This document shows, piece after piece, positions 1-64,000 of a stretch of DNA of 64,000 nt. Both the position numbers and the translations under genes were made by a program. Position 1 is the first letter of the stretch. Each line of letters begins with the position of its first letter. Below the pieces are notes generated by a model, which was not told the DNA's origin, searched no databases, and worked only from the letters and a program-made list of their open reading frames with translations. The DNA is from Entomobacter blattae (GTDB lineage Bacteria > Pseudomonadota > Alphaproteobacteria > Acetobacterales > Acetobacteraceae), in contig NZ_CP060244.1 of the NCBI RefSeq assembly GCF_014672835.1, forward strand, positions 2,411,001-2,475,000. The letters run 5' to 3'.

Positions 1-1
1 G

Positions 2-304
2 GCCAGAAAAGCAACTGGAAGAACCGTTTATATTCTCGACGAACCCACTACAGGCCTCCATAGTGAGGACGTCAAACATCTTCTCGAGGTTCTTCACGCC
101 CTAGTTGACCAGGGAAATACCATTATTGTCATTGAACACAACCTGGATGTGATTAAAACGGCTGATTGGATTTTAGATATTGGCCCCGAAGGAGGAAATG
201 CGGGAGGAGAAATTGTTGCTGAAGGCACTCCTGAAATAATTGCCACCCATAGCCAAAGCTATACGGGCCAGTTCCTTAAACCCATATTGGCAAGAGGGTA
301 TTAG
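2..304 (+). CDS. uvrA: UvrA excinuclease ATPase subunit, C-terminal fragment
   Basis: This is the last 100 residues of the damage-recognition ATPase of nucleotide excision repair; the 5' part lies outside the window. Visible are the Walker B/D-loop region [13 protein letters not shown], the H-loop [15 protein letters not shown], and the conserved tail [19 protein letters not shown], which are diagnostic of UvrA. UvrA works with UvrB and UvrC in the cytoplasm. The frame is open from base 2 to a TAG at 302-304. Nothing in the fragment looks degenerate. Confidence 0.95.
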
Positions 305-516
305 CAAGTAATCCCTTAAAACCAAAAAGCACACCTTATAAGACGTTTTATTATAAAATGTTTTAATGGTATAGGCCGTTCTTGTTATGTAAAAAGACCT
401 TTTTATGTAAAGCAACCTTTTCTTTCTTCTCCCAGTGCCTTCCCCTGGTTGTGCTCTTGTCCCCTTTTTTATAGACCCCATATGAATGGTTATAACATTT
501 GCTGGAGGGTCACATC

Positions 517-1383
517 ATGGATGCTTTTGAAACAATAGGCTTTATCGGCTACGGTGCCATGGCCTCTCGCATGGGGGCTAACCTTAAAAAAGCGGGGTAT
601 TCCATTGTGGCCTACACACCTTCTGGCAAGGGAGGAACAGATACCACTATTCCATTTTTCTCCAGCCCCAAAGCGGTAGCGGAAAAAACAAACTGTGTTA
701 TTATTTGTGTTCCTAAGGATTGCGATCTGGCAACTTCCACCTATGGACCAGAAGGCGTTTTTGCCGGACTAAAAAAGGGTAGCTTGGTGATTAACACCAG
801 TACCGTTTCCCCAGAAGCATCGGAAACCCTTTACCATTACGGTAAAGACCGTGGGATTGATGTTTTAGATGCTCCTGTTTCAGGCAGTACGCCAGAGGCA
901 GAAGCAGCACAGTTAATTATTCTGGCTGGTGGTGAAAACCAGGCTTTTGAAAAAGCCCAACCTATTTTTAACCACATTGGACGCATTGCTCTTCATGCAG
1001 GCCCTGCCGGACATGGTGCACGGTTGAAACTGGTGGTTAATGGTATAATGGGGGCAACCCTTGCGGTTATCGCAGAGGGCGTAGCCTATGGTGAAGCCTC
1101 CGGTATTGAAAGGGATACGCTCTATCATGCCCTCTCAGAGCTTGCTGTGATTTCCCCCCATCACAAACGTAAACTTGGTCTCGCACAGAAAAAAGACTTT
1201 TCTCCCACATTTCCTGGCTCATTAATGCTTAAAGATATGGGCCTTCTGATGAATGCAGCCCTCGCCGTTAAGGCAGCCCTCCCCACTATGGCAGTAGCAA
1301 CACAACAACTGACCCGTTCAACCAAAGCTTATCCCACACAAGATTATTCTGCCCTTTTAGGGCTTGTGGAAAAAGAAGAATAA
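517..1383 (+). CDS. NAD(P)-dependent 3-hydroxyisobutyrate dehydrogenase-family oxidoreductase
   Basis: A beta-hydroxyacid dehydrogenase that would oxidise a short 3-hydroxy acid or reduce the matching semialdehyde. The N-terminus has a Rossmann motif (GFIGYGAMASRMG), followed by the substrate-binding segment DAPVSGSTPEAE and the catalytic-lysine region GHGARLKLVVNG, giving the usual two-domain layout of about 290 residues. The frame is open from a TTG at 499, but a clear GGAGGG (504-509) lies 7 bases before the ATG at 517, so 517 is the chosen start. It is monocistronic. The exact substrate (3-hydroxyisobutyrate, tartronate semialdehyde, or a succinic-semialdehyde-like compound) cannot be read from sequence. 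Confidence 0.85.
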   Translation: MDAFETIGFIGYGAMASRMGANLKKAGYSIVAYTPSGKGGTDTTIPFFSSPKAVAEKTNCVIICVPKDCDLATSTYGPEGVFAGLKKGSLVINTSTVSPEASETLYHYGKDRGIDVLDAPVSGSTPEAEAAQLIILAGGENQAFEKAQPIFNHIGRIALHAGPAGHGARLKLVVNGIMGATLAVIAEGVAYGEASGIERDTLYHALSELAVISPHHKRKLGLAQKKDFSPTFPGSLMLKDMGLLMNAALAVKAALPTMAVATQQLTRSTKAYPTQDYSALLGLVEKEE

Positions 1384-1673
1384 AAAACAAGCCCTATAAG
1401 ACGGTGCTCTGTGGGTTAAGGGGGCCATTTTCTTTATCTCTCTTACATTCTCTATCCTATTTAATCATTCTCTGTCCTATTTAACCTATTGAATTTTCTA
1501 CCCTCAAAGCCTCTCGCTAATCTTCAGCTCTGCAATAAATAGTCTTTTGAGCCAAAGTTTTAACAGGCTTCTGGCCTGCAATCAGCATTATTTCTTCATA
1601 GGCGGAGTCCAGTTCTTCTAATCCCTACCCGCTTTACCTACACTTCTCGCTTTGCCTACACTTCTAGTAAGAA

Positions 1674-1862
1674 TACTCTTTTTGGAAGCGTCGTAGAATT
1701 AAGGTTTTTTCTCCTCTTCTTCGACGTATTCTGCTTGTTAATATTATCCCTCTTGCTGTTTTAGTTGTTACCCTGCTTTATCTTAACCAATTTCAAAGCA
1801 GCCTGATTACCGCAGAAGTTACAGCTTTAAGGGAGCAGGCCTCAAGAATTCCTCCCTCCACG
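1674..1862 (+). pseudogene. Remnant of a ChvG/ExoS-type sensor histidine kinase N-terminus
   Basis: Bases 1384-1907 carry no intact gene. Within them one frame (from the TAA at 1668) reads SPLLRRILLVNIIPLAVLVV followed by TLLYLNQFQSSLITAEVTAL and REQAS. This closely resembles the first cytoplasmic stretch, membrane segment and start of the periplasmic region of alphaproteobacterial ChvG-type kinases. After that the frame drifts into unrelated sequence that overlaps the 3' end of the next gene, and no kinase domain is present. There is no usable start codon or ribosome binding site. I call it a truncated, dead gene. A short minus-strand frame near 1517-1616 may be another remnant, but I cannot name it. 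The rest of the gap shows nothing I can support. Confidence 0.6.
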
Positions 1863-1907
1863 ATACCCCTTCTCTCGCTGCCCACATGTAGGCAGTCTAT
1901 AAGCAGC

Positions 1908-2801
1908 TTAAGGGTTTTTGCTCACATAGGCTGCAAGAACCGCCAGCCAATCTCCTACATTCCGTCTTTTTTGCCAACCTCCACTTCTCTTCCCCCTCTG
2001 ATGACCAAGAGGATGACCGGGAGGGTTCATTGAGCGGTTTAAATCTCTCCTGGCAAGGGCTAAAGGCAGCCACGGCATTATCTCCTTCCGAGAAAGAGCA
2101 TAGGAAGGTTGCTTCTTCAGCAGGTCCAATGCGCGCTTTTTCACGATCATTTCGTAAGCGGTTGCCATTTCTTCAGGAATTCCTTTTTCTGTGGCCTTCA
2201 CTCGATCAGAATGCCATTCTTGCAAAAAAACCTCTGGCAAAAAAAAACGCCCAGCTTTTAATAACGAAAATAAGAAACGTCTCTGTCGAGCCATTTCAAA
2301 AATTGTTCCAGCATGGCTGGCCTGCTCAAGGGCAGACTTTTCCTTTACCCCTAAAATTTCTGCCAGCAAGGCGTGGAGAAGCCCCGCACTGGCCTGAAGG
2401 GTATTCTGCCAATCGTCCCAGCTATTAACCCCTTGTAACTCTTGCTCCACCGCTTCGATCATGGCCAGAAGAGAAGAACGATGCACTTTTTCCATAGCGA
2501 GCATCTCAAGCAATGGCTTGGCCACTTCATGATATTCGCCCTGCCCCTCAAGAGTTTCATACCACCATTGTAGCCGTATAAAACCCGCCATCGCTCCATT
2601 CCGTTCATAAGAATGGCGGATATAGGTTGCTTTTAACATTTCATGATAAAAAGCAACCAAAACAAAACACTCTTCCCTTTTTTCCTGGGGAGCACACACT
2701 ATACAAAAGAATAGATCTGGGTCTGCGTTGCGAACCAATTGACCACAAGGTGAAAGATTTTGCGAAAAAAATAATTTGTTTTTAGCTGCGTTATCACTCA
2801 T
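1908..2801 (-). CDS. Squalene/phytoene synthase-like protein
   Basis: A trans-isoprenyl-diphosphate-synthase-fold protein of 297 residues. The segment with ADPDLFFCIVCAPQEKREEC, FYHEMLKATYIR and FIRLQWWYETLEG matches the squalene/phytoene synthase superfamily, in particular the short NDUFAF6-like branch found in alphaproteobacteria, which is implicated in respiratory complex I assembly rather than terpenoid synthesis. The canonical DxxxD metal-binding motifs of true synthases are not obvious, which favours the non-enzymatic branch. The gene stands alone and is divergent from sodB. Its start lies in an AT-rich stretch without a strong ribosome binding site. The function is inferred from family only. 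Confidence 0.7.
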   Translation of the reverse strand: MSDNAAKNKLFFSQNLSPCGQLVRNADPDLFFCIVCAPQEKREECFVLVAFYHEMLKATYIRHSYERNGAMAGFIRLQWWYETLEGQGEYHEVAKPLLEMLAMEKVHRSSLLAMIEAVEQELQGVNSWDDWQNTLQASAGLLHALLAEILGVKEKSALEQASHAGTIFEMARQRRFLFSLLKAGRFFLPEVFLQEWHSDRVKATEKGIPEEMATAYEMIVKKRALDLLKKQPSYALSRKEIMPWLPLALARRDLNRSMNPPGHPLGHQRGKRSGGWQKRRNVGDWLAVLAAYVSKNP

Positions 2802-2958
2802 ATCATGTTAGACTTCTGTAAAGGAAAACGATTTATTTCTTTGCTCTATAAAAATTACCTGACATTCTTGCCTCTCATCATGCCTCATCCCACAAAGTTG
2901 GGGCAAAGGGGCTGTACCAGGTTTTCTTGTTTTAAAAGCTTTTAGGAGATTTAATAGT

Positions 2959-3567
2959 ATGACTTTTGAACTTCCAAACCTTCCCTATGCAGCCAACGCC
3001 CTTGCTGCACGCAATATGTGCCAGGAAACTCTAGAGCTCCATCATGATAAGCACCATCAGGCCTATGTTACCGCTCTTAACGGGTTTGTGGAACAAAACG
3101 CCTCCTTGCAGGGTAAAACATTGGAAGATATTGTAAAGCTTTCTTATAACAAGCCAGATATGGCTGGCATTTTTAATAACTCAGGCCAGCATTGGAACCA
3201 TATTATCTTCTGGCAGTCCCTTTCTCCCCAAGGGGGAACCATCCCTAGCAAACTGGCAGAAAAAATCAAGGCTGACTTTGGCTCCGAAGATAGCTTTAAA
3301 GATGCTTTCCGCAATGCTGCAGCCACACAGTTTGGTTCAGGCTGGGCTTGGTTGGTGCTTGATCCCTCTGGGAAGCTGAAGGTTACAAAAACTGCCAATG
3401 GCTCAAATCCCCTTGCTGAAGGCCATGGGAAAGTTCTTCTGGGGCTAGATGTGTGGGAACATTCCTATTATCTGGACTTCCGTAACCGTAGACCTGATTA
3501 TATTCTTAACTTCCTGAATCAGCTGGCTAACTACGAATTTGCTGAAGCCCAGCTCTTGGCAGCCTAA
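2959..3567 (+). CDS. sodB: Superoxide dismutase, iron type
   Basis: Converts superoxide to oxygen and hydrogen peroxide in the cytoplasm. The 202-residue protein has the full Fe/Mn SOD layout. The four metal ligands are visible as His28 (LELHHDKHH), His81 (QHWNH), and Asp164 and His168 (LDVWEHSYY). Gln77 in NNSGQHWNH is the position that carries glutamine in Fe-type enzymes, so iron or cambialistic use is likely. A ribosome binding site AGGAG lies just upstream of the ATG at 2959. The gene is followed by a perfect hairpin at 3579-3606 and appears monocistronic. The family assignment is secure; the metal is inferred. Confidence 0.95.
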   Translation: MTFELPNLPYAANALAARNMCQETLELHHDKHHQAYVTALNGFVEQNASLQGKTLEDIVKLSYNKPDMAGIFNNSGQHWNHIIFWQSLSPQGGTIPSKLAEKIKADFGSEDSFKDAFRNAAATQFGSGWAWLVLDPSGKLKVTKTANGSNPLAEGHGKVLLGLDVWEHSYYLDFRNRRPDYILNFLNQLANYEFAEAQLLAA

Positions 3568-3578
3568 AATTTTTACCA

Positions 3579-3606
3579 AAGCCTGGTTTTTTCAAAAACC
3601 AGGCTT
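3579..3606. terminator. Hairpin terminator downstream of sodB
   Basis: A 13-bp perfect inverted repeat (AAGCCTGGTTTTT at 3579-3591 and its complement at 3594-3606) sits 11 bases after the sodB stop. The T-run forms the top of the stem rather than a tail, so it is a weak-to-moderate intrinsic terminator or an mRNA 3'-end stabiliser. Confidence 0.6.
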
Positions 3607-3648
3607 ACTGATTAACATACCCTTTGCCCCCAAAAACAGGATACGGAT

Positions 3649-4533
3649 ATGGTTACGCATATTTTGGTTATCGGTAGCCTGAATATGGATATGGAAGTAG
3701 ATGTTGAACGTTTCCCACAACCAGGGGAAACCATTATCAGCCGTAATTTTTCTATGTCCTTTGGTGGAAAAGGAGCCAATCAGGCTGTTGCAGCCGCACG
3801 ACTCGGTGGAAAAGTCAGTATGCTTGGTGCCGTGGGCGATGATGAATACGGCACACAGATTCTTACCAACCTTGCCCGTAACAACATTGACCATACCCTT
3901 GTAAAAACACAGAAAGATCATTCTTCTGGAAAAGCGATTATTACCCGTAGCCGCGGACAAAATACGATCATGGTTATCCCTGGAGCAAACCACAGCATAA
4001 CAGAGCATGATCTTGATGCCGCTAGTGTGTTAATTGAGCAGGTCGATGTTTTGTTAATTCAATATGAATTGCCAAAAGAGGTGATCATAAAAGCCATCAA
4101 GCTCGGCCATCATTACAATAAAACTGTCATTGTCAATCCTGCTCCTATGCTCTCCCTCCCCCAAGACATCCGCCAGCAGGTTTCATATTTTATTCCTAAT
4201 GAGCACGAAATTTTCTCCCTGGCCCAATATCATACCCAAACACCAGAAGAGATCATTCTCTCTTGCCCTGCACGTATGATTATGACGTACGGGGAGAAAG
4301 GCGTTCTTTACAGTCTAGACCAAAAACAGGTAGAACAACTACCCGCTCCGAAGGTTAATACTATCGACACTACTGGGGCCGGAGATTGTTTTTGCGGAGC
4401 CTTTAGTGTTTTCCAGAAAACCTATCCCCTAAACCAAGCCATTGAACGAGCGATAAAGGCTTCTGCCCTGGCAGTGACCAAACCTGGTGCGCAATCAGCC
4501 ATGCCGTATCTAGATGAGCTCTCCTTCGATTAA
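3649..4533 (+). CDS. rbsK: Ribokinase (PfkB family)
   Basis: Phosphorylates D-ribose to ribose 5-phosphate with ATP. The 294-residue PfkB-fold protein shows the N-terminal signature VIGSLNMDMEVDVERFPQPG, the sugar-binding GGKGANQAVAAARLG, and the C-terminal catalytic signature DTTGAGDCFCGAF with its base aspartate, all typical of ribokinase. There is no ribose transporter or rbsD next to it, so it may serve nucleoside salvage. The gene is followed after 30 bases by the pab fusion on the same strand and may share a transcript with it. Related sugar kinases such as deoxyribokinase cannot be excluded. Confidence 0.85.
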   Translation: MVTHILVIGSLNMDMEVDVERFPQPGETIISRNFSMSFGGKGANQAVAAARLGGKVSMLGAVGDDEYGTQILTNLARNNIDHTLVKTQKDHSSGKAIITRSRGQNTIMVIPGANHSITEHDLDAASVLIEQVDVLLIQYELPKEVIIKAIKLGHHYNKTVIVNPAPMLSLPQDIRQQVSYFIPNEHEIFSLAQYHTQTPEEIILSCPARMIMTYGEKGVLYSLDQKQVEQLPAPKVNTIDTTGAGDCFCGAFSVFQKTYPLNQAIERAIKASALAVTKPGAQSAMPYLDELSFD

Positions 4534-4563
4534 AAAATCTCCTCCTAAAGCTGTCCTATACCG

Positions 4564-6444
4564 ATGCATCATCCCCACTCTTCTGATGTTTTTCTCCTTT
4601 TTGATGATCAAATAAAGGGAACAAGCCAGCTTTTTTCTAACCCCCTTGTAAAAATCTCCTGCCAGCGTCCGGAAGAGCTTGTTGGCTGTCTACAAAAAAT
4701 GGACTCTCTACGCCAGAAAGGGTGGTTTTTGGCCGGCTATCTCTCTTACGAAGCGGGTTACACCCTTATGGAATTTCCCAAAACGCTTCATCCTACACGA
4801 ACTGCCAGCACACCTATTTTGGAATTTTATGCCTTCAAGGCTCCACAATTTCTTACGTCTTCTGAAGTAGAAACCTTTCTTCTTCAGCAAAGCTCATCAC
4901 ATGCTTCAAAATTAGCCTCTCCTCCTGTTATCACCAATATCCATGCTGGGGTAACGTTTGAAACTTACCAGCAAAATTTTCAAAAAATTACCCAGGCCCT
5001 TCTTAATGGAGAAATTTACCAGATCAATTATACCTTTCCCCTGCATTTTCAATTTCAGGGGGCTTTCTCGACCCTGTATCAAAAATTACGAAAAACCCAA
5101 AAAACAGCTTATAGTGCTTGGCTTTCATTACCTGATTATTCCATTATTTCTCTCTCACCAGAGTTATTTTTTAAAAAACAACACCACCTCATTCAAACAC
5201 GTCCCATGAAAGGAACCATACAAAGGGGCAAAGATCAGGCTGAAGATTTGCATCTTCAACACACCATGCTTGCCGATAGCAAAACCCAGGCTGAAAACCT
5301 GATGATCGTTGACTTATTACGGAATGATCTCTCACGTATCGCTCAAAACCATTCGGTGAAAGTTGAACAGCTTTTTAAAATAGAAACTTACGAAACCCTT
5401 CATCAGCTGGTTTCTTCCATCACAGCACACATCTCCCCTACCCTCTCTTTACAGGAAATATTAAAAGCGCTTTTCCCCTGTGGGTCAGTAACAGGTGCGC
5501 CTAAATACGCCGCCATGAAACTGATCAACCATTTAGAAGCAGCCTCCAGAGAAGTTTATACAGGCGCTATTGGCTATATTACGCCTGATAATGACATGTG
5601 CTTTAACGTTCCCATTCGCACCTTATTTATTAAACAGTCCGGTCATGGCACTATGGGGATAGGAAGCGGCATTGTTATGGATTCTGATGTGCAGAGCGAA
5701 TGGAAAGAATGTTTTCTAAAAGCAGATTTTCTAAAAAAAACCAATAACAGCTTTCAGCTTATCGAAGCTCTCTACTTGCCTTCTTTTACAAAATCCACTT
5801 TTCAAAGAGTGCCAAATCACTTATTGCGGCATTTAGAACGTCTTAAAAATTCGGCCCAGGTTTTTGGCTTTACCATGCCAGAGGAGCCTATAAAAAATGC
5901 CCTTCTGGATTTCTGCCAAACTCTTTCTTCTGCGGCTCAGAAAATTCGGTTAACACTGGATCAAACAGGGCATTTTACCCTCACAGCCTCGGTTGCTGAA
6001 GAGCCCGTAGGTGTTCAACTCATTCGTATAGAGCTGGAGGAAAAGGTTTCATCTACGGATATTTTCCTTTACCATAAAACCACCCACCGCCCACTTTATA
6101 CAAAATATTGGGACCTATGCCAAAAACAAGGCCTTTATGATTGCCTGTTTATAAACCAGCATCATATCATTACGGAATCAACCCGGCACAATTTTTTTAT
6201 AAAACAGGGGGACATCTTTTACACCTCTCCTCTCTCCTCAGGCCTACTGGATGGTATCACCAGAAGGCTTCTCCTCGAGCAGAAGCAAAATATTTACCGG
6301 GAAAAAAACCTTACTTGTCAGGATATCCTCAATGCAGATGAGCTTTATCTGACCAATGCGGTAAGAGGGATGGTTAAGGTAAAACTATGCCCACAAACCC
6401 TTTTTGAGCTCACTCAACTGGGCTATAAAAAAGTAACAGCTTGA
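4564..6444 (+). CDS. pabB: Aminodeoxychorismate synthase component I fused to aminodeoxychorismate lyase
   Basis: Makes p-aminobenzoate for folate. Residues 1 to about 390 are PabB, the chorismate-using part: the conserved RPMKGTIQRG, LMIVDLLRNDLSRI and GSVTGAPKYAAMKLI are visible, and the domain ends near GIGSGIVMDSDVQSEWKEC. Residues from about 395 to 626 are a class IV aminotransferase-like PabC domain containing the PLP-enzyme segments HHIITESTRHNFFI and LSSGLLDGITRRLLLE. Such PabB-PabC fusions are known in bacteria. The amidotransferase PabA is not in this window. The ATG at 4564 is a reasonable start. A large hairpin follows at 6464-6506. Confidence 0.9.
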   Translation: MHHPHSSDVFLLFDDQIKGTSQLFSNPLVKISCQRPEELVGCLQKMDSLRQKGWFLAGYLSYEAGYTLMEFPKTLHPTRTASTPILEFYAFKAPQFLTSSEVETFLLQQSSSHASKLASPPVITNIHAGVTFETYQQNFQKITQALLNGEIYQINYTFPLHFQFQGAFSTLYQKLRKTQKTAYSAWLSLPDYSIISLSPELFFKKQHHLIQTRPMKGTIQRGKDQAEDLHLQHTMLADSKTQAENLMIVDLLRNDLSRIAQNHSVKVEQLFKIETYETLHQLVSSITAHISPTLSLQEILKALFPCGSVTGAPKYAAMKLINHLEAASREVYTGAIGYITPDNDMCFNVPIRTLFIKQSGHGTMGIGSGIVMDSDVQSEWKECFLKADFLKKTNNSFQLIEALYLPSFTKSTFQRVPNHLLRHLERLKNSAQVFGFTMPEEPIKNALLDFCQTLSSAAQKIRLTLDQTGHFTLTASVAEEPVGVQLIRIELEEKVSSTDIFLYHKTTHRPLYTKYWDLCQKQGLYDCLFINQHHIITESTRHNFFIKQGDIFYTSPLSSGLLDGITRRLLLEQKQNIYREKNLTCQDILNADELYLTNAVRGMVKVKLCPQTLFELTQLGYKKVTA

Positions 6445-6463
6445 ATCAAATACCCCAAGTTTT

Positions 6464-6506
6464 AACCCCATAAAGAGGCTTTTTTTCAAAAGACTCCTAT
6501 GGGGTT
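6464..6506. terminator. Hairpin between the pab fusion and the convergent dehydrogenase
   Basis: The arms AACCCCATA (6464-6472) and TATGGGGTT (6498-6506) enclose a 25-base loop containing a run of seven T. It lies between two convergent genes and could terminate transcription from both sides. Confidence 0.5.
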
Positions 6507-6554
6507 TTAACAAGCTTAGGAATAAACCAGCTGACTTAAATAATAGCTGTTCAT

Positions 6555-7481
6555 TTAAACGACAGCTGTTAATAATGGCTTACCTGCAAAATGGTCTTCC
6601 AGATTTCTAAAAACCAAATCACCCATGGCAAGGCGTGTTTCACGGGTTGCGCTAGCCTGATGGGGAGAAATCACCACATTGTCCATAGATTTTAACTCTG
6701 CTGGCACATTGGGTTCATGCTCAAAAACATCAAGTGCAGCACCCGCTATGGTTTTTTCCTGCAAAGCCTTCACAAGGGCTTTTTCATCCACCACACTTCC
6801 ACGGGCTACGTTAATAATCACTCCCTCTGGGCCAAGGGCCTCCAATACTTCCTGGTTAATGGTATGCAGGGATTTTGGGCCACCACTGGCAGCAATAAAT
6901 AAAACCTTAACCTTTTTAGCAAGGTCAACCAGATTGGGAACATAGACATAAGGAACGTCATCATGCGAACGGGGATCAAAATAATAGATACTCCCTTCAA
7001 AAGGCACCAGACGTTTGGCAATATTGCGCCCAATATGGCCTAATCCCATAATACCGAACGGTTTCCCACTGACGGTTCTCCCCAGTGGCATGGTCTCTTT
7101 TCCCCATTTTTCAGCCCGTATAAAACGATCACCAAGTGCAAGGTTTCTTAAGAGCGAAATCATTAAGCCAATGGCCATATCTGCAACATCATTGGTTAAT
7201 ACCCCTGGTGTTGTGGTGACCCGTACCCCCCTGGCCTTTGCTTTCTCTAAATCAACAGCATCTGTTCCCACGCCATTGATAGCAATAATTTCCAGATTGG
7301 GAAGGGCATCAAAAATTTTCGGTGCCAAACCACTCCCACCACCAGTCGCAACGCCCTTTATCCGTTCTGCCAGGGCTGTATCAGGAAGATCACCTGTATA
7401 ATGATGAACCTCAAAAGCCTCATTCAAGCGCTTTTCAATTTCAGGCATCATACGTTCTATCTGAAGAATCACAGGCTTCAT
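6555..7481 (-). CDS. D-isomer-specific 2-hydroxyacid dehydrogenase
   Basis: A 308-residue NAD(P)H-dependent reductase of 2-keto acids such as glyoxylate, hydroxypyruvate or similar. It has the Rossmann motif GIMGLGHIGRNIAKRL in the nucleotide-binding domain. The three catalytic residues are an Arg in NVARGSVVDE, a Glu in FEHEPNVP and a His in SPHQAS. The gene is the last of three on the minus strand, downstream of a LacI regulator and a hydratase-fold enzyme, and is separated from the hydratase by 72 bases. Context suggests a role in using a keto or hydroxy acid that is imported by the divergent symporter. Confidence 0.88.
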   Translation of the reverse strand: MKPVILQIERMMPEIEKRLNEAFEVHHYTGDLPDTALAERIKGVATGGGSGLAPKIFDALPNLEIIAINGVGTDAVDLEKAKARGVRVTTTPGVLTNDVADMAIGLMISLLRNLALGDRFIRAEKWGKETMPLGRTVSGKPFGIMGLGHIGRNIAKRLVPFEGSIYYFDPRSHDDVPYVYVPNLVDLAKKVKVLFIAASGGPKSLHTINQEVLEALGPEGVIINVARGSVVDEKALVKALQEKTIAGAALDVFEHEPNVPAELKSMDNVVISPHQASATRETRLAMGDLVFRNLEDHFAGKPLLTAVV

Positions 7482-7553
7482 TCTAAAAATCCTTTTTTGT
7501 AATACTTAGTTTAAAAGATACCATAACAAAACCAAAAAATTAACCGCTTTCAC

Positions 7554-8327
7554 CTATCCTGGAAGAGAAAGTGACAACGTGCCGACATGCTCAAACTGCG
7601 CTGTAATTTTTGACCCTTTTTCCACAAAAATCGTCCCTGTGGTAGAGCCTGTCGTAACGGCTGTGCCTGCAGGAACACACTCTTCACTTTCCAAGGCATG
7701 ATTAACAATCCAAGTGAGGCCCCTGATTGTATCGCCTGCAGAATTTCCCCCCTTATGCTGGGCTCGAATCTCACCGTTAATAGTCAACGTAATGGGCTCT
7801 TCTACCGGAACCAACGTTTTCCAATTCTCCATGGGCTTTCCAATAATCAAGGCCCCGTGGCTTCCCTGATCGGCCTGGTTTATAAAAAAGGTCTGCTTTC
7901 CCATATCGACAAAACGGGTATCAACCAGCTCAATAGCGGGATGAACAGTGGCTATGGCTGCAAGAATATCTTCAGCAGTGTAAGGATTTTCCCTTCTGAG
8001 AAAGGTTTTTCCAAAACGGTAGACAATCTCGGCCTCAACCCCCACTTTATAATAATCCCGGACATTCACACTTTCTACATTTTCAAAAAAAGTCTGATTC
8101 CATATGGCGGCCCCGAAAGGCTGGCCATCAGGTTTGGGGGCACCCACCTTCCAGGCAACAATCGGACCATACCCACTACCTAGCAACGCATGGGCAACCC
8201 CATTTTGTATGGCAAACATCTCTTCCCAGCTCTCAGGAATTCCCCCCTCAGGAAGAGAAGCCAACTGGGTATGGGTTTTTCTAGCTTGCAATAAGGCTTT
8301 TATAGAAATTTCAGGGTTAAATGACAT
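7554..8327 (-). CDS. 2-keto-4-pentenoate hydratase / fumarylacetoacetate-hydrolase-fold enzyme
   Basis: An MhpD/FAH-fold enzyme that would hydrate a 2-keto-4-enoate or cleave or decarboxylate a related keto acid with a divalent metal. Visible elements are the FAH-type core VGVEAEIVYRFGKTF (metal-binding glutamates), HPAIELVDTRF, and the C-terminal AGTAVTTGSTTG. The frame is open to 8366, overlapping the LacI gene by 14 bases. An AAGG about 8-9 bases before the ATG at 8327 supports the shorter start (MSFNPEIS). It is followed by the hydroxyacid dehydrogenase and is probably co-transcribed with the regulator. Confidence 0.8.
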   Translation of the reverse strand: MSFNPEISIKALLQARKTHTQLASLPEGGIPESWEEMFAIQNGVAHALLGSGYGPIVAWKVGAPKPDGQPFGAAIWNQTFFENVESVNVRDYYKVGVEAEIVYRFGKTFLRRENPYTAEDILAAIATVHPAIELVDTRFVDMGKQTFFINQADQGSHGALIIGKPMENWKTLVPVEEPITLTINGEIRAQHKGGNSAGDTIRGLTWIVNHALESEECVPAGTAVTTGSTTGTIFVEKGSKITAQFEHVGTLSLSLPG

Positions 8328-8352
8328 CGTAAAATGACCTTGTTTAATATAG

Positions 8353-9384
8353 TTATATTGCCCCACAAGATTGCCGAATGACTAACCTGGTAGGAAGTGT
8401 AACACGTTCGAGGGGTAAGGCCCGGTTGGCAATACGGCGCAACAAGAGCCTTCCTGCGACCTCTCCAACCTCTTGGGAACGGGTAGAAACTGTCGTCAAG
8501 GCTGGCCAGATAGAATCCGCAATAGGGAAATCGTCCACTCCGATCACACTAAAATCTTGTCCTGGAATATATCCCTTTGCATGCAGGGCATTCATAACAC
8601 CGAGTGCAATAAGATCGTTAAAGCAGATTGCCGCTGTGACAGAAGGGGCACGTTCTAAAAGCATATCCAGCCCTTTTGCACCTTCATAAACATTCAGAGC
8701 AGTGGGAATAATATAGTCCGTAGAAAGATGTTCTCTTTTCATGATCCGAATAAAACTCTCCAACCTCTCCTGTCCTGCAGATGTTTTCGAGGACCCTCCT
8801 ATAAAAGCGATATGGCGATGATTAAGGCGGATAAGATGCAAAATAGCCAGTTCTATCCCTTGGGCATAATCTGCTCCCACATAATCCCCTTTTTTCTCGT
8901 TTATTCTGCGTAGCACCTGCACATAGGGCATATTCAGCCGTTCTAGCTCATATAAAAGGGTTAAGGGTGTGTTGATCGCGGGGCAAAAAATCAGACCATC
9001 CATATTATGCTCTTTAAATCTCTGCAAAAGGTAACTCTGACGCTCAACAGAGTCTTGGCTATTAGCCAGAAACGAAAAATAATTCTGTTTTTGTAAGAAA
9101 CAATCCAACCCTACCATCACCTCAGAGATGCTTGGATTGGCAATATCACATACCAAAAGACCAATAATCTGGGTTTTACCCTCACGCAATATGGCAGCAC
9201 TGCGGTTATAGACGTACCCTAACTCTTCCATGGCTGCCTCAACTTTTTTACGGGTGTTAAAAGCAACCAATGGGCTTTTACGCAACACCAAAGAAGCTGT
9301 TGACCGCGAAACGCCCGCTTTTTGGGCCACCTGCAAAAGGTTAACTTTGCCTTTACGAGAAGAGTTATTATTGATTATATCCAT
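8353..9384 (-). CDS. LacI-family transcriptional regulator
   Basis: A 343-residue repressor. The N-terminal helix-turn-helix (about residues 14-35) reads LLQVAQKAGVSRSTASLVLR and is followed by a hinge helix and a periplasmic-binding-protein-like effector domain ending in VTLPTRLVIRQSCG. It heads a probable three-gene leftward unit and faces the symporter at 9921, so it most likely controls both. Two palindromes with a central CG (9734-9743 and 9761-9768) in the shared upstream region resemble LacI-family operators. The effector is unknown. Confidence 0.9.
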   Translation of the reverse strand: MDIINNNSSRKGKVNLLQVAQKAGVSRSTASLVLRKSPLVAFNTRKKVEAAMEELGYVYNRSAAILREGKTQIIGLLVCDIANPSISEVMVGLDCFLQKQNYFSFLANSQDSVERQSYLLQRFKEHNMDGLIFCPAINTPLTLLYELERLNMPYVQVLRRINEKKGDYVGADYAQGIELAILHLIRLNHRHIAFIGGSSKTSAGQERLESFIRIMKREHLSTDYIIPTALNVYEGAKGLDMLLERAPSVTAAICFNDLIALGVMNALHAKGYIPGQDFSVIGVDDFPIADSIWPALTTVSTRSQEVGEVAGRLLLRRIANRALPLERVTLPTRLVIRQSCGAI

Positions 9385-9733
9385 TGATAAAAAAAACAGC
9401 TTTTAATTATAGGTGCTGTCTCCTTCTTAAGCTCTGCCTTTTACGCTTTTCTCCCTTCTGCCGTGGAGAGATAGAGATAAAAATTCCTCCACCCTCGGCA
9501 GAGGGCCCTTATAATGCTCTTACTCCTAATTTTGTACCGATCCAACAGTTTTTATTAAAAACACTCTTTTTTGTTTTTAGGCTTTACCTCTTTTTCCATA
9601 AGGCACAAAATACCCTTAAATATCTAATGGTTTTACCATTATGGTTATTCTTCGTTTCTTTTTATTATCTCTGTTGAAAAATGATGCTTTCTCCAAAACT
9701 CGCTAAAATGTGAGCACTTTTTTCTTGTATATT

Positions 9734-9768
9734 GGATCGATCCGTATTTGAGTAATAAGAAATCGATT
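9734..9768. promoter_or_regulatory. Candidate LacI-family operator pair in the 9385-9920 intergenic region
   Basis: The 536-base stretch between the divergent lacI-type gene and the symporter has no credible gene. It contains GGATCGATCC (9734-9743), a perfect palindrome with a central CG, and AATCGATT (9761-9768), centred 27 bases further on. LacI-family operators are typically palindromes with a central CpG, so these are plausible binding sites; this is inference only. The rest is AT-rich and presumably promoter and leader sequence. Confidence 0.35.
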
Positions 9769-9920
9769 ATTAATTTTACACAAACTGAGAATCTAACAAA
9801 GCCAGAACTAAAACACGCCATTAGTAAGATCCTTTAATTTTAGTAGGTATTTTCCTTAACTACTTTATTCAAAATCTTGTTCCGCATTGTTTTAATTCTC
9901 AAAACTTAAAGAGTTTTTAG

Positions 9921-11303
9921 ATGAACGACCCATCTCCACAGCTTCACCAACAGGCACCTGCCGAGGTATCTTTATCTGCCATTAGGAAAACTGCCTTAAG
10001 CAGTTCCTTTGGCAGTGCGTTGGAATATTACGACTTTGCTCTTTTTAGCCTAGCAGCTGCCCTTGTTTTTAAGCCTCTTTATTTTAATTTTCCAAAATGG
10101 GGTATTGTCTTTACCATGGCAACTTATGCCCTGGGCTTTGTTGTTCGCCCGCTTGGTGGGATTATCTTCGGCTATATCGGAGACAGAGTGGGCCGAAAAA
10201 CGGTTCTGGTTTCTACCATTACCCTTATGGGGCTTTCTACCGCTTGCATTGGCATAATTCCTACCTCGCAACAAATTGGATTATGGGCACCTGCCTTACT
10301 CATTTTCCTGCGTATCCTGAATGGTCTTGGTGCAGGAGCAGATCAAGCAGGGGCTGCTATTTTGATGACTGAGCTCTCACCAAAATCAAAACGTGGCTTT
10401 TATGCTTCTCTTCCCTTTATGGGAATCCAGATTGGTACTGTAGCAGCTTCTCTTCTATTTCACTTTCTTTTTAATAACTATTCTGCCGAAGTTGTGGTTT
10501 CTGGTGGTTATTGGCGTATCCCTTTTGTAGGAAGCTTGCTTATCCTGGTTGTTGCACTTTACCTACGTCTCACCATGAAAGAATCCCCTGTCTTCGAGAA
10601 AGCCCAAATCAGTAAAAAAGAACCGCTTTCCCTAAGCCAGCTTCTGGTTACATCCAAAAGAACCTTGCTCCGGGGTATTGGGTTGCGCCTTGCCGAAAAT
10701 GGTGGATCTTCTATCTATCAGGTTCTTGCCCTTTCCTTCATTGTGGAACAAGTCCACACTTCCAAAGATACCGGGGCTCTATCCTTGGTTCTAGCAGCTA
10801 TCGTGGGAGCCTGTATCGTTCCCATTGCTGGAACACTGACAGATAAATTTGGGCGTGTAAAAGTCTATCGGGCGTTTGCGATCATGCAATTTATTACTGC
10901 CCTGCCCGCTTGGTGGCTATTTACCCTTAACAACCATATTATTACCTTTATGACCCTAAGCTTTGTGCTTGGCTGTGCAACATGGGGAATGTTTGGCGCT
11001 CAAGGGGCCTTTATTCCAGAAATGTTTGGAAGCCGCGCCCGGTATACTGGCGTTTCAGTTGCCCGAGAAGCTTCAGCCGTTATCGCCGGTGGGATAGCCC
11101 CCCTCGTTGGAAGCCTTATTATCCACTATACAGGCCAAATGACAGGCCACCCAATATTGGCTTGGGTTCCAATTGCCCTTTATCTCATGATCTTGGGCGC
11201 CTTTACCATCTACACAACATTTCAAATTCCAGAAGTTGCCCAAAGGGATCTTAGTGATCCCAGAGATGCGATCGACGCACCAGATAGCCTGATAAAAATC
11301 TAA
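9921..11303 (+). CDS. MFS transporter, metabolite:H+ symporter (MHS) type
   Basis: A 460-residue inner-membrane proton symporter with about 12 hydrophobic segments. It carries the MHS/MFS hallmark GYIGDRVGRKTVL between helices 2 and 3, and a second copy-like motif DKFGRVKVY in the C-terminal half. The N-terminal SSFGSALEYYDFALFSLAAA is characteristic of the MHS family, which imports organic acids, betaines and related compounds. It lies divergent from the LacI-hydratase-dehydrogenase unit, so its substrate is probably a hydroxy or keto acid handled by those enzymes. A perfect-stem terminator follows at 11314-11341. Confidence 0.88.
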   Translation: MNDPSPQLHQQAPAEVSLSAIRKTALSSSFGSALEYYDFALFSLAAALVFKPLYFNFPKWGIVFTMATYALGFVVRPLGGIIFGYIGDRVGRKTVLVSTITLMGLSTACIGIIPTSQQIGLWAPALLIFLRILNGLGAGADQAGAAILMTELSPKSKRGFYASLPFMGIQIGTVAASLLFHFLFNNYSAEVVVSGGYWRIPFVGSLLILVVALYLRLTMKESPVFEKAQISKKEPLSLSQLLVTSKRTLLRGIGLRLAENGGSSIYQVLALSFIVEQVHTSKDTGALSLVLAAIVGACIVPIAGTLTDKFGRVKVYRAFAIMQFITALPAWWLFTLNNHIITFMTLSFVLGCATWGMFGAQGAFIPEMFGSRARYTGVSVAREASAVIAGGIAPLVGSLIIHYTGQMTGHPILAWVPIALYLMILGAFTIYTTFQIPEVAQRDLSDPRDAIDAPDSLIKI

Positions 11304-11313
11304 ACACTCATAT

Positions 11314-11341
11314 AAAAAGCTCCCATAAAAGGGAGCTTTTT
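11314..11341 (+). terminator. Intrinsic terminator of the symporter gene
   Basis: The arms AAAAAGCTCCC (11314-11324) and GGGAGCTTTTT (11331-11341) form an 11-bp perfect stem with a 6-base loop and a T-rich end. A second inverted repeat, AACCCTAA / TTAGGGTT, lies at 11360-11383 close to the yajC stop. Confidence 0.85.
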
Positions 11342-11391
11342 ATAATTCTAAGTTTTTATAACCCTAAGACTGTTTTTAGGGTTTATTCAGG

Positions 11392-11769
11392 TTATTTCTT
11401 TTTTTGGCTAGCGGAATCATTTGCAGGGGCAGGGGCCGCGGCGCTACTGACCACAGTTGTAATGGTGCTTTTAATCACCTTTACTTTTACCCCTGGAGAG
11501 ATTTCAACTTCAATTTCATCAGAATCTTCTAAACTTTTTTGTACAACCCCAACAATTCCACCGGCAGTAACGATTTTATCGCCCCTGCGAATTTTATTAA
11601 GCTGCTCCTTATGTTCCCTGGCTTTTTTTTGCTGCGGGCGGATCATAATAAAATATACAATAGCAAAAACACCCAAATATGGGACAATGGCTAAAAGGGT
11701 TGAGCTATTAAAGCCTCCTTCTGCGCTTTGGGCATAGGCTGGTGAAACAAAAAAATTCAATAGTTCCAT
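11392..11769 (-). CDS. yajC: Preprotein translocase accessory subunit YajC
   Basis: A small single-pass membrane protein associated with SecDF-SecYEG. After a short N-terminus (FFVSPAYAQSAEG) comes one membrane helix (ILAIVPYLGVFAIVYFIMI), then the conserved RPQQKKAREHKEQLNKIRRG and the DKIVTAGGIVGVV domain, which identify YajC. The C-terminus is Ala/Pro-rich and charged. The open frame extends to 11835, but the N-terminal residues there are unlike YajC; the ATG at 11769 (MELLNFF) or 11781 is more likely. secDF, usually adjacent, is not next to it here. Confidence 0.9.
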   Translation of the reverse strand: MELLNFFVSPAYAQSAEGGFNSSTLLAIVPYLGVFAIVYFIMIRPQQKKAREHKEQLNKIRRGDKIVTAGGIVGVVQKSLEDSDEIEVEISPGVKVKVIKSTITTVVSSAAAPAPANDSASQKKK

Positions 11770-11826
11770 TATTGCATCCATCTCCAACATTACTAAAATA
11801 CAGTATCTCTTGTGAGTTGAACCATA

Positions 11827-12744
11827 ATGGCCCAAATTCTTCCGTCAAGTAAGGAAAAGAAAAAACCGATGGACAATAAGACTTTATCGTCAATCATTCC
11901 ATTTTTACAACGCATTGCCAGCAGCTTGGAACGCCTTGCTCCCCCTCCCCCCCAAGCCGAAACCCTCCACACAGGGACAGCCTTTCTCTGGCAGCCAGAA
12001 CTTTCCCAGCTTCAGCGGATAGAGCATGTTGCCTATGTAGAGCTTGATAAACTCCAAGGAATAGACCAACAAAAGCAGCTTGTTATGGAAAACACCTTTC
12101 ATTTCTCACAAGGGCTTCCAGCTAACAACACCATGCTATGGGGGGCCCGTGGCATGGGTAAATCATCCTTGGTAAAAGCCTGCCATGCTTGGGTCAATAG
12201 CCAAATTCACGAAGAGAGCAACCAGATTGTACTTATTGAAATTGAGCGCGATGACCTGGCCACCTTGCCCTTGCTCCTCTCCTTACTACGGCAAAGCCAA
12301 AGGCGTTTTATCCTCTTTTGTGATGACCTCTCCTTTGAGAAGGAAGATGCTGACTATAAAGCTCTTAAATCCGTATTGGATGGAGGGATTGCCGGCAAAC
12401 CTGCCAATGTGCTTTTTTATGCAACCAGTAACCGCAGGCACCTTATGCCACGTGATATGATTGAAAATGAGCGCTCTACAGCTATTTCCCCTTCTGAAAC
12501 TATTGAAGAAAAGGTCTCACTCTCTGACAGGTTTGGTTTATGGATTGGCTTTCATAACTGCAGCCAAGAGACATATCTGGAAATGGTCAGCACCTATGCT
12601 AAGGCTCGATCGCTTAATATAGACCAGACCACTCTATTTCAAAAGGCCAATAGCTGGGCTGTAACCAGAGGGGCTCGTTCTGGGCGGGTCGCCTATCAGT
12701 TTATAGAAGATCTCACCGCACGCCTCCACGAAAAACACCTATAA
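11827..12744 (+). CDS. DUF815-family AAA-type ATPase
   Basis: A 305-residue P-loop ATPase of the DUF815 family, common next to yajC and serS in acetic acid bacteria; its function is not established. The Walker A motif WGARGMGKSSL is near residue 105 and a Walker B-like FILFCDDLSFE near 157. The family segment NVLFYATSNRRHLMPRDM is also clear. The start could be 11827 or the internal ATG at 11869; neither has a strong ribosome binding site. It is divergent from yajC. A decayed second copy of its 3' half lies about 300 bases downstream (13066-13290). Confidence 0.85.
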   Translation: MAQILPSSKEKKKPMDNKTLSSIIPFLQRIASSLERLAPPPPQAETLHTGTAFLWQPELSQLQRIEHVAYVELDKLQGIDQQKQLVMENTFHFSQGLPANNTMLWGARGMGKSSLVKACHAWVNSQIHEESNQIVLIEIERDDLATLPLLLSLLRQSQRRFILFCDDLSFEKEDADYKALKSVLDGGIAGKPANVLFYATSNRRHLMPRDMIENERSTAISPSETIEEKVSLSDRFGLWIGFHNCSQETYLEMVSTYAKARSLNIDQTTLFQKANSWAVTRGARSGRVAYQFIEDLTARLHEKHL

Positions 12745-13065
12745 ATTTCCCTCTCATCAAGATCTTTTCCTCGCGTGCTTATAGCAAGATAAAGGAAGCA
12801 ATAAAACGAAAACGGTCAAGCCTTTATTAACCAGAAAGAATATTAACTTGGCTCAATGAACTAATGTGCTACCCTATGTTAATCGAATAGAGGGTTAATA
12901 CCGTGCGAGCTAAAGAATTAAAGACAGAAATCAAAACCTATCATTCCTCATAGGAGAAAATATCCTCGTTTAATAAAGCAGTATCGCTCCTGATCAAAAA
13001 AGGTCTTGAGATGGTAAAAAGTGAATAGCCTATAACCAAACACAGGCTATTTCTCTTTATCGGGT

Positions 13066-13290
13066 AAGGAAATCGCCGATAAAATCATAAAAAATTATAA
13101 AAATAGTTTTATACCATCAATAACCACAAGTCCCTTATACTGCGTGATATGATTAGAAATGAGCGTTCTAATGAATCATGAACGTTCTACGACACCCTCC
13201 TTCTGCAAAGAGCGAAGAATCTCTTGCTTTCCGATCCCTTTAGCTTGTGGATTGACGTTCATCATCAGCTTTTTCAGGCGAAGCACTAAG
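13066..13290 (+). pseudogene. Decayed partial copy of a DUF815 ATPase gene
   Basis: Bases 12745-13821 contain no intact gene. In 13066-13290 the DNA can be aligned by eye with the intact DUF815 gene around 12390-12570: CGTGATATGATT, then AATGAGCG and TCTA are shared, and the translation DMIRNERS followed by LLLSDPFSLWIDVHH parallels DMIENERS and VSLSDRFGLWIGFHN. Stops and frameshifts interrupt it. It is therefore a dead paralogue or duplicated fragment. Upstream, 12745-13065 shows only an inverted repeat (AATAGCCT at 13024-13031 with its complement at 13044-13051). Confidence 0.65.
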
Positions 13291-13618
13291 AATGCAGGCG
13301 ATATTGCCTATCATTGTGGAACCTTTTTAAAAAGACCCCGGCATTATTTTCCCAGAATTGTTTTCTCAGAATTGTTTTCCATGAAGTTGCCCTAAAACGG
13401 GATTGCCTTAAAACTCGATGAACCTTTATGCGTCGCTGTTACTGGTCATCAGCTTGGGCTATACTGCCTGATTTTCCAACCTCGGCTATTTTTATTTTTC
13501 ACGAATTTATTGCCCCCTCTTCTACCGCGCATGAGCTTTCGGCCAGAGAACAGTAAAAATGAGATTCCCGCTAAGCTCGCTATTCCCCAAAACTCTGATC
13601 GAGGCAGAACAGAATAGG

Positions 13619-13771
13619 TCATGGTCTTTTTTTGACGGTCAACAAAGCCTTAACAGCAACGTTAATGTGTGGTTTGGCCGCATAGAGCGCAATACGAAAT
13701 ACAACCTGGCTCTTTTCCGAAAAGACAGTAGCCTTTTCAGTAATCAAAGATGCATGGATCATATCAAACAT
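13619..13771 (-). pseudogene. Remnant of rplW (ribosomal protein L23), N-terminal half
   Basis: On the minus strand an ATG at 13771 opens a 50-codon frame that reads [20 protein letters not shown], then [20 protein letters not shown] and [10 protein letters not shown], ending at a TGA. The segment LITEKA with VFRIA, A-KP-I and AVKALL-V is the conserved N-terminal half of L23. The rest of L23 (loop and C-terminal strands) is missing or scrambled. A truncated L23 outside a ribosomal-protein operon cannot be the functional gene, so this is presumably a stray, decayed copy. Flanking 13291-13618 shows nothing I can support. Confidence 0.6.
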
Positions 13772-13821
13772 CTGCTATTCATCGTTCCTTAAAGGAATAT
13801 ATCCCTTATTGTAAAGAGCGC

Positions 13822-15093
13822 CTATTCTCGCCCGATAACACTCTCATCGCCCATATAAGGTCGCAAAACCTCTGGTATGGTAATGCTCCCATCATTATTC
13901 TGGTAATTTTCCATGACAGCAATAAGGGTACGGCCCACTGCTAGCCCAGACCCATTAAGGGTATGAACAAAATCAACACTTCCATCTGCCTTACGATAAC
14001 GGGCATTCATGCGGCGCGCCTGAAAAGCTCTGGTATTGGAACAGGATGAAATTTCCCGCCACGCTTTTTGCCCCGGTAACCAGGCTTCAAGGTCATAGGT
14101 TTTGACTGCACCAAACCCTGTATCCCCCGAACAGAGAAGCATCCTACGGTAAGGAATACCCAAGCGTTCCAGCACTGTTTCTGCGCAACGGGTCATTCGC
14201 TCATGCTCTTCTTCACTATGCTCTGGCGTTGTTATGGAAACCAACTCAACCTTTTGAAACTGGTGTTGACGCAGCATGCCACGGGTATCCTTACCGGCCG
14301 CTCCAGCTTCACTTCTAAAACAAACAGAAAGGGCCGTAAGGCGTTGGGGAAGCCTATCAACCGCAAAAATCTCGCCGCCCGCCATAGCTGTAAGAGAGAC
14401 CTCCGCCGTAGGGATAAGCCACATGCCTTGCTCCGTTCTAAAGGACTGGTCTGCAAATTTAGGCAATTTATCAGTTCCATACATCGAGTTGGCATTCACC
14501 AATACCGGAACTGAAACTTCCGTATAGCCAAACTCCCTGGTATGAAGATCTAGCATAAACTGGCCCAAAGCCCTTTCTATACGAGCAAGGTGACTCCTTA
14601 ATACCACAAAACGAGCCCCGGAAATTTTTCCTGCTACCGCAAAATCCATTTCATCGAGTGCTTCACCCAGTTCAAAATGTTGCAGGGGGATAAATGAAAA
14701 ATCTCGCCGCTCACCAACCTGATGGATTTCCAGATTATCAGCCTCATCTTTCCCATCGGGCACAGAAGGGTCCAACTGGTTCGGCAGTTCTGAAAGAATA
14801 GTGTGAATCTTGGCATCCAGCTCAGCTGCGTTTTGTTCCAAGGCCTCCATATCATTGCGCAACTGCACCGCCTCAGTCTCTAAGGTAGAACTATCAAGCT
14901 TGCCTCGTTTAAGAATACCAATTTCCTTGGCCAGGGCTTTACGACGTGTTTGTTTTTCCTGTACGGCTGTAACGGCACTTTTCCTCTGGGAATCCAATGC
15001 CAGGATTGCTTCTGCTATAGGTGGCATGCCCCTTCTGGCCAAGGCGTTATCAAACCCTGATGGATCCAGGCGGAGTTGACGAAGATCATGCAT
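13822..15093 (-). CDS. serS: Seryl-tRNA synthetase
   Basis: Charges tRNA-Ser with serine. The 423-residue class II synthetase has the N-terminal antiparallel coiled-coil arm (about residues 25-100, rich in Lys/Glu/Leu) that grips the tRNA long variable arm. It also has motif 2 ([20 protein letters not shown] with HQFQKVEL) and motif 3 ([19 protein letters not shown]). It is the last gene of a leftward cluster, 32 bases after tatC, an arrangement usual in alphaproteobacteria. Confidence 0.96.
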
Positions 15094-15125
15094 GGAAGGC
15101 CTCTTTCTTTCTCAACATCTTTTGG

Positions 15126-15926
15126 TTAGGCATTTTCCCCTGGCTTGTCTGTGGGGGCAGAAACAAGGCGGGCGCTAATAATGGAAATTTCATATAGCAC
15201 AATCAAAGGAAGTGCCAATCCTGTTTGTGTAATAACATCCGGCGGTGTTAAAATGGCAGCAATAACAAAAGCCCCGACATAGGCATATCGACGAAAACGT
15301 TTCAGCATATCAGCTGTCACAATCCCCACCCGAGCCATAAGGGTTAAGGCCACTGGAAGTTCAAAAGCAACCCCAAAAGCCATAATCAACCGCATAACAA
15401 GAGAGAGATACTCCGAAACTTTAGCTTGCAGTTCTATTTGCATTCCCGCTTGGGACCCACCCATGGTTTGAAAGGAAAGGAAAAACCGCCAGGCAAAAGG
15501 AAAAACAAAATAATAGGCCAGCGCTGCACCTGCTACAAAAAGCACTGGTGTTGCAATAAGAAAAGGCGCAAAAGCCTTTTTCTCACTTTTATATAAGCCT
15601 GGAGCTACAAACATCCATAACTGAATGGCAACCATTGGAAATGAGAGAAAAGCCGCCCCAAAAAAGGCCACCTTAATATAGGTAAAAAAGGCTTCATAAA
15701 GGGCTGTATAGATAAGGTGCGGTTGCTCTCCTTGTGCCCGCATGACCTCAGCTAATGGTCGGGCAAGAAAAAGATACAGGTGTTGAGAGTAATAATAACA
15801 TAGCCCAAAACAGATAACAAAAGTCACCAAAGCCCATATCAACCTCCGCCGGAGTTCCATAAGGTGCTCAAGTAATGGCATGGGGGTATCATGGATGGCA
15901 TCATCCTGACTTTGTGAAAAGCTCAT
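15126..15926 (-). CDS. tatC: Sec-independent protein translocase TatC
   Basis: The polytopic receptor of the twin-arginine export pathway in the inner membrane; it recognises RR signal peptides together with TatB. The 266-residue protein starts with the conserved cytoplasmic LLEHLMELRRRLIWAL and has six hydrophobic segments and the LALTLMARVGIV and AILTPPDVITQ motifs. It follows tatB after 3 bases. No tatA is visible in this cluster. Confidence 0.95.
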   Translation of the reverse strand: MSFSQSQDDAIHDTPMPLLEHLMELRRRLIWALVTFVICFGLCYYYSQHLYLFLARPLAEVMRAQGEQPHLIYTALYEAFFTYIKVAFFGAAFLSFPMVAIQLWMFVAPGLYKSEKKAFAPFLIATPVLFVAGAALAYYFVFPFAWRFFLSFQTMGGSQAGMQIELQAKVSEYLSLVMRLIMAFGVAFELPVALTLMARVGIVTADMLKRFRRYAYVGAFVIAAILTPPDVITQTGLALPLIVLYEISIISARLVSAPTDKPGENA

Positions 15927-15929
15927 CTT

Positions 15930-16748
15930 CTATACCCGTCCAGAATGCCGCATGTCTTCAATAAAGGCAGCCTGGGATGGCGGAATGAATACAGGCGGTG
16001 GTGGCGCCTTCCGATGGCGCTGAAGACCCAGTGCCACTTCAGGAGGGATAAAAACCGGTGCAGGATCCTCTTCCTGCAAGCACTGTATATCTTCCTTACT
16101 CAGCTCTCCCTCTACGCCATAGGCAGAAGCATATATATTTTGCACCTTTCCTTCCCCCTCATTGAGAACACCATATTCATCAACATCAAACCCTGTGACC
16201 AACCTGTTATCCTCTGGAAGCATGGAAGGTCTCCCTTTATTATGCCCATGATGCGAAATGTGATTCTCTGCCTGATCTGGGGCCTGATCTGGGACAAGGC
16301 TATCGGGTAACGGGTTTTGGGCAGCCAGACCAATGGCCATAGGCTTCGAGATCACTTTAGGTTTATAATCTATCGTATTTTCTGCTGTACCATGTGTTTC
16401 AACCTGTTTTTGGGAAAGGTCTTCAGCAAGGTTAGGAGAATGAAAAGCGGTATGAGCGGTAGGGATATCCTTGAGAGACTGTTCAATACTCCCATCTTCA
16501 TCAAGGGTTTTAAGGATTTTGTTTTTAACGTTCATATTTCTCAATTCCCGCCATTGATCACGAGCTTCTTCAAGGTCTGCCTCTTTTACCATTTCATCAA
16601 AATGACCTTGAAATTCAGCCATCATTCTTCGCACCTTTTTTATCAAGCCTGTAACAGTACGAATAGCTATAGGCATATCTTTCGGGCCAATTAAAATCAG
16701 GCTGACAATCCCTATAAGCACAAGCTCAGAGCCAACAAAATCAAACAT
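15930..16748 (-). CDS. tatB: Sec-independent protein translocase TatB, long form
   Basis: A single-span component of the Tat receptor complex. The N-terminus MFDFVGSELVLIGIVSLILI followed by GPKDMPIAIRTVTG is the TatB membrane helix, hinge and amphipathic helix. The remaining roughly 200 residues are hydrophilic and Pro/Ala/Gln-rich (repeated PDQAPDQAE and PPPVFIPP), making this protein longer than typical TatB. It sits immediately upstream of tatC. tatA, normally the preceding gene, is replaced by sequence containing a decayed glycosylase gene on the other strand. Confidence 0.9.
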   Translation of the reverse strand: MFDFVGSELVLIGIVSLILIGPKDMPIAIRTVTGLIKKVRRMMAEFQGHFDEMVKEADLEEARDQWRELRNMNVKNKILKTLDEDGSIEQSLKDIPTAHTAFHSPNLAEDLSQKQVETHGTAENTIDYKPKVISKPMAIGLAAQNPLPDSLVPDQAPDQAENHISHHGHNKGRPSMLPEDNRLVTGFDVDEYGVLNEGEGKVQNIYASAYGVEGELSKEDIQCLQEEDPAPVFIPPEVALGLQRHRKAPPPPVFIPPSQAAFIEDMRHSGRV

Positions 16749-16790
16749 TTCTTCCTGTGTCCCCTACCCATATTTTGGTAAGAATACCCT

Positions 16791-17430
16791 TTGCCACCTT
16801 ATTCCATCCCCCCACTAGACCCTTCTGGTTTTAAACCCGTGTTGGATTACTATAACGCTCCTATCCAACCCTGGGGAGACGAAAAAAGCACTTTTCTTAT
16901 TGTTGGGTTGGCCCCAGGTTTAAAAGGAGCCAATCGAACAGGTCGTCCCTTTACAGGAGATTACGCTGGGGAACTGCTCTACTCTACTTTAATAAAGTTT
17001 GGTTTTGCCAAAGGTCATTACCTTGCTTCCCCCGATGATGAACTGACCTTAACAAACTGCCGTATTGTGAATGCCGTTCGGTGCGCGCCACCTCAAAATA
17101 AGAGCTTTCCACGCTAAACATCCTGGCTAAGCATCCTGCCAAACCAAGCCAGAATCCTATTTTTACTGGGAAACTCTCCCTATAATTTATTATCCACCTT
17201 ACCCATAATACCTTCCACGATAATCAAGGCTATTTAAGGCAAGGCTGCGCAACTTTCTACCCATCGAACAACATACCAATGCCTTGAACCACATCTCTCT
17301 ATAGAAGAATACCCCCCTCATGGGGTTTAAAAAACTTCCTAACCTTACTGCATCAAGCCAAATACAAATACGGACTCTTCTCTCTATGGGCTCCGCACAT
17401 AAGACCACTCTTCATTCATCTGATCATTTA
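16791..17430 (+). pseudogene. Decayed family 5 uracil-DNA glycosylase gene
   Basis: The first 108 codons (16791-17117) read as the N-terminal half of a UDGb/family 5 glycosylase, with the hallmark FLIVGLAPGLKGANRTGRPF followed by TGDYAG. A stop at 17115-17117 then truncates it. Downstream, traces of the C-terminal half survive in shifting frames, including an NTNT stretch near 17363 that resembles the conserved SSQNTNTG region, but with stops between. The active-site motif 2 is lost, so it should be non-functional. It lies on the strand opposite to the scpB-tatB cluster, in the interval where tatA would be expected. From 17430 to 17670 I see nothing. Confidence 0.7.
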
Positions 17431-17670
17431 AAACTATAAACGATGCAGCCACAATTATTATTTTTATTTTCTTTTCATGCCCTATTTCACTCAAAGGCCT
17501 GTCTTTTCCACCAAGAAGCCCATCTTTATAACCTATCTAAAAGGCACCTTCCCTCAATTTTGGTAAAGTTTTGAACACTTCATATGGACTTAATCATTAC
17601 TTCTTATTTTCTTCTTCCCATTCGGTTAAGAGACTATTGCAAAGGCCTAGGGCATAAACCCCAACAGCCA

Positions 17671-18351
17671 TCACCCCTTTTCATGATTTTCATTTTCGTG
17701 GTCTTCATTTTCATTATTTTCATTTTCATGGCTTTCAAGGGGGTGCTCATCTCCGGGTTGATCCACCAAAAGTTCTTCGCGTTTTGGAAGGTCCTGCAAG
17801 CTTGTTAGCCCAAAATGCTGTAAGAATATTTCTGTTGTCCCCCACAAAACTGGCCGACCAGGAACCTCTTTACGCCCTTTTGAAACAATTAACGACAGTT
17901 CCAATAAAAGATCCATAATTTGGGTATTAAGACTTACCCCCCTTATCGCTTCAATATCAGCCCGAGTACAAGGCTGATGATAGGCAATAATTGCCAATGT
18001 TTCCAAAGCCGGCTTGGTAAGCCTACGAGGTTTTTCAACCACTTTAGTGAGGTAAGAAGCAAGATCCGGAGCGGTGCGAAACTGCCAACCTTTTCCAACA
18101 GGGACAAGGGTGATACCCCCTTCTCGATATTTCTGCTTTAAAACCTCTAGCAACTGCTCCACATAACTCATGGGATCACCCCCCTCAGCAGGGAGCAGGC
18201 CATGTCTCTCAAACACGGCCAGTAAGGCCGCCTTGGTCATGGGTTCTGAGGCAGAAAACAAGGCTGCTTCCATTACCCTTATTCCTTGAAGGGCCAAAGC
18301 ATCATCGGGCAAAGGAACAGAAAAAATGGAGTCTTGCCTGTTATCTTCCAT
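17671..18351 (-). CDS. scpB: Segregation and condensation protein B
   Basis: The winged-helix kleisin-associated partner of SMC-ScpA, needed for chromosome condensation. Residues 20-180 carry the two winged helices (AALFSASEPMTKAAL, RTAPDLASYLTKVVEKPRRL and LAIIAYHQPCTRADIEAIRG), all diagnostic. The last about 25 residues are a low-complexity acidic tail built of Asn/Glu/His repeats (HENENNENEDHENENHE), encoded by near-tandem ATTTTC units on the plus strand at 17685-17735. It lies downstream of scpA, separated by 144 bases. Confidence 0.92.
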   Translation of the reverse strand: MEDNRQDSIFSVPLPDDALALQGIRVMEAALFSASEPMTKAALLAVFERHGLLPAEGGDPMSYVEQLLEVLKQKYREGGITLVPVGKGWQFRTAPDLASYLTKVVEKPRRLTKPALETLAIIAYHQPCTRADIEAIRGVSLNTQIMDLLLELSLIVSKGRKEVPGRPVLWGTTEIFLQHFGLTSLQDLPKREELLVDQPGDEHPLESHENENNENEDHENENHEKG

Positions 18352-18495
18352 TAACGGTCTCTTCCCCTATTCTCTTCTTCCACGCGCTATGCTTCATAGA
18401 AACGCCTTCCATAGGAAAACTGCCAAGGCCTTTTGTTTTTTTCCGAACTCCAATCCATTTCTTTTGTATAGACATTTCTTCCGTATAGACATTCC

Positions 18496-19314
18496 CTAAT
18501 TCTTTTTAAATGAACGAAGTAAAATCATGCCAAACTCTTCTTCCTGATGAATCTCCAAAACACCACTTCGTGCCATTTCCAAGCTTGCTAGCAGTGTTCC
18601 TGCCATTGCTGCCCGATATTTCTGGCGTTGCGTGGTATCTTGCCTGGTATCTTGGGTGGGCTCGTTGGGTACAAACTCCTCAAGCTTGTGCCAGGTAAGA
18701 ACAGGCTCCTCACCTGCAAAAAACACATGCAGATATTCTAGCGCTTCCTGCACTGTCCAGAAAGAAAGCTGACGGGGTTTATAGGGACGTTTTGCAACTC
18801 GTTTACGCATCACCGAAAGATAGGCTTTTAATAATTGCGGTAGTGAAACAGCCAGACCTGCATAGGCATAAGCCACGTGCTCTTCCGTTGAGCCCGCCAC
18901 AAATACCTCCTGACCCAGCTGCGGGCGATGACCTAACCAGTTTGCCACCTTGCTGATATGGGAATATTCAATGACCTGAGCCTGTAGGAGAGAAGCTGCC
19001 TCTTCCCCTTCAAGCTGCTCCTCCTCGTTAGAGGGTAATAAAAGCCGAGACTTTAGCCAAGCCAACCAGGCGGCCATCACTAGCCAGTCGGCTGCCAGTT
19101 CAAGGCGAATAACCTGCATATTGGCAATAATAGCCAAATATTGTTCAACCATTTGCAAGATGGAAATATGGCGTAAGTCAACCTTTTGCTGGCGGGCAAG
19201 CTCCAGCAAAAGGTCTAAGGGCCCCTCAAACCCTTCCAGCCGTACACAAAACTCAGAAGGGTCTGATGTTTCTTGAGTCTGCAGAACCAATTCAGGAACA
19301 CTCAAGCCGTCCAT
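18496..19314 (-). CDS. scpA: Segregation and condensation protein A
   Basis: The kleisin subunit of the bacterial condensin. The N-terminal domain FCVRLEGFEGPLDLLLELAR followed by QQKVDLRHISI is the SMC-head-binding helical domain of ScpA, and the C-terminal winged helix is visible at AMAGTLLASLEMARSGVLEI. Length 272 is normal. Upstream lies a SPOR-domain gene; in most alphaproteobacteria nagZ lies between the two, but here only 56 bases separate them. Confidence 0.93.
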   Translation of the reverse strand: MDGLSVPELVLQTQETSDPSEFCVRLEGFEGPLDLLLELARQQKVDLRHISILQMVEQYLAIIANMQVIRLELAADWLVMAAWLAWLKSRLLLPSNEEEQLEGEEAASLLQAQVIEYSHISKVANWLGHRPQLGQEVFVAGSTEEHVAYAYAGLAVSLPQLLKAYLSVMRKRVAKRPYKPRQLSFWTVQEALEYLHVFFAGEEPVLTWHKLEEFVPNEPTQDTRQDTTQRQKYRAAMAGTLLASLEMARSGVLEIHQEEEFGMILLRSFKKN

Positions 19315-19370
19315 TTCCCCTCTTCACCCTTGTTCACCCAACAAAGCGCACTTCTATAGCCTATAAAACT

Positions 19371-20528
19371 TTAAAAATTCGCTACCGTACAAAAAGCCCC
19401 TTTAGTGCTTATTTGACGACAAAATTCTGCAGCCTGAGCAGAGGTCAGAAACCCTTTAGTGCGTAGGCGGTAAAAAGTTTTTCCATTACTGGAGATCTTC
19501 TGGATCACAGGAATGCGCCCCTCCATCAGGTCCGGGGCTTTGCTTTTCAGCTGCTCCCATGTTTTTTGGGCTGTCTCTGCGGAATTTAAAGCCCCAAGCT
19601 GCACAGCATATTTGCCTTTATGAACAGGCTTTTCGGCTTTTTCTTCAGCAGAAGCAGCCTGTTTCTTTTCTGCCTCGGAAGAAGAGGTTTTTTCTTTCCC
19701 TTGGGTTTCCTCTTTACTCTGTATTTTTTCCTTACTCTGGGAACTCTCCTCCAAAGAAGACTGTTTGTTCAGAGTGTCACTTTTATGACTAGCCTCTTTT
19801 GGCGTATCTTTTGTGAGAAAGGACTCTTTCTCTTTTGAGTCCGTTTTTTCGGAAATATTTGAAGACTCTTCAGCCCCTTTTTCTGAAGATTGCCCTGGAT
19901 GCCCCGTGTTCTCCTCAGGCTCCTTTTTATCAGATGCGCCTATCTCCTTGCCTTCAGAGGGGGGAATATCTTCCGTAGGAGAATCAGAACCCGTTTTTTT
20001 CTGATCTGCCCCAGTGAGTTTATTATACTGGCTTGAGAGTTGCTCTGGGTGGGGTGTTTCTGGCGGCGGCGCAAGGATAACCTTATCACTACTGGTATCT
20101 CCAATAGCGATCATCCCAGAAGGCTGCATTCCCCCTGGGTTGGCAGGCTTAACCTTCACAGGCATTGCTGGCGGGGCAAAAATAGGAACACCCCCTTTAT
20201 GCCTTACAAAAATAGAACTGACCCCAAAGGCTACAACGACAACGCCCATTACCCCTAACAGACCGTAAATAACCTTGCTGGCTGAAATCCCTTCGGGCAA
20301 GAGATCAGAGAGAAACCCACCCCTGGGCCTACGATCATATTCCACTTCATTCTCTTCATCGTCGTAAGAGATTCCCATACGTTCACGGGAAAAACCCGAA
20401 GATTCTGGGGGAAGATGAAGAGGCCTGCCTTCTCCATTTCCAGAGTAGGGCGGGGGCTCTCTTTCGCCTTCCTCTTTTGAGGGAGGTCTTAAATTAGGAT
20501 CCTGGTAGGGAGAGTTTGAAGGAGCCAT
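19371..20528 (-). CDS. SPOR-domain membrane protein
   Basis: A 385-residue protein expected to bind denuded peptidoglycan at the division septum. It has a hydrophilic Pro-rich N-terminus (residues 1-80), one membrane helix near residues 88-110 (VIYGLLGVMGVVVVAFGVSS), and a long Lys/Glu/Ser-rich periplasmic linker. The C-terminal SPOR domain reads GKYAVQLGALNSAETAQKTW and ends with RTKGFLTSAQAAEFCRQI. It starts 3 bases after the argS stop, so the two are co-transcribed, as is usual in this family of bacteria. Confidence 0.88.
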   Translation of the reverse strand: MAPSNSPYQDPNLRPPSKEEGEREPPPYSGNGEGRPLHLPPESSGFSRERMGISYDDEENEVEYDRRPRGGFLSDLLPEGISASKVIYGLLGVMGVVVVAFGVSSIFVRHKGGVPIFAPPAMPVKVKPANPGGMQPSGMIAIGDTSSDKVILAPPPETPHPEQLSSQYNKLTGADQKKTGSDSPTEDIPPSEGKEIGASDKKEPEENTGHPGQSSEKGAEESSNISEKTDSKEKESFLTKDTPKEASHKSDTLNKQSSLEESSQSKEKIQSKEETQGKEKTSSSEAEKKQAASAEEKAEKPVHKGKYAVQLGALNSAETAQKTWEQLKSKAPDLMEGRIPVIQKISSNGKTFYRLRTKGFLTSAQAAEFCRQISTKGAFCTVANF

Positions 20529-20531
20529 CTG

Positions 20532-22325
20532 TTACATTTCCTCTACTGGGTCAACACCAAGCACAGCAAAGCCAGAGCGCAAAACTATAGCCGTTGCCAT
20601 AACAAGCATGATACGCGGCAAACTCGCTGTATAATCATCGCTCTGAATAAAACGCAACTGGGTATTATCTTTTCCACGGTTCCACAGACCATGGAAAAAC
20701 GCCGCCAAATCCATAAGATAAAAGGCAACACGATGTGGTTCACGGGTTGCAGCGGCCGCCTCTACCAAACGCGGCCACTGGGCAATATGCTTAATCAGGT
20801 TCATTTCTGCCTCATCATTTAAAAGGAGCAGATTGGCTGGAGATGCGTCTTCAACCAAGAGAATATCGGGCCAAACGTCCTGAGCACTCCTGAGAATAGA
20901 ACAACACCTCGCATGGGCATATTGCACATAAAAAACAGGGTTATCACGCGTATGAGCCACCACCTGGTCCAGATCAAAATCCATTTGCGCATCGGCCTTA
21001 CGGGTCAGCATGGTAAAACGCACGGCATCTTTTCCAACTTCATCAATTAAATCGTGTAAAGTTACAAAAGTGCCCGCCCGCTTGGACATTTTAACCGGCT
21101 GGCCATTCCTGACCACACGAACAATCTGGCAAATCACAGCTTCAAAATCAACAGGCTTATCAGCGGGCCTGTCGTGGGAAAGCGCCTTAACAGCTGCCCG
21201 CATACGGGCAACATACCCACCATGGTCAGCGCCAAGCACATCAATAACGATATCAGCCCCTTGCTGGATCTTGGTATTATGGTAACCAATATCATTGGCA
21301 AAATATGTATTAGAACCATCTGCCTTGCGTAAGGCCCGGTCAACATCATCCCCAAACTGGGTAGCTTTAAACAAGAGCTGGGGGCGCTCTTCCCATTCCT
21401 CAAGCTGTTTACCTTTGGGCGGCGGCAATATTCCTGTATACAGCAAGCCTTTGGCCTGGAGCTTGTTAATGGCAATCTCCACCGCACCACCAGCAAGAAC
21501 AGCTGCTTCACTTGTAAAAACCTCATGGTAAACACCAAGGCTTGAGAGGTCCTGGCGAATACGGGCCATCATATAATCCAAGGCCATTTCCTTAACAGGG
21601 GCAAACCATAGATCGACCGGAGCTATCTTGCCTTCTGGAGCAAGGCTTTGATCATATTTCTGTTTAAGGGCCTCTCCTACCTCAATAAGATAGTCCCCCT
21701 TATATTGAAGCCCGCCAGGAACATCTTTTTCGAATACCTCATCAGAAATAGAAAGACCAATGGCCTGAAGATAACGCCAATAAGCAGCCCAGGCCAAAGC
21801 GTTTACCTGAGTTCCAGCATCGTTAATGTAATATTCCTTGGTGACCTTATAACCAGCCTTATGCAGAATATTTGCCAAAACATCACCTACCACTGCCCCC
21901 CGACAATGGCCTACATGCATTGGCCCGGTTGGATTAGCTGAAACATATTCAACATTCACTACAAGGTTTTTAGGAGTTTCTGCATGGCCAAATTGCTCTT
22001 TTCTGGCCAAAATTGTGGGAATAAGTTGCAGAAAAACAGAAGCTTCAAGGGTTATATTCACAAAACCTGGCCCGGCTACTTCTGCGCTTTTGATTGCTGG
22101 AACCGAGCACAGGCCTGCTGCCAATTCACCAGCAATTTCTTGAGGCTTACGACCAGCTGCTTTTGCTGCCACCATGGCGGCATTGGTAGCCATATCCCCA
22201 TGGGCGAGTTCTCGTGTTGGCACGAGCTCTACCCTTTTAAGGATATTTTCAGGCAGATCGGGTATAATTTTTTTTAACACGTCAAGAACGTGTTCATGAA
22301 AACTGGCATAGATATTTTCTGACAT
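20532..22325 (-). CDS. argS: Arginyl-tRNA synthetase
   Basis: Charges tRNA-Arg. The 597-residue class I synthetase has an Arg-tRNA-synthetase N-terminal domain (residues 1-100), the HIGH-type motif NPTGPMHVGHCRGAVVGD, the KMSKS-type sequence VKMSKRAGTFVTLHDL, and the C-terminal anticodon-binding domain ending LRSGFAVLGVDPVEEM. The position between dgt and the SPOR gene is the conserved alphaproteobacterial order. Confidence 0.96.
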   Translation of the reverse strand: MSENIYASFHEHVLDVLKKIIPDLPENILKRVELVPTRELAHGDMATNAAMVAAKAAGRKPQEIAGELAAGLCSVPAIKSAEVAGPGFVNITLEASVFLQLIPTILARKEQFGHAETPKNLVVNVEYVSANPTGPMHVGHCRGAVVGDVLANILHKAGYKVTKEYYINDAGTQVNALAWAAYWRYLQAIGLSISDEVFEKDVPGGLQYKGDYLIEVGEALKQKYDQSLAPEGKIAPVDLWFAPVKEMALDYMMARIRQDLSSLGVYHEVFTSEAAVLAGGAVEIAINKLQAKGLLYTGILPPPKGKQLEEWEERPQLLFKATQFGDDVDRALRKADGSNTYFANDIGYHNTKIQQGADIVIDVLGADHGGYVARMRAAVKALSHDRPADKPVDFEAVICQIVRVVRNGQPVKMSKRAGTFVTLHDLIDEVGKDAVRFTMLTRKADAQMDFDLDQVVAHTRDNPVFYVQYAHARCCSILRSAQDVWPDILLVEDASPANLLLLNDEAEMNLIKHIAQWPRLVEAAAATREPHRVAFYLMDLAAFFHGLWNRGKDNTQLRFIQSDDYTASLPRIMLVMATAIVLRSGFAVLGVDPVEEM

Positions 22326-22497
22326 AACCGCTATTTTTCTTTTATCCTAAAACCCGACAACCCTAAAAGTCGCTATCTAAAAAAAAAGGTAAACCCCTTC
22401 TCAACAGACCCTTTGGAGAGAAGAAAACCCAAAAGACCAGACTGCCCTTTTACACTTTTCTACCCAACCATTCCAGTAGCCCATTCTTGGGAAAGAG

Positions 22498-23685
22498 CTA
22501 GGCTATTACGGTCATATCTGTCAACCGACGATGTTCATCCATGGCTGAGCGATCACTCATGCTGGCGATATAATCAGCAACCACACGGCAAACGCCATTC
22601 CTGCCCATAAGGGCATTGGCAGCCTTGGCCCGTTCGTTCCATCCATCGGGGAGAAGATTGGGATCAGAGGAGAGCACTTCAAACAGTTCATAAATAATCT
22701 TTTTGGCCTTTGCTGTCATACGCATTACCCGCCAATGCCTATACATACGGGCTTTTAAAAACTGGCGAATCAAACGGCTAGCCCTGGCAATAGGATCACT
22801 AAAGCCAACAACAGGCTTTTGCGCTGTTCGGACATCTTCCACCGAGCGGATATTCCACTCTTCAATATTTCTTTTCGTCTGCTCGGTCAGATCAAGCACA
22901 AGGATATTAATGACACGCCGGATCATTTCATGACGTATTCGCTGGTCGGTATCATAACGGCTAAGATCAGGCGTCCTCTGCTGCTTTAAAAGATCAATAA
23001 CCTCTCCATAGACATCGCCTATAAGGGGCAGGGTTTGCATATCCTTAAAGCTCAATAGACCAGCACGCAGCCCATCATCAATATCATGACAATGATAGGC
23101 AATATCATCTGCAATAGAGGCAATCTGGGCCTCTAATGAGGCATAGGATTGCAAAAGCAAGTGATAACGCTGATCGATCTCCTGAATATAGAGGTTTGGT
23201 TTCTTTATGGGGCCATTATGTTTGACAAGCCCTTCAAGGGATTCCCAGGTGAGGTTTAACCCATCGAAAAAAATATAGCGCCGCTCAAGCTTGGTAACCA
23301 ACCGAAGAGATTGTGTGTTGTGGTCAAAGCTGCCCCACATTTTCATAGCCTCTCGCAAGGCTTCCTCGCCGGCATGCCCAAAGGGAGGATGGCCTAAATC
23401 GTGAGCAAGGGCTATGGTTTCAGTCAGATCCTGGTTAAGGCCCAGATAACGGGCCACCGAACGCGCAATCTGGGCCACTTCAAGAGAATGGGTTAGCCGT
23501 GTTCTAAAAAAATCCCCTTCATGATTAATAAAAACCTGCGTTTTATACTGAAGAGTACGAAAGCCAGAAGAATGAATAACCCTATCCCTATCACGCTGCC
23601 ATAAAGAACGGGCTGCACTTTCCTCTTCTGGGTAAAGGCGCCCCTTACTACTAGCCTTTTTAGATGCATAAGGCGCTTCGGCCAT
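22498..23685 (-). CDS. dgt: Deoxyguanosinetriphosphate triphosphohydrolase-like protein
   Basis: An HD-superfamily dNTPase expected to cleave dGTP (or other dNTPs) to the nucleoside plus triphosphate. The HD metal site is visible as RTRLTHSLEVAQIARS and LAHDLGHPPFGHAGEEAL, with a later ADDIAYHCHDIDDGL containing the third aspartate. Length 395 matches the shorter, type 2 branch of the family. It starts divergently from erpA, 141 bases away, and is followed leftward by argS. Confidence 0.92.
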   Translation of the reverse strand: MAEAPYASKKASSKGRLYPEEESAARSLWQRDRDRVIHSSGFRTLQYKTQVFINHEGDFFRTRLTHSLEVAQIARSVARYLGLNQDLTETIALAHDLGHPPFGHAGEEALREAMKMWGSFDHNTQSLRLVTKLERRYIFFDGLNLTWESLEGLVKHNGPIKKPNLYIQEIDQRYHLLLQSYASLEAQIASIADDIAYHCHDIDDGLRAGLLSFKDMQTLPLIGDVYGEVIDLLKQQRTPDLSRYDTDQRIRHEMIRRVINILVLDLTEQTKRNIEEWNIRSVEDVRTAQKPVVGFSDPIARASRLIRQFLKARMYRHWRVMRMTAKAKKIIYELFEVLSSDPNLLPDGWNERAKAANALMGRNGVCRVVADYIASMSDRSAMDEHRRLTDMTVIA

Positions 23686-23826
23686 ATTTTACTTTACCTG
23701 TTCTTTAAAATTTCTGTTAAGAGTAATATATACACCTATATCCCTTGAAAATGAAAAAATTAAGGGCTTTATTTTGACAAATAACTTCTATCCTTTATGT
23801 TCCCCCCACAAAAGAGGATCCCTATT

Positions 23827-24165
23827 GTGAATTTTTCAGTGACAGAAAAAGCCGCCTTACGAATTGAGCAGATTATCTCTGGCAAAAAAGCTGAGACGGA
23901 AAACGTTCCTTTTCTTCGGGTAGAGGTTCTTTCTGGGGGCTGTAATGGTTTTCAATACACTTTTAAGATAGATTCTACCCTTCATGAAGAAGATATTACC
24001 ATTCAAGCGGGCAATTTTCTCGTTGTGACGGATCCTACCAGCATGACCTTTCTTGAGGGCGCTGAATTGGATTTTTCTGACAAACTCATGGGAGCCCATT
24101 TCTCTATCCGAAATCCGAATGCGTCCTCTTCCTGTGGGTGTGGAAGCAGTTTTTCAGTCGATTAG
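23827..24165 (+). CDS. erpA: Iron-sulfur cluster insertion protein, ErpA/IscA family
   Basis: An A-type carrier that passes Fe-S clusters to apo-enzymes. The three ligand cysteines are visible: one in VLSGGCNGFQYTF and two in SSCGCGSSF at the C-terminus. The open frame reaches back to 23797, but AAGAGGA (23812-23818) lies 8 bases before a GTG at 23827, giving NFSVTEKAALRIEQII as the natural N-terminus, so 23827 is preferred. It lies divergent from dgt, a common alphaproteobacterial pairing. Confidence 0.92.
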   Translation: MNFSVTEKAALRIEQIISGKKAETENVPFLRVEVLSGGCNGFQYTFKIDSTLHEEDITIQAGNFLVVTDPTSMTFLEGAELDFSDKLMGAHFSIRNPNASSSCGCGSSFSVD

Positions 24166-24324
24166 ACCTTTTCTAAAAAGAGCTTCTCTCTTTTGTTCCT
24201 TTAAATATCATCCTCAAAAAACAAATCTTAATGAGACGCGGGGAGAGAGGTTCCATTCTGGTGCATAGCCATAGCCTGTGGTAAGATGTGGCTCCTTTTG
24301 GCTACCCTAATTTTGGAACTGACC

Positions 24325-25131
24325 ATGAAAATTGCCACATGGAATGTTAATTCCATACGTCAACGTATAACCCGAGTAGAAGAATGGCTTAAGGACAAAA
24401 AGCCAGATATCCTCTTAATGCAGGAAATTAAATGTGAAACCCATCTGTTTCCCGATTCTGTTTTCGAATCCCTTGGGTATCAGTGCTACGTTTTAGGGCA
24501 AAAATCTTATAATGGTGTGGCTATCATCAGCCGCCTGCCTGCTCAGGCCAGCCTTTATGATCTTCCTCACTGGGAGAACCCTCACCAACAAACCCGTTAT
24601 ATAGAAATCACCCTTAAAGATTTTTCTTGCGGCCCCTTCAAGAACTTTCCCCTTAAAATAGGCAATCTCTATGCCCCAAATGGGAATTCTGGTGGTGAGG
24701 AAGGGTTAACCCACAAACTCTCTTTCTTTGAAAGCCTGTATCAATATACAAAGAGCCTCATGAATAAAAATGGCCATTTCCTCTTTGCTGGCGATTATAA
24801 TATTTGCCCCACACCCTTGGACTATGCCCCTCAAGCCCTTTCAGAAAACGATGCCTTAAGACATCCCCTGGTGCAAGAGGCTTATAAAAAGCTTATTTGG
24901 TCTGGCTTAACCGACATTCTAAGAGCCCAGCACCCTTCTGAGCGGATTTATACATTTTGGGATTATCAAAAGCTTTCATGGGAACGAAATATAGGAATGC
25001 GCATTGATCATTTCCTTCTCTCTCCTACTCTGGCTGAAAATACCTTGTTCTCTTGGATCAATAAAGAGGAACGTGAGAAAGAAAAACCCTCCGACCATGT
25101 CCCGGTTATGTTAGAAATTCAAGAAAGTTGA
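24325..25131 (+). CDS. xthA: Exodeoxyribonuclease III
   Basis: An AP endonuclease and 3' exonuclease of base-excision repair. The endonuclease/exonuclease/phosphatase fold is shown by MKIATWNVNSIRQR, the catalytic Glu in LMQEIKCE, the core FLFAGDYNICPTPLDY and the C-terminal PSDHVPVMLE. The frame opens at 24286, but the family N-terminus begins at the ATG at 24325, preceded by GGAAC. It is monocistronic downstream of erpA. Confidence 0.93.
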   Translation: MKIATWNVNSIRQRITRVEEWLKDKKPDILLMQEIKCETHLFPDSVFESLGYQCYVLGQKSYNGVAIISRLPAQASLYDLPHWENPHQQTRYIEITLKDFSCGPFKNFPLKIGNLYAPNGNSGGEEGLTHKLSFFESLYQYTKSLMNKNGHFLFAGDYNICPTPLDYAPQALSENDALRHPLVQEAYKKLIWSGLTDILRAQHPSERIYTFWDYQKLSWERNIGMRIDHFLLSPTLAENTLFSWINKEEREKEKPSDHVPVMLEIQES

Positions 25132-25950
25132 AAAGGCCATTTCCTCTTTGACTTTCCCTCTGCCCTTACCCACCCCATCCCGTAAACCAACATTTCCTCA
25201 ATGCTCATAAGCTTTAAATTTCCGTAGGCACCCTTTAACAAATCATAAGGGTATTTTGCTTAAAAAAGCCTCCTCTTTGCCCTCCCAAAAATAAGTATCT
25301 GGGTTTTCTGTAGGGCCTTTCTTGAAGAAAGGCTAAACCAAGCCCTAACAAAAGTGCAACCATTGCCATTGGCTTCTTACGCTTGTGTTTTGCTAGCACC
25401 CTGTTTACGAGAACCCTGATAGCCTTTGGAGGAAAGAGAGTGCCTTTTCTGCCCGATTGAAAACGCCCAATTGAAAATGAATAACCAAGCTGCCTTCCCC
25501 TAAATGCCTGGAGGCTTTAGCGGCTATTCCTGCCTCATTCCATCATCCAGAGCCCATCCCTGAACACTAAAGGATATTGCCTTACCCCTCTGGATATATC
25601 CTAACGGGCAAAAGCTCTCTTTCTGCCTTACTTTTATCTTTTTGGCACTTTTAATTGGTAATTTTAAATTCTTTTCGATAGGTATGTTTTTATAATAATA
25701 ACGATTTTATACCCTATAAAATTCTAATATTTTAAATGATTTTTTTAATATTTTCTTAGTATTTATGAAAAACAGATTTTTACCCCTTAAAGGCCTCATA
25801 ACATTTACAATTGAGAATAAAATGAATGGCGTCTTGTTCATATTCCCACAGTTTTTTATTTAATTTTTTTATCTATACTTTCCCTCTTTACAGATATGAA
25901 ATAACTGGAAATTATGGCATATCCCTTTTCGAAAATAGGACCTCAGTTTT
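25132..25950. other. 819-base stretch without an intact gene
   Basis: Between xthA and the CBS-domain gene no frame of convincing length or composition exists on either strand. Bases 25370-25620 have the base composition of coding DNA (short frames such as LEALAAIPASFHHPEPIP) and may be a decayed gene that I cannot identify. Bases 25630-25940 are very AT-rich and presumably hold the promoter of the CBS gene. Confidence 0.5.
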
Positions 25951-26412
25951 ATGTCTACAACACTCGCTCGCGACGTTATGACCCCCAATGTGCAATATGT
26001 TCATCCCTTTGACAATGTCTCCCAAATTGCCAAAGTTATGGTAAAAGCTGGTATTAGTGCTGTGCCAGTATGTGATAATGGCCACATTGTTGGGATTATC
26101 AGTGAAGGGGATTTAATGGCACCTTTTACCGAAAAAAGAAAATTGCAACGCGATTGGTGGCTTTCAATTCTGGCGGAAGGAACAACCCTTGCGAAGGATT
26201 TTCTAGAATATATCGACGCCTACAATCTCACCGCCCAAGACCTTATGAAAAAAGATGTTATCGTAGGACGAGCTGATATGACCTTGGCACAAATTGCCCA
26301 ACTTCTCCAAGAACATCACATTAAGCGGGTTCCCATTGTTGAAAACGGCCTTATGGTGGGGATTGTTAGCCGTGCTGATCTCATCCGCTCCTATGCTCAC
26401 GGCCATTCATAA
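25951..26412 (+). CDS. CBS-domain pair protein
   Basis: A 153-residue protein made of two CBS domains (residues about 8-60 and 88-150): ARDVMTPNVQYVHPFDNVSQ with GIISEGDLM, and DLMKKDVIVGRADMTLAQIA with GIVSRADLIRSYA. Such stand-alone pairs bind adenine nucleotides and act as regulatory modules; the partner is unknown. The gene is preceded by a long AT-rich leader and is monocistronic. Confidence 0.85.
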   Translation: MSTTLARDVMTPNVQYVHPFDNVSQIAKVMVKAGISAVPVCDNGHIVGIISEGDLMAPFTEKRKLQRDWWLSILAEGTTLAKDFLEYIDAYNLTAQDLMKKDVIVGRADMTLAQIAQLLQEHHIKRVPIVENGLMVGIVSRADLIRSYAHGHS

Positions 26413-26649
26413 CATGATTTAATAACGTTCTCATTTTACAATATTCTCCAATCGCCATTGAAAACAACCCGTTATACAAGGAAACTATTGATCCTTTTTA
26501 ACGGGCTTGCCTTTTTTCTCTCGTTCTTTATTTTTTAACAGAAAGCATAAGCATTGAAGAACGGTATAATGATAAGATGAGCCTACACTAAAAAATTGAA
26601 AAACCTCTACATCTGTAAAAACGGTATTATTTTACCAAAAAATTTAGAC

Positions 26650-26964
26650 CTATAAAAGGATTTCCTTCAGAAAGGAATAAAATTTCTGAATAGTTTCCTC
26701 ATCTCTTTTATAATATGTCCATGGGCCAATACGTTGAGAGGTCACAAGACCTGCTCGTTGAAGATTAGCCAGATAAAGCGAAACCGTTGATTGAGAAAGC
26801 CCAGCTCTTTCCTGAATACAGCTGACACACACACCAATCTTTTCTGGATCCACCTTGTGGTCTTTAAGCTCAAAATGCTCATAAGGAGTCTTCAGCCAAT
26901 GAAGGATTTCCATGCGAACAGGATTATTAAGTGCTTTAAATATTTCTTTTGCCTGTTTTTCCAT
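26650..26964 (-). CDS. ArsR-family transcriptional regulator
   Basis: A small winged-helix repressor. The DNA-binding helices are visible in IFKALNNPVRMEILHWL and AGLSQSTVSLYLANLQRAGLV. A CVSC motif just before the recognition helix could bind metal or sense redox state or electrophiles. A GAAGG 9 bases before the ATG at 26964 favours that start over the GTG at 26979. It lies downstream of an Old Yellow Enzyme gene on the same strand, a pairing in which such regulators often control the ene-reductase in response to reactive electrophiles. Confidence 0.85.
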   Translation of the reverse strand: MEKQAKEIFKALNNPVRMEILHWLKTPYEHFELKDHKVDPEKIGVCVSCIQERAGLSQSTVSLYLANLQRAGLVTSQRIGPWTYYKRDEETIQKFYSFLKEILL

Positions 26965-27095
26965 AAGCTTGACCTTCACCCATTATACCTGCCCTTTAAC
27001 ATACAATGAAAAAGAAATATAGCTTCAGAAAAGAGTACTCATTCAACCGTTATTATGAATAGCCTCTCTCCTTCTATTGACAAGATCTCCTCTCT

Positions 27096-27129
27096 TTTAT
27101 TCCCCTCTTTTGAAAAAGAGGGGAATAAA
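27096..27129. terminator. Hairpin between the Old Yellow Enzyme gene and the ArsR gene
   Basis: A 15-bp perfect inverted repeat: TTTATTCCCCTCTTT at 27096-27110 and its complement at 27115-27129, with a 4-base loop. It lies 29 bases past the stop of the leftward ene-reductase gene. There is no long U tract, so it may give partial termination before arsR. Confidence 0.6.
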
Positions 27130-27158
27130 GGCCCTTAAGAAAGCTATTTTTCCTGAGC

Positions 27159-28304
27159 TCATTCCTTATAAATAGGGTAGTCAATATATCCCTTTTCATG
27201 GCCAAAATATTTTGTATCATCATCAATCTTATTATAAGGATAGCCATGCTCAATACGGGAAACCAGGTCAGGGTTAGCAATAAAAAGGCGACCAAACCCC
27301 ACCATATCCACCAACCCGCTCCCTACGGCCTTTGCGGCTTTCTCCGCCGTATAGCGTCCAGCACACAAGACTTTCCCCGTAAACACTTTTCTGATCCCCT
27401 CTCTAAAGGAAACGGGAAGCTCTTCAGCATCATCCCAATCGGCTTCTGCAAGGGAAACATAGGCAATGCCTAATTTTTGCAAGGCAGCAATGGCGGTTAC
27501 ATAAAATTCATGGGGATTCTTTTCAACAAAACCCAAATAGGCTCGTGGTTGGTTTGTGGTCGTAAATAATGGTGAGAACCTTACCCCTACCTTGTCCTTT
27601 CCCAATACATCAACAAGCTGTTCGACGACTTCGATCATAAAACGCAGCCTGTTTTGCACGCTTCCGCCATACTGGTCTGTTCTTTGGTTGGTATGTTCCG
27701 AGAGAAACTGATTAACCAGATACCCGTTCGCAGCGTGTAACTCTACCCCATCAAAACCGGCTTCTTTTGCATTCAGAGCAGCCTGCCGATAAAGCCCAAC
27801 GAGCTCTTCTACCTCTTGTGTTGATAAGGCCCTAGGCATAGAAGGCGTTGCCAGAACAATGTTGCCCTCAGGAGAAAGAACGGAGGTTTTAACATTATTC
27901 GCCTGGAGGGCTGAAGGGGTAATTGGGGGTAACCCACCGGGTTGAAGAGAAGTATGAGAGACCCTGCCCACATGCCATAATTGGGCAAAAATAACCCCTT
28001 TATGTTGATGAACCGCCTTAACAACTTTTTTCCATCCTTCGACCTGTTCAGGTGTATAAAGACCAGGAGTGGCCACAAACCCCCTGCCCCGTGGCTCTAT
28101 CACAATCCCTTCTGTGACCATAAGACCTGCTTGCGTGCGTTGGGCGTAATAGGTGGCCATCATCTCGTTGGGAATGTCTCCCGGCTGCGTACTCCGCGAA
28201 CGGGTAAGTGCAGGAAGAAAGATACGGTTCTTTAGCACTTGAGACCCAAGCTTTACGGGTTGGAATAAGAGATCCAGAGTGGTTTTTTCAGGAGAGTTCA
28301 GCAT
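27159..28304 (-). CDS. Old Yellow Enzyme family alkene reductase
   Basis: An FMN-dependent, NAD(P)H-using reductase of activated double bonds, close to N-ethylmaleimide reductase NemA. The beta/alpha barrel carries the substrate-binding pair His/Asn in FDGVELHAANGYLVNQFLSE followed by HTNQRTDQYGGS, and the FMN-phosphate site VGFGRLFIANPDLV. A GAGGA close upstream of the ATG at 28304 (MLNSPEK) makes this start better than the TTG at 28316. It likely detoxifies electrophiles and is probably controlled by the downstream ArsR protein. Confidence 0.92.
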   Translation of the reverse strand: MLNSPEKTTLDLLFQPVKLGSQVLKNRIFLPALTRSRSTQPGDIPNEMMATYYAQRTQAGLMVTEGIVIEPRGRGFVATPGLYTPEQVEGWKKVVKAVHQHKGVIFAQLWHVGRVSHTSLQPGGLPPITPSALQANNVKTSVLSPEGNIVLATPSMPRALSTQEVEELVGLYRQAALNAKEAGFDGVELHAANGYLVNQFLSEHTNQRTDQYGGSVQNRLRFMIEVVEQLVDVLGKDKVGVRFSPLFTTTNQPRAYLGFVEKNPHEFYVTAIAALQKLGIAYVSLAEADWDDAEELPVSFREGIRKVFTGKVLCAGRYTAEKAAKAVGSGLVDMVGFGRLFIANPDLVSRIEHGYPYNKIDDDTKYFGHEKGYIDYPIYKE

Positions 28305-28505
28305 AAAATTCCTCAATAAAATATTTGTCTAACAGTCATTTATAATCTTTATATAGATAGATATTTATATATTTCAATATATAAATTAAATTGATTTTCC
28401 TTCAAACTCACCTCACAAGAATATTTGAATAATGAAAAATCTCATATTAAGGTAAACTCATTGATTATAAGAATGATATACCCTTTTTTAGGACATGGAC
28501 TTAAT

Positions 28506-28820
28506 ATGAATATCTGGGTCATCGCCTACGAAATCCAGGATAAAGAAAAATTGCATACCGTCTTGGTAGAGCTTAAAAATAAATTTACAGCCTGCCAAAT
28601 CCAAAATAACGTATGGCTTGTTCAACATCCTGGTGACATCCACTTTATGATGGGACATTTTGGTTTTCTAATCGGAAAAGAAGACAAATTATGGATTTCC
28701 CAGGTGATTCACACCTTCTCAAACGGAAACGTCCATAATGAATATGGGTTTGTTAACCCGCTTGATCAGGCTTTAACCTGGTTAAACGTTTATCACCCAC
28801 AGCAGTATTTTAAAACTTAG
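28506..28820 (+). CDS. Small uncharacterised protein, possible ferredoxin-like fold
   Basis: About 104 residues starting MNIWVIAYEIQDKEKLHTVL, with a second beta-rich segment NNVWLVQHPGD and then GKEDKLWISQVIHTF. The alternation YEI-helix-NNVWLV-helix-KLWISQV resembles the beta-alpha-beta-beta-alpha-beta pattern of small Cas2-like or SinR-like proteins, but no CRISPR array or cas gene is in the window, so only the fold is suggested. The open frame begins at 28425, but the ATG at 28506 gives the more protein-like N-terminus. Function unknown. Confidence 0.55.
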   Translation: MNIWVIAYEIQDKEKLHTVLVELKNKFTACQIQNNVWLVQHPGDIHFMMGHFGFLIGKEDKLWISQVIHTFSNGNVHNEYGFVNPLDQALTWLNVYHPQQYFKT

Positions 28821-28926
28821 GTTTTATTTTCTTAATAAGGCTCGTCATCACTACGGTTTTTTATTAAACTGTATACCGTATAGTACGTCATAGCCTCTCT
28901 AGTTATCATTCAAAAAAGGATGCTTT

Positions 28927-29526
28927 ATGCCACATAGCCCTTCCAGTACAGAAATCTGGCTTTTCCGTCATGGAGAAACAGAGTGGTCTCTCTCGGGAGC
29001 CCATACCGGCCGAACCGACATTCCCCTAACGGAAAATGGCCGTAAGCAGGCCATGGCCTTGCGCCCTATTGTTGCTAAACAAAGCTTTGACTTGGTTCTA
29101 ACAAGCCCTCTTTCCCGCGCAAAAGAAACATGCCAATTAGCAGGTCTAGGGGATAAAGCCCAGGAAGACACCAACCTTTACGAATGGGATTACGGCGAAT
29201 ATGAAGGCAAAAAAACTGCCGATATCCGCAAGACAATTCCTGATTGGAGTATTTGGACCACCCCCATAAAAGAAGGGGAAAGCCTTGATATGGTAGAAAA
29301 ACGTGCTGCGGCCCTTATCCAACGCTGCCTTGACCATAAAGGAAAGATTGCCCTTTTTGCCCATGGCCACATCCTGCGTATTCTGGGCGCTTATTGGTCA
29401 GCCAAGAAGGCCTCTTTTGGGGCTCATCTTGCCCTGAGCACCGCTTCGATCTGTAAATTAGGGTATGAGCGAGAAAATCAGGTGATCTCCACATGGAACC
29501 TGACTTCGCATTTGGAAAATATTTAG
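28927..29526 (+). CDS. Histidine phosphatase family (phosphoglycerate-mutase-like) protein
   Basis: A 199-residue cytoplasmic phosphatase. The catalytic RHG motif lies at the N-terminus (WLFRHGETEWSLSGAHTGR), the acid-base glutamate region is LYEWDYGEYEGKKTADI, and the second catalytic His is in IALFAHGHILRILGAYW. Substrates in this family range from phosphoglycerate to sugar phosphates and alpha-ribazole phosphate, and none is indicated by context. An AAAGGATG precedes the start. Confidence 0.88.
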   Translation: MPHSPSSTEIWLFRHGETEWSLSGAHTGRTDIPLTENGRKQAMALRPIVAKQSFDLVLTSPLSRAKETCQLAGLGDKAQEDTNLYEWDYGEYEGKKTADIRKTIPDWSIWTTPIKEGESLDMVEKRAAALIQRCLDHKGKIALFAHGHILRILGAYWSAKKASFGAHLALSTASICKLGYERENQVISTWNLTSHLENI

Positions 29527-29549
29527 AATTTTCAAAAAATACCCCTTCT

Positions 29550-29615
29550 AAAGCCTCTTAAAAAAAGAGGCTTTAGGCTGCTACCCCGCTCTTAAGCGGG
29601 GCTTGCATAAGCCCC
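29550..29615. terminator. Cluster of hairpins between convergent genes
   Basis: Three inverted repeats in a row: AAAGCCTCTT / AAGAGGCTTT (29550-29559 and 29565-29574), CCCCGCT / AGCGGGG (29584-29590 and 29595-29601) and GGGGCTT / AAGCCCC (29598-29604 and 29609-29615). The last two overlap and are mutually exclusive. They separate the phosphatase gene from the convergent nrdB and probably terminate both. Confidence 0.65.
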
Positions 29616-30659
29616 TTAATCCCAGGATAGCCCACCACCGGTTTGATATTCCGTAACCCTGGTCTCAAAAAAGTTCTTCTCTTTTTTAATATTCGCTTGT
29701 TCATCTAACCACGGAAGAACATTCTGACTCTCAGGATAAGGATTTTCCAACCCGACCTGACGCGCCCTACGAGAAGCAATAAAGCGATATTGCTGCATGT
29801 GGAGGTCTGCATTATAGCCTAAAATAGGCTCTTGCAGAATATAGTTGGCGTACCGCTGTTCGGCAGCTTCTGATTCTTCCCATAATAAGGCAACTTCTTT
29901 AGGATCAAGCTGGATATTTTCTTCCTTCATCAGCTCCCGAATCACCCTGATCCCAAAGCCACAATGCAAAACCTCATCACGCATAATATATTGAAGCTGC
30001 TCGGCCGTACCCTTCATCAAACCACGGCGCTGAAGCGAAAAAATGGGCGAAAACCCATTATAAAACCATGTCCCTTCAAAAATAACGGCAAAAAACAGAT
30101 AAGATAGTACAAATTCCTGCAAATTGTAGCGGTCTGTCAAATCAAACTCAGAAGATAAGATGCGGTTCAAGCGTTTATTGGCTAAAGCGATCTTCCCATG
30201 AATTTCTGGAACCACTCGGTAACGATTATAAATCTCTTCTTGGTCCAGCCCTATCACTTCAATACAGTGTTGATAAGTCCAGGTATGTAAGGCTTCCTCA
30301 TACACCTGTCTCGCCTGGTAGATCTGCAGTTCAGGTGCAGCCATTTTCTCCATAACCGCCAGACCAATATTTCGCATCGCCAAAATATCAGAGGTGGTTA
30401 AATAAGCCAAAACATTCTCAAAAACATGTTTTTCTGCAGGGGTCAGCTTGTTTTTATAGTCGTTAAGATCTTGGCCCATCCCAATTTCTAGCGGGGTCCA
30501 ATGATTTTTATTGGCTTTAAGAAAATACTCCCAAGCCCATTTATATTTAAATGGCGCTAACTGGTTAATATCAGCAAGGCCATTGACTATACGCTTATCC
30601 GAAGCCTTCACAGGCTTTAAAGCCCGTGGAGTTTCGTTCTCATGACTGCTCACTGGCAT
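29616..30659 (-). CDS. nrdB: Ribonucleoside-diphosphate reductase, beta subunit (class I)
   Basis: The radical-generating R2 subunit, 347 residues. Visible are the ferritin-like helices with metal ligands in EEALHTWTYQHCIEVIGL, FAVIFEGTWFYNGFSPIFSL and IMRDEVLHCGFGI. The end of the protein has YQTGGGLSWD. It overlaps the 3' end of nrdA by 10 bases, so the two are translationally coupled. Iron or manganese use cannot be decided from sequence. Confidence 0.95.
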   Translation of the reverse strand: MPVSSHENETPRALKPVKASDKRIVNGLADINQLAPFKYKWAWEYFLKANKNHWTPLEIGMGQDLNDYKNKLTPAEKHVFENVLAYLTTSDILAMRNIGLAVMEKMAAPELQIYQARQVYEEALHTWTYQHCIEVIGLDQEEIYNRYRVVPEIHGKIALANKRLNRILSSEFDLTDRYNLQEFVLSYLFFAVIFEGTWFYNGFSPIFSLQRRGLMKGTAEQLQYIMRDEVLHCGFGIRVIRELMKEENIQLDPKEVALLWEESEAAEQRYANYILQEPILGYNADLHMQQYRFIASRRARQVGLENPYPESQNVLPWLDEQANIKKEKNFFETRVTEYQTGGGLSWD

Positions 30660-33415
30660 ACCTCACACGCTCCATTATCCATAGAACATACTATGGCTTC
30701 CTCGTAAGTTGTCTCTTCAACCACTGAGGTAATCTTCTCAGCAGAAGAAGCCCCAACTGTACGCAAATAATAAGTGCTTTTTAACCCCGACATCCATGCC
30801 TGTTTATAAATGGCATCCAGCTTTTTCCCCGAAGGGTGATCGAGATAAATGTTCAAGGATTGGGCCTGATCTATCCATTTTTGCCGCCTTGCAGCCGTGT
30901 CAATAATTTTTTCAGGATCAATCTCAAAGGCGGTTTTATATAAACGCTTAAGTTCAGCGGGAACTCTTTCAATTTTTTGAACCGACCCATCATAATATTT
31001 CAGATCGCTTATCATGGTTTCATCCCAAAGGCCAAGCTTCTTTAAAGCATTTACCAAATGTGTGTTAATAAGATAAAATTCCCCTGAGAGGTTAGATTTA
31101 ACATAAATATTTTGATAAATCGGCTCTATTGATTGGGTAACACCAACAATATTGGCAATGGTTGCCGTAGGAGCAATGGCCATAATATTGGAATTACGCA
31201 TGCCTGTTTTTTTAATTTTTTGACGCAACAAATCCCAATTCAGACGCGTATCGTAATTAACCCTTACAAACTCTTCTGAGCGCTCTTCAACGAGAAAGGC
31301 AAGAGAGTCGATCGGTAAAATGCCTTTTGACCATAAAGATCCCTCGTAAGTTTGGTATTTTCCTTTTTCAACAGCCAAATCAGCAGAGGCTTCAATCGCA
31401 TAATAACTAATCTGCTCCATAAGCATATCTGAAAACTCAATAGCCTCAGGAGAATCATAAGGGATATTCTGTAAATATAGAGCATCATGAAACCCCATTA
31501 TCCCCAGCCCTACTGGCCTGTGACGCATATTGGAGTTCCGCGCCTTTTCTACAGGGTAGAAATTAATATCAATAACGTTATCGAGCATTCGTACTGCGGT
31601 ACGAATAGTTGATTTGAGCTTTTCTCTGTCGAGAACACCCCCAATAATATGATTAGCCAGGTTAATAGAACCCAGATTACAAACCGCAATTTCATCCTTA
31701 CTGGTGTTAAGGGTAATTTCTGTACACAAGTTAGAACTATGAACGACACCCACATGCTGTTGAGGGTTACGGATATTACAAGGATCTTTAAAGACAACCC
31801 AAGGATGGCCTGTTTCAAACACCATGGAGAGCATTTTCCGCCACAGACCCACAGCTTCTACCACCCGAAAGTTTCTTATTTTTCCTTCGGCCGCCTGCTG
31901 CTCATAATAAGCATAGCGCTCTTCAAATTTTCTTCCATATAAATCATGCAAGTCTGGCACATCAGAAGGGGAGAATAATGTCCAGCTGCCTTCTTCAACC
32001 ACCCGTTTCATAAATAAATCAGGAATCCAGTTGGCGATATTCATATCATGCGTACGGCGACGTTCGTCTCCCGTATTCTTTCTTAATTCAAGAAATTCCT
32101 CAATATCGAGATGCCACGTCTCTAAATATGCACAAACAGCCCCCTTGCGTTTCCCTCCCTGATTGACGGCAACTGCAGTATCATTGGCCACCTTCATAAA
32201 AGGGATAACCCCTTGAGACTTGCCATTGGTTCCTTTAATGAAGGCCCCTAAAGCCCGAACAGGTGTCCAGTCATTTCCCAACCCTCCTGCAAATTTGGAT
32301 AACATGGCATTATCACGGATAGAATCAAAAATCTCATAAAGATCATCGGGTACGGTGGTAAGATAGCAGCTCGAGAGTTGTTGATGGAGAGTGCCTGAAT
32401 TAAACAAGGTCGGTGTTGAGGCCATATAGTCAAAAGAAGAGAGAAGGTTATAAAACTCTATGGCTTTTTCTGTCTTACTTGCTCCTTCATTAATAGCCAG
32501 GCCCATAGCAACCCGCATTAAAAACAGCTGAGGGGCTTCAAAGCGTTTGTCATCCGTATTCAGCAAATAGCGGTCATACAAGGTTTGTAACCCCAGATAC
32601 CCAAACAGGGCATCCCGTTCGGGGTGAAGGCTTTGTTGGAGCTTTTCGATATCAAACTCCAGAAGTTTTGGGCTAATTAATTCTGCCTCAACGCCTGCTT
32701 GCAAATAAAGCGGGAAAATATCCTGATAAGGAAAAGACACTTTTTCCAACACGCTCAAGGCTGGACGATCAAAAAACCCAAGAATTTCCTGATATAGAGC
32801 ATTCAACAAAAACCCCGCTGCCACAAAATTATAGGCCGGATCTTTTTCAATAAATGCCCGTGTCGTTAAAATAAGCCCCTCAATAATATCATCTTCAGGA
32901 ATGTTATTATAAAAGGTTTTGATGGATTCTGATTTAATCAACCCCAAGTCAACTTCTGGAAAACCCTTTGCCACCAAACTTACAAAACGGTTGAAAACAT
33001 CGGGTTCAATATGGATGCTCTCATTATTCCTGTTCTGTACCGTAAATTGGCTAAAAAAGGCCGATACCGAATCCTGATCTTTCTCGGGCTTGCGAAGCTC
33101 AGCACGATTATTACGGTAAATAATATAGTTCTTGGCAACATCAAAATGGCCAACCTTCATCAGGACTCGTTCAACAATATCCTGAATCTGCTCAACCGTA
33201 ATATCTTTATGAGAGGCAATAAACCCCTGAACTTCTTGATAAACCTGAGAGGTCAGCTCGTTTAAAACGGTTTTATATTGGGCTGAGCGAAAGACATCAA
33301 TATTTTTAGTAGCAGAAAACGCCTTACCCATAGCGATTTTGATTTTGTCTTCATTATAGGAGACTCGATCACCATTCCGCTTAATCACATGAAGAACATT
33401 GATTTTCTCTTCCAT
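30650..33415 (-). CDS. nrdA: Ribonucleoside-diphosphate reductase, alpha subunit (class I)
   Basis: The catalytic R1 subunit making dNDPs. Residues about 6-110 are an ATP-cone for allosteric control (VIKRNGDRVSYNEDKIKIAM). The barrel contains STPTLFNSGT, SSCYLTTVPDD, the active-site strand NLCTEITL and the PTATIANIVGVTQSIEP finger region. The C-terminus ends in NGACEVCQ, whose CxxC pair is the redox shuttle. At about 921 residues it is longer than the E. coli enzyme, as is usual in this lineage. A start at 33415 (MEEKINVLHVIKRNGD) is preferred over the upstream 33430. A possible NrdR box lies upstream. Confidence 0.94.
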   Translation of the reverse strand: MEEKINVLHVIKRNGDRVSYNEDKIKIAMGKAFSATKNIDVFRSAQYKTVLNELTSQVYQEVQGFIASHKDITVEQIQDIVERVLMKVGHFDVAKNYIIYRNNRAELRKPEKDQDSVSAFFSQFTVQNRNNESIHIEPDVFNRFVSLVAKGFPEVDLGLIKSESIKTFYNNIPEDDIIEGLILTTRAFIEKDPAYNFVAAGFLLNALYQEILGFFDRPALSVLEKVSFPYQDIFPLYLQAGVEAELISPKLLEFDIEKLQQSLHPERDALFGYLGLQTLYDRYLLNTDDKRFEAPQLFLMRVAMGLAINEGASKTEKAIEFYNLLSSFDYMASTPTLFNSGTLHQQLSSCYLTTVPDDLYEIFDSIRDNAMLSKFAGGLGNDWTPVRALGAFIKGTNGKSQGVIPFMKVANDTAVAVNQGGKRKGAVCAYLETWHLDIEEFLELRKNTGDERRRTHDMNIANWIPDLFMKRVVEEGSWTLFSPSDVPDLHDLYGRKFEERYAYYEQQAAEGKIRNFRVVEAVGLWRKMLSMVFETGHPWVVFKDPCNIRNPQQHVGVVHSSNLCTEITLNTSKDEIAVCNLGSINLANHIIGGVLDREKLKSTIRTAVRMLDNVIDINFYPVEKARNSNMRHRPVGLGIMGFHDALYLQNIPYDSPEAIEFSDMLMEQISYYAIEASADLAVEKGKYQTYEGSLWSKGILPIDSLAFLVEERSEEFVRVNYDTRLNWDLLRQKIKKTGMRNSNIMAIAPTATIANIVGVTQSIEPIYQNIYVKSNLSGEFYLINTHLVNALKKLGLWDETMISDLKYYDGSVQKIERVPAELKRLYKTAFEIDPEKIIDTAARRQKWIDQAQSLNIYLDHPSGKKLDAIYKQAWMSGLKSTYYLRTVGASSAEKITSVVEETTYEEAIVCSMDNGACEVCQ

Positions 33416-33524
33416 TTTAAGACCACTCACGAGTCATTCCCCTTTACGTTACTCTCTACGGTTACTTGATAGGATATTTATAACTTTATGGATTATCTTA
33501 ATATACCCAGATAATGTAAAAAAT

Positions 33525-33583
33525 CCTCTAAATATATTCGGAGCATTTTATAGAACGTTCTATACGAAAACAATATATAGGAT
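33525..33583 (-). promoter_or_regulatory. Possible NrdR boxes upstream of nrdAB
   Basis: The stretch 33431-33761 upstream of nrdA is AT-rich and without a gene. The 16 bases at 33568-33583 (AAACAATATATAGGAT) agree with 13 of 16 positions of the NrdR-box consensus as I recall it. A weaker match lies at 33525-33540, 43 bases away centre to centre (four helical turns; pairs three turns apart are usual). This would couple nrdAB to nucleotide supply. Confidence 0.4.
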
Positions 33584-33761
33584 AAAAATATAAATAATAA
33601 TCAATATTTAGATCAACCTCCAATGAGGATTCATGGCCCCATTTCCTCGAAATGTAAGAAAACTCACTCATTCTAAAGGGTGAGCATTCTGAGTTTCTCA
33701 TCACAATAAGAAAAAGCCATACAATTTTTGATACAAAAGTATATCAAGAAAGAATTCTTTT

Positions 33762-35852
33762 CTATCGTTTACCTTTCTGTAACTCATCGACAAGTTTTGG
33801 AGTGTTATAAACCTTTTGCAAAGATTGCATGATGGCCGCCGTATCAACAGCAATAGCCCGATTATTTTGAAGGTCAAAATAATAGTCCCCGCCAATAGAA
33901 TGCAGATTACCATCAAAAATTAACCCTACCACTTGCCCCTCCCGATCGATAACGGGAGAACCTGAGTTGCCTCCAATAATATCATTCGTAGAAACAAAAT
34001 CAAAAGGGACAGCAAGGTTTAAACGGGAGCGAGCAGCCTTCCAGGCTGCAGTAAGCTCAAAGGGTGGGCGCTCTTCTGCTCGTTCGTAAAGCCCTGCAAA
34101 ATTTGTAAACGGCGAGATCTCCGCGCCATTTTCTTTCCACCCCTTTACTGTTCCGTAAGACAGACGCTGGGTAAAAGTTGCATCGGGGTATATGTTTTCT
34201 CCTTCCCTGGCAAAGATAAGGCCAGAAAGCTGCTGATGAACCTGCTGCTGAGGAGCCATGACCTGATCATCCATCTCTTTCCGTAAGGAACGGGCATAAG
34301 GCTCTATCTTTAGGGCTAAGGCTATCATGGGGTCTGAGGAGGAAGAAAGGGCCTTCTCCCCTTGCTCCCACAAGCGCAAGCGGTATTGTGGGTCTTCCAA
34401 ATGGGTTCCCTCCACCAGCTGGTCAGCCAGTTCTGACGGAGTTTTCCCCTTAAGGATGACTTTAACCATTTTATGATCCACCCCTAAAACTTGCCGCATT
34501 TTGGTAAGGGAAAGGGCAAGCTCCATTTTCTCTAAGGCTTTATAGACCGGAGCCTGGGCCGCTAGCAAAGCCTTAATCTCTGGGATCCGGGCCTCATGCC
34601 ATTCGACCAATCTTTCAGAATCTGGCTTAAAACGCTCTTGCTTCCCTCTGACAATGAGATTCGCATATTGATATAGATTTCCTGCAAAGCCCAAATTTTT
34701 TTCAAACATTAAATAAGGGAAAATAATGTTTTTCTCTGTCGCTAGAGAACGATCCATCACAGCCCAAAGGGTATCTCCATCAAGGTCTGGAGTCTTATTA
34801 TTTTGGGCCCATGATTGAAGGGTTGCTTCTTCCTTCTGTTTACGGGCTATAAAAGAAGGATCGTTGAGGGTTTGCAGAAAATTTCTGTAAACTTTTAGGC
34901 TATTCTGCACCAGAAAAATCTTTTCTTGAGCTTCCTCTTTCTGGGGTTGCCCTTGGCGGGCATATTGCCATAAAGCGCCATCCAGTGTTGCATAATAGTC
35001 CAACACAAACGGAATAAGGGTATTTCGTGAAAATAACAGCTCACTTAACAAGTTCTGCCTAGACGTATGCCCAGGATTTCCAGAAGTAAAGACAAGATCT
35101 CCAGCCTTTGGCCCATTGGCGTTAAAAGGAAGATATTCTGTTTTAGCAGGCTTGCCATTTTCATAAGCCCGTAAAAAGGTTACATCCAGATCATAACGGG
35201 GGAAATTAAAATTGTCTTCATCCCCCCCAAAAAAGGCAATATTCTGGTCGGGTGCCATAACCAGCCTTACATCCTGATAACGTTTATAACGATAGAGGGA
35301 AAATTTCCCTCCATGATACAACGTCACAACATCACAACGCCATTGTATGGGGTCTCCAGTTACACATTCCTTTTCAAGCGTGCTTTTTATCTTATTAAGG
35401 CTTTGTGTATACTCACGCCCCTTCTTTCCTGAGGTTGCCTCTTTAACCTGTGGAGTGACATCGGTAATTTTATCAAGGCGATCAAGCTCCATGGCAGGGC
35501 ACTGTTTTTCCTCAGAGAGACTTTCGGCCGAAAATCCCTTTGTAAAATAGTTCTCCTGTTTGGTTGAAAGTTGTTGAAGACATTCATTCGCACAATGATG
35601 GTTGGTCATAACCAGCCCATTCTCAGAGACGAAGGAAGCAGAGCATCCCCGTGCCAAACGGGCAGAAGCCTTTGTAACCCGATTAATCCATTCCGCACTG
35701 GGTACAAAATTATACTGCTTTTTTAACTCGGCTAAGGGAAGATGGTCCATCGTCCACATCCCTTCTTCTGCCCATGCAGAAAATATGGGCCAACCCATGA
35801 TAAGGGCAAAAGCAGCCATTCCATATGAATAGTTACGTGTCGTCTTCATCAT
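33762..35852 (-). CDS. S46-family serine dipeptidyl-peptidase
   Basis: A secreted or periplasmic dipeptidyl-aminopeptidase (DPP7/DPP11 type). The N-terminal signal peptide is MMKTTRNYSYGMAAFALIMG followed by WPIFSAWAEEG. The trypsin-like catalytic triad is visible as the His in MTNHHCANECLQQL, the Asp region GGDEDNFNFPRYDLDVTF and the nucleophile in IIGGNSGSPVIDREGQ. About 700 residues is the normal length because of the large helical lid. The ATG at 35852 (or the next one at 35849) starts the signal peptide, so the upstream residues from 35873 are unlikely to be used. Confidence 0.9.
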   Translation of the reverse strand: MMKTTRNYSYGMAAFALIMGWPIFSAWAEEGMWTMDHLPLAELKKQYNFVPSAEWINRVTKASARLARGCSASFVSENGLVMTNHHCANECLQQLSTKQENYFTKGFSAESLSEEKQCPAMELDRLDKITDVTPQVKEATSGKKGREYTQSLNKIKSTLEKECVTGDPIQWRCDVVTLYHGGKFSLYRYKRYQDVRLVMAPDQNIAFFGGDEDNFNFPRYDLDVTFLRAYENGKPAKTEYLPFNANGPKAGDLVFTSGNPGHTSRQNLLSELLFSRNTLIPFVLDYYATLDGALWQYARQGQPQKEEAQEKIFLVQNSLKVYRNFLQTLNDPSFIARKQKEEATLQSWAQNNKTPDLDGDTLWAVMDRSLATEKNIIFPYLMFEKNLGFAGNLYQYANLIVRGKQERFKPDSERLVEWHEARIPEIKALLAAQAPVYKALEKMELALSLTKMRQVLGVDHKMVKVILKGKTPSELADQLVEGTHLEDPQYRLRLWEQGEKALSSSSDPMIALALKIEPYARSLRKEMDDQVMAPQQQVHQQLSGLIFAREGENIYPDATFTQRLSYGTVKGWKENGAEISPFTNFAGLYERAEERPPFELTAAWKAARSRLNLAVPFDFVSTNDIIGGNSGSPVIDREGQVVGLIFDGNLHSIGGDYYFDLQNNRAIAVDTAAIMQSLQKVYNTPKLVDELQKGKR

Positions 35853-35907
35853 CCTACTTTCCCTCAAACACACTATAGTATCATGCCATTTTTATACTGC
35901 CGGGTGA

Positions 35908-37266
35908 TCAGGGGCACATTACGGGCGCAAATGTCTCCCACCCCAAGACCATTTCTCTATTCATAGCATAGTCCCCTTGAGGAATAGAGGCGAGATAACC
36001 ATAGGAGGTCTTAAAACAGACGGTACTTTCTGTTAATTTCTGAACGCATAGCCCCCGAGCAGTTTTATCAAAAATAGGCCGCTCTGTAAGGGCTATCTCT
36101 CCATCCCCATTAATAATTTCCATCCCAAACAGATAATCATGAAACCTTACAGCAGGAATATACCCATAAGCAGTCAGTAATAATTGCACAGGCAATACCA
36201 TTTCGCCCACACTATTCAGTCGATAATCCACTAGCCTTTTTTCTTGAGGCGAATATCCCATTAAATTCCCATGATAACCAACAACCAAGATGGTCTGAGC
36301 CTTAAAAGCAATTGGCTTGGTATCATCAAATTTACTGAACCAACAATACTGAAATACGTACCAATATAAATCTGTTCCCTCCTCCTTGTACCCCCTGTTA
36401 TAAAGGGAAAAAATAATGCTCCCCATAAGCGTATCATCTCTTAAAATATCCTCGTATTTAGTGGCCTCTTTCCTTTTCCAAATATTATTTTTCAACATCC
36501 GATAGACCAAAAGCGGATGCTTTCTAAAACCTGCACAAATACGGTAATAAATATTTGTACTATTCCGCCGCCTAACACGTGAAACCCGCCCTTTGAGCTC
36601 ATCAAATGTTATTTTTCCGAAGGCAAACTCTACCATATCGGTATAAACTGTACTTTGCCTTAACGAATGAGAAACCACATGACCAGCATAAAAAAGAGGT
36701 ATCGTGAGCAATTTTTCTTCCCTTGTAGACTCCTCTTTAAGAAGATCCTTCAAAGCTATGTGATAGAGAACATCAATGGGATAAGCCGGGTCAAAAAAAG
36801 TTACAACCGTGGACGTAATTTTTTCATCGTGATCAAACCTTCCACGAGCAACATTTTTATAGTCTAAGACAAACTCTGGCGAAAAACCAAATTGTTCGAC
36901 ATATTGCTCTATTTCAAAATGAAAGGTTGGGGCCAAGGAAAATACAAATTCGCAGTTTAATCGCTGCGCATGTTTAATAACGGCAAACCCGCCCGCTGAA
37001 GAGCCAATTCCAATAGCTTTTCTATAGTTCCTTGTAACACTAAGGCAAGCTTGGAGGGCATGCTCAGTGTGTTCCGAAAGGTACCAGCTCCGCTTTAGGC
37101 TCGTAAACCCCACGCAGCTTATATTATGTTTTAAACAATACCCTTTCAAAAAAAAACTTTCGCGGGCCTCTTCTTCATGCCCAACTCCCATAAAGGTAAT
37201 CAGTACATAATCTGTATTACCAGGTTCATACTGCACGATAATATCATCGGAATCAAAAATTATCAC
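35908..37266 (-). CDS. Uncharacterised alpha/beta-hydrolase-like protein
   Basis: A 452-residue protein that I cannot assign to a named family. The N-terminal 200 residues look like an alpha/beta hydrolase core: strand DYVLITFMGVGHEEEARESF, then the nucleophile-elbow pattern AIGIGSSAGGFAVIKHA, and a later possible acid or His region IPLFYAGHVVSHSLRQ. The C-terminal half (from about residue 250) is basic, then beta-rich, and unassigned. There is no signal peptide. Codon use and AT content around its upstream region suggest a possibly acquired gene. It is monocistronic. Confidence 0.6.
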   Translation of the reverse strand: MIIFDSDDIIVQYEPGNTDYVLITFMGVGHEEEARESFFLKGYCLKHNISCVGFTSLKRSWYLSEHTEHALQACLSVTRNYRKAIGIGSSAGGFAVIKHAQRLNCEFVFSLAPTFHFEIEQYVEQFGFSPEFVLDYKNVARGRFDHDEKITSTVVTFFDPAYPIDVLYHIALKDLLKEESTREEKLLTIPLFYAGHVVSHSLRQSTVYTDMVEFAFGKITFDELKGRVSRVRRRNSTNIYYRICAGFRKHPLLVYRMLKNNIWKRKEATKYEDILRDDTLMGSIIFSLYNRGYKEEGTDLYWYVFQYCWFSKFDDTKPIAFKAQTILVVGYHGNLMGYSPQEKRLVDYRLNSVGEMVLPVQLLLTAYGYIPAVRFHDYLFGMEIINGDGEIALTERPIFDKTARGLCVQKLTESTVCFKTSYGYLASIPQGDYAMNREMVLGWETFAPVMCP

Positions 37267-37383
37267 TGGCTTAGCCTCGTTAGCATTTATTTATTTATTT
37301 TTTGTTAATTTTTTATTTTATAAGCAATTATAAAAAACTCTATCTTATCTAGAATACTATATAATACTCTTTTTTATAAAATA

Positions 37384-37412
37384 AAAACCTGTATAATTAT
37401 TATACAGGTTTT
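37384..37412 (-). terminator. Intrinsic terminator of the leftward SDR gene
   Basis: A 13-bp perfect stem (AAAACCTGTATAA at 37384-37396 and its complement at 37400-37412) with a 3-base loop. Read on the minus strand it is followed by a T-rich run, 27 bases past the stop of the reductase gene at 37439. Confidence 0.85.
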
Positions 37413-37438
37413 GTAATTTTATCTCATTACTTGCTACA

Positions 37439-38233
37439 CTATCCTAAATGGCGAAGCAACCCACCTTCTACACGTAATGAGGCCCCCGACGTAGCCGATG
37501 CTAAATCTGAACAGACAAATGCTACCATGTTCCCAACCTCTTCAGGCTCTATCAAACGCTGAATAAGCGATGAAGAACGGTGTTCAGGAATAAAATTTTT
37601 TTCGACTTCTTCTACCGATTTGCCTGTTTTTTGGGCCTGAGCTCTGAACATTTCCATCACCCCTTCTGTACGGGTTGGGCCAGGCAGTATACTATTCACA
37701 GTAACCCCACTGCCTGCTACTGATTCTGCAAGCCCTCTTGCAATGGCAACTTGTGCTGTTTTGGTAAATCCGTAATGGATCATATTCGGTGGAATATTAA
37801 GGGCCGATTCACTGGCTATAAAAGCAACACGCCCCCACCTTTTTTTAACCATTTCCGGCAAATAATGCCGGGTTAAGCGTACCCCACTCATAACATTAAT
37901 CTCAAAAAAACGCTGCCAGTCTTCATCCGTTACGTCTTCAAAGTTTTTTTCTTCGAATATTCCCAGATTATTCACTAAAATATCAGCCCTGGGAATTTTT
38001 TTTACAAATTCTGCAACGCCTGCACCACTCCCCAGATCCCCGGCAACGGGAAGAAATTGCCCATGAGGAACAAGGGTAGAAAGTTTACTGCAAGCTTCCT
38101 TGGTTTTTGCTTCTGTTCTTCCATTGACAACAACTTCAGCCCCAGTTTCAGCGAGCTTTTGGGCTATGGCAAAACCAATTCCAAGGGTAGAGCCAGAAAC
38201 AATGGCAAGCTTGCCTGTATTACTAATTTTCAT
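37439..38233 (-). CDS. Short-chain dehydrogenase/reductase
   Basis: A 264-residue classical SDR. It has the nucleotide site VSGSTLGIGFAIAQKLAETG (TGxxxGIG type), the structural NNLGIF, and catalytic Ser/Tyr/Lys in FIASESALNIPPNMIHYGFT followed by K. The C-terminal ASATSGASLRVEGG is typical of FabG-like and 3-oxoacyl or sugar-alcohol reductases. The substrate is not indicated. The upstream gene on the same strand encodes a DUF2125-like secreted protein, 51 bases away. Confidence 0.88.
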   Translation of the reverse strand: MKISNTGKLAIVSGSTLGIGFAIAQKLAETGAEVVVNGRTEAKTKEACSKLSTLVPHGQFLPVAGDLGSGAGVAEFVKKIPRADILVNNLGIFEEKNFEDVTDEDWQRFFEINVMSGVRLTRHYLPEMVKKRWGRVAFIASESALNIPPNMIHYGFTKTAQVAIARGLAESVAGSGVTVNSILPGPTRTEGVMEMFRAQAQKTGKSVEEVEKNFIPEHRSSSLIQRLIEPEEVGNMVAFVCSDLASATSGASLRVEGGLLRHLG

Positions 38234-38284
38234 TAAAAATACCCTTCTAAAGGCAGATGGTTTCCACCTCTTTTTCCTAAAATA

Positions 38285-39277
38285 CTACTGAATAGGAAGA
38301 GGCACGTGGTTGACAACCAAAACCCCATCCTCCCAATTTAAATCCCACGCATAATTATCTTTATTATGATGAGCAACAAAACGAGCAAGAATAGCAATAG
38401 TACTCGCCTTAGTGAGATGTTGCTGCTGTAACAAAGCTATAAAATCTTCAAAATGTTGGATTGAAACCTCTCCTGAGGCTTTGCTTCCCTCTTGGCTAGC
38501 CGATAACACGACATTACCCTTGCCGTTTATATAAATCTGCTTCTTTGAAGCTTCAAGCCCCACATTCCCTAGTGCAACCTGCGTGGATGGTGAGAGAGGT
38601 CGTCCACTGATGAGGGTCATAAGAGCAGGAAATGAGGAGGGTTGGATTGTAAATTTAAGGTTGATATTTGAAGGAAGAAGGGCTGCTGTCTGATCGACGG
38701 GTGTTTTTACAATATCCTCTGCCTTTACGGAAACAGTATAAGGAGCTTTCTTACTGCTGCCTGTAATAACCATAGTGGTGGTAGCAAATGTGGTTTGGTT
38801 ACCATTATAATGAATTGCTACATCACCCCATGTCAGGTGAATTTTTCCACCACTGGCCAAATAAGAAACAACCGGCTCAAAAGTGGCTGTAAAATGTTCT
38901 GGGCTACATCCCATACTATGTTGGCCGGTAACAGCAGATAACAACACAACCGAAACAGAATGCGCCAAACCTTCCAAAGAAACGTCTTTTGATAAAGTCC
39001 CCCCTTCTGTTTTAACATTTATGGTTTTTGCAGCAAATGTTGCAGGTTTGGGATTGGTTGAGTTGAGATTAATGGCTAAATCCTGAGCATTAAACAATCC
39101 TGCCTTACCAGATTGGGCATTCTGCTTGACCGTAGCACATTCTGCTGGAAGGGATTGCCCCTGCGCTTGATTCTCCCAGAAGAAAAAGGGGGAAATCAAC
39201 AAAATACTTCCTATAGCCCCTGAGTGTAGACCTCTCCAAAACGCAGACACGAATGATCTTTTAAAATCTTGCTTCAT
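38285..39277 (-). CDS. Secreted DUF2125-like protein
   Basis: A 330-residue protein with an N-terminal signal peptide (AIGSILLISPFFFWENQAQG). The body is rich in beta-strand and ends with a pattern of short hydrophobic strands (YAWDLNWEDGVLVVNHVPLP) seen in DUF2125 proteins of alphaproteobacteria, whose role is unknown. I assign the family with moderate confidence. It is probably co-transcribed with the downstream SDR gene. Confidence 0.6.
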   Translation of the reverse strand: MKQDFKRSFVSAFWRGLHSGAIGSILLISPFFFWENQAQGQSLPAECATVKQNAQSGKAGLFNAQDLAINLNSTNPKPATFAAKTINVKTEGGTLSKDVSLEGLAHSVSVVLLSAVTGQHSMGCSPEHFTATFEPVVSYLASGGKIHLTWGDVAIHYNGNQTTFATTTMVITGSSKKAPYTVSVKAEDIVKTPVDQTAALLPSNINLKFTIQPSSFPALMTLISGRPLSPSTQVALGNVGLEASKKQIYINGKGNVVLSASQEGSKASGEVSIQHFEDFIALLQQQHLTKASTIAILARFVAHHNKDNYAWDLNWEDGVLVVNHVPLPIQ

Positions 39278-39693
39278 CCAAAAAATACCTTAAACTGAAA
39301 CGTACAAACTTAAACATTTATAAATTTTTTACAAAATTTTCTTCACCAAAATTCTTTATCCGAGAATGCCACTTGCCATTACCATAACTTTTACCCATAA
39401 TTTCACGACACATAAACAATCTTGCCCACTCCTGTTACCCTTTCTCACTGGTCAAACCAAGGGAGCCCTAACATTTCATTTGCCATCCCTTAAAAGCAAG
39501 GCCTATTCCTTCATATCTCTATCTTTATACCATAGGCTGCCCTTTATAAATGACACTTTTAAGGCTGAACCTCCCAAAGACTGCCCCCTCAAAACTGGTA
39601 CCCCCAAGAGGCTAAGCACATAAAGGCAGGTACATAGAGGCTGTTTATAAATCCTTTCCTTTCTTATCATTGAGTTCCACTAAGTTTGACATT
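39278..39693. other. 416-base gap with no supported gene
   Basis: Between the divergent DUF2125-like gene and the bile-acid-symporter-like gene there is no frame with a convincing protein. A frame at 39366-39623 exists, but its translation is rich in Leu/Ser/Pro/Thr in a way typical of chance frames. The promoters of both flanking genes should be here. Confidence 0.5.
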
Positions 39694-40662
39694 ATGAAAC
39701 CTGATCCTTTTCTTCTCGGGCTTATCGGCGCTATAGTCTTGGCAACTTTTCTCCCTTGCGAAGGCATGGGAAGCGTTGTCTTTGAAAACCTGGCCATTGT
39801 TGTTATTGCGGCCATGTTCTTCTTACAAGGAGCACGCCTTTCCCCGGGAGCAATATGGAAAGGCATGCTCCATTGGCGGCTTCACCTGCTCATACTAATA
39901 TGCACCTTTATTCTCTTTCCCCTCCTTGGATTAGCCTTCTATCAAGCGCTCCCAGGCTTACTGAGCCCCATGCTGTGGACGGGGATCATGTTTCTTTGCT
40001 GCCTTCCCTCCACGGTGCAATCTTCCATTGCCTTCACCTCTATCGCTAAAGGCAATATTCCCGCAGCGGTATGTGCGGCAACCTTGTCCAATATCTTAGG
40101 TATTTTTATTACTCCCCTTTTAACAGGTCTTGTTATTAATAAGGCCAGTGCTATTTCAAGCCATCAGGTACTCTCAATTATCTTTCAGCTTCTTGTTCCC
40201 TTCATGGCAGGGCAAATCCTTCAACCGTGGATAGGAAATTGGGCACGACGAAACCGCAAACTTCTTTCTTTTACAGATAGAGGCTCCATCCTTATTGTCG
40301 TCTATACCGCCTTTAGCCACGCTGTTACCGGCGGGTTATGGCATAAATTGCCCTTGGGAGAACTCGCCAAAATGAGCTTGCTCGATTTTGTGCTGCTTCT
40401 TTGCGTTATTGTTATAACAACTTTTATAAGCCGTATCCTGAAATTTGAAAAAGAAGACGAAATCGCCATTATTTTCTGTGGTTCAAAAAAAACCCTTGCC
40501 TCGGGTATTCCTATGGCGAACGTTCTTTTTCCCCCTGCTCACGTGGGCATGATTGTTCTTCCACTGATGGTTTTCCATCAAATACAACTTTTTGTCTGCA
40601 CTCTTATTGCCCAGCATTTTGCCAAAAGCTTTACTGAAAACAAAAATGGCCATAAACCATAG
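39694..40662 (+). CDS. Bile acid:sodium symporter (SBF)-like membrane transporter
   Basis: An integral membrane protein of about 322 residues with about ten hydrophobic segments, resembling the YfeH/SBF-like branch of the bile acid:Na+ symporter superfamily. Recognisable are FLLGLIGAIVLATFLPCEG, the loop AAMFFLQGARLSPGAIWKG, and FCGSKKTLASGIPMANVLFP, which corresponds to the conserved substrate/Na+ crossover. The substrate is unknown. The ATG at 39694 is favoured over an upstream TTG at 39670. It is the last chromosomal gene before the tRNA-Ser/prophage junction. Confidence 0.82.
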   Translation: MKPDPFLLGLIGAIVLATFLPCEGMGSVVFENLAIVVIAAMFFLQGARLSPGAIWKGMLHWRLHLLILICTFILFPLLGLAFYQALPGLLSPMLWTGIMFLCCLPSTVQSSIAFTSIAKGNIPAAVCAATLSNILGIFITPLLTGLVINKASAISSHQVLSIIFQLLVPFMAGQILQPWIGNWARRNRKLLSFTDRGSILIVVYTAFSHAVTGGLWHKLPLGELAKMSLLDFVLLLCVIVITTFISRILKFEKEDEIAIIFCGSKKTLASGIPMANVLFPPAHVGMIVLPLMVFHQIQLFVCTLIAQHFAKSFTENKNGHKP

Positions 40663-40817
40663 CGCATCTTGAGAAAATATTTCTTTTTCCCCCTTGCCAA
40701 AGGGAAAGAAATACCGCTATCTAGGGGAAACCTTTAGGCAGCTCTTCTATTTATTTTTGCTATAGAGCAAAACAACGCAAAAGCAAAGCCTAATACTGGC
40801 CTATATTCTGGCTTAAT

Positions 40818-40907
40818 GGATGGGTGTCCGAGTGGTTTAAGGAACCGGTCTTGAAAACCGGCGAACCTGCAAGGGTTCCGTGGGTTCGAATCCCACCCCA
40901 TCCGCCA
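40818..40907 (+). tRNA. tRNA-Ser (anticodon TGA)
   Basis: A 90-base class II tRNA. The acceptor stem GGATGGG pairs with CCCATCC and is followed by the discriminator G and an encoded CCA. The anticodon stem-loop CCGGT-CTTGAAA-ACCGG gives anticodon TGA. A long variable arm (GAACCTGCAAGGGTTC) and T-arm GTGGG-TTCGAAT-CCCAC are present. It reads UCN serine codons. The prophage integrase starts 169 bases downstream, marking this 3' end as the attachment site. Confidence 0.97.
40880..40907 (+). other. Probable prophage attachment site attL (tRNA-Ser 3' end)
   Basis: The T-arm and acceptor 3' strand of the tRNA are intact and lie next to a tyrosine integrase gene facing away from them, as in tRNA-targeting phages. 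The attachment core should be within this tRNA 3' end. Its second copy (attR) should lie beyond the right edge of the window, so the exact core cannot be set. Confidence 0.6.
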
Positions 40908-41019
40908 AACCCCTGATGCAGATCGTTTCAAACAGTGACAACCCCCATAAAATACGCTAGTTTTACTTAAGTTTATGTTTCATGTTGTTGCAGCTTGTTG
41001 CAAACAATGGCATGAAAAA

Positions 41020-41061
41020 GCGGGTAAAAAAGCGGGTAAAGATTTTGCCCAGGTGGGTAAA
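41020..41061 (+). repeat. Three GCGGGTAAA-like direct repeats before the integrase gene
   Basis: GCGGGTAAA occurs at 41020-41028 and 41032-41040, and GTGGGTAAA at 41053-41061, between the tRNA and the integrase start. Just upstream, TTGTTGCA occurs twice (40985 and 40996). Short direct repeats between attL and int are typical of integrase arm-type binding sites; the role is inferred. Confidence 0.4.
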
Positions 41062-41075
41062 ATGGGAATCGGGAA

Positions 41076-42299
41076 TTGTTGAACGATTTAAAGATCAGAT
41101 CTGCCAAATCTGAGGTTAAAACCTACAGGCTTAGGGATACAGCAGGCCTGTTTTTACAGATTTCTCCCACAGGTCTGAAAACATGGTACTGGCGCTATAA
41201 AATTGGCGGCAAGGAAAAAACCTACACTATAGGACGTTATCCTACAATTAGCTTAGCTGATGCCCGCAAGGAAAGAGACCTGGCCAGGGATACTCTTAAA
41301 CAGGGAAAAGACCCTTCCATTGAGAAAAAACTTAACCGGCTGAATACTTTAAACCGGAATTTTGATACATTTGAAACAGTAGCCAGGGAATGGCATGCCT
41401 CTAGGCTGCCATTATGGACAGCACGCCACACCCAGGACGTTATCAGAAGTCTTGAGCGTGATGTTTTTCCTCTTATTGGGCCCATACCAATAGCTGATTT
41501 GACAGCTCCTATTATTCTCTCTGTTTTGCAGGCTATAGAGAATCGGGGTGCTATTGAAACAGCACACAGGGTAAGACAGCGTTTAAGTGACATTTTTGTA
41601 CATGCCATTGCGACAGGGCGAGCCCAAATGGACCCTGCTGCTATTATAGCCCCTGCCTTGCGCCCTGTTATAAAAGGGCGACAACCTGCTATAACAAACC
41701 TAGAAGAACTAAAAGCAATGCTGAAACGGGTAGAAGAGGAAGAGGCTCACCCCGTTACTTTGCTCGCCATGCGCCTCTTGGCGCTTACGGTTGTAAGGCC
41801 TGGTGAGCTCCGATTCGCTCAATGGAATGAGTTTGAGGATTTAGAAGGGAATAACCCTATATGGCGTGTTCCAGCCGAGCGTATGAAAATGAAGCGGGAG
41901 CATCTTGTTCCACTACCCCGGCAAGCTGTTGAGACCGTACTCACCCTTAAGCCCCTGTCTGGGCGATGGGAGCATCTCTTTCCCAACATCCGTCGGCCAA
42001 TGAAAGCCATGAGTGAAAATGCCCTGGGTTATGTTCTCAACCGGGCCGGCTATCACCATCGGCATGTGCCGCATGGGTTCAGGGCTTCTTTTTCATCTAT
42101 TATGAATGAAAAGTTTCCACAGGACAGGCAGATTATTGACCTTATGCTGGCTCATGCCCCAAGCAACAAAGTGGAAAGTGCTTATAATAGAGCCCACCAT
42201 CATGAAAAACGAAGGGAGCTGGCACAGGCCTGGGCTGATATAGTTACTGAAGAACTTAAAACGCCAGCAGAATTGATTATGGGGAAACGTAAGTCATAA
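41076..42299 (+). CDS. int: Prophage tyrosine integrase (DUF4102/P4-type)
   Basis: Catalyses site-specific recombination between phage and tRNA attachment sites. Residues 1-85 are the DUF4102 arm-binding domain (TYRLRDTAGLFLQISPTG and KTYTIGRYPTISLADAR). A core-binding SAM-like domain follows, and then the catalytic domain with Arg (VVRPGELRFAQWNE), His-x-x-Arg (HVPHGFRASFSSI), a later His (LAHAPSNKVESAY) and the nucleophilic Tyr (the Y of ESAYNRA). Starts available are the TTGs at 41076 or 41079; no ATG gives the full N-terminus. It is adjacent to tRNA-Ser, as expected for this family. Confidence 0.95.
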   Translation: MLNDLKIRSAKSEVKTYRLRDTAGLFLQISPTGLKTWYWRYKIGGKEKTYTIGRYPTISLADARKERDLARDTLKQGKDPSIEKKLNRLNTLNRNFDTFETVAREWHASRLPLWTARHTQDVIRSLERDVFPLIGPIPIADLTAPIILSVLQAIENRGAIETAHRVRQRLSDIFVHAIATGRAQMDPAAIIAPALRPVIKGRQPAITNLEELKAMLKRVEEEEAHPVTLLAMRLLALTVVRPGELRFAQWNEFEDLEGNNPIWRVPAERMKMKREHLVPLPRQAVETVLTLKPLSGRWEHLFPNIRRPMKAMSENALGYVLNRAGYHHRHVPHGFRASFSSIMNEKFPQDRQIIDLMLAHAPSNKVESAYNRAHHHEKRRELAQAWADIVTEELKTPAELIMGKRKS

Positions 42300-42300
42300 A

Positions 42301-43395
42301 CTATTTTATGACTCTTAAATATGAAGCAGGGCGTTCTTTAGATTGAGATACAAAAGAAGCTTCACTTATAGATGTTATTGTCATACCAAAAATAAGATTA
42401 TTAATTTCTTCTACGGGAATCCTTAACTCAGCCGCTATTTTTTCTTTTGAAATACCCTCTTTTTGCAAGAAGCGAAATATTTGAGTCAAAGTTAATGACA
42501 TTTCTCGAGGATATGTATTAGGTTCATTTGTTCTATATCCACGTTGACTCAGCTGAATATATAAAGAGCGATACCTTGCTTCTTTAAGTATCTTTAAGGA
42601 ATGCAATCGATATATTAATGCTGATATTGAAACCAGCCAGTGTTTTTTTAATTCAATTAATCTTTCCAATTCTACAGCAGCAAAAAAAGAAGAATTAGCT
42701 AACATTCCACCCTTAGGCATTAAAAAGGCTGAAGCAAAAGAATTGGCTTCTCTTTCTGCATTTTTTCCAGACGAGTCATTATGTCTGTGCATCACTAGAT
42801 GCCCAAGTTCATGAGCTGCATCAAATCTACTGCGTTCTGTGGTTTTTTTGGTATTAAGAAAGATGAAAGGAACACCATCTTTCCAAAAAGAATACGCGTC
42901 CACTTCTAGTGTATCTTCGGACATCGAAAAAACACGTATTCCTTTAGATTCTAAAAGATGGATCATATTCTTTATAGGTAATTCTCCAATACCCCATTTA
43001 CGCCTTAAACTTTCAGCAACAGCCTCTGGTTCCTGTGAATCAATGAAAGGCACATCCAACTTGGGAAGGGTGTAACGTTTTTCTACCCATTTATTAAAAA
43101 TAAAGCCTATAGAGCCCGCAGCTAATGCTGCGTTTCTATTACCAGCACTCATACGTGCCAAAGACCGAAAACTAACTATATTTTCCATTGGCAAGAACAA
43201 ATCCTCTTCCTGGAACCATTCTACAGGAAAATCCAAAACAGAGGCTATTTTTACAAGTATTTCATTGGCTGGTTCATATTCACAGCGCTCGTAACCTCGA
43301 ATTGTACGAGCTTCTATACCAATTTTCTTAGCAAGATCATTTTGCGTGAGCTTTCTTCTTTTTCTAGCTATTTCAAGTCGATTAGAAGAAAACAT
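42301..43395 (-). CDS. XRE helix-turn-helix / ImmA-IrrE metallopeptidase fusion protein
   Basis: A 364-residue protein with an N-terminal Cro/CI-type DNA-binding domain (RKRRKLTQNDLAKKIGIEAR, residues about 11-60) and a central ImmA/IrrE zinc protease domain with the HExxH motif FDAAHELGHLVMH near residue 194. A Glu-rich helix AEREANSFASAFLMP follows and provides the third ligand. Such fusions cleave a partner regulator after a signal, or act as the antitoxin-protease part of toxin systems. The upstream gene (43402-44058) ends 6 bases before it and is surely co-transcribed. The C-terminal 120 residues are unassigned. Confidence 0.85.
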   Translation of the reverse strand: MFSSNRLEIARKRRKLTQNDLAKKIGIEARTIRGYERCEYEPANEILVKIASVLDFPVEWFQEEDLFLPMENIVSFRSLARMSAGNRNAALAAGSIGFIFNKWVEKRYTLPKLDVPFIDSQEPEAVAESLRRKWGIGELPIKNMIHLLESKGIRVFSMSEDTLEVDAYSFWKDGVPFIFLNTKKTTERSRFDAAHELGHLVMHRHNDSSGKNAEREANSFASAFLMPKGGMLANSSFFAAVELERLIELKKHWLVSISALIYRLHSLKILKEARYRSLYIQLSQRGYRTNEPNTYPREMSLTLTQIFRFLQKEGISKEKIAAELRIPVEEINNLIFGMTITSISEASFVSQSKERPASYLRVIK

Positions 43396-43401
43396 AGTTA
43401 A

Positions 43402-44058
43402 CTACCCAGCTTTTTTTGCTATTGTAAAATCAATATCAGGACCAAAATTCGGAAGTGGTTCTGCTGGTACTGGATTTAATGGAAGTGTAGGAAGAATAAG
43501 GCGCATAATCCAATCTGTAACTTTTCTATCTTCAGATCCAATTAAGCTGTATTTACTAGGCAGAGAAAGCTCTGATCTTAACTCTTGTTTTTCTTGGTCC
43601 AAATAAAAAAGTAATATCCAAATATTTTCCTTATTACGTTCAGTATCAGAGGTGTTTAATTCTTTCAAATCTAGACTATATTGATTATATTCTATTAATG
43701 AAGCTGTTGCCTGACCTTTACTATTACGTGTCGAAGGAGCTTTATCTTCAACACCTGTAAATTTATTACCAGAACAAACATCAATAGACATAATATTTTT
43801 AGGATGTGTTATTAGAGGAATGTTAGAAATATTTCTTCTCTTCCACCCTTCAGTTACTAACTGATCTCGTAAAAATCTTACGGTTTCGTTCCATTGGTAG
43901 AAGCCTGGTGCTGTTGGAGAATCATTTTGGGTACGTGTTACCCTGCTCGAATAACCTTGTTGAATCGCTGTTTGAAAATATTCTAAAAGTAACCCCATAG
44001 CCTCAAGCTGCTGTTTAACAGAATTCGGCTTAGCAAATACCTTACATACCCGCATCAT
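43402..44058 (-). CDS. Uncharacterised partner of the XRE-ImmA protein
   Basis: A 218-residue soluble protein with no motif I recognise. It is mixed alpha/beta, with segments ENIWILLFYLDQEKQELRSE and KVTDWIMRLILPTLPLNP, and no signal peptide or membrane helix. It is the first gene of a two-gene leftward unit with the XRE-ImmA protein. A 42-bp perfect palindrome lies 22 bases upstream of its start and is a likely operator. The pair sits next to the integrase, a usual site for phage accessory or defence genes. A toxin, anti-repressor or defence effector are all possible; the sequence does not decide. Confidence 0.7.
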   Translation of the reverse strand: MMRVCKVFAKPNSVKQQLEAMGLLLEYFQTAIQQGYSSRVTRTQNDSPTAPGFYQWNETVRFLRDQLVTEGWKRRNISNIPLITHPKNIMSIDVCSGNKFTGVEDKAPSTRNSKGQATASLIEYNQYSLDLKELNTSDTERNKENIWILLFYLDQEKQELRSELSLPSKYSLIGSEDRKVTDWIMRLILPTLPLNPVPAEPLPNFGPDIDFTIAKKAG

Positions 44059-44080
44059 TTTGACTTTCTGTAATCTACGA

Positions 44081-44122
44081 CTTCACATTTTGTAACATCA
44101 TATGATGTTACAAAATGTGAAG
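44081..44122. repeat. 42-bp perfect palindrome upstream of the XRE-ImmA operon
   Basis: The left half CTTCACATTTTGTAACATCA plus T (44081-44101) and the right half (44102-44122) are exact reverse complements with no spacer. It lies between the stop of the AlpA-like gene (44133) and the start of the leftward pair (44058). It lacks a T-tract, so an operator or recombination/cruciform role is more likely than termination. This length of perfect symmetry is far beyond chance. Confidence 0.85.
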
Positions 44123-44132
44123 CAAGAGGAAA

Positions 44133-44396
44133 CTATACCTTTAGACTGTTTTTCCATTCCTCATAAACATGGGCTGGCCAACGTCTGGTTTTTCCACTCA
44201 AATGAACAGGTGGTGGAAACTTTCCTTCTCTAATCATCCGCCAGATTGTAAACCGACTGATCGCCATGTCCTCTTGCAACTCTTTAATAGAGAGTAGACG
44301 CGTGCTTGACAGTTCCTTCGATATTTTCAAAGGACCCGGTTTTTCTTTATCAGATTCAGATTTATGTGCTTTAGGGCGCGTTGTCATTCTGGGCAT
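44133..44396 (-). CDS. AlpA-family DNA-binding protein / excisionase
   Basis: An 87-residue protein with a MerR-like winged helix: RLLSIKELQEDMAISRFTIW followed by RMIREGKFPPPVHLSGKTRRW is the AlpA signature. AlpA proteins act as excisionases or activators of int in P4-like and related prophages. It is the most integrase-proximal gene of the leftward early operon, consistent with an excisionase role. Confidence 0.85.
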   Translation of the reverse strand: MPRMTTRPKAHKSESDKEKPGPLKISKELSSTRLLSIKELQEDMAISRFTIWRMIREGKFPPPVHLSGKTRRWPAHVYEEWKNSLKV

Positions 44397-44440
44397 TGAT
44401 CTTTTTCTTGTTCCTGGTATTCATTCTGGCCAGGACTTCA

Positions 44441-44689
44441 TCAGGTGAAGAACCTTGATGGAATGTGAGGTTTGTGTAACCGTCCTGTGCTACAAGCCAG
44501 GTATGCTGCATAAAACAATTGGTTCAGACTGTTATGAATGGCAATAATGGTTCCGGGCCCTGTCGTGCCATAAACAATATCTTTCCAGCTTCTTGATACG
44601 GAATATGGTTTCTGGATATTCCAGTAAAGAACGGGGGGATAACTTATAAGTTGATGATACCGGCAATAGCGGGATAGCTGTAAAACCAC
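44441..44689 (-). CDS. Small hypothetical protein of the leftward early operon
   Basis: An 82-residue frame starting with GTG at 44689 and preceded at 7 bases by AGGAG, a strong ribosome binding site. The translation (VLQLSRYCRYHQLISYPPVL) matches nothing I know; it is rich in Tyr/Ser/Ile and is not clearly membrane. The ribosome binding site and the tight spacing (16 bases) to the upstream gene support it as real. Confidence 0.5.
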   Translation of the reverse strand: MVLQLSRYCRYHQLISYPPVLYWNIQKPYSVSRSWKDIVYGTTGPGTIIAIHNSLNQLFYAAYLACSTGRLHKPHIPSRFFT

Positions 44690-44705
44690 TTATTCTCTCC
44701 TGTCA

Positions 44706-45002
44706 CTAGTATGAGATTGCTGTTTGCAGACCTGTTGTTTTGACTGCGGTGATTCTCATGCCAGCCATGATCATAAGACTACAGAGGATTGGTGTGGTGA
44801 TATAGTTTGTTCTGCCCCTAAGGAAAGCTATGGCAATCATGGCGTGATAAGGTAATAAAGTGGCACGGATTTTATCAAAATTAAGCTCGCCATGCCTGAT
44901 AAGCCTAAGAAATGTTCCACGGATTTCGGCAGCAAGTTCAGTATTGGCAATATCAACCGCATCTTCAAACAGCATGGTATTTTTGGTGACTGGTTCAGTC
45001 AT
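44706..45002 (-). CDS. Small hypothetical protein of the leftward early operon
   Basis: A 98-residue protein with an acidic helical N-terminal half (LFEDAVDIANTELAAEIRGT) and a hydrophobic C-terminal part (TPILCSLMIMAGMRITAV) that could be a membrane segment. It overlaps the upstream gene by 4 bases (ATGA type), showing translational coupling. No family recognised. Confidence 0.6.
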   Translation of the reverse strand: MTEPVTKNTMLFEDAVDIANTELAAEIRGTFLRLIRHGELNFDKIRATLLPYHAMIAIAFLRGRTNYITTPILCSLMIMAGMRITAVKTTGLQTAISY

Positions 45003-45325
45003 GAGTGTTCCTCCTGGCTCATGATGGAGCCATCTGCCTTGCGGGTGGATGACAGGGCTGCGTAATCAACAATGGCGCTGCCAATGGAGAGAGCCTTGCT
45101 TTCATTACCGGCAAGAATGGCGTAACGGTATTGAAGCAGGAGCTCTAGAAGGCCGGCATGGGTAATCTTCTGGTTTTGTTGTGGCATGCGGCGTAAGGCT
45201 TCTTCCTTCAGCATTTGGGCATTATCCGGTGTGCCCCACTGGGTGTGGAAAGCGTATTTGGCCAGAAGTGTTTCATGGTCCAGGTTTTTATAGTTGTCGA
45301 GATTGTTAAGTTCTGAATGTTTCAT
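44999..45325 (-). CDS. Hypothetical phage protein
   Basis: A helical, soluble protein of about 108 residues starting MKHSELNNLDNYKNLDHETL. The ATG at 45325 is preferred to the frame start at 45340, which is only 3 bases past the previous stop region. It is coupled to both neighbours within the leftward early operon. No family recognised. Confidence 0.65.
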   Translation of the reverse strand: MKHSELNNLDNYKNLDHETLLAKYAFHTQWGTPDNAQMLKEEALRRMPQQNQKITHAGLLELLLQYRYAILAGNESKALSIGSAIVDYAALSSTRKADGSIMSQEEHS

Positions 45326-45336
45326 TGTTCTTCCCC

Positions 45337-45837
45337 TCAATTCTTGTACTGGTCTGGCAGGTTGACAATGCCCTCTTCCACCAGTTTCATAACGGTTTCG
45401 TGCAGGCTCTCGCGCGTTTTTTCGTCACACAGATAATAGTGCGGCTCGGTATTGTTGGCATGTCGGTGTTGGGGTGTGTAGGCCAGTTTCATGCCGTAAT
45501 TGGCAGAAAGGACAATGTAGGGGTAGTAGGTGACAACTTCGCCCTCTTTTGAATGCTCAATGAGTTCGTTAGCGTGTTCATAGCGCATGGAACCATTGTG
45601 CCGCATAAAGGCCAGAGGAATATTACCTGCATAGCTATACTCATTTTTAATAATGACGTTTTCTATGCCCTTAAAGCGGTATGAAAGGGAGAGCTTTTCA
45701 GCAAGGTCTTCCTCAACCTCCCTTAGCGATGAGGTATAATGTGAGGAGCCCTCTTTTTTAGCTTCATGGTTTTTAATGACCAGATTTGCATAGAGATGCA
45801 GGGCGGCTCGTTGTGTAGTTAGTAATGATTGGGACAT
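45337..45837 (-). CDS. Hypothetical phage protein
   Basis: A 166-residue soluble protein (TYYPYIVLSANYGMKLAYTP in the centre). It has a helical N-terminus rich in Ala/Leu/Glu and beta segments in the middle. No catalytic motif or family is recognised. It lies 12 bases downstream of the next gene in the leftward operon and is transcribed with it. Confidence 0.7.
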   Translation of the reverse strand: MSQSLLTTQRAALHLYANLVIKNHEAKKEGSSHYTSSLREVEEDLAEKLSLSYRFKGIENVIIKNEYSYAGNIPLAFMRHNGSMRYEHANELIEHSKEGEVVTYYPYIVLSANYGMKLAYTPQHRHANNTEPHYYLCDEKTRESLHETVMKLVEEGIVNLPDQYKN

Positions 45838-45849
45838 GATGAATAACTT

Positions 45850-46077
45850 CTATGGGTTGGGCCTGTAGCCATTAAAGGTAAAGTCTAGTGGGCGAATGAG
45901 CATGGCTTTGTCGGGCTCAAGCAGTGGGTTTATTTTGGGGGCTTTGATGAAAACTTTGAGGTAGATAGAAGAACGGATATAGAGTGGCTCTACCTTCATC
46001 ACTTCCCAGTTCATGCCAAAGCAAAGGATGTGGTCTTTGGGTTTAAGCTGATCGGCTGGGAACTGATTTCTGAACAT
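45850..46077 (-). CDS. Small hypothetical phage protein
   Basis: About 75 residues from the ATG at 46077 (MFRNQFPADQLKPKDHILCF), beta-rich with a basic C-terminus. The frame opens at 46107, but the internal ATG gives the cleaner N-terminus. It overlaps the upstream small frame (46011-46220) in a different register, so one of the two starts may be annotated too long. Function unknown. Confidence 0.6.
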   Translation of the reverse strand: MFRNQFPADQLKPKDHILCFGMNWEVMKVEPLYIRSSIYLKVFIKAPKINPLLEPDKAMLIRPLDFTFNGYRPNP

Positions 46078-46220
46078 CGTTTTCTTCCCTCGCGCAAGGT
46101 GGTGCATTGGGTTTGGCCAATGGCCACTTCCAGATCTTTCTGCCGGCTATCCCTTATACGGGGATGAGGCTCCTGCAGTGGTTTGACCGTGGGGGTTTGG
46201 TGTGCATTGTTTTCTGGCAT
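46011..46220 (-). CDS. Possible small phage protein
   Basis: A 69-residue hydrophilic frame (MPENNAHQTPTVKPLQEPHP) beginning 4 bases past the end of the previous gene, with a GGGA 7 bases upstream of its ATG. It overlaps the start of the next gene by 67 bases in another frame, which is unusual and lowers confidence. Confidence 0.4.
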   Translation of the reverse strand: MPENNAHQTPTVKPLQEPHPRIRDSRQKDLEVAIGQTQCTTLREGRKRCSEISSQPISLNPKTTSFALA

Positions 46221-46224
46221 GGCA

Positions 46225-46470
46225 CTATCCCATTCTTAATTGAGGTATGGGTTTACCATTAAGGGTAATGGGGCTTCTTTGTGGAGCAATAGCCCTTTGG
46301 TTGTAGCTTTGCTCAAGCAATGTATTGCTGGCCTGGATCTGCTTTTGCATGCTATTGGCCATGTCTGTAGCCCCATAGCAGCGTAGCTGGGCCATGAATT
46401 GTTGCTGTGCCGCCAAAACCTTGCGCTGTTTAAGTAGAATTTCAGGCGTAACTCTCCTGTTAAGTGTCAT
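46225..46470 (-). CDS. Small hypothetical phage protein
   Basis: An 81-residue Gln-rich helical protein (LLKQRKVLAAQQQFMAQLRC) preceded by GGAG 8 bases before the ATG. Soluble and probably coiled-coil. It is part of the leftward early operon between the GapR-like gene and the small genes. No family recognised. Confidence 0.65.
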   Translation of the reverse strand: MTLNRRVTPEILLKQRKVLAAQQQFMAQLRCYGATDMANSMQKQIQASNTLLEQSYNQRAIAPQRSPITLNGKPIPQLRMG

Positions 46471-46580
46471 AATGATTCTCCGTGTTATGAGAAAATGGGT
46501 GCCGGCAACCGGCTATGTGTGGCCCCCTGTGTGTAAGAAAAGGAGGCAAGAGAGCCACGCAGAGCGGGTTGAGTGTTGGC

Positions 46581-46886
46581 TTACATGCCCAGGGCCCTAC
46601 GATAAATATCTAGCAATGTTTCCTGCTCTTCCACTTCGGCGGGTTCCTGCTTACGGATTTTAAGCAACTCGCGGATAACCTTCACATCAAAGCCTGCGGA
46701 CTTGGCTTCAATATAAATGTCCTTAATATCCCCACTTAGGGCTTTACGTTCTTCTTCGAGGCGTTCAATACGCTCTATGATAGACCGTAGCCTATCGGCC
46801 GCTATATTACTGGTGCTCTCCTTTGCAGTGTTGAGTTCTACAGTCGTATTACCACTGGAGAATGTGACTGTGGAATCAAGTGGCAT
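46581..46886 (-). CDS. DUF2312 / GapR-like nucleoid-associated protein
   Basis: A 101-residue protein whose core, AADRLRSIIERIERLEEERK followed by ALSGDIKDIYIEAKSAGFDV and IRELLKIRKQ, is the DUF2312 (UPF0335) family. Its chromosomal member GapR is an alphaproteobacterial nucleoid protein that binds overtwisted AT-rich DNA. This copy is encoded in the phage early operon and has an extra about 25-residue Ser/Thr-rich N-terminus. It could help phage replication or compete with the host protein. A GAAAGGG precedes the start, and a CCGGAAGGG hairpin lies upstream (46915-46947). Confidence 0.88.
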   Translation of the reverse strand: MPLDSTVTFSSGNTTVELNTAKESTSNIAADRLRSIIERIERLEEERKALSGDIKDIYIEAKSAGFDVKVIRELLKIRKQEPAEVEEQETLLDIYRRALGM

Positions 46887-46914
46887 GGCTATGCCCTTTC
46901 TACGGTGATACAGC

Positions 46915-46947
46915 CCGGAAGGGGAGCACGTTGCCCAGCCCTTCCGG
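46915..46947. other. Hairpin in the leader of the GapR-like gene
   Basis: CCGGAAGGG (46915-46923) and its complement CCCTTCCGG (46939-46947) form a 9-bp perfect GC-rich stem with a 15-base loop, 29 bases upstream of the GapR-like start. It could be an RNA processing, attenuation or antitermination element in the leftward transcript. Confidence 0.4.
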
Positions 46948-46997
46948 ATGTTTTATAATGGGAAGTGTCAACAACCATTATAAAAGGGTGAAAACTG

Positions 46998-47153
46998 ATG
47001 AATAAGGCATTCATGAGAGATGACAGCATCTCTAGAATTAAAAAAGATACCGATCTCATTAAAAATGAGCTTGAAAAGCAAAGAGTAATTTTGCAGGAAA
47101 TTCTTGAGCTTTTAAAACAGCTAGTTCCACCCAAAAATGAAGAAAACAAATAA
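46998..47153 (+). CDS. Small coiled-coil protein on the opposite strand
   Basis: A 51-residue frame (MNKAFMRDDSISRIKKDTDL, then KNELEKQRVILQEILELL) with GGG/AAGGGT about 8 bases before its ATG at 46998. The heptad-like Leu/Ile spacing suggests a coiled coil. It is transcribed against the surrounding leftward operon and lies in the 304-base interval between the GapR-like gene and the next minus-strand gene. Coding is plausible from the ribosome binding site and composition; function unknown. Confidence 0.5.
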   Translation: MNKAFMRDDSISRIKKDTDLIKNELEKQRVILQEILELLKQLVPPKNEENK

Positions 47154-47190
47154 CAGTTTTTAAAATTCCTGTTAATTGGCCATTGGCTTC

Positions 47191-47466
47191 CTATTTCTGG
47201 TTTTCTTTTAATATGGTTGCAACTTCCTGTAGAAGTTTTGTTGTAGCCCTCATTTCCGTTGCAACCTCCTGCACAAACTGGACTAATGCATCTTGTTTTT
47301 TTGTAGCTGGTGAAGCTCTTTGCTCCATAATGATCTTCACTATTTTTTCCGCCTGCTCCTGCTGAAATTCCTTGTCTGCTGCCAAGCTTATTTTGCACAT
47401 TGCTGAAGAAATTTCTTCGACAAGCTGATTGTAAATTTCTGCTGTGTTCTGTGTTGTTTCTGTCAT
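47191..47466 (-). CDS. Small helical phage protein, first gene of the leftward operon
   Basis: A 91-residue, Gln/Glu/Lys/Ala-rich, probably coiled-coil protein (MTETTQNTAEIYNQLVEEIS with ALVQFVQEVATEMRATTKLL). It is the first minus-strand gene after the PL/OL control region (47674-47723), 208 bases downstream of it. No family recognised. Early-left position suggests a regulatory or host-takeover role, by analogy with lambda only. Confidence 0.65.
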   Translation of the reverse strand: MTETTQNTAEIYNQLVEEISSAMCKISLAADKEFQQEQAEKIVKIIMEQRASPATKKQDALVQFVQEVATEMRATTKLLQEVATILKENQK

Positions 47467-47673
47467 TACTTTTTACTGTGAAAAGACACAGAGGGAGATG
47501 GACAGGTGTGCTGGCGCTTCCGGATGGCACGGTGTGCATGGTTCCCCCTGTGTAAGGTTAAGGTATAAAATGATGATCCGTCTAACACCGTTAGGGGGAA
47601 TGTCTAGAAAACCCCTACCGGACCCCCGGATAACGCTCCTCGTGAGAGTCGGCTATCAGGTGGTAGGGGCATT

Positions 47674-47723
47674 GTGGGATAAATCCACATATATTGTCAA
47701 TAAGAAATGTGGGTAAATTCCAC
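47674..47723 (-). promoter_or_regulatory. Leftward early promoter with two operators (PL/OL-like)
   Basis: Two 15-bp operators, GTGGGATAAATCCAC (47674-47688) and GTGGGTAAATTCCAC (47709-47723), flank a minus-strand TTGACA (-35) at 47700-47695. An 18-base spacer gives CACAAT as -10, so the first operator lies in the spacer region. The third copy is at 48164-48178 in the rightward promoter. This is the arrangement of a lambda-type PL with repressor sites; binding by the 47723-48145 repressor is inferred. Bases 47467-47673 contain no supported gene. Confidence 0.65.
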
Positions 47724-48145
47724 TATTTTTTTTCTATTTTGGAATTTTCGGCTATTTCACTACGTTTTAAAAGCAAATGAAGATAAGCATCAGCCTCATC
47801 TTCGGGTATTTTTCTAAAAGCGGCTAAAAGTAATTTTTCCTTTGTATTTAATCCATTGTCGGCTGAAATACCTTTTGTTATCCAATCTAACGAAACATTA
47901 AAATATGTAGACACAGCCATAAGAATCTCCCTACTAGGAAGATCAGCACCTGTTTCTATTTTTGTGAGGTGCGATCTGGAGATTCCAATTTCTGTTGCAA
48001 GTTCAACTTGAGTCATCCCTGATTCTTTTCTCAGAGACCGAATTCTCTCGCCTGTATTATTACCAGAATTTTGTAGAGATACATTGTCCATCATACTAGC
48101 AATGTTGAACAATTTTTCTTTTCTTTGAGTTATTCCATCCCACAT
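47723..48145 (-). CDS. Phage repressor, XRE family (CI-like)
   Basis: A Cro/CI-type repressor. The helix-turn-helix is ERIRSLRKESGMTQVELATE followed by IGISRSHLTKIETGADLP. The C-terminal part (LLLAAFRKIPEDEADAYLHL) is a short helical oligomerisation tail without a LexA-like protease domain, so induction would need a partner rather than self-cleavage. The frame reaches 48262, but those residues run across the rightward promoter; starts at 48145 (MWDGITQ) or 48094 (MMDNVS) are more plausible. It diverges from the Cro/YdaS-like gene, as in lambda. Confidence 0.85.
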   Translation of the reverse strand: MWDGITQRKEKLFNIASMMDNVSLQNSGNNTGERIRSLRKESGMTQVELATEIGISRSHLTKIETGADLPSREILMAVSTYFNVSLDWITKGISADNGLNTKEKLLLAAFRKIPEDEADAYLHLLLKRSEIAENSKIEKK

Positions 48146-48151
48146 TTTTTC

Positions 48152-48187
48152 TTGACAATCAATGTGGAATAAGTCCACATATATATT
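48152..48187 (+). promoter_or_regulatory. Rightward early promoter with operator (PR/OR-like)
   Basis: TTGACA (48152-48157) is followed after about 18 bases by CACATATATA, and operator GTGGAATAAGTCCAC (48164-48178) lies in the spacer. TTGACAAT and ATGTGGA are shared with the leftward promoter. The predicted transcription start falls at or next to the ATG at 48188, and no ribosome binding site precedes it, so the first mRNA may be leaderless. Confidence 0.6.
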
Positions 48188-48397
48188 ATGATGAATACAA
48201 AAGAAATTATTCGAGCAGCGGGTGGCCCTAGCAAGGTAGCAAGAGCTGTTGACCGGCATCATTCCACAGTCTGTAAGTGGGATTTTGTTCCAGGGAAATT
48301 TGTAAGAATAGTTTCAGAGCTATCTAAAATACCTCCTGAAACTATTCGCCCGGACATATTTCAGACCACACCAACCCACGAGGAACTACAGAGATGA
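48188..48397 (+). CDS. Cro/YdaS-like DNA-binding protein
   Basis: A 69-residue regulator. EIIRAAGGPSKVARAVDRHH with STVCKWDFVP is the YdaS/Cro-type helix-turn-helix, and the C-terminal IPPETIRPDIF is the family's usual ending. It starts the rightward early operon opposite the repressor and should act as the Cro-like antagonist. Its last 4 bases overlap the next gene (ATGA). Two later copies of the RPDIF tail (49015 and 49764) show that pieces of this gene were duplicated downstream. Confidence 0.85.
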   Translation: MMNTKEIIRAAGGPSKVARAVDRHHSTVCKWDFVPGKFVRIVSELSKIPPETIRPDIFQTTPTHEELQR

Positions 48398-48597
48398 GTG
48401 AAAGAATGAAAAAAGCCACTAATTACCGTAATGTTGTTATACGTGCTTTTAGCCATGTTTTAGTAGCCTCTGATAGCAGTTTTGATGCTGCCATGCTTAA
48501 ATTTATTGAATGGGGAGAAAGAAACAAAACCTTTTTCCTTCCACCAGAATTGGTGTCAGATGATGAAGATCGCCCGTTAAATAACTGGCCAGATTAA
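48394..48597 (+). CDS. Small hypothetical protein, module 1
   Basis: A 67-residue protein (MSERMKKATNYRNVVIRAFS) translationally coupled to the Cro-like gene by ATGA overlap. Mixed basic and acidic, soluble. It meets the convergent DUF3892 gene tail to tail with 4 bases of overlap. Unknown function; possibly the YdaT-like partner of the Cro/YdaS gene by position only. Confidence 0.65.
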   Translation: MSERMKKATNYRNVVIRAFSHVLVASDSSFDAAMLKFIEWGERNKTFFLPPELVSDDEDRPLNNWPD

Positions 48598-48905
48598 AAC
48601 TCTGGTAGGTTTCCTAAATTGTCTTCTTCTTTTTTATTGCTGTCTGTTCGAAGATATTTCTTACCATTGACGACAACAACGGAAACCTTAGCCCCTTCTA
48701 CCCATTCTCCGCTCTCGTCCTGATAAGCCGTAGCATAAGTAAGATTTTTGTTTTCTATTGCGTTTACTATAGCATTTTTTGTTCTTACTTCTGAATCACC
48801 TAGCTTATCTCCAAGATCCTCACAGCGCTTAACAGAATGAATATGTTTATCAGAAGAATTATACCGAACTGCAACAATGATGTATTTAGCCCATTTTTCG
48901 GACAT
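48594..48905 (-). CDS. DUF3892-family protein, module 1
   Basis: A 103-residue protein that begins WAKYIIVAVRYNSSDKHIHS and contains a central NAIENKNLTYATAYQDESG, which fits the DUF3892 family of unknown function. It runs against the rightward operon. Immediately upstream of it is a 73-bp element (48911-48983) that recurs before the third module's minus-strand gene, so it is probably its own promoter or control region. It likely represents a moron-type, lysogenically expressed gene. Confidence 0.7.
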   Translation of the reverse strand: MSEKWAKYIIVAVRYNSSDKHIHSVKRCEDLGDKLGDSEVRTKNAIVNAIENKNLTYATAYQDESGEWVEGAKVSVVVVNGKKYLRTDSNKKEEDNLGNLPEF

Positions 48906-48910
48906 ACAGG

Positions 48911-48983
48911 TTTCCTTTTTACTGAGCAGTTTAAGGGAAAGGGTAAGAGAAGTTTTACGGGCATCTCTTACCCAATTGTTAAC
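48911..48983 (-). repeat. 73-bp control-region repeat, copy 1
   Basis: The stretch from TTTCCTTTTTACTGAG to TTGTTAACT is repeated with high identity at 50495-50567. Inside is an inverted repeat, GGGTAAGAGA (48941-48950) and TCTCTTACCC (48964-48973), with a 13-base loop. Both copies sit 5 bases upstream of a minus-strand gene start, suggesting a shared promoter/operator cassette. Confidence 0.8.
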
Positions 48984-49014
48984 TTATAGCATCAATCCGT
49001 GGTGGGGGCAGCTT

Positions 49015-49056
49015 CGCCCAGACATATTTAGTCAACCCCAGCAGAAGGAGAGTTGA
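49015..49056 (+). pseudogene. Cro/YdaS C-terminal remnant, copy 2
   Basis: The frame reads RPDIFSQPQQKES then stop, matching the ending RPDIFQTTPTHEELQR of the intact Cro-like gene (48188-48397), and it lies in the same position relative to the next small rightward gene. The N-terminal DNA-binding part is missing. It is a duplication or recombination scar at the start of module 2. Confidence 0.6.
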
Positions 49057-49060
49057 GAGA

Positions 49061-49354
49061 ATGAACGAAGGCCGACAGCATGCTTTCCCTTTGGAGGTAT
49101 GGTTTGACACCAACAAGACTTTTGAAAGCTGTATTTATGCTGCTTTTGCCGCTTTGTCGTTTCCGGAAGAGAGTTTTTGGTGTGTGATGAAAAACGGGCA
49201 TTATGTCTTCTTTACTTATTTGGGAAAAATTAAAAATCGGAGAGTTTTCCAATCCACGAGAATATGTCAGGAATCTGACTTAAGCCCTGAGATATTAAAG
49301 ACGGCAATTGCGCTTCTAGGACCTTTTGGGGGAGGTGCTTCAAATGGGCTTTAA
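49061..49354 (+). CDS. Hypothetical protein, module 2
   Basis: A 97-residue protein (PLEVWFDTNKTFESCIYAAF and FWCVMKNGHYVFFTYLGKIK) preceded by AAGGAG. It follows the Cro-tail remnant just as the 67-residue gene follows the intact cro. Its 3' third overlaps the 3' end of the convergent gene (49230-49739) by 125 bases. Family unknown. Confidence 0.6.
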   Translation: MNEGRQHAFPLEVWFDTNKTFESCIYAAFAALSFPEESFWCVMKNGHYVFFTYLGKIKNRRVFQSTRICQESDLSPEILKTAIALLGPFGGGASNGL

Positions 49355-49739
49355 ACGAGTTTTTCTCTCTTTCCGTAGCATTAGAAGCCTCAATCTGTGC
49401 TTCAATCAGTGCACGAATAGTTTCGCCAGCTATGGTAATGGTAAATGTTTTGTTGGTAGCAGTTATACCACCCCAATGAGAAAGATAATCCAGGCCAGCA
49501 ACAGTAAGATGCATGGGTGTACCATGAAGCCATCTATTGTCTATGGTTCTCCTGAGAACATTATTGGCCAAATCATGGTTGATAATATATGCCAAATGCT
49601 GAAAATTTTCTTCTGTTGGTTCCATATCTTTTTCGAAAAGACTGTATTGGTAGTCGCTTCGGTTTTCCTTCATCAAGTTCATCATTTTCAAAACAATTTC
49701 TTCGTCCGGAAATTCAGTTTTATTTTCAATGTCTACCAT
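49230..49739 (-). CDS. Phage winged-helix-like protein, module 2
   Basis: A 169-residue protein of a common but unnamed phage type: N-terminal helical/winged part with HLTVAGLDYLSHWGGITATN, then a TITIAGETIRALIEAQIEAS helix pair and C-terminal helices. Its C-terminal 70 residues are alignable with the 49977-50489 product (ETIRKILLEKVLQSNLTENE), so they are paralogues. It opposes the rightward operon. Function unknown; its position suggests a lysogeny-expressed accessory gene. Confidence 0.7.
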   Translation of the reverse strand: MVDIENKTEFPDEEIVLKMMNLMKENRSDYQYSLFEKDMEPTEENFQHLAYIINHDLANNVLRRTIDNRWLHGTPMHLTVAGLDYLSHWGGITATNKTFTITIAGETIRALIEAQIEASNATEREKNSFKAHLKHLPQKVLEAQLPSLISQGLSQIPDIFSWIGKLSDF

Positions 49740-49763
49740 TTTTTATTCTTACGATTAATTGTT

Positions 49764-49805
49764 TGCCCGGACATATTCCAACAGCCAACTCAAAAAGAGA
49801 TATAA
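49764..49805 (+). pseudogene. Cro/YdaS C-terminal remnant, copy 3
   Basis: Reads CPDIFQQPTQKEI then stop, again matching the RPDIF... tail of the Cro-like gene, 2 bases before the ATG of the next small rightward gene. It marks the start of module 3 and begins right after the 5' end of the module 2 minus-strand gene. Confidence 0.6.
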
Positions 49806-49807
49806 GG

Positions 49808-50116
49808 ATGATAATTACTGATATGTGGTTTGATTATTATGGCGGCGATGAAAAAATATCTAAATGGCGTGTTAGCTCCTCTTTTGGAGACCTTAAAATA
49901 ATACCTGATTTTTTCTGGACGCATTTACTTGTTGGTGAGCAAAGTTTTTTCATAAAATTTTCTTCTATTGCTTGGGTTAGGGGTGAAAAAATATTTGAAG
50001 CCACTGAGATAAATCCGAAAGGGATGGGAATTGATCAATTCCTCTCTTTACCAATTCAGTTAACAGGTTCGTCAGGACCTGATCCGAAGCTTTTTTCAAG
50101 CAAGTCAAGAGAGTAG
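49808..50116 (+). CDS. Hypothetical protein, module 3
   Basis: A 102-residue protein (MIITDMWFDYYGGDEKISKW, then FGDLKIIPDFFWTHLLVGEQ). The open frame extends upstream to 49589, but the ATG at 49808 comes directly after the remnant's stop with AAGG before it, as in modules 1 and 2. Its last 140 bases overlap the convergent gene at 49977. Family unknown. Confidence 0.55.
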   Translation: MIITDMWFDYYGGDEKISKWRVSSSFGDLKIIPDFFWTHLLVGEQSFFIKFSSIAWVRGEKIFEATEINPKGMGIDQFLSLPIQLTGSSGPDPKLFSSKSRE

Positions 50117-50489
50117 ATTTTTCATTTTCAGTAAGGTTGCTTTGTAAAACCTTTTCTAAAAGAATTTTTCGGATTGTTTCTTCATGAAGTTTTACAGTTA
50201 TAATTTTAAGTGCTGCGGCAATGCCCCCATCAGGAGCAATAAGGTCAATACCATCTTTGGTAATGACACTTTCGTAGACTGGTTCGAAGCCTCTGCCCTT
50301 TGGAAAAACTCCACTTTTGCACAAACCGGACTCTTCAAGATAGAGCAAGTCTGCAACCAAGTGATCAATTTTTTCCTGATCTTTAAAAATATCCAAGCCA
50401 GAGAAAAAGAACACGCCATTTGGATAAGCTTCCAAAAGAATCTGCAAAATCTGAAGTTGGTGCTCTCTCCTATCATTAATATCAGACAT
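49977..50489 (-). CDS. Phage winged-helix-like protein, module 3
   Basis: A 170-residue paralogue of the module 2 minus-strand protein. The N-terminal part is a winged-helix-like domain (LQILQILLEAYPNGVFFFSG, VADLLYLEESGLCKSG) followed by ITKDGIDLIAPDGGIAAALK and the shared C-terminal EETIRKILLEKVLQSNLTEN region. It is preceded by the 73-bp repeat (50495-50567). Such proteins are frequent in phages near immunity regions. The exact role is unknown. Confidence 0.7.
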   Translation of the reverse strand: MSDINDRREHQLQILQILLEAYPNGVFFFSGLDIFKDQEKIDHLVADLLYLEESGLCKSGVFPKGRGFEPVYESVITKDGIDLIAPDGGIAAALKIITVKLHEETIRKILLEKVLQSNLTENEKSTLLTCLKKASDQVLTNLLTELVKRGIDQFPSLSDLSQWLQIFFHP

Positions 50490-50494
50490 AAGAG

Positions 50495-50567
50495 TTTCCT
50501 TTTACTGAGTAGTTTGAAGGAAAGGGTAAGAGAGGTTTTGCGGGCATCTCTTACCCAGTTGTTAACT
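50495..50567 (-). repeat. 73-bp control-region repeat, copy 2
   Basis: Second copy of the element at 48911-48983, with GGGTAAGAGA at 50524-50533 and TCTCTTACCC at 50547-50556. It sits 5 bases upstream of the module 3 minus-strand gene. Confidence 0.8.
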
Positions 50568-50598
50568 ACAGGTATTGGAACACAATACGGCCTCTATG

Positions 50599-50621
50599 GC
50601 ACGCGAAATAACTTCGCGTGC
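50599..50621. other. GC-rich hairpin before the zinc-ribbon gene
   Basis: GCACGCGAA (50599-50607) and TTCGCGTGC (50613-50621) form a perfect 9-bp stem with a 5-base loop, 24 bases before the start at 50646. There is no U tract, so a regulatory leader or nut-like antitermination element is more likely than a terminator. Confidence 0.45.
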
Positions 50622-50645
50622 TCTGGATGGTGAGAGAGAGCAGAT

Positions 50646-51332
50646 ATGGCAGGGCGTTCCAAACATTTTGTTGGTGAAGTCATTAACGGGTTCCGCCTGA
50701 AGGGCAATGTTTCCTGTGGACGGTGGACTGTTGAATGCACAGAATGTGGGTATAGCCATGATTGGGCAGCAGGCAGGCTTGACAGGAAGATTTGCCTGAA
50801 CTGTCACCCGACAGAAGACAGACGTGGAAGTCCTCGGAGATTTTATGGCCCTGGGGATGCCCTTAACGGGCGTGTCCTCATTGAACGCCTGAGTAATAAT
50901 AAATGGCGGAACCGGTGTGAAGCATGCGGCAGAGAGACAGAACGCCACCTTAGTTCTCTCAGGGCCAGTAGCTGCCCCTGTTCACAACGACGTATCAGTA
51001 AAGACAGTAACAATGGTAGAGACCTGATTGATTATACGGGAAAAACTGTTGGCTCTTACCTGGTTTCTGCTATGGGAGAGTCTTACCTGGGTGGCTTTAC
51101 ATGGACAGCCACCTGCCAGAAATGTGGCATCACCCGCACGGCTCCCATTAGCAGCTTAAATCAGACATGTACAAACTGCTCCAAAATAGAATACGAAAGT
51201 GCCCTTAACACATTAAGAGTCAACTACACCACGGGCCTGCAAGGTCAGCAATTAGTGGAATACAGGCGGTATGTGGCCTGTCATTTCTCGGAAAGGGAAG
51301 CGCGTAACAGAGCGCTCCAGGTGCAGCCATGA
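50646..51332 (+). CDS. Triple zinc-ribbon phage protein
   Basis: A 228-residue protein built of three tandem repeats of about 55 residues. Each has the pattern G-x-x-[IVL]-x-x-[FRY]-x-[LV], a Trp, CxxCG and a second CxxC pair: WTVECTECGYSHDW...CLNC, WRNRCEACGRETERHL...CPC, and WTATCQKCGITRTAPI...CTNC. These are likely zinc ribbons binding DNA, RNA or protein. The C-terminal 45 residues are helical and basic. It overlaps the next gene by ATGA. The family name is unknown to me. Confidence 0.75.
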   Translation: MAGRSKHFVGEVINGFRLKGNVSCGRWTVECTECGYSHDWAAGRLDRKICLNCHPTEDRRGSPRRFYGPGDALNGRVLIERLSNNKWRNRCEACGRETERHLSSLRASSCPCSQRRISKDSNNGRDLIDYTGKTVGSYLVSAMGESYLGGFTWTATCQKCGITRTAPISSLNQTCTNCSKIEYESALNTLRVNYTTGLQGQQLVEYRRYVACHFSEREARNRALQVQP

Positions 51333-51832
51333 GTGAGCGTGAGCAGCTAAGGCGTGCGTGCAAAACATTAACCACTGTAGCAATTGACGAATGCGGTGGG
51401 CTGGATGCTACACGCTGCCTATTAGGAGTTGGGCAATCTACCTTAAGCGAATACCGACTACCTCATACGAGCAAGGTGGTACCTGTTGATACGGCCATAT
51501 TGTTAGACCAACAGACAGAGCACCCCTATTTTTTACAGTTGATGGCCCGTGAACTGAATATGGGAATTATCCCCATTGTTCCCCAGAAGGGCATTTTGGG
51601 TAAAACAATTGGTGAGATCTCTCGCCTGTCCTCTGAAGCTATTTCAACCAGCGTGGAAGCTATGGCTGATGGTGTGTACGAGATTAAAGAAATTGAAGAT
51701 ATGGAACAGCATTTTCACAGGCTTTTAACTGTGCTGGAGCGCGGTATCGGGATTTTAAACCGAAAACGCCTGGATATGCGCGAACGTGGCCTGACCAGGA
51801 TTGCTGTTCATGATAAGGGGGAATGCCCATGA
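51329..51832 (+). CDS. Phage regulatory/replication-accessory protein
   Basis: A 167-residue protein. The N-terminal part (AIDECGGLDATRCLLGVGQS followed by TLSEYRLPHTSKVVPVDTAI) resembles a lambda-repressor-like helix-turn-helix, with a helical C-terminus (MEQHFHRLLTVLERGIGILN). The gene is coupled to the zinc-ribbon gene before it and to the replication gene after it (the latter overlaps by 4 bases from the ATG at 51829). By position it may be a CII-like activator or replication accessory factor. Confidence 0.6.
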   Translation: MSEREQLRRACKTLTTVAIDECGGLDATRCLLGVGQSTLSEYRLPHTSKVVPVDTAILLDQQTEHPYFLQLMARELNMGIIPIVPQKGILGKTIGEISRLSSEAISTSVEAMADGVYEIKEIEDMEQHFHRLLTVLERGIGILNRKRLDMRERGLTRIAVHDKGECP

Positions 51833-52863
51833 GGGGAGATGCAGCCCTTTTACGCTTTGCCCAGAGCGATCTGGTTTTTAACCTGGTCTCAGACAGTGCG
51901 CGGCGGTTATGGAGTGATATAGCCTGTTTTTTAAACAGTAAAAACCTTACTACTCTGCCGTCTGCCTATGCCAGCCAAATAGATACATTGTTTGAGCGCA
52001 GACGAACACTGACCCCCCTGGTGGATGAGCTGATCACTTATGACCTGTTAACCCGCGGGGAAAACGGATGCCTGATATGCCCTTATCTGGTTGAGCAGGC
52101 AGAAAAACGAAACTTACGGAAAGCCAGGAAGCAGGAAAAGCAGGCCCGCCTAACCCAACTGATTGAAACTGGCCAACTGCAAGCGGGTGATGATTTACGC
52201 ACCATTACCAGCCGCGCTAACGGTAAAAAAGGTGGCCGCCCTAAAAAGCAGATCAAGGGCCAAGGTTATATGATGATGCCTATACAGGGGAATAAACAGG
52301 CTGGCCAAAAAGAAAATACCCAGGAAGAGAATGCAAAAAACCTAAATAACCTAAACCAAAACCTAAATTCAGAATTAGGTTATTTAGGTTTCCCCTCTAA
52401 GACTAAGCCTAAGAATAATAATATTATTATAAATAACTCTAAGACTCAGACTGAAACCCACGAAAACCTAACTCAAAACCTAAACATACCCCAGGACGTT
52501 TTGATGGCCACAACTCTAAAAACAGTTGAGGCGGCCAATTTTGAAGACAGAAGCGAAAAATTCGTTCAAGACCAGATTGGCATGGTCTGCAAGCTCATGA
52601 AAAAGGGAATAGACGCTGAAACTATTATTGAGGGTGCAAAAATTACCGCTGAAAAAATGGCCAGGCAAGGTAAAAGGCCGCACCATATGGGTGGGTGTGA
52701 AAGAGAGATTTACGCGCTTCACACATTGAAGGTTGGGCAAGGTTTGCTGGGGACTGCCAAGAGCGCAGCATCACCCCCAAAAAGCTACTGCGAGGTGATG
52801 TATGAGCAGATCAGGGACAGGGAAATTCAGAAGTTTGAGGCCAACCGTAGCTACAGACCATAA
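51829..52863 (+). CDS. O-like phage replication initiator with internal origin
   Basis: A protein of about 344 residues. The N-terminal 90 residues are a winged-helix-like DNA-binding domain (TTLPSAYASQIDTLFERRRT with LVDELITYDLLTRGENGCLI). A charged helical linker and a low-complexity Asn/Leu/Gln segment follow, encoded by the iteron array (52338-52484). A C-terminal helical domain (GMVCKLMKKGIDAETIIEGA) is probably for helicase recruitment. The layout (DNA-binding domain, iteron-coding linker, C-terminal loader domain) is that of lambda O. No helicase-loader gene is seen next to it. Confidence 0.65.
   Translation: MRGDAALLRFAQSDLVFNLVSDSARRLWSDIACFLNSKNLTTLPSAYASQIDTLFERRRTLTPLVDELITYDLLTRGENGCLICPYLVEQAEKRNLRKARKQEKQARLTQLIETGQLQAGDDLRTITSRANGKKGGRPKKQIKGQGYMMMPIQGNKQAGQKENTQEENAKNLNNLNQNLNSELGYLGFPSKTKPKNNNIIINNSKTQTETHENLTQNLNIPQDVLMATTLKTVEAANFEDRSEKFVQDQIGMVCKLMKKGIDAETIIEGAKITAEKMARQGKRPHHMGGCEREIYALHTLKVGQGLLGTAKSAASPPKSYCEVMYEQIRDREIQKFEANRSYRP
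52338..52484 (+). other. Putative phage replication origin: AACCTAAA iterons and AT-rich element
   Basis: AACCTAAA-type units occur at 52339, 52348, 52360, 52465 (AACCTAAC) and 52477, with two inverted copies at 52374-52381 and 52383-52390. A 17-bp inverted repeat pairs 52338-52354 with 52375-52391. Between the two groups lies an AT-only stretch (52413-52436, AATAATAATATTATTATAAA) that could melt. All are inside the replication gene, as in lambda ori. Confidence 0.7.
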
Positions 52864-52962
52864 ATTCCTGATAAGGAAGAATTCCTCAAACAAAATGCCC
52901 ATATAAAAGGCCCGGAAGATAACCCATACCTGAAACAGGAAGAAACACACGTGGCATAGATC

Positions 52963-53104
52963 GCTCCACGGTGGAGCATCGGTAAAATGGGGGTACGCAA
53001 AACGTACACCCGCCCCACCGTGGGGAGGGGGCCATGCCCCTTAAAGGGGTGGCAAAACTTTCCACCCCCACAAATTAAAGCATTTACCTGTTCCACGGTG
53101 GAAC
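52963..53104. repeat. Palindrome family with CCAC-G-GTGG core
   Basis: GCTCCACGGTGGAGC (52963-52977), CCCCACCGTGGGG (53013-53025) and GTTCCACGGTGGAAC (53090-53104) are perfect odd palindromes sharing the core CCAC-G-GTGG. A fourth, longer copy (53528-53548) lies inside the antirepressor gene. They occupy the 262 bases between the replication gene and the ash-like gene, which hold no other gene. They may be operators or a dispersed palindromic element. Confidence 0.7.
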
Positions 53105-53125
53105 GGGTTCATACAGGAGGCAAAC

Positions 53126-53350
53126 ATGAAAAGCTTGACAAAATGGAACGGGTTTTCTAGCGTAATAGGCACTAGAAGTATAGAGCGGTTTCCGCACCCG
53201 AGAGCATTGCGGCTTTTTTATGCCTGTATGATTTTTCATGCCGGGTGGAGAAGCGGAAATAAAAGACCTGAAAAGGGAATACCGTTCGGAGCCTCTTTGT
53301 ACGCTCTAGTTGACACCCGGCGCCAGCTACTAACTGACGCTGTAAACTAA
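53126..53350 (+). CDS. Ash/Icd-like small phage protein
   Basis: A 74-residue protein with a perfect AGGAGG 6 bases upstream of the ATG. The segment FPHPRALRLFYACMIFHAGW recalls small phage proteins annotated as Ash or Icd-like (host-division-inhibitor related), which carry an H-P-R-A and F-x-x-C-M-x-F pattern. The family link is by eye and moderately sure. It precedes the antirepressor gene by 20 bases. Confidence 0.6.
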   Translation: MKSLTKWNGFSSVIGTRSIERFPHPRALRLFYACMIFHAGWRSGNKRPEKGIPFGASLYALVDTRRQLLTDAVN

Positions 53351-53370
53351 AAGTTACAAAGGAAATAATC

Positions 53371-54087
53371 ATGGCACAATTTAATCCTGTTGCTATTACA
53401 CCCGTAATGCATAATGGCGAAGTCCGAATTTTAGATGTTGATCTTGCTAAAAGGTTGGGGTTTGAAAAAGCTACTAAAATTAGAGAGCTAATCAAAAGAC
53501 ATACAAATAATTTGGAGAAGATGGGACCCCTCCCCACGGTGGGGAGGGTTATAAACGGCGGCAAAGCTAGAGAATTTTACCTTAACCGCAAGCAGGCCAT
53601 TTTCATAACGGCCAAATCTGAAACACCAGAAGCTACAGACATTACTATTGAAATTATTGAACGGTTTGATGCCTATGAACGTAATGAGCGCTCCTCTTAT
53701 TACATTCCAAAAGATTACTCTTCTGCGCTTCGTCTTGCTGCTGAACAGGAAGACTTAATTCAGCAACTTTCCCCCAAAGCTACAGCCTACATGCGCATAG
53801 CTGATGCAGAGGGTAGCTTTTGCTTAACAGATGCCGCCAAAACTCTACAGGTTAAACGCATTGATCTGATTAACTGGCTGCAAAAAGAGCACTGGATTTA
53901 CCGCCGTGTGGGCAATAAGAACTGGTTGGCTTATCAGGACAAGCTGGCCAGCGGCTGCCTTATCCATAAAATAGCTGATTTGGGCACCGATAGTGAAGGG
54001 TTTGACCGGATCAGGGAGCAGGTGCGTATTACCGCCAAGGGCCTGACCAAGATCAGCGAAAAATTTTCTCCATTTGCCATCAATTAA
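53371..54087 (+). CDS. Phage antirepressor-like protein
   Basis: A 238-residue protein. The N-terminal part VDLAKRLGFEKATKIRELIK with FYLNRKQAIFITAKSETPEA and IIERFDAYER is a phage-regulatory (antirepressor-type) domain. The C-terminal part FCLTDAAKTLQVKRIDLINW, with LQKEHWIYRR and AKGLTKISEKF, is the KilA-C/ANT domain. Such proteins interfere with repressors or host regulators. A long palindrome of the CCACGGTGG type (53528-53548) encodes the GPLPTVGR stretch in the middle. AAAGGAAA precedes the start. Confidence 0.85.
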   Translation: MAQFNPVAITPVMHNGEVRILDVDLAKRLGFEKATKIRELIKRHTNNLEKMGPLPTVGRVINGGKAREFYLNRKQAIFITAKSETPEATDITIEIIERFDAYERNERSSYYIPKDYSSALRLAAEQEDLIQQLSPKATAYMRIADAEGSFCLTDAAKTLQVKRIDLINWLQKEHWIYRRVGNKNWLAYQDKLASGCLIHKIADLGTDSEGFDRIREQVRITAKGLTKISEKFSPFAIN

Positions 54088-54101
54088 TAGGGAGAAAACA
54101 C

Positions 54102-54383
54102 ATGAGTAGCATAAAACTTTCTCCTGATATGAACGACTATAAAATTAAAACAACAACAGGAGTGCTTGTAGAAAGTACACCGATTTATATGGATGTAGTT
54201 GAAAAGACGATAGATGATATCCGTAAAATGATCCGCAAAGACAAGGTTGATACTGATAAGATCCTTGAGAAATGCGAACGGGCTACCCTGATGATATTTA
54301 AATGCAGGGAAGAACATGCCCAACTTAGAGAAGAAATGCTAGAAGCCGGTGAAGGTGGTTGGCTCCGTAGTTTTTCAAGATAA
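54102..54383 (+). CDS. Small hypothetical phage protein
   Basis: A 93-residue protein, beta-rich at the start (MSSIKLSPDMNDYKIKTTTG) and helical, coiled-coil-like afterwards (DDIRKMIRKDKVDTDKILEK with LMIFKCREEHAQLREEMLE). GGGAG lies upstream at good spacing. It ends the cluster before a double hairpin terminator at 54431-54499. Unknown function. Confidence 0.65.
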   Translation: MSSIKLSPDMNDYKIKTTTGVLVESTPIYMDVVEKTIDDIRKMIRKDKVDTDKILEKCERATLMIFKCREEHAQLREEMLEAGEGGWLRSFSR

Positions 54384-54430
54384 ATTCTTAGGGGATTACT
54401 GTTAACCTTATAAGCAAAACAGTGTCTCAT

Positions 54431-54499
54431 CTTAAACCCGTGGATTCAACGGGTTTAAGGTTTTCTGCTAAAAAGGGGTCTGCGTTTTACAGACCCCTT
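54431..54499 (+). terminator. Double hairpin terminator after the antirepressor region
   Basis: CTTAAACCCGT / ACGGGTTTAAG (54431-54441 and 54449-54459), followed by GTTTT, is a good intrinsic terminator. A second stem, AAGGGGTCTG / CAGACCCCTT (54473-54482 and 54490-54499), follows at once. It ends the early operon. Confidence 0.75.
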
Positions 54500-54598
54500 A
54501 CCTACCCAGAGAAATAGGCAGTGGTTTTATGTATCAGGCAACACATAAAACCTATCATTTTTTCTGGAACAAAACAATGACCATACATAACAAGGGCT

Positions 54599-55150
54599 TT
54601 GCTATTGGCTAGGGCGGGTGCTAGTGCCGCTGCTATTCAGGCCGAACCGCTGATTATTACAAAACTTAACCTTACAACCCGTTACCAGAACGGGCATATT
54701 AAACTGACTACCAGGCTAGACGATAAGGGCAAACCTGTGGCCCGTATTTGCCGTGTAGGGGCTATAGAGCGCCTGCGTGATAGAGGCTCTATTACCTATG
54801 AGCAGTATCTGGCTGCTGAACGCTATGCCTTGCTCCACGAGGCCGCCCAAGGCGCAGACCAGGGAGATGGCGAGGTTATTGGTTGTCGTGTTGATGGCTC
54901 CCCGCCCACAGATGGCGGGGCTACAATTTACACGCTTGATGCACTACAGGAGTTACGGGAATTAGAGGAGCTGTTAGGAAAAAACCTAACTTACATTGCT
55001 ACACAAATCATTCTTTATAATAAAACTATAAAAGAGCTGGCTAAAAATAGTAAATATGACCCAAAAAGAATTCTCGGTTGGTTAGATAGCGCACTTACCC
55101 GAATGGCTGAATATTGGGGGTTTATTGAGGATGATAAAAAAAGTGCTTGA
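54599..55150 (+). CDS. Phage protein, possible late-gene regulator
   Basis: A protein of about 183 residues that likely starts at a TTG (54599 or 54605, with AAGGG upstream). It contains ICRVGAIERLRDRGSITYEQ followed by YLAAERYALLHEA, and a C-terminal helix-turn-helix-like segment (TIKELAKNSKYDPKRILGWL). This layout is reminiscent of phage antiterminator/activator proteins, though I cannot place it in a named family. A hairpin with a T-run lies about 80 bases downstream. Confidence 0.55.
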   Translation: MLLARAGASAAAIQAEPLIITKLNLTTRYQNGHIKLTTRLDDKGKPVARICRVGAIERLRDRGSITYEQYLAAERYALLHEAAQGADQGDGEVIGCRVDGSPPTDGGATIYTLDALQELRELEELLGKNLTYIATQIILYNKTIKELAKNSKYDPKRILGWLDSALTRMAEYWGFIEDDKKSA

Positions 55151-55231
55151 ATTCCAGTGGCTCTGGATGCTATAGATATAACCATGATGAATAAGTGTAT
55201 TTGGTGATGCACTTTTATGGGTTTCCGAAAG

Positions 55232-55258
55232 CCGGGCTGGTGACAGTCCGGTTTTTTA
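55232..55258 (+). terminator. Intrinsic terminator
   Basis: CCGGGCT (55232-55238) pairs with AGTCCGG (55245-55251) with one G-T pair, and a run of six T follows. It sits between the regulator-like gene and the next small gene. Confidence 0.8.
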
Positions 55259-55293
55259 TTGCCCTTTTTCCTCCAAAACAATTTAGAGTTTTT

Positions 55294-55668
55294 ATGGCGC
55301 GCGGCGATGTGGTGACCTATGGCAAAAACCATTTTGCCGTGGTGTGGAAAATCGTTGGCCAAAAGACCTACCTGCTTCCCATTATCCTGTTACCACCTTA
55401 CAGGCACCGAGCCGATGTCCCCATGCGGAAAAACGCCATGGTGCATATTCTGTTTATAGATGCCGTAGTGCGTTGCCGTGAGATACTGGCGCGTAGCCAA
55501 GAGAATTTTACATCTACAGATCTGTGCTTACCAGACAGTTTCATGAAACTGTGTGATCTGGCTCTTAAACGGGAAGCCGATATTCAGGTCTTTGAAAAGG
55601 CCTTTGAAGGAAACCACAAAAAGTCACTCCCCTATTTTTTAAAGCATCTCAAGGATGTAACGGGATGA
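55294..55668 (+). CDS. Uncharacterised phage protein, faintly PemK/MazF-like
   Basis: About 124 residues from the ATG at 55294 (MARGDVVTYGKNHFAVVWKI); the frame opens at 55195 across a terminator and is too long. The start RGDVV, strands KTYLLPIILLPP and the later ILFIDAVVRCREI vaguely recall the SH3-barrel toxins of the PemK/MazF family, but the key residues are not clear. It is convergent with the YoeB-YefM toxin-antitoxin pair. Function unknown. Confidence 0.5.
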   Translation: MARGDVVTYGKNHFAVVWKIVGQKTYLLPIILLPPYRHRADVPMRKNAMVHILFIDAVVRCREILARSQENFTSTDLCLPDSFMKLCDLALKREADIQVFEKAFEGNHKKSLPYFLKHLKDVTG

Positions 55669-55935
55669 TCAGTAATGATACCGGCACTGGATAATTTCGA
55701 CCTGTTGCGTTTCCCTGGTGCCGGTTACACGATACACCAGGCGGTGCTCCTTGGTAATGCGACGAGACCACCAACCAGAAAGCTGACCTTTTAGCGCTTC
55801 AGGCTTGCCAAGGCCTATAAAAGGATGGCGGCGGGTATCTTCTACCAGCGTGTTCACTTTTGCCAGCATGGCATGGTCATGAGAAGCCCAATAGAGATAG
55901 TCTTCCCAGCCTGTTTCAGTGAACACAACTTTCAT
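55669..55935 (-). CDS. yoeB: YoeB-family mRNA-interferase toxin
   Basis: An 88-residue ribosome-dependent endoribonuclease. The RelE/YoeB fold residues are visible: the catalytic Glu in KPEALKGQLSGWWSRRIT, the Arg in the following SRRITKEHRLVYRV, and the C-terminal His-Tyr in IIQCRYHY. It overlaps the antitoxin gene by 4 bases, the normal order (antitoxin first). Probably stabilises the prophage or defends it. Confidence 0.95.
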   Translation of the reverse strand: MKVVFTETGWEDYLYWASHDHAMLAKVNTLVEDTRRHPFIGLGKPEALKGQLSGWWSRRITKEHRLVYRVTGTRETQQVEIIQCRYHY

Positions 55936-56210
55936 GAGTTGGAAGCTGTATCGTCTGGGGTGATGAGTGTGTGCTCTTCAAGCTTGCCCTGGCTGGCCTG
56001 CTCAATCCCTTTGAGTAGCCGTTGTGTGTTTTTAGGACTATTGAGCAGATGAACTGTTTCCTGCAGGCCGGAGAACTCTTCTTCTGAGAGGATGACCACA
56101 TTCTGGTGGGCAGATGTGCGTGTTACCACAATAGGGGCACGGCTATTGGCTGCTTCATCCAGGTAATGAGCAAGGTTTTTTCGCAAGTCAGTATAAGATA
56201 CGTGAGTCAT
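55932..56210 (-). CDS. yefM: YefM-family antitoxin
   Basis: A Phd/YefM antitoxin and autorepressor of about 92 residues. The N-terminal DNA-binding part is MTHVSYTDLRKNLAHYLDEA with the IVVTRTSAHQNVVILSEEEF strand-helix, and the disordered C-terminus (KGIEQASQGKLEEHTLITPD) neutralises YoeB. The ATG at 56210 is preferred to those at 56216-56219. Its upstream region overlaps the recombinase half-site cluster. Confidence 0.93.
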   Translation of the reverse strand: MTHVSYTDLRKNLAHYLDEAANSRAPIVVTRTSAHQNVVILSEEEFSGLQETVHLLNSPKNTQRLLKGIEQASQGKLEEHTLITPDDTASNS

Positions 56211-56303
56211 GATCATCATCTCCTTGTTGTTAATATAAAGTACTTGTTTCTGTACTTCAAGGAAGAAAGAACAGCTTAAAAAAACTGTCCTGATAATGAA
56301 GAG

Positions 56304-56480
56304 TTATCTGCCGCCTGTTTGGAGTGAAAGTGACAGATAACTCTAAAACAGGCCCAAAAGGCGGGAGATAACAGTTATTATCTGTCGCTTTTTGTCTGGT
56401 GGAAACAGGCCTTGAGCCCTTGGTTTTCTGCCATAAATGGCATTTGTGTAAAAATAGAGAAAATGAGCAGTGTCAGATAA
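56304..56480. repeat. Xer-like recombination site with additional half-sites
   Basis: The left arm GCGGGAGATAA (56361-56371), the 6-base spacer CAGTTA and the right arm TTATCTGTCGC (56378-56388) form an 11-6-11 site like dif. Nearby single arms are TTATCTGCCGC (56304-56314), GTGACAGATAA (56330-56340) and GTGTCAGATAA (56470-56480, overlapping the recombinase start codon). This suggests cognate binding and possible autoregulation of the tyrosine recombinase at 56470. Confidence 0.6.
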
Positions 56481-57306
56481 CTCTTTTTTAGGGGCTGAAA
56501 AATTCCTGCTCAAAATGTGGTTACACAATAGGGCAGAACATACCAGACGAGCCTATACGCATGATGTGAGGGACTTCCTTCAATGGGTGCAAAAGCCTTT
56601 AGGTGAGATAGTTCTTTCTGACCTGCAGGGCTGGTTTGATATCCTGCAAGGGAGTGAAGCGACACGCAGGCGTAAAGTGGCTTCAGTGAAGTCTCTATTA
56701 CACTTTGCTCATGAGCAAGGCGTGTTAGCCAGCGATCCAGGCTACGGGTTTCGCCTCAAGAAGTCCCCTGATGCCCTGCATGAACGCATTATTACCCAGG
56801 AAGAAGCGCTAAAGCTCATTCGTGAAGAGAAAGAGCCACGCAAGCATGCGCTGTTAAGGCTGCTCTATGTGATGGGGCTACGCATCTCTGAAGCGTGTAG
56901 CCTCACCTGGAAAGACATGGTGAAAAACCGGCAGGGTGGAACCATGAATATCTATGGCAAGGGCGGCAAGATGCGCCAGATTGGTGTGCCTAAGGATTTA
57001 TGGGGAGAGCTGGAACAGTTACGTGATGACAGTTCCCCCACAGCACCGGTTATTCCTGGCCGTGATGGCAAGACTATTCAGCTCAAAGCCGCACACCGGA
57101 TTGTTAAACGGGCGGCCAAGCGTGTTGGCCTGCCAGACGAATTTTCGGCCCACTGGCTGCGCCATGCCTGTGCCTCTCACGCGCAGGACAACGGGGCACC
57201 ACCCCACGTTGTGCAGCACCAGCTTGGCCATGCAAGCCTTGCTACCACCACACGATACACCCATGCTCGCGCAGGCGACAGTGCCAGCTCTTACCTGAAA
57301 GGATAA
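56470..57306 (+). CDS. Second phage tyrosine recombinase (XerC/D-like)
   Basis: A 278-residue recombinase beginning at a GTG. Residues 10-90 are the SAM-like core-binding domain (TRRAYTHDVRDFLQWVQKPL). The catalytic domain has the Arg in YVMGLRISEACSLTW, HxxR in SAHWLRHACASHAQ, and the C-terminal His and Tyr in QLGHASLATTTRYTHA. It is distinct from the tRNA integrase at the left end. A dif-like 28-bp site lies 82 bases upstream of its start. Likely roles are multimer resolution, a second integration mode, or an inversion switch. Confidence 0.9.
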   Translation: MSDNSFLGAEKFLLKMWLHNRAEHTRRAYTHDVRDFLQWVQKPLGEIVLSDLQGWFDILQGSEATRRRKVASVKSLLHFAHEQGVLASDPGYGFRLKKSPDALHERIITQEEALKLIREEKEPRKHALLRLLYVMGLRISEACSLTWKDMVKNRQGGTMNIYGKGGKMRQIGVPKDLWGELEQLRDDSSPTAPVIPGRDGKTIQLKAAHRIVKRAAKRVGLPDEFSAHWLRHACASHAQDNGAPPHVVQHQLGHASLATTTRYTHARAGDSASSYLKG

Positions 57307-57313
57307 TACCACG

Positions 57314-57505
57314 ATGACGAATGACGTACTAACCGAACAGGACAGGCTGGCTAACCATGCTGTATGGAAGCGCACCTTCCACTATTACCGCCGCCTGGCT
57401 TTCCAGCGTAAGGAACTGCCTGGCAAGCGGTTATGGGCTAAAACGCGCATGAAGTTCTGCCAGGAAATGATGGAGAGGTTTAAGGCACCTGTCGAACAGC
57501 TATAA
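57314..57505 (+). CDS. Small basic phage protein
   Basis: A 63-residue, Arg/Lys-rich helical protein (HAVWKRTFHYYRRLAFQRKE) starting 7 bases after the recombinase stop, so co-transcribed. It could be a nucleic-acid-binding or recombinase accessory factor, but no family is recognised. A hairpin follows at 57517-57551. Confidence 0.65.
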   Translation: MTNDVLTEQDRLANHAVWKRTFHYYRRLAFQRKELPGKRLWAKTRMKFCQEMMERFKAPVEQL

Positions 57506-57516
57506 CCTGAATAAAC

Positions 57517-57551
57517 GAAACCCCGCTGTGCTGATACACAAGCGAGGTTTC
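57517..57551. terminator. Hairpin after the recombinase operon
   Basis: GAAACCCCGCT (57517-57527) pairs with AGCGAGGTTTC (57541-57551), with one internal mismatch and an inner GTG/CAC extension, followed by TAATTTCT. A plausible terminator. Confidence 0.6.
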
Positions 57552-57581
57552 TAATTTCTACCTTGGCAGGTTGAGGAAGGT

Positions 57582-57746
57582 ATGAAACTTGAGTGTAAAG
57601 TTAATATAAATGAAGGAGCAATTCAAGCTATGGATAAATTGGATCAGTCAAAAAAGCTTCGTCATTTTGCTTATTTTGTTGCGGCTATTGTAGGTGGTGG
57701 CCCGTTTCTTTTCGGGTTGGCTGCCGTGATACGGGCTTTTCATTAA
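57582..57746 (+). CDS. Small membrane protein, first of three
   Basis: A 54-residue protein (MKLECKVNINEGAIQAMDKL) with one C-terminal hydrophobic segment, FAYFVAAIVGGGPFLFGLAA, ending VIRAFH. GAGGAAGG precedes its ATG. It overlaps the next gene by the TAATG junction, so the three tiny genes are translationally coupled. Possible inner-membrane regulator, holin-like or superinfection-exclusion protein. Confidence 0.6.
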   Translation: MKLECKVNINEGAIQAMDKLDQSKKLRHFAYFVAAIVGGGPFLFGLAAVIRAFH

Positions 57747-57877
57747 TGGAAAGTATGGAAGCCTGGCGGTTTATAGTCATGGCACTCATGGTTGTTATGA
57801 GTGTTTTTCTGTTTTCCCTACCTGGGATTTTAGAGGGAATAACCCATTTAATTTCAGTTTTGGATAAGGTTCAATGA
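57746..57877 (+). CDS. Small membrane protein, second of three (MEAWRFIV family)
   Basis: A 43-residue protein, MESMEAWRFIVMALMVVMSV followed by FLFSLPGILEGITHLI, with one membrane helix. It shares MEAWRFIV with the next gene, and a 23-bp DNA stretch (57755-57777) is identical to 57883-57905. Tandem duplication of a tiny membrane gene is likely. Overlaps both neighbours. Confidence 0.6.
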   Translation: MESMEAWRFIVMALMVVMSVFLFSLPGILEGITHLISVLDKVQ

Positions 57878-57972
57878 AAAACATGGAAGCCTGGCGGTTT
57901 ATAGTTCTTTGCCTGATTACTGTTATCTGGGCAATAGCCTATGTGTTGAGAGCCTATTTTTTGAGAAAGTGA
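57874..57972 (+). CDS. Small membrane protein, third of three (MEAWRFIV family)
   Basis: A 32-residue protein, MKNMEAWRFIVLCLITVIWA followed by IAYVLRAYFLRK, with one membrane helix and a basic C-terminus. It is a paralogue of the previous gene by its N-terminus and overlaps it by ATGA. It ends 6 bases before the DUF3164 gene. Confidence 0.6.
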   Translation: MKNMEAWRFIVLCLITVIWAIAYVLRAYFLRK

Positions 57973-57978
57973 TACCTT

Positions 57979-58599
57979 ATGAATGAGCATACAGAGACGC
58001 TAGATGGTTATATGAAAGACGCCTCCGGACGGCTGGTTCCACGCGACAAGGTAAAGCCTGAACATCTGCTGGAGGATGAGCTGGTGCGTTCTCTTCACGA
58101 GAAGGCAGATGCCCGCCATGAAGCCCTGCTGGTGCTCAAGGAAGAGTCTTTTGCTGATATCAGGACGTTACAGTCCTTGCTGGCAGAAAAATACGATACA
58201 AAGCTTGGTGGTCAGAAGGGCAACCTGACCCTGCATAGTTATGATGGCCTGTTACGCATTACCGTGGCGATTGGTGACAGGATTACCTTTGGGCCCGAAC
58301 TGCAAGTGGCTAAAAAGCTGATTGATGAATGCCTTGATGAATGGACAGAAGAAGGCAATTCCAATATCCGGGCGATTGTGGCGGATACCTTTGATGTGAA
58401 AAAGGAAGGCAAGTTACGGGTGGATAATGTGCTTGGCCTACGCCGCCTGAACATTACCGAACCTAAATGGCTTAAGGCCATGGAAGCCATTGCCGATGCC
58501 ATACGGGTAGAAAGCTCCAAATCCTACGTCCGCTTCCACAAAAAAGCTAACCCAGATGCTCATTTCGTGCAAACCCCACTCGATATCGCTAGGGTGTAG
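57979..58599 (+). CDS. DUF3164-family phage protein
   Basis: A 206-residue protein of the DUF3164 family, frequent in Mu-like and other temperate phages near replication or recombination genes. Diagnostic segments are GYMKDASGRLVPRDKVKPEH, LHSYDGLLRITVAIGDRITF and FGPELQVAKKLIDECLDEW, ending with ESSKSYVRFHKK. The role is unknown. Its 3' end overlaps the convergent DUF4393-like gene by 11 bases. Confidence 0.85.
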   Translation: MNEHTETLDGYMKDASGRLVPRDKVKPEHLLEDELVRSLHEKADARHEALLVLKEESFADIRTLQSLLAEKYDTKLGGQKGNLTLHSYDGLLRITVAIGDRITFGPELQVAKKLIDECLDEWTEEGNSNIRAIVADTFDVKKEGKLRVDNVLGLRRLNITEPKWLKAMEAIADAIRVESSKSYVRFHKKANPDAHFVQTPLDIARV

Positions 58600-59350
58600 G
58601 CGGTGATAAAGTTTTCATTAGTAAGAATGCTAATGGGGAAAGTATATAATAATTATATTGTACACGTGAGTGTGTTTTTAGAATTTTATCTTTTAAAATA
58701 TTATTGAAATAGCTGTTATTACTTTGGCTTGAATTATCAGAATAAAATTCTATTAAATTTTCATTTTTTAAATTTTGTACAATAACAACAGATGATTCAT
58801 TATCAATCGAGTAATTATTTAAAGAGTCTTCAAAGTATTTATTTAATTGTAAAACCAAAAAATCTGAATTAGTCTTAGTTGTATATTTGTTTTCAAAACT
58901 ATTATTACTTGCTAATAAATACATATTATATAAAATATTTAAATAAAGAGCATCAAGTGGATTAAGCTTTTTTACAATTTCTATAAATTGTTTTCTAAAA
59001 TTTTTTCCTTTATCAACAATTGCTGTTATTAGAAGCTTTGCCCATAAATCTTGCAGCTCATCGTTACTTTCGTTTTTAGCCTGTTCCAAAATTTCAATAA
59101 TAATTTCTGGATTGGTATCTGTAATACGGTTGATATCAATGCCCTCTTTTTCAAGATCGTCCATCGCTCGTTGAACTACATCGATGGTATGCTTGAAGTA
59201 TGGATCACGAAGAGCTTTCTCTGCATTTTCTTTTATAAAATGAGCAAATATAGGCTGTAAGACTTTGTATGCCTTTTGTGTAATCTCCGAGGCAATCTTA
59301 ATATTTTTATAGCCTTTAAAAATAGTAACAGCCGTTGAAATCGGATCCAT
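58589..59350 (-). CDS. DUF4393 / Abi-alpha-like protein
   Basis: A 253-residue protein resembling the abortive-infection alpha (DUF4393) family: helical N-terminus, then IEILEQAKNESNDELQDLWA followed by KLLITAIVDKGKNFRKQFIE and VKKLNPLDALYLNIL. It opposes the surrounding phage operon and is strikingly more AT-rich than its neighbours, with poly-Asn/Ser/Tyr codons, as expected for a recently acquired moron. It may exclude competing phages. The family assignment is by eye. Confidence 0.75.
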   Translation of the reverse strand: MDPISTAVTIFKGYKNIKIASEITQKAYKVLQPIFAHFIKENAEKALRDPYFKHTIDVVQRAMDDLEKEGIDINRITDTNPEIIIEILEQAKNESNDELQDLWAKLLITAIVDKGKNFRKQFIEIVKKLNPLDALYLNILYNMYLLASNNSFENKYTTKTNSDFLVLQLNKYFEDSLNNYSIDNESSVVIVQNLKNENLIEFYSDNSSQSNNSYFNNILKDKILKTHSRVQYNYYILSPLAFLLMKTLSPPTP

Positions 59351-59374
59351 TGTTATATCCTGAATTTATTTACT

Positions 59375-59704
59375 ATGCCCCGCAAACCACCTGTATTAGG
59401 ATCATCATCACGTAAGAGGTTATATGATGATTGCCGTGGTTCTGCATCATCTCGTGGATATGATAGAACCTGGCAAAGATGTAGGCAGACATTTCTAAAG
59501 GGTAATCCTCTTTGTGTGTTCTGTCAAAAAGAGGGACGGATTAAGGAAGCAACAGAAGTGGATCATATCCAGACGGTTCGTAACCGTCCTGATCTTCGCC
59601 TTGATCCCCGTAATTTACGCGCTCTATGCAAGTCCTGTCACAGTGCCAGAACCATGAGGGATCAGGTGCATGGTCATTCCCTACCCCATAGGAAGGCTAT
59701 CTAA
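59375..59704 (+). CDS. HNH endonuclease
   Basis: A 109-residue phage HNH nuclease. The zinc and catalytic motif is visible: C-x-x-C in NPLCVFCQKEGR, the H of EATEVDHIQ, N in DPRNLRALC and the second C-x-x-C/H in CKSCHSARTM. HNH proteins next to terminase genes support packaging-site cleavage in many cos and HK97-like phages. The N-terminus is Arg/Ser-rich. Confidence 0.92.
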   Translation: MPRKPPVLGSSSRKRLYDDCRGSASSRGYDRTWQRCRQTFLKGNPLCVFCQKEGRIKEATEVDHIQTVRNRPDLRLDPRNLRALCKSCHSARTMRDQVHGHSLPHRKAI

Positions 59705-59936
59705 ATATTCAGAAAGTTCTTTGCTTGAATTTTCACTCTGATTTTTTAATTCTCTTTCTTCCAATTAATCATATCCTTTAAAAATAATAATATTAAGCTT
59801 TCTATTGTTTTTATTATTTTATTTATTAACAGAAACTCAATTAATATAACTATATCTTTGGGTCCTTCCTGTGGGGGTGGTGTATCGGGAGTAATTCGCC
59901 CTGCGTTTTGGGCCCAGCTACAGGAATTTTTTTGAG
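59705..59936. other. AT-rich interval and possible packaging-site region
   Basis: Bases 59705-59860 are AT-rich with no gene. Bases 59861-59936 are GC-richer (GGTCCTTCCTGTGGGGGTGG ... GCCCTGCGTTTTGGGCC) and lie directly between the HNH and small terminase genes, where cos or pac sites are commonly found. The assignment to cos is a guess from position and style. Confidence 0.3.
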
Positions 59937-60214
59937 GTTAACACTTTGGTTAACAGATGTCTCTAGGATTATCAGACCGTGAGGCAGCAGAGCTGGTTGG
60001 TGTCAGCCATGTTGCTATTTATAAAGCCCGTAAAAACGGCAGGATACCAACACTTTCTGATGGCAGCCTTGGTAAGGAAGAGGTCCGGGATTGGTTTGAA
60101 AATCGGCGCACACCACGCGGGGGTAAGCCCAGCAAGGTTAACGCCAAAGTTAACGCAAAAAAACGCAAAGTTAACAGCAAGGTTAACACGGAAGTTAACA
60201 CGTGCAAGGTTAAC
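59937..60214 (+). repeat. Eight GTTAAC repeats across the small terminase start
   Basis: GTTAAC occurs at 59937, 59949, 60137, 60149, 60170, 60182, 60194 and 60209. Spacings are mostly 12 bases and two copies precede the start codon, so they are not only a by-product of the encoded KVN repeats. They resemble an array of binding sites, for example terminase recognition elements. Confidence 0.75.
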
Positions 60215-60589
60215 GAAAAAACCAAATTTGAAACCCTACTGGAAGAAAGGCATGTTTTCCTTAGCAGACGTGAGGCGGAGCTTTATAGGGACAGTTTTGT
60301 TGCCCGCCTAAAAGAGCTGGAATATCACACGCGCTTAGGCGAACTTGTCCCCATAGAGAATGTTGCCAAAGCGGTTGGCCAGGATTATGCCCGTATCCGC
60401 ACTCGCCTTCTGGCATTACCCGCAGAGCAGGCCCCCACATTATTTCAATGCAAAACCGTCAACGACCTTCAAGATAGGCTTCATACACTGGTTACGCGGG
60501 TTTTAGAAGAGCTGTCCCAAGATGAACACCAGCATGAACAATGGAAATCTTTACAAAGAAAGCAGGAAGACTCTCCGAAAGGCCCTTGA
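59957..60589 (+). CDS. Small terminase subunit-like DNA-binding protein
   Basis: A 210-residue protein. The N-terminal winged helix SDREAAELVGVSHVAIYKAR is of the Nu1/MerR-like kind found in phage small terminases. Residues 54-90 are a Lys-Val-Asn repeat linker encoded by the GTTAAC array, and the helical C-terminus (VGQDYARIRTRLLALPAEQA) would bind the large subunit. It overlaps the large terminase gene by 68 bases. Confidence 0.8.
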   Translation: MSLGLSDREAAELVGVSHVAIYKARKNGRIPTLSDGSLGKEEVRDWFENRRTPRGGKPSKVNAKVNAKKRKVNSKVNTEVNTCKVNEKTKFETLLEERHVFLSRREAELYRDSFVARLKELEYHTRLGELVPIENVAKAVGQDYARIRTRLLALPAEQAPTLFQCKTVNDLQDRLHTLVTRVLEELSQDEHQHEQWKSLQRKQEDSPKGP

Positions 60590-62513
60590 TAAAACCAGAA
60601 AACTCAATCTTGCCCCGCCACCCAAGCTTTCCCTCAGCGAATGGGCCGCCCGTTATGCTGTGCTCTCTGCTGAGACGAGTGCCCAAACGGGCCGCTTTGA
60701 GGCTTACGCTTACCAGGTTGGGATGATGGATGCCATAACAGATCCTGCTGTTGAACGTGTTACGGTCATGAAATCAGCCCGTGTGGGTTATACCAAAATT
60801 CTGGATCACATTATTGGCTATTATCTGCATCAGGACCCAAGCCCCATTCTAATTGTCCAGCCCAGAGTTGAAGATGCCGAAGACTACAGCAAATCAGAAA
60901 TAGCCCCCATGCTGCGGGATACTCCTGTATTACAGGGTATTGCACCAGACCCCAAAACCAGAAACGGCGATAATACCCTCCTCAAAAAGACCCTGAAAAA
61001 CGGTTCTTCCCTTACACTGGTAGGAGCAAACTCCCCTGGGGGGTTCAGGCGCATTACCGTGCGTATTGTCCTGTTTGATGAAGTGGACGGCTACCCTGTT
61101 GGCGGTGCTGGCTCTGAAGGCGACCAAATTGCCTTGGGCACTAAGCGGTCTGAAACCTTCTGGAACCGCAAGATTGTGGCCGGCTCAACCCCTACCATTA
61201 AAGGGATCAGCCGTATTGAAAGTCGCTTCCTGGAAGGAGATCAACGCAGGTTTTATGTGCCCTGCCCACAATGTGGGGAATACCAGGTTCTTAAATGGGG
61301 TGGTAAGGATACGCCCTATGGCATCAAATGGGATAAGGACGATGATGGCAAGTCCCTACCTGAAACAGCCTGGTATGCCTGCGAGCATAATGGCTGTATT
61401 ATCGGAGAAGAGCATAAATCCGAGATGGTTGCCAAGGGGGAATGGCGGGCTGAAAAACCCTTTAATGGCCATGCTTCCTTTCATATCTGGACAGGCTACT
61501 CCCTTTCCCCCAATGCCACATGGGGGAAACTGGTTGAGGAGTGGTTGAGGGTTCAGCATGATATCAAGGCCCTGCAAACATTTGTTAACACTACGTTGGG
61601 CGAAGCGTTTGAAGATCGGGGAGTAGGAGCCCTTTCAGAACTCACCCTGGCCAAACGGGCAGAATTATGGCCTGCCGAAGTGCCTGATGGTGTTGTGCTT
61701 GTTACCGCTGGTGGGGATACGCAGGATGACCGTGTCGAACTGGAAATCGTAGGTTGGGGCCGCAACGAGGAACGCTGGTCTATTGCCCATGTCGTTGTTG
61801 ATGGCGACCCGGAAAGTCCCGCTCTTTGGAAAGAAGTTGATGAAGTCCTGAAACGTAAATGGTTTAGAGCCGATGGCAGGCCCTTCGTAGTAGAAGCTGC
61901 TTGTATTGATTCAGGGGGGCATCATACGCAAAAGGTCTATGAGTTCTGTAAAGCCCGTCTGGGGCGTAAAATATGGGCGATAAAGGGGGAGTCTGCCCGT
62001 AATGGGCAACGCTCTCCCGTCTGGCCTTCCAAACGTCCCAGCCAGAAAACCAAAGGCTTTAAACCATTCATTATTGGGGTTAATGCTGCCAAGGATGTCA
62101 TCCGGGCCCGGCTTCACATCCCCATACCCCCAGAAGGCACTTCCTGCCCAGGCTACATGCATTACCCAGCAGATAGGGACCTTAATTTTTTTGCCCAATT
62201 AGTTTCAGAGCGTCTGGTTCGTAAATATGTCAGTGGCCGTGAACTCCGCATCTGGGAACAAACCCCTGGACGTGCTAACGAAGCCCTCGATCTGGCCGTT
62301 TATTCCTATGCGGCCCTGTGTGGCTTAACCCAGAGAGGCCTGCAACTCAATAAACGGGCAGACCGTATGGAGCAAGGCCAGGACGCACCACCCACTATTG
62401 AACAGGCTGTGGATGTTAGTGGGCTACCCAAAGAGGAACAAAGACCAGACAGAACAGTCGAAGAGTTAAGCCCGGAAGAAAAGAAAAAGCGTTTCATCAA
62501 AAGGTTTGTCTAA
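60522..62513 (+). CDS. Large terminase subunit, GpA type
   Basis: The DNA-packaging ATPase and nuclease, 663 residues, of the lambda GpA family. The Walker A-like KSARVGYTK is at residues 84-92, Walker B (RIVLFDEVDGYP) near 182-189, and the C-terminal nuclease domain contains VTAGGDTQDDRVELEIVGWG and EAACIDSGGHHTQKVY. It works with the small subunit upstream to cut concatemers and drive packaging into the portal. The next gene begins within its stop codon region (TAATG). Confidence 0.95.
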   Translation: MNTSMNNGNLYKESRKTLRKALDKTRKLNLAPPPKLSLSEWAARYAVLSAETSAQTGRFEAYAYQVGMMDAITDPAVERVTVMKSARVGYTKILDHIIGYYLHQDPSPILIVQPRVEDAEDYSKSEIAPMLRDTPVLQGIAPDPKTRNGDNTLLKKTLKNGSSLTLVGANSPGGFRRITVRIVLFDEVDGYPVGGAGSEGDQIALGTKRSETFWNRKIVAGSTPTIKGISRIESRFLEGDQRRFYVPCPQCGEYQVLKWGGKDTPYGIKWDKDDDGKSLPETAWYACEHNGCIIGEEHKSEMVAKGEWRAEKPFNGHASFHIWTGYSLSPNATWGKLVEEWLRVQHDIKALQTFVNTTLGEAFEDRGVGALSELTLAKRAELWPAEVPDGVVLVTAGGDTQDDRVELEIVGWGRNEERWSIAHVVVDGDPESPALWKEVDEVLKRKWFRADGRPFVVEAACIDSGGHHTQKVYEFCKARLGRKIWAIKGESARNGQRSPVWPSKRPSQKTKGFKPFIIGVNAAKDVIRARLHIPIPPEGTSCPGYMHYPADRDLNFFAQLVSERLVRKYVSGRELRIWEQTPGRANEALDLAVYSYAALCGLTQRGLQLNKRADRMEQGQDAPPTIEQAVDVSGLPKEEQRPDRTVEELSPEEKKKRFIKRFV

Positions 62514-63199
62514 TGGCTTATTCCATTTTTATAGACACAAAACAGACTGAAAAAATGCTTCGGAAACTTGCCAAAAATCAGGTTCCATTTGCTGTTGCTA
62601 AAGGTCTTACCATTACCGCAGCAGGTGCTCGTGACATGATGAAGCAGGATATTCCCAACATATTTGATAACAACAATGCTTTTACTCGTAATGCCGTGGG
62701 CATAAGCCCCGCCAATAAGCTGGATCTTATTGCCCGTGTTTTTGTAAAAGATCAACAAGCCGAATATCTAGGGTTCGAAGAGTTTGGTGGATCCAGATCA
62801 CCAGGGGAAGGCGCTAAAAACTCCAATGCCAAGGCCATTCCTTTAGGGGGAAAGGATGCCCGGAAAAAAGCAGGCGGAACCCTACCCAGAAATTATATTA
62901 AAAACCTCGCCGCCCGTGCCAAGGCTGATAAGGCCCGGCCCAAAGGGACAAAAGGGAAAAAACTGCGTTTTTCCATCGTTAAAATATCCGGTAAAGCCCC
63001 TAATGGTATGGGAGCTGGTGGGTTTTTTAAACGAGACAGAAAATATGGCACAATCAAACGCCTAGTCGAATTCTTTGATGAGGCAACCTATAAGCCAAAA
63101 TTCGGCTTTCTGAATAAGGTTAGCGACAATATCCAACAAGAACTTTCAAAGAATATAGAAGAGGCCTTTAATGATGTCCTGCGTGACTTGAATAAGTAA
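62513..63199 (+). CDS. Phage structural protein, probable minor tail / head-closure type
   Basis: A 228-residue protein starting MAYSIFIDTKQTEKMLRKLA. A long basic central region (ARKKAGGTLPRNYIKNLAAR) and the C-terminal NIQQELSKNIEEAFNDVLRD are reminiscent of HK97-gp10-like or minor tail proteins. It is coupled to the terminase by TAATG. Its place between terminase and gpW is unusual, so the role is tentative. Confidence 0.5.
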   Translation: MAYSIFIDTKQTEKMLRKLAKNQVPFAVAKGLTITAAGARDMMKQDIPNIFDNNNAFTRNAVGISPANKLDLIARVFVKDQQAEYLGFEEFGGSRSPGEGAKNSNAKAIPLGGKDARKKAGGTLPRNYIKNLAARAKADKARPKGTKGKKLRFSIVKISGKAPNGMGAGGFFKRDRKYGTIKRLVEFFDEATYKPKFGFLNKVSDNIQQELSKNIEEAFNDVLRDLNK

Positions 63200-63205
63200 T
63201 TTATT

Positions 63206-63472
63206 ATGATCCATTCTCCAATATCTTCCCACACCATATGGTCTAACCTGCCACGGCCTGAACTTATGGCCATGTTGACCCAGGCCCAGAAGGCCTATGC
63301 AGAGCTCCTGTGCGGGGCAAAAGTGGTTTCTGTATCCTACTCACAGGAAACAGGGGCAAAATCAGTTACCTACTCCCAGGCTGATCGTAATGGTCTACTA
63401 GGTCTTATCATGGATCTCCAACGCACATTGGGCATTAACAGGCGCAGAGCAATAGGAATACGCTTCAGATGA
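63206..63472 (+). CDS. gpW-family head-tail joining protein
   Basis: An 88-residue protein with the gpW-like pattern LMAMLTQAQKAYAELLCGAK followed by VVSVSYSQETGAKSVTYSQA: a helix, then a beta-hairpin, ending in a helix (LLGLIMDLQRTLGI) and Arg-rich tail. gpW plugs the connector after packaging in lambda. It overlaps the portal gene by 4 bases (ATGA). Confidence 0.8.
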   Translation: MIHSPISSHTIWSNLPRPELMAMLTQAQKAYAELLCGAKVVSVSYSQETGAKSVTYSQADRNGLLGLIMDLQRTLGINRRRAIGIRFR

Positions 63473-64000
63473 AAAAAAGCCAGCTCTTAGGCCCTGATGG
63501 CAACCCCCTTCCTTTATCAGCAAAGCAGAGAACATCGGCTCTCAACTCTCATTGGAATGGTTCTGCTTACGATGCCGCTGATTATGGCGGAACACATATG
63601 CATGGGTGGAACCCTCTTTTATGGTCACCTGATGTTGAAAAAAACCCTTTTAGGGACCGTATCGTTGCCAGAGTTAGAGACCTTGTCCGCAATGATGGCT
63701 GGGCTTCAGGTGTTGTTACCCGTATTCTGGATAATGCCATTGGTGGCACATTCCGCCCCATCAGTAAACCAGACTACCGGGCTTTGAAACACAAAACAGG
63801 ATTTTCTTTTGATGCAGAATGGGCCGATGAATTTGGCAGGGCCATTGATAGCCATTGGCGTTCATGGGCAGAAGATGATGGCCGTTATTGTGATTCGGAA
63901 AGAAGGCTTACCTTCTCGCAAATAATGTGGGTTGCCATGCGTCATGAGCTGATAGATGGTGATGCCCTAGCTATTTTACCCTGGCTTCCAGAACGAGTTG
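63469..64000 (+). CDS. Phage portal protein, lambda family (5' part)
   Basis: The first 177 codons of the portal, cut by the window edge. MKKSQLLGPDGNPLPLSAKQ, then the lambda-type HMHGWNPLLWSPD and LVRNDGWASGVVTRILDNAI followed by GGTFRP are visible. The portal ring is the DNA entry channel, bound by terminase and gpW. The start ATG at 63469 overlaps the gpW stop. Confidence 0.9.
   Translation, partial: MKKSQLLGPDGNPLPLSAKQRTSALNSHWNGSAYDAADYGGTHMHGWNPLLWSPDVEKNPFRDRIVARVRDLVRNDGWASGVVTRILDNAIGGTFRPISKPDYRALKHKTGFSFDAEWADEFGRAIDSHWRSWAEDDGRYCDSERRLTFSQIMWVAMRHELIDGDALAILPWLPERV

Follow-up and report, generated by a model that had tools for sequence, protein, structure and literature searches.

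A probable exchange and stacking point for prophage gene modules at the 3′ end of cro

Behind an intact cro gene in the immunity region of an Entomobacter blattae prophage stand two orphan copies of the cro 3′ end, each leading into a further gene module, and in other prophages modules have been exchanged behind cro at the cro-end sequence. We consider it probable that the cro 3′ end acts as a point at which prophage modules are exchanged and stacked, among them a convergent gene pair described here for the first time, FWx/phrog_3983, whose lysogenic and lytic expression may exclude each other. A long-standing question is whether the mosaicism of phage genomes stems from exchange targeted to short boundary sequences or from random joins sifted by selection; because the boundary sequence here travels with the modules, the scars allow events to be counted and, in some cases, donors to be identified, making the question directly testable.

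The window, a 64,000-nt stretch of contig NZ_CP060244.1 (positions 2,411,001 to 2,475,000; coordinates below count from its first nucleotide), contains a minus-strand gene for a CI-type HTH repressor of lysogeny (47723..48091; HTH_3, E = 6e-17; phrog_8, E = 5e-20) and an intact Cro/YdaS-like gene (48188..48397, plus strand; phrog_35, E = 8e-9), the first of the rightward early operon. A Pfam scan of Cro gave YdaS and P22_Cro matches under the cut-off, and relatives with 27–59% identity occur in 38 other genomes among the 249 of the family that were searched. Tail 1 (48345..48410, plus strand), aligned at the DNA level with tails 2 and 3, is the true cro 3′ end and continues into the start of g3 (48394..48597, plus strand), an open reading frame whose start overlaps the cro stop as ATGA. 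The g3 product has no Pfam family, matches phrog_19174 only at E = 0.04 and scores below 0 bits against both FWx profiles. Convergent with it is g4 (48594..48905, minus strand), which encodes a DUF3892 protein (DUF3892, E = 3e-15; phrog_32719, E = 2e-25). Tail 2 (49013..49070, plus strand) combines an orphan cro 3′ end, which translates as RPDIFSQPQQKES (49015–49056), with a Shine–Dalgarno (SD)-like stretch and the start of g5 (49061..49354, plus strand), a small FWx-family gene convergent with g6 (49230..49739, minus strand; phrog_3983, E = 2e-20). Tail 3 (49762..49807, plus strand; peptide CPDIFQQPTQKEI, 49764–49805) is an orphan cro 3′ end immediately 5′ of g7 (49808..50116, plus strand), also of the FWx family (tblastn to genome G241, E = 3e-5) and convergent with g8 (49977..50489, minus strand; phrog_3983, E = 7e-32). 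The paired genes overlap by 4 nt in g3/g4, 125 nt in g5/g6 and 140 nt in g7/g8. The array is followed by a zinc-ribbon-like early gene (50646..51332, plus strand; Zn_Tnp_IS91 under its cut-off) and a CII-like activator gene (51329..51832, plus strand; phrog_101, E = 1e-9). Rechecking of the sequence and its open reading frames bore out the coordinates of a sequence-only reading, with cro and both tails in place, as well as its claim that each tail is followed by a small plus-strand gene and a convergent minus-strand gene, which holds at both orphan tails. The three tandem modules it proposed are all present but not alike, since module 1 (g3/g4, with DUF3892) is of a different type from modules 2 and 3.

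The tails were compared by DNA alignment, with 2,000 shuffles and 2,816 further 90-bp stretches, taken at intervals of 45 along both strands of the 64 kb, as controls. Each orphan tail aligns significantly with the intact cro end: the scores of tail 2 (32) and tail 3 (29) against tail 1 were reached by none of the shuffles and none of the other stretches. Tails 2 and 3 score just 22 against each other, a value equalled or exceeded by 12 of the 2,000 shuffles and 18 of the 2,816 stretches, so that this comparison is weak on its own. The window tails share GCCC(G/A)GACATATT, which lies upstream of the SD-like stretch. A stop-limited peptide of the form [RC]P[DE][IVL][FY] within 3 kb downstream of cro occurs twice in the window and nowhere in 28 other cro loci, some of them near-identical to each other; the opposite-strand control gave none across all 29. 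Between modules 2 and 3 the genes do not align significantly as DNA, and these modules are therefore not a recent duplication.

Modules 2 and 3 represent the same kind of unit, in which a minus-strand phrog_3983 winged-helix gene overlaps a small convergent gene at its 3′ end, usually in one fixed phase. The phrog_3983 profile covers most of g6 and g8, and 9 of 47 aligned phrog_3983 relatives match DUF2513 (best E = 4e-5). PHROGs assigns no function to this family of DUF2513-like winged-helix proteins, and the overlapping partner gene has neither a Pfam model nor a firm PHROG match. The overlap is in phase 2 in all five pairs compared (g5/g6, g7/g8 and those of G213, G009 and G241). Across 67 loci, a set that retains near-duplicates and shares G241 with the five pairs, the phase-2 frame is open in 52 and missing from 15, while the other two phases are open in 13 and 11. 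In diverged pairs of phage small genes dN is well below dS outside the overlap, and this codon-level pattern shows purifying selection on that part; within the overlap dN in the small-gene frame often reaches the level of dS, and coding on the opposite strand makes this uninformative. The two non-overlapping parts of the unit diverge jointly (rho = 0.39 over 41 pairs, reached in 0 of 2,000 permutations). A leave-out FWx profile built without g5 and g7 recovered both (E = 7e-8 and 1.5e-10; best of 2,000 decoys, 0.08 for g5), and all 11 Acetobacteraceae members were recovered at E = 2e-4 or better when singly omitted (best decoys 0.03–0.24). Comparison of the Acetobacteraceae with the phage small genes by hhalign gave a probability of 29% and a single-comparison E of 6e-4, with position and phase in agreement; the phage small-gene profile matched none of the 11 Acetobacteraceae members better than E = 0.002. 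The small overlapping gene is left unannotated in all eight named records checked, so that what appears to be a two-gene unit in many phages is being taken for a single gene without known function.

Genes of phrog_3983 also occur away from cro, for example adjoining terminase or tail genes, and the nearest upstream neighbour matches the cro-like phrog_35 in 6 of 30 cases (31 were chosen and one over-long one dropped). Stretches of the Komagataeibacter group carry FWx without any phrog_3983 match. Beyond the window, no locus examined holds two phrog_3983 genes, the sole double match (L211) looking like one gene split in frame. Morons, the accessory genes of lysogens, are additional genes that run counter to the operon and vary between relatives; the minus-strand genes here resemble them in both respects, and differ in that each is paired with an early-operon gene that overlaps it in modules 2 and 3. 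According to the account of the gene 10/olg1–olg2 locus of phage Fc02, genes that the lysogen transcribes from the other strand overlap the gene directly after ner, its cro equivalent, and the products of gene 10 and olg1 both exclude phages (PMC9936078). The Fc02 locus shares with ours a gene right behind the cro equivalent that is overlapped from the other strand, the overlap being complete in Fc02 and confined to the 3′ ends in the window pairs. The first 13 kb of phage B3, of the same family as Fc02, match neither profile.

These observations bear on the possibility that the FWx/phrog_3983 pairs are toxin–antitoxin or defence genes for which the cro site is merely convenient. Small paired genes do occur at several prophage sites, and the similarly laid-out Fc02 locus is reported to exclude superinfecting phages (PMC9936078), but the genes lie on opposite strands rather than in one operon. 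Among 10 proteins PADLOC matched g8 alone, unconvincingly, to a Type I specificity model (E = 9e-4, 16 bits). The predicted structure of g8 (pLDDT 80.5) resembles MarR/PadR-like winged helices (Z up to 8.0), whereas the weak β-sheet model of g7 (pLDDT 65.6) gave no Foldseek match below E = 1 and is uninformative on its fold. We regard this explanation as doubtful.

Komagataeibacter-group prophages show exchange at the cro 3′ end directly: the modules behind cro are swapped between relatives and, as in module 1, the module start overlaps the cro stop as ATGA. Identity profiles across five module joints flip between background and 79–92% at the cro-end sequence, of which 18–42 nt are shared; the right side is shared in four of the five and the left side in one (G134/G633, behind module P). 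The orphan tail of G633 equals 41 of the 42 final nucleotides of the K. xylinus cro, and the DUF4145 module behind this tail is the one that stands behind K. xylinus cro itself. Three cro-end copies stand 488 and 430 nt apart in G134, the middle one 81% identical, and G633 and G733 each have two copies within 1.1 kb; these are 3 of the 14 genomes searched, all within the 9 of genus g60. The peptide search above missed these arrays because little beyond the last 18–21 nt of cro may remain, and they were detected by DNA comparison instead. Among 30 loci so compared, only G134 (42), the window (31) and L062 (31) exceeded all control scores (best 29 and 27); L055 (27) and L046 and L220 (26 each) fell below the controls' best, L220 being backed by the joint profiling.

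A second set of relatives gives the same picture. In 25 viral contigs close to Pseudomonas aeruginosa phages a single module (at least 92% identical, one cluster) adjoins, on its cro side, immunity regions of six unrelated kinds (six upstream clusters), the break falling between +200 and +250 nt, close to where the small gene is predicted to start. Related prophages carry differing content behind cro rather than one fixed gene set, as the sequence-only reading had anticipated; RPDIF-type orphan tails, which it expected at the joints of other phages, occur in the window alone among the 29 loci. In phage module exchange as previously described, recombination at short conserved boundary sequences swaps whole modules (PMC3233612). 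The present case is similar in the short sequence shared between genes and the joints at gene boundaries, and the expected switch of identity at a short shared sequence is seen in relatives at the five joints and with the six upstream types; it differs in having as its boundary the coding end of cro, which travels with the modules, so that a row accumulates and its scars can be counted.

Alternatively, the tails might be kept because they supply the next gene with its ribosome site and start, for translational coupling, with recombination having used any site that preserved them. The tails do lead into an SD-like stretch (judged by eye) and a start codon, and the ATGA of the Komagataeibacter group fits such coupling; the likeness, however, reaches upstream of the SD, as does the shared motif of the window tails, and 41 of 42 nt in G633 encode the C-terminus of another Cro. 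This makes the coupling explanation unlikely.

For the window itself we infer exchange by analogy, since neither a donor nor a close relative was found. Annotated phages contain no close relative of the region, single-protein scans of viral contigs and genome contigs returned none (the genus is represented by one genome in the set), and no donor of the modules was found in the phages, viral contigs and genome contigs searched. In a set of 385 genomes from the class, with few from the same family, the phrog_3983 profile matched that of the window alone, and a seven-member profile matched 28 of 397 family genomes; the two sets are not comparable and support no conclusion on spread. Among the titles and abstract openings surveyed in the open-access literature, none describes the pair or cro-end arrays. 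Of the earlier proposal of exchange or duplication at the cro 3′ end, the exchange part stands on the five joints and the six immunity types, while duplication finds no support as the main process. That one cro-end/module unit was copied twice in place and diverged without inter-phage exchange is quite improbable: g5/g7 and g6/g8 are paralogous and g4 and g8 have a common leader repeat, but the tails still align as DNA where the genes no longer do, module 1 belongs to a different family, the G633 orphan tail is the cro end of another prophage, no other examined locus has two phrog_3983 genes, and g6 is nearer to the G213 copy behind cro (41% over 162 amino acids) than to g8 (34% over 89), by identities rather than a tree.

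A module typically comprises a small early-operon gene, with its start codon in or beside the cro end, and an opposite-strand gene facing cro. Under exchange and stacking at the cro end, recombination between the cro ends of different phages, presumably by a phage annealing recombinase, would join a donor's module behind the recipient's and leave the donor cro end at the joint as a scar; repeated rounds could give the three-module row, in which modules 2 and 3 are two old, diverged copies of one winged-helix/FWx pair sharing 3′ ends. The minus-strand genes would be made in the lysogen and the plus-strand genes after induction, and convergent transcription could render the two mutually exclusive. 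The modules may serve superinfection exclusion or tune the switch. More tentatively, the cro 3′ end could be a dedicated capture point for rows of opposed lysogenic/lytic gene pairs in the temperate phages of acetic acid bacteria, and FWx/phrog_3983 an antisense-coupled two-protein switch across proteobacterial phages, exclusive through its common 3′ ends.

Consensus promoters number 7 against 7.7 expected, and the modules contain no CI/Cro operator-like palindrome of the pattern taken from the two sites next to CI and cro. A 73-nt leader repeat, absent from the sequence-only reading, lies 35 nt before g4 (48912..48984) and, 89% identical, 34 nt before g8 (50495..50567). Its perfect 10-bp inverted repeat, GGGTAAGAGA-13-TCTCTTACCC, was matched by 0 of 60 shuffles, and its core occurs just twice in the genome, allowing up to two mismatches. 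Because inverted repeats precede the start codon in 14 of 77 sequences (p <= 0.05; among them those before g4 and the G651 neighbour gene) and g6 has none, binding of module proteins to their own leaders is possible without being general. Against stacking by way of cro ends, an independent two-module row (G651, L210) repeats its leader rather than a cro tail.

The prophage immunity region of the window contains a CI-type repressor gene (47723–48091, minus strand) and cro (48188–48397, plus strand), behind which three small plus-strand genes (g3, g5 and g7) each converge with one minus-strand gene (g4, a DUF3892 gene, g6 and g8, respectively); a zinc-ribbon-like gene and a CII-like gene follow the three pairs. 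The sequence-only reading had described orphan copies of the cro 3′ end (tail 1) before g5 and g7, and DNA alignment to the cro end establishes both, at 49015 (tail 2) and 49764 (tail 3), as real. Tail 1 aligns significantly with tail 2 (score 32) and with tail 3 (score 29), each score exceeding those of all 2000 shuffles and of all 2816 other 90-bp stretches of the 64 kb. The match between tails 2 and 3 is weaker: its score of 22 is equalled or exceeded in 12 of the 2000 shuffles and 18 of the 2816 stretches. The core common to the tails is TTYGCCCRGACATATT. Neither g5 and g7 nor g6 and g8 align as DNA, their scores lying inside the shuffle range.

Behind both orphan tails stands the same kind of overlapping gene pair. 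The minus-strand genes g6 and g8 match the winged-helix family phrog_3983 (E = 2e-20 and 7e-32), and g5 and g7 belong to one small-protein family, which we denote FWx, as detected (E = 7e-8 and 1.5e-10, respectively) by a profile of nine other Acetobacteraceae sequences from which both were left out (best of 2000 shuffled decoys, 0.08). The genes overlap by 125 nt in g5/g6 and 140 nt in g7/g8. A convergent overlap of identical phase lies directly behind cro in two other genomes (G213, with an interrupted phrog_3983 copy, and G009, with a copy matched in its last part only) and beside CI in a third (G241). FWx and phrog_3983 are not always together, because the G134 and Komagataeibacter xylinus stretches have FWx without a phrog_3983 hit. 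In the predicted structure of g8 (mean pLDDT 80.5, 47 sequences), residues 1–93 form a winged helix with MarR/PadR-like matches (best Z 8.0 over 69 residues at 2.9 Å, many rows tied) that barely cover the helical part beyond; this modelled fold suggests DNA binding. For g7, modelling gives a five-stranded sheet that is uncertain (pLDDT 65.6).

Searching viral contigs with seven phrog_3983 proteins from phages and plasmids yielded 427 confirmed relatives. We counted open antisense frames that cross the 3′ end of the phrog_3983 gene by 60 nt or more to each side in the best 80 of these 427 and 14 other loci, after setting aside 25 near-identical loci, one truncated gene and one locus running off its contig. 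The phase-2 frame was open in 52 of the resulting 67 loci, near-duplicates still being among them, and missing in 15; the other phases were open in 13 and 11. Across 41 pairs of loci, the distances measured for the two non-overlapping parts, one of each gene, rise together (rho 0.39, 0 of 2000 permutations). Outside the overlap, purifying selection acts on the phage small gene in the more divergent of 19 phage-group pairs computed (L133/L156, dN 0.09, dS 0.96; L129/L150, dN 0.09, dS 1.28; L143/L161, dN 0.24, dS saturated); dN/dS is only about 0.5–0.85 in close alleles related to Pseudomonas aeruginosa phages, and L130/L140 gives dN 0.77 and dS 0.86. Among 36 small proteins, none reaches a Pfam match at E 0.01, and g7 alone has a match to a PHROG (E = 0.007). 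The small-gene frame carries no annotated CDS in any of eight named records examined (AbIPP1, YMC11/07/P54, D14P, PhiR49_2, GF-2, Attikon1, a Stenotrophomonas plasmid and YMC/01/01/P52), Attikon1 having a shorter CDS annotated in another frame of that strand, nor does its place in one RefSeq Escherichia coli copy. The Acetobacteraceae and phage small genes have a weak sequence tie (hhalign probability 29%) and are likely linked, because position and phase agree. In genera g60 and g73, several genomes carry divergent, weakly scoring phrog_3983-like genes (L212–L215) with no FWx hit nearby, possibly a separate branch of the family.

Related prophages of the Komagataeibacter group (G134, G633, K. 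xylinus and N. hansenii were compared) vary behind cro as had been anticipated, with modules P, A (DUF4145), N and FWx and gene B in different combinations. Identity in the shared segments is 79% for P, 82% for A (over its first 462 aligned nt), 92% for B, 83% for N and 87% for FWx. Four of five profiled joints share the right side, with the left near background; the fifth, behind module P in G134/G633, shares the left side and not the right. G134 has three occurrences of the terminal 21 nt of its cro, spaced 488 and 430 nt (second copy 81%, third 100% identical) and leading into an ATGA start. The 18-nt cro end, at up to two mismatches, has 31 matches in 11 of 14 genomes searched (reversed pattern, one), with at least two copies inside 1.1 kb in G134, G633 and G733 and the remainder scattered. 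Plain duplication is excluded at the G633 joint, because the orphan tail there agrees with the cro end of K. xylinus at 41 of the final 42 nt and the module after it is the one behind K. xylinus cro; G633's own upstream gene is a different one, looks HTH-like by eye and has no match to the cro profile. Exchange at cro 3′ ends, which the sequence-only reading had proposed for the window, is demonstrated in the relatives and likely in the window itself. Other convergent minus-strand genes fill the slot behind cro in relatives (L066, 7337–8473; L054), some of them DUF4145-like by eye; the Pfam test was of the K. xylinus gene alone. The window's genome has a second cro (G000:C1:363955-364164, L055) with a replication-type gene, not a module, directly behind.

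The pair makes up a single cluster (identity at least 92.3%) across 25 viral contigs close to P. aeruginosa phage YMC11/07/P54, and beyond the small-gene 5′ end these contigs divide into six unrelated clusters, cro being recognized by sequence in two of these upstream types. Where contigs of two types were compared, identity falls from about 86–98% to about 42–78% at +200 to +250 nt, adjoining the small gene's predicted start.

The shared cro ends (18–42 nt) are near the minimal pairing lengths quoted in PMC3945230 (Red-beta, 23–27; RecA, 31–34), the shortest lying below both, and this comparison makes exchange by a phage annealing recombinase plausible. Joining at the cro end would bring the small gene, its start preserved, under the control of the early promoter and set the minus gene against the early transcript. 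The minus genes may be lysogeny genes, and convergent transcription with shared 3′ ends could render the two products mutually exclusive. We propose this expression pattern and function tentatively, as rather doubtful. Phage Fc02 (PMC9936078) offers a precedent for the module layout, in which products of both strands have exclusion activity. The first 13 kb of its relative B3 show no homology to the pair.

A second repeat of 73 nt (89% identity) lies directly upstream of g4 and g8 and includes a perfect inverted repeat, GGGTAAGAGA-13-TCTCTTACCC, 34–35 nt before their start codons; at up to two mismatches, the core of this 73-nt repeat has no further site in the genome. The unrelated prophage G651 has its own row of two modules from cro to a CII-like gene. 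The minus genes of that row share a 66-nt leader (80%), and the inverted repeat in this leader is a different one, flawless in one copy and mismatched at one position in the other. Elsewhere in the window, a palindrome at 10742–10758 differs by one mismatch from the sites at 47673 and 48163, 37 kb away, that resemble CI/Cro operators, and is perhaps a binding site in the host for the prophage regulator. Two overlapping minus-strand ORFs at 55669–56219, their translations judged by eye, may encode a YoeB/YefM-like toxin–antitoxin pair. At 52851–53564, three ORFs, with both strands represented, encode the peptide LPTVGR, one of them inside an antirepressor-like gene at 53371; this recurrence points to a short repeat or palindrome there.
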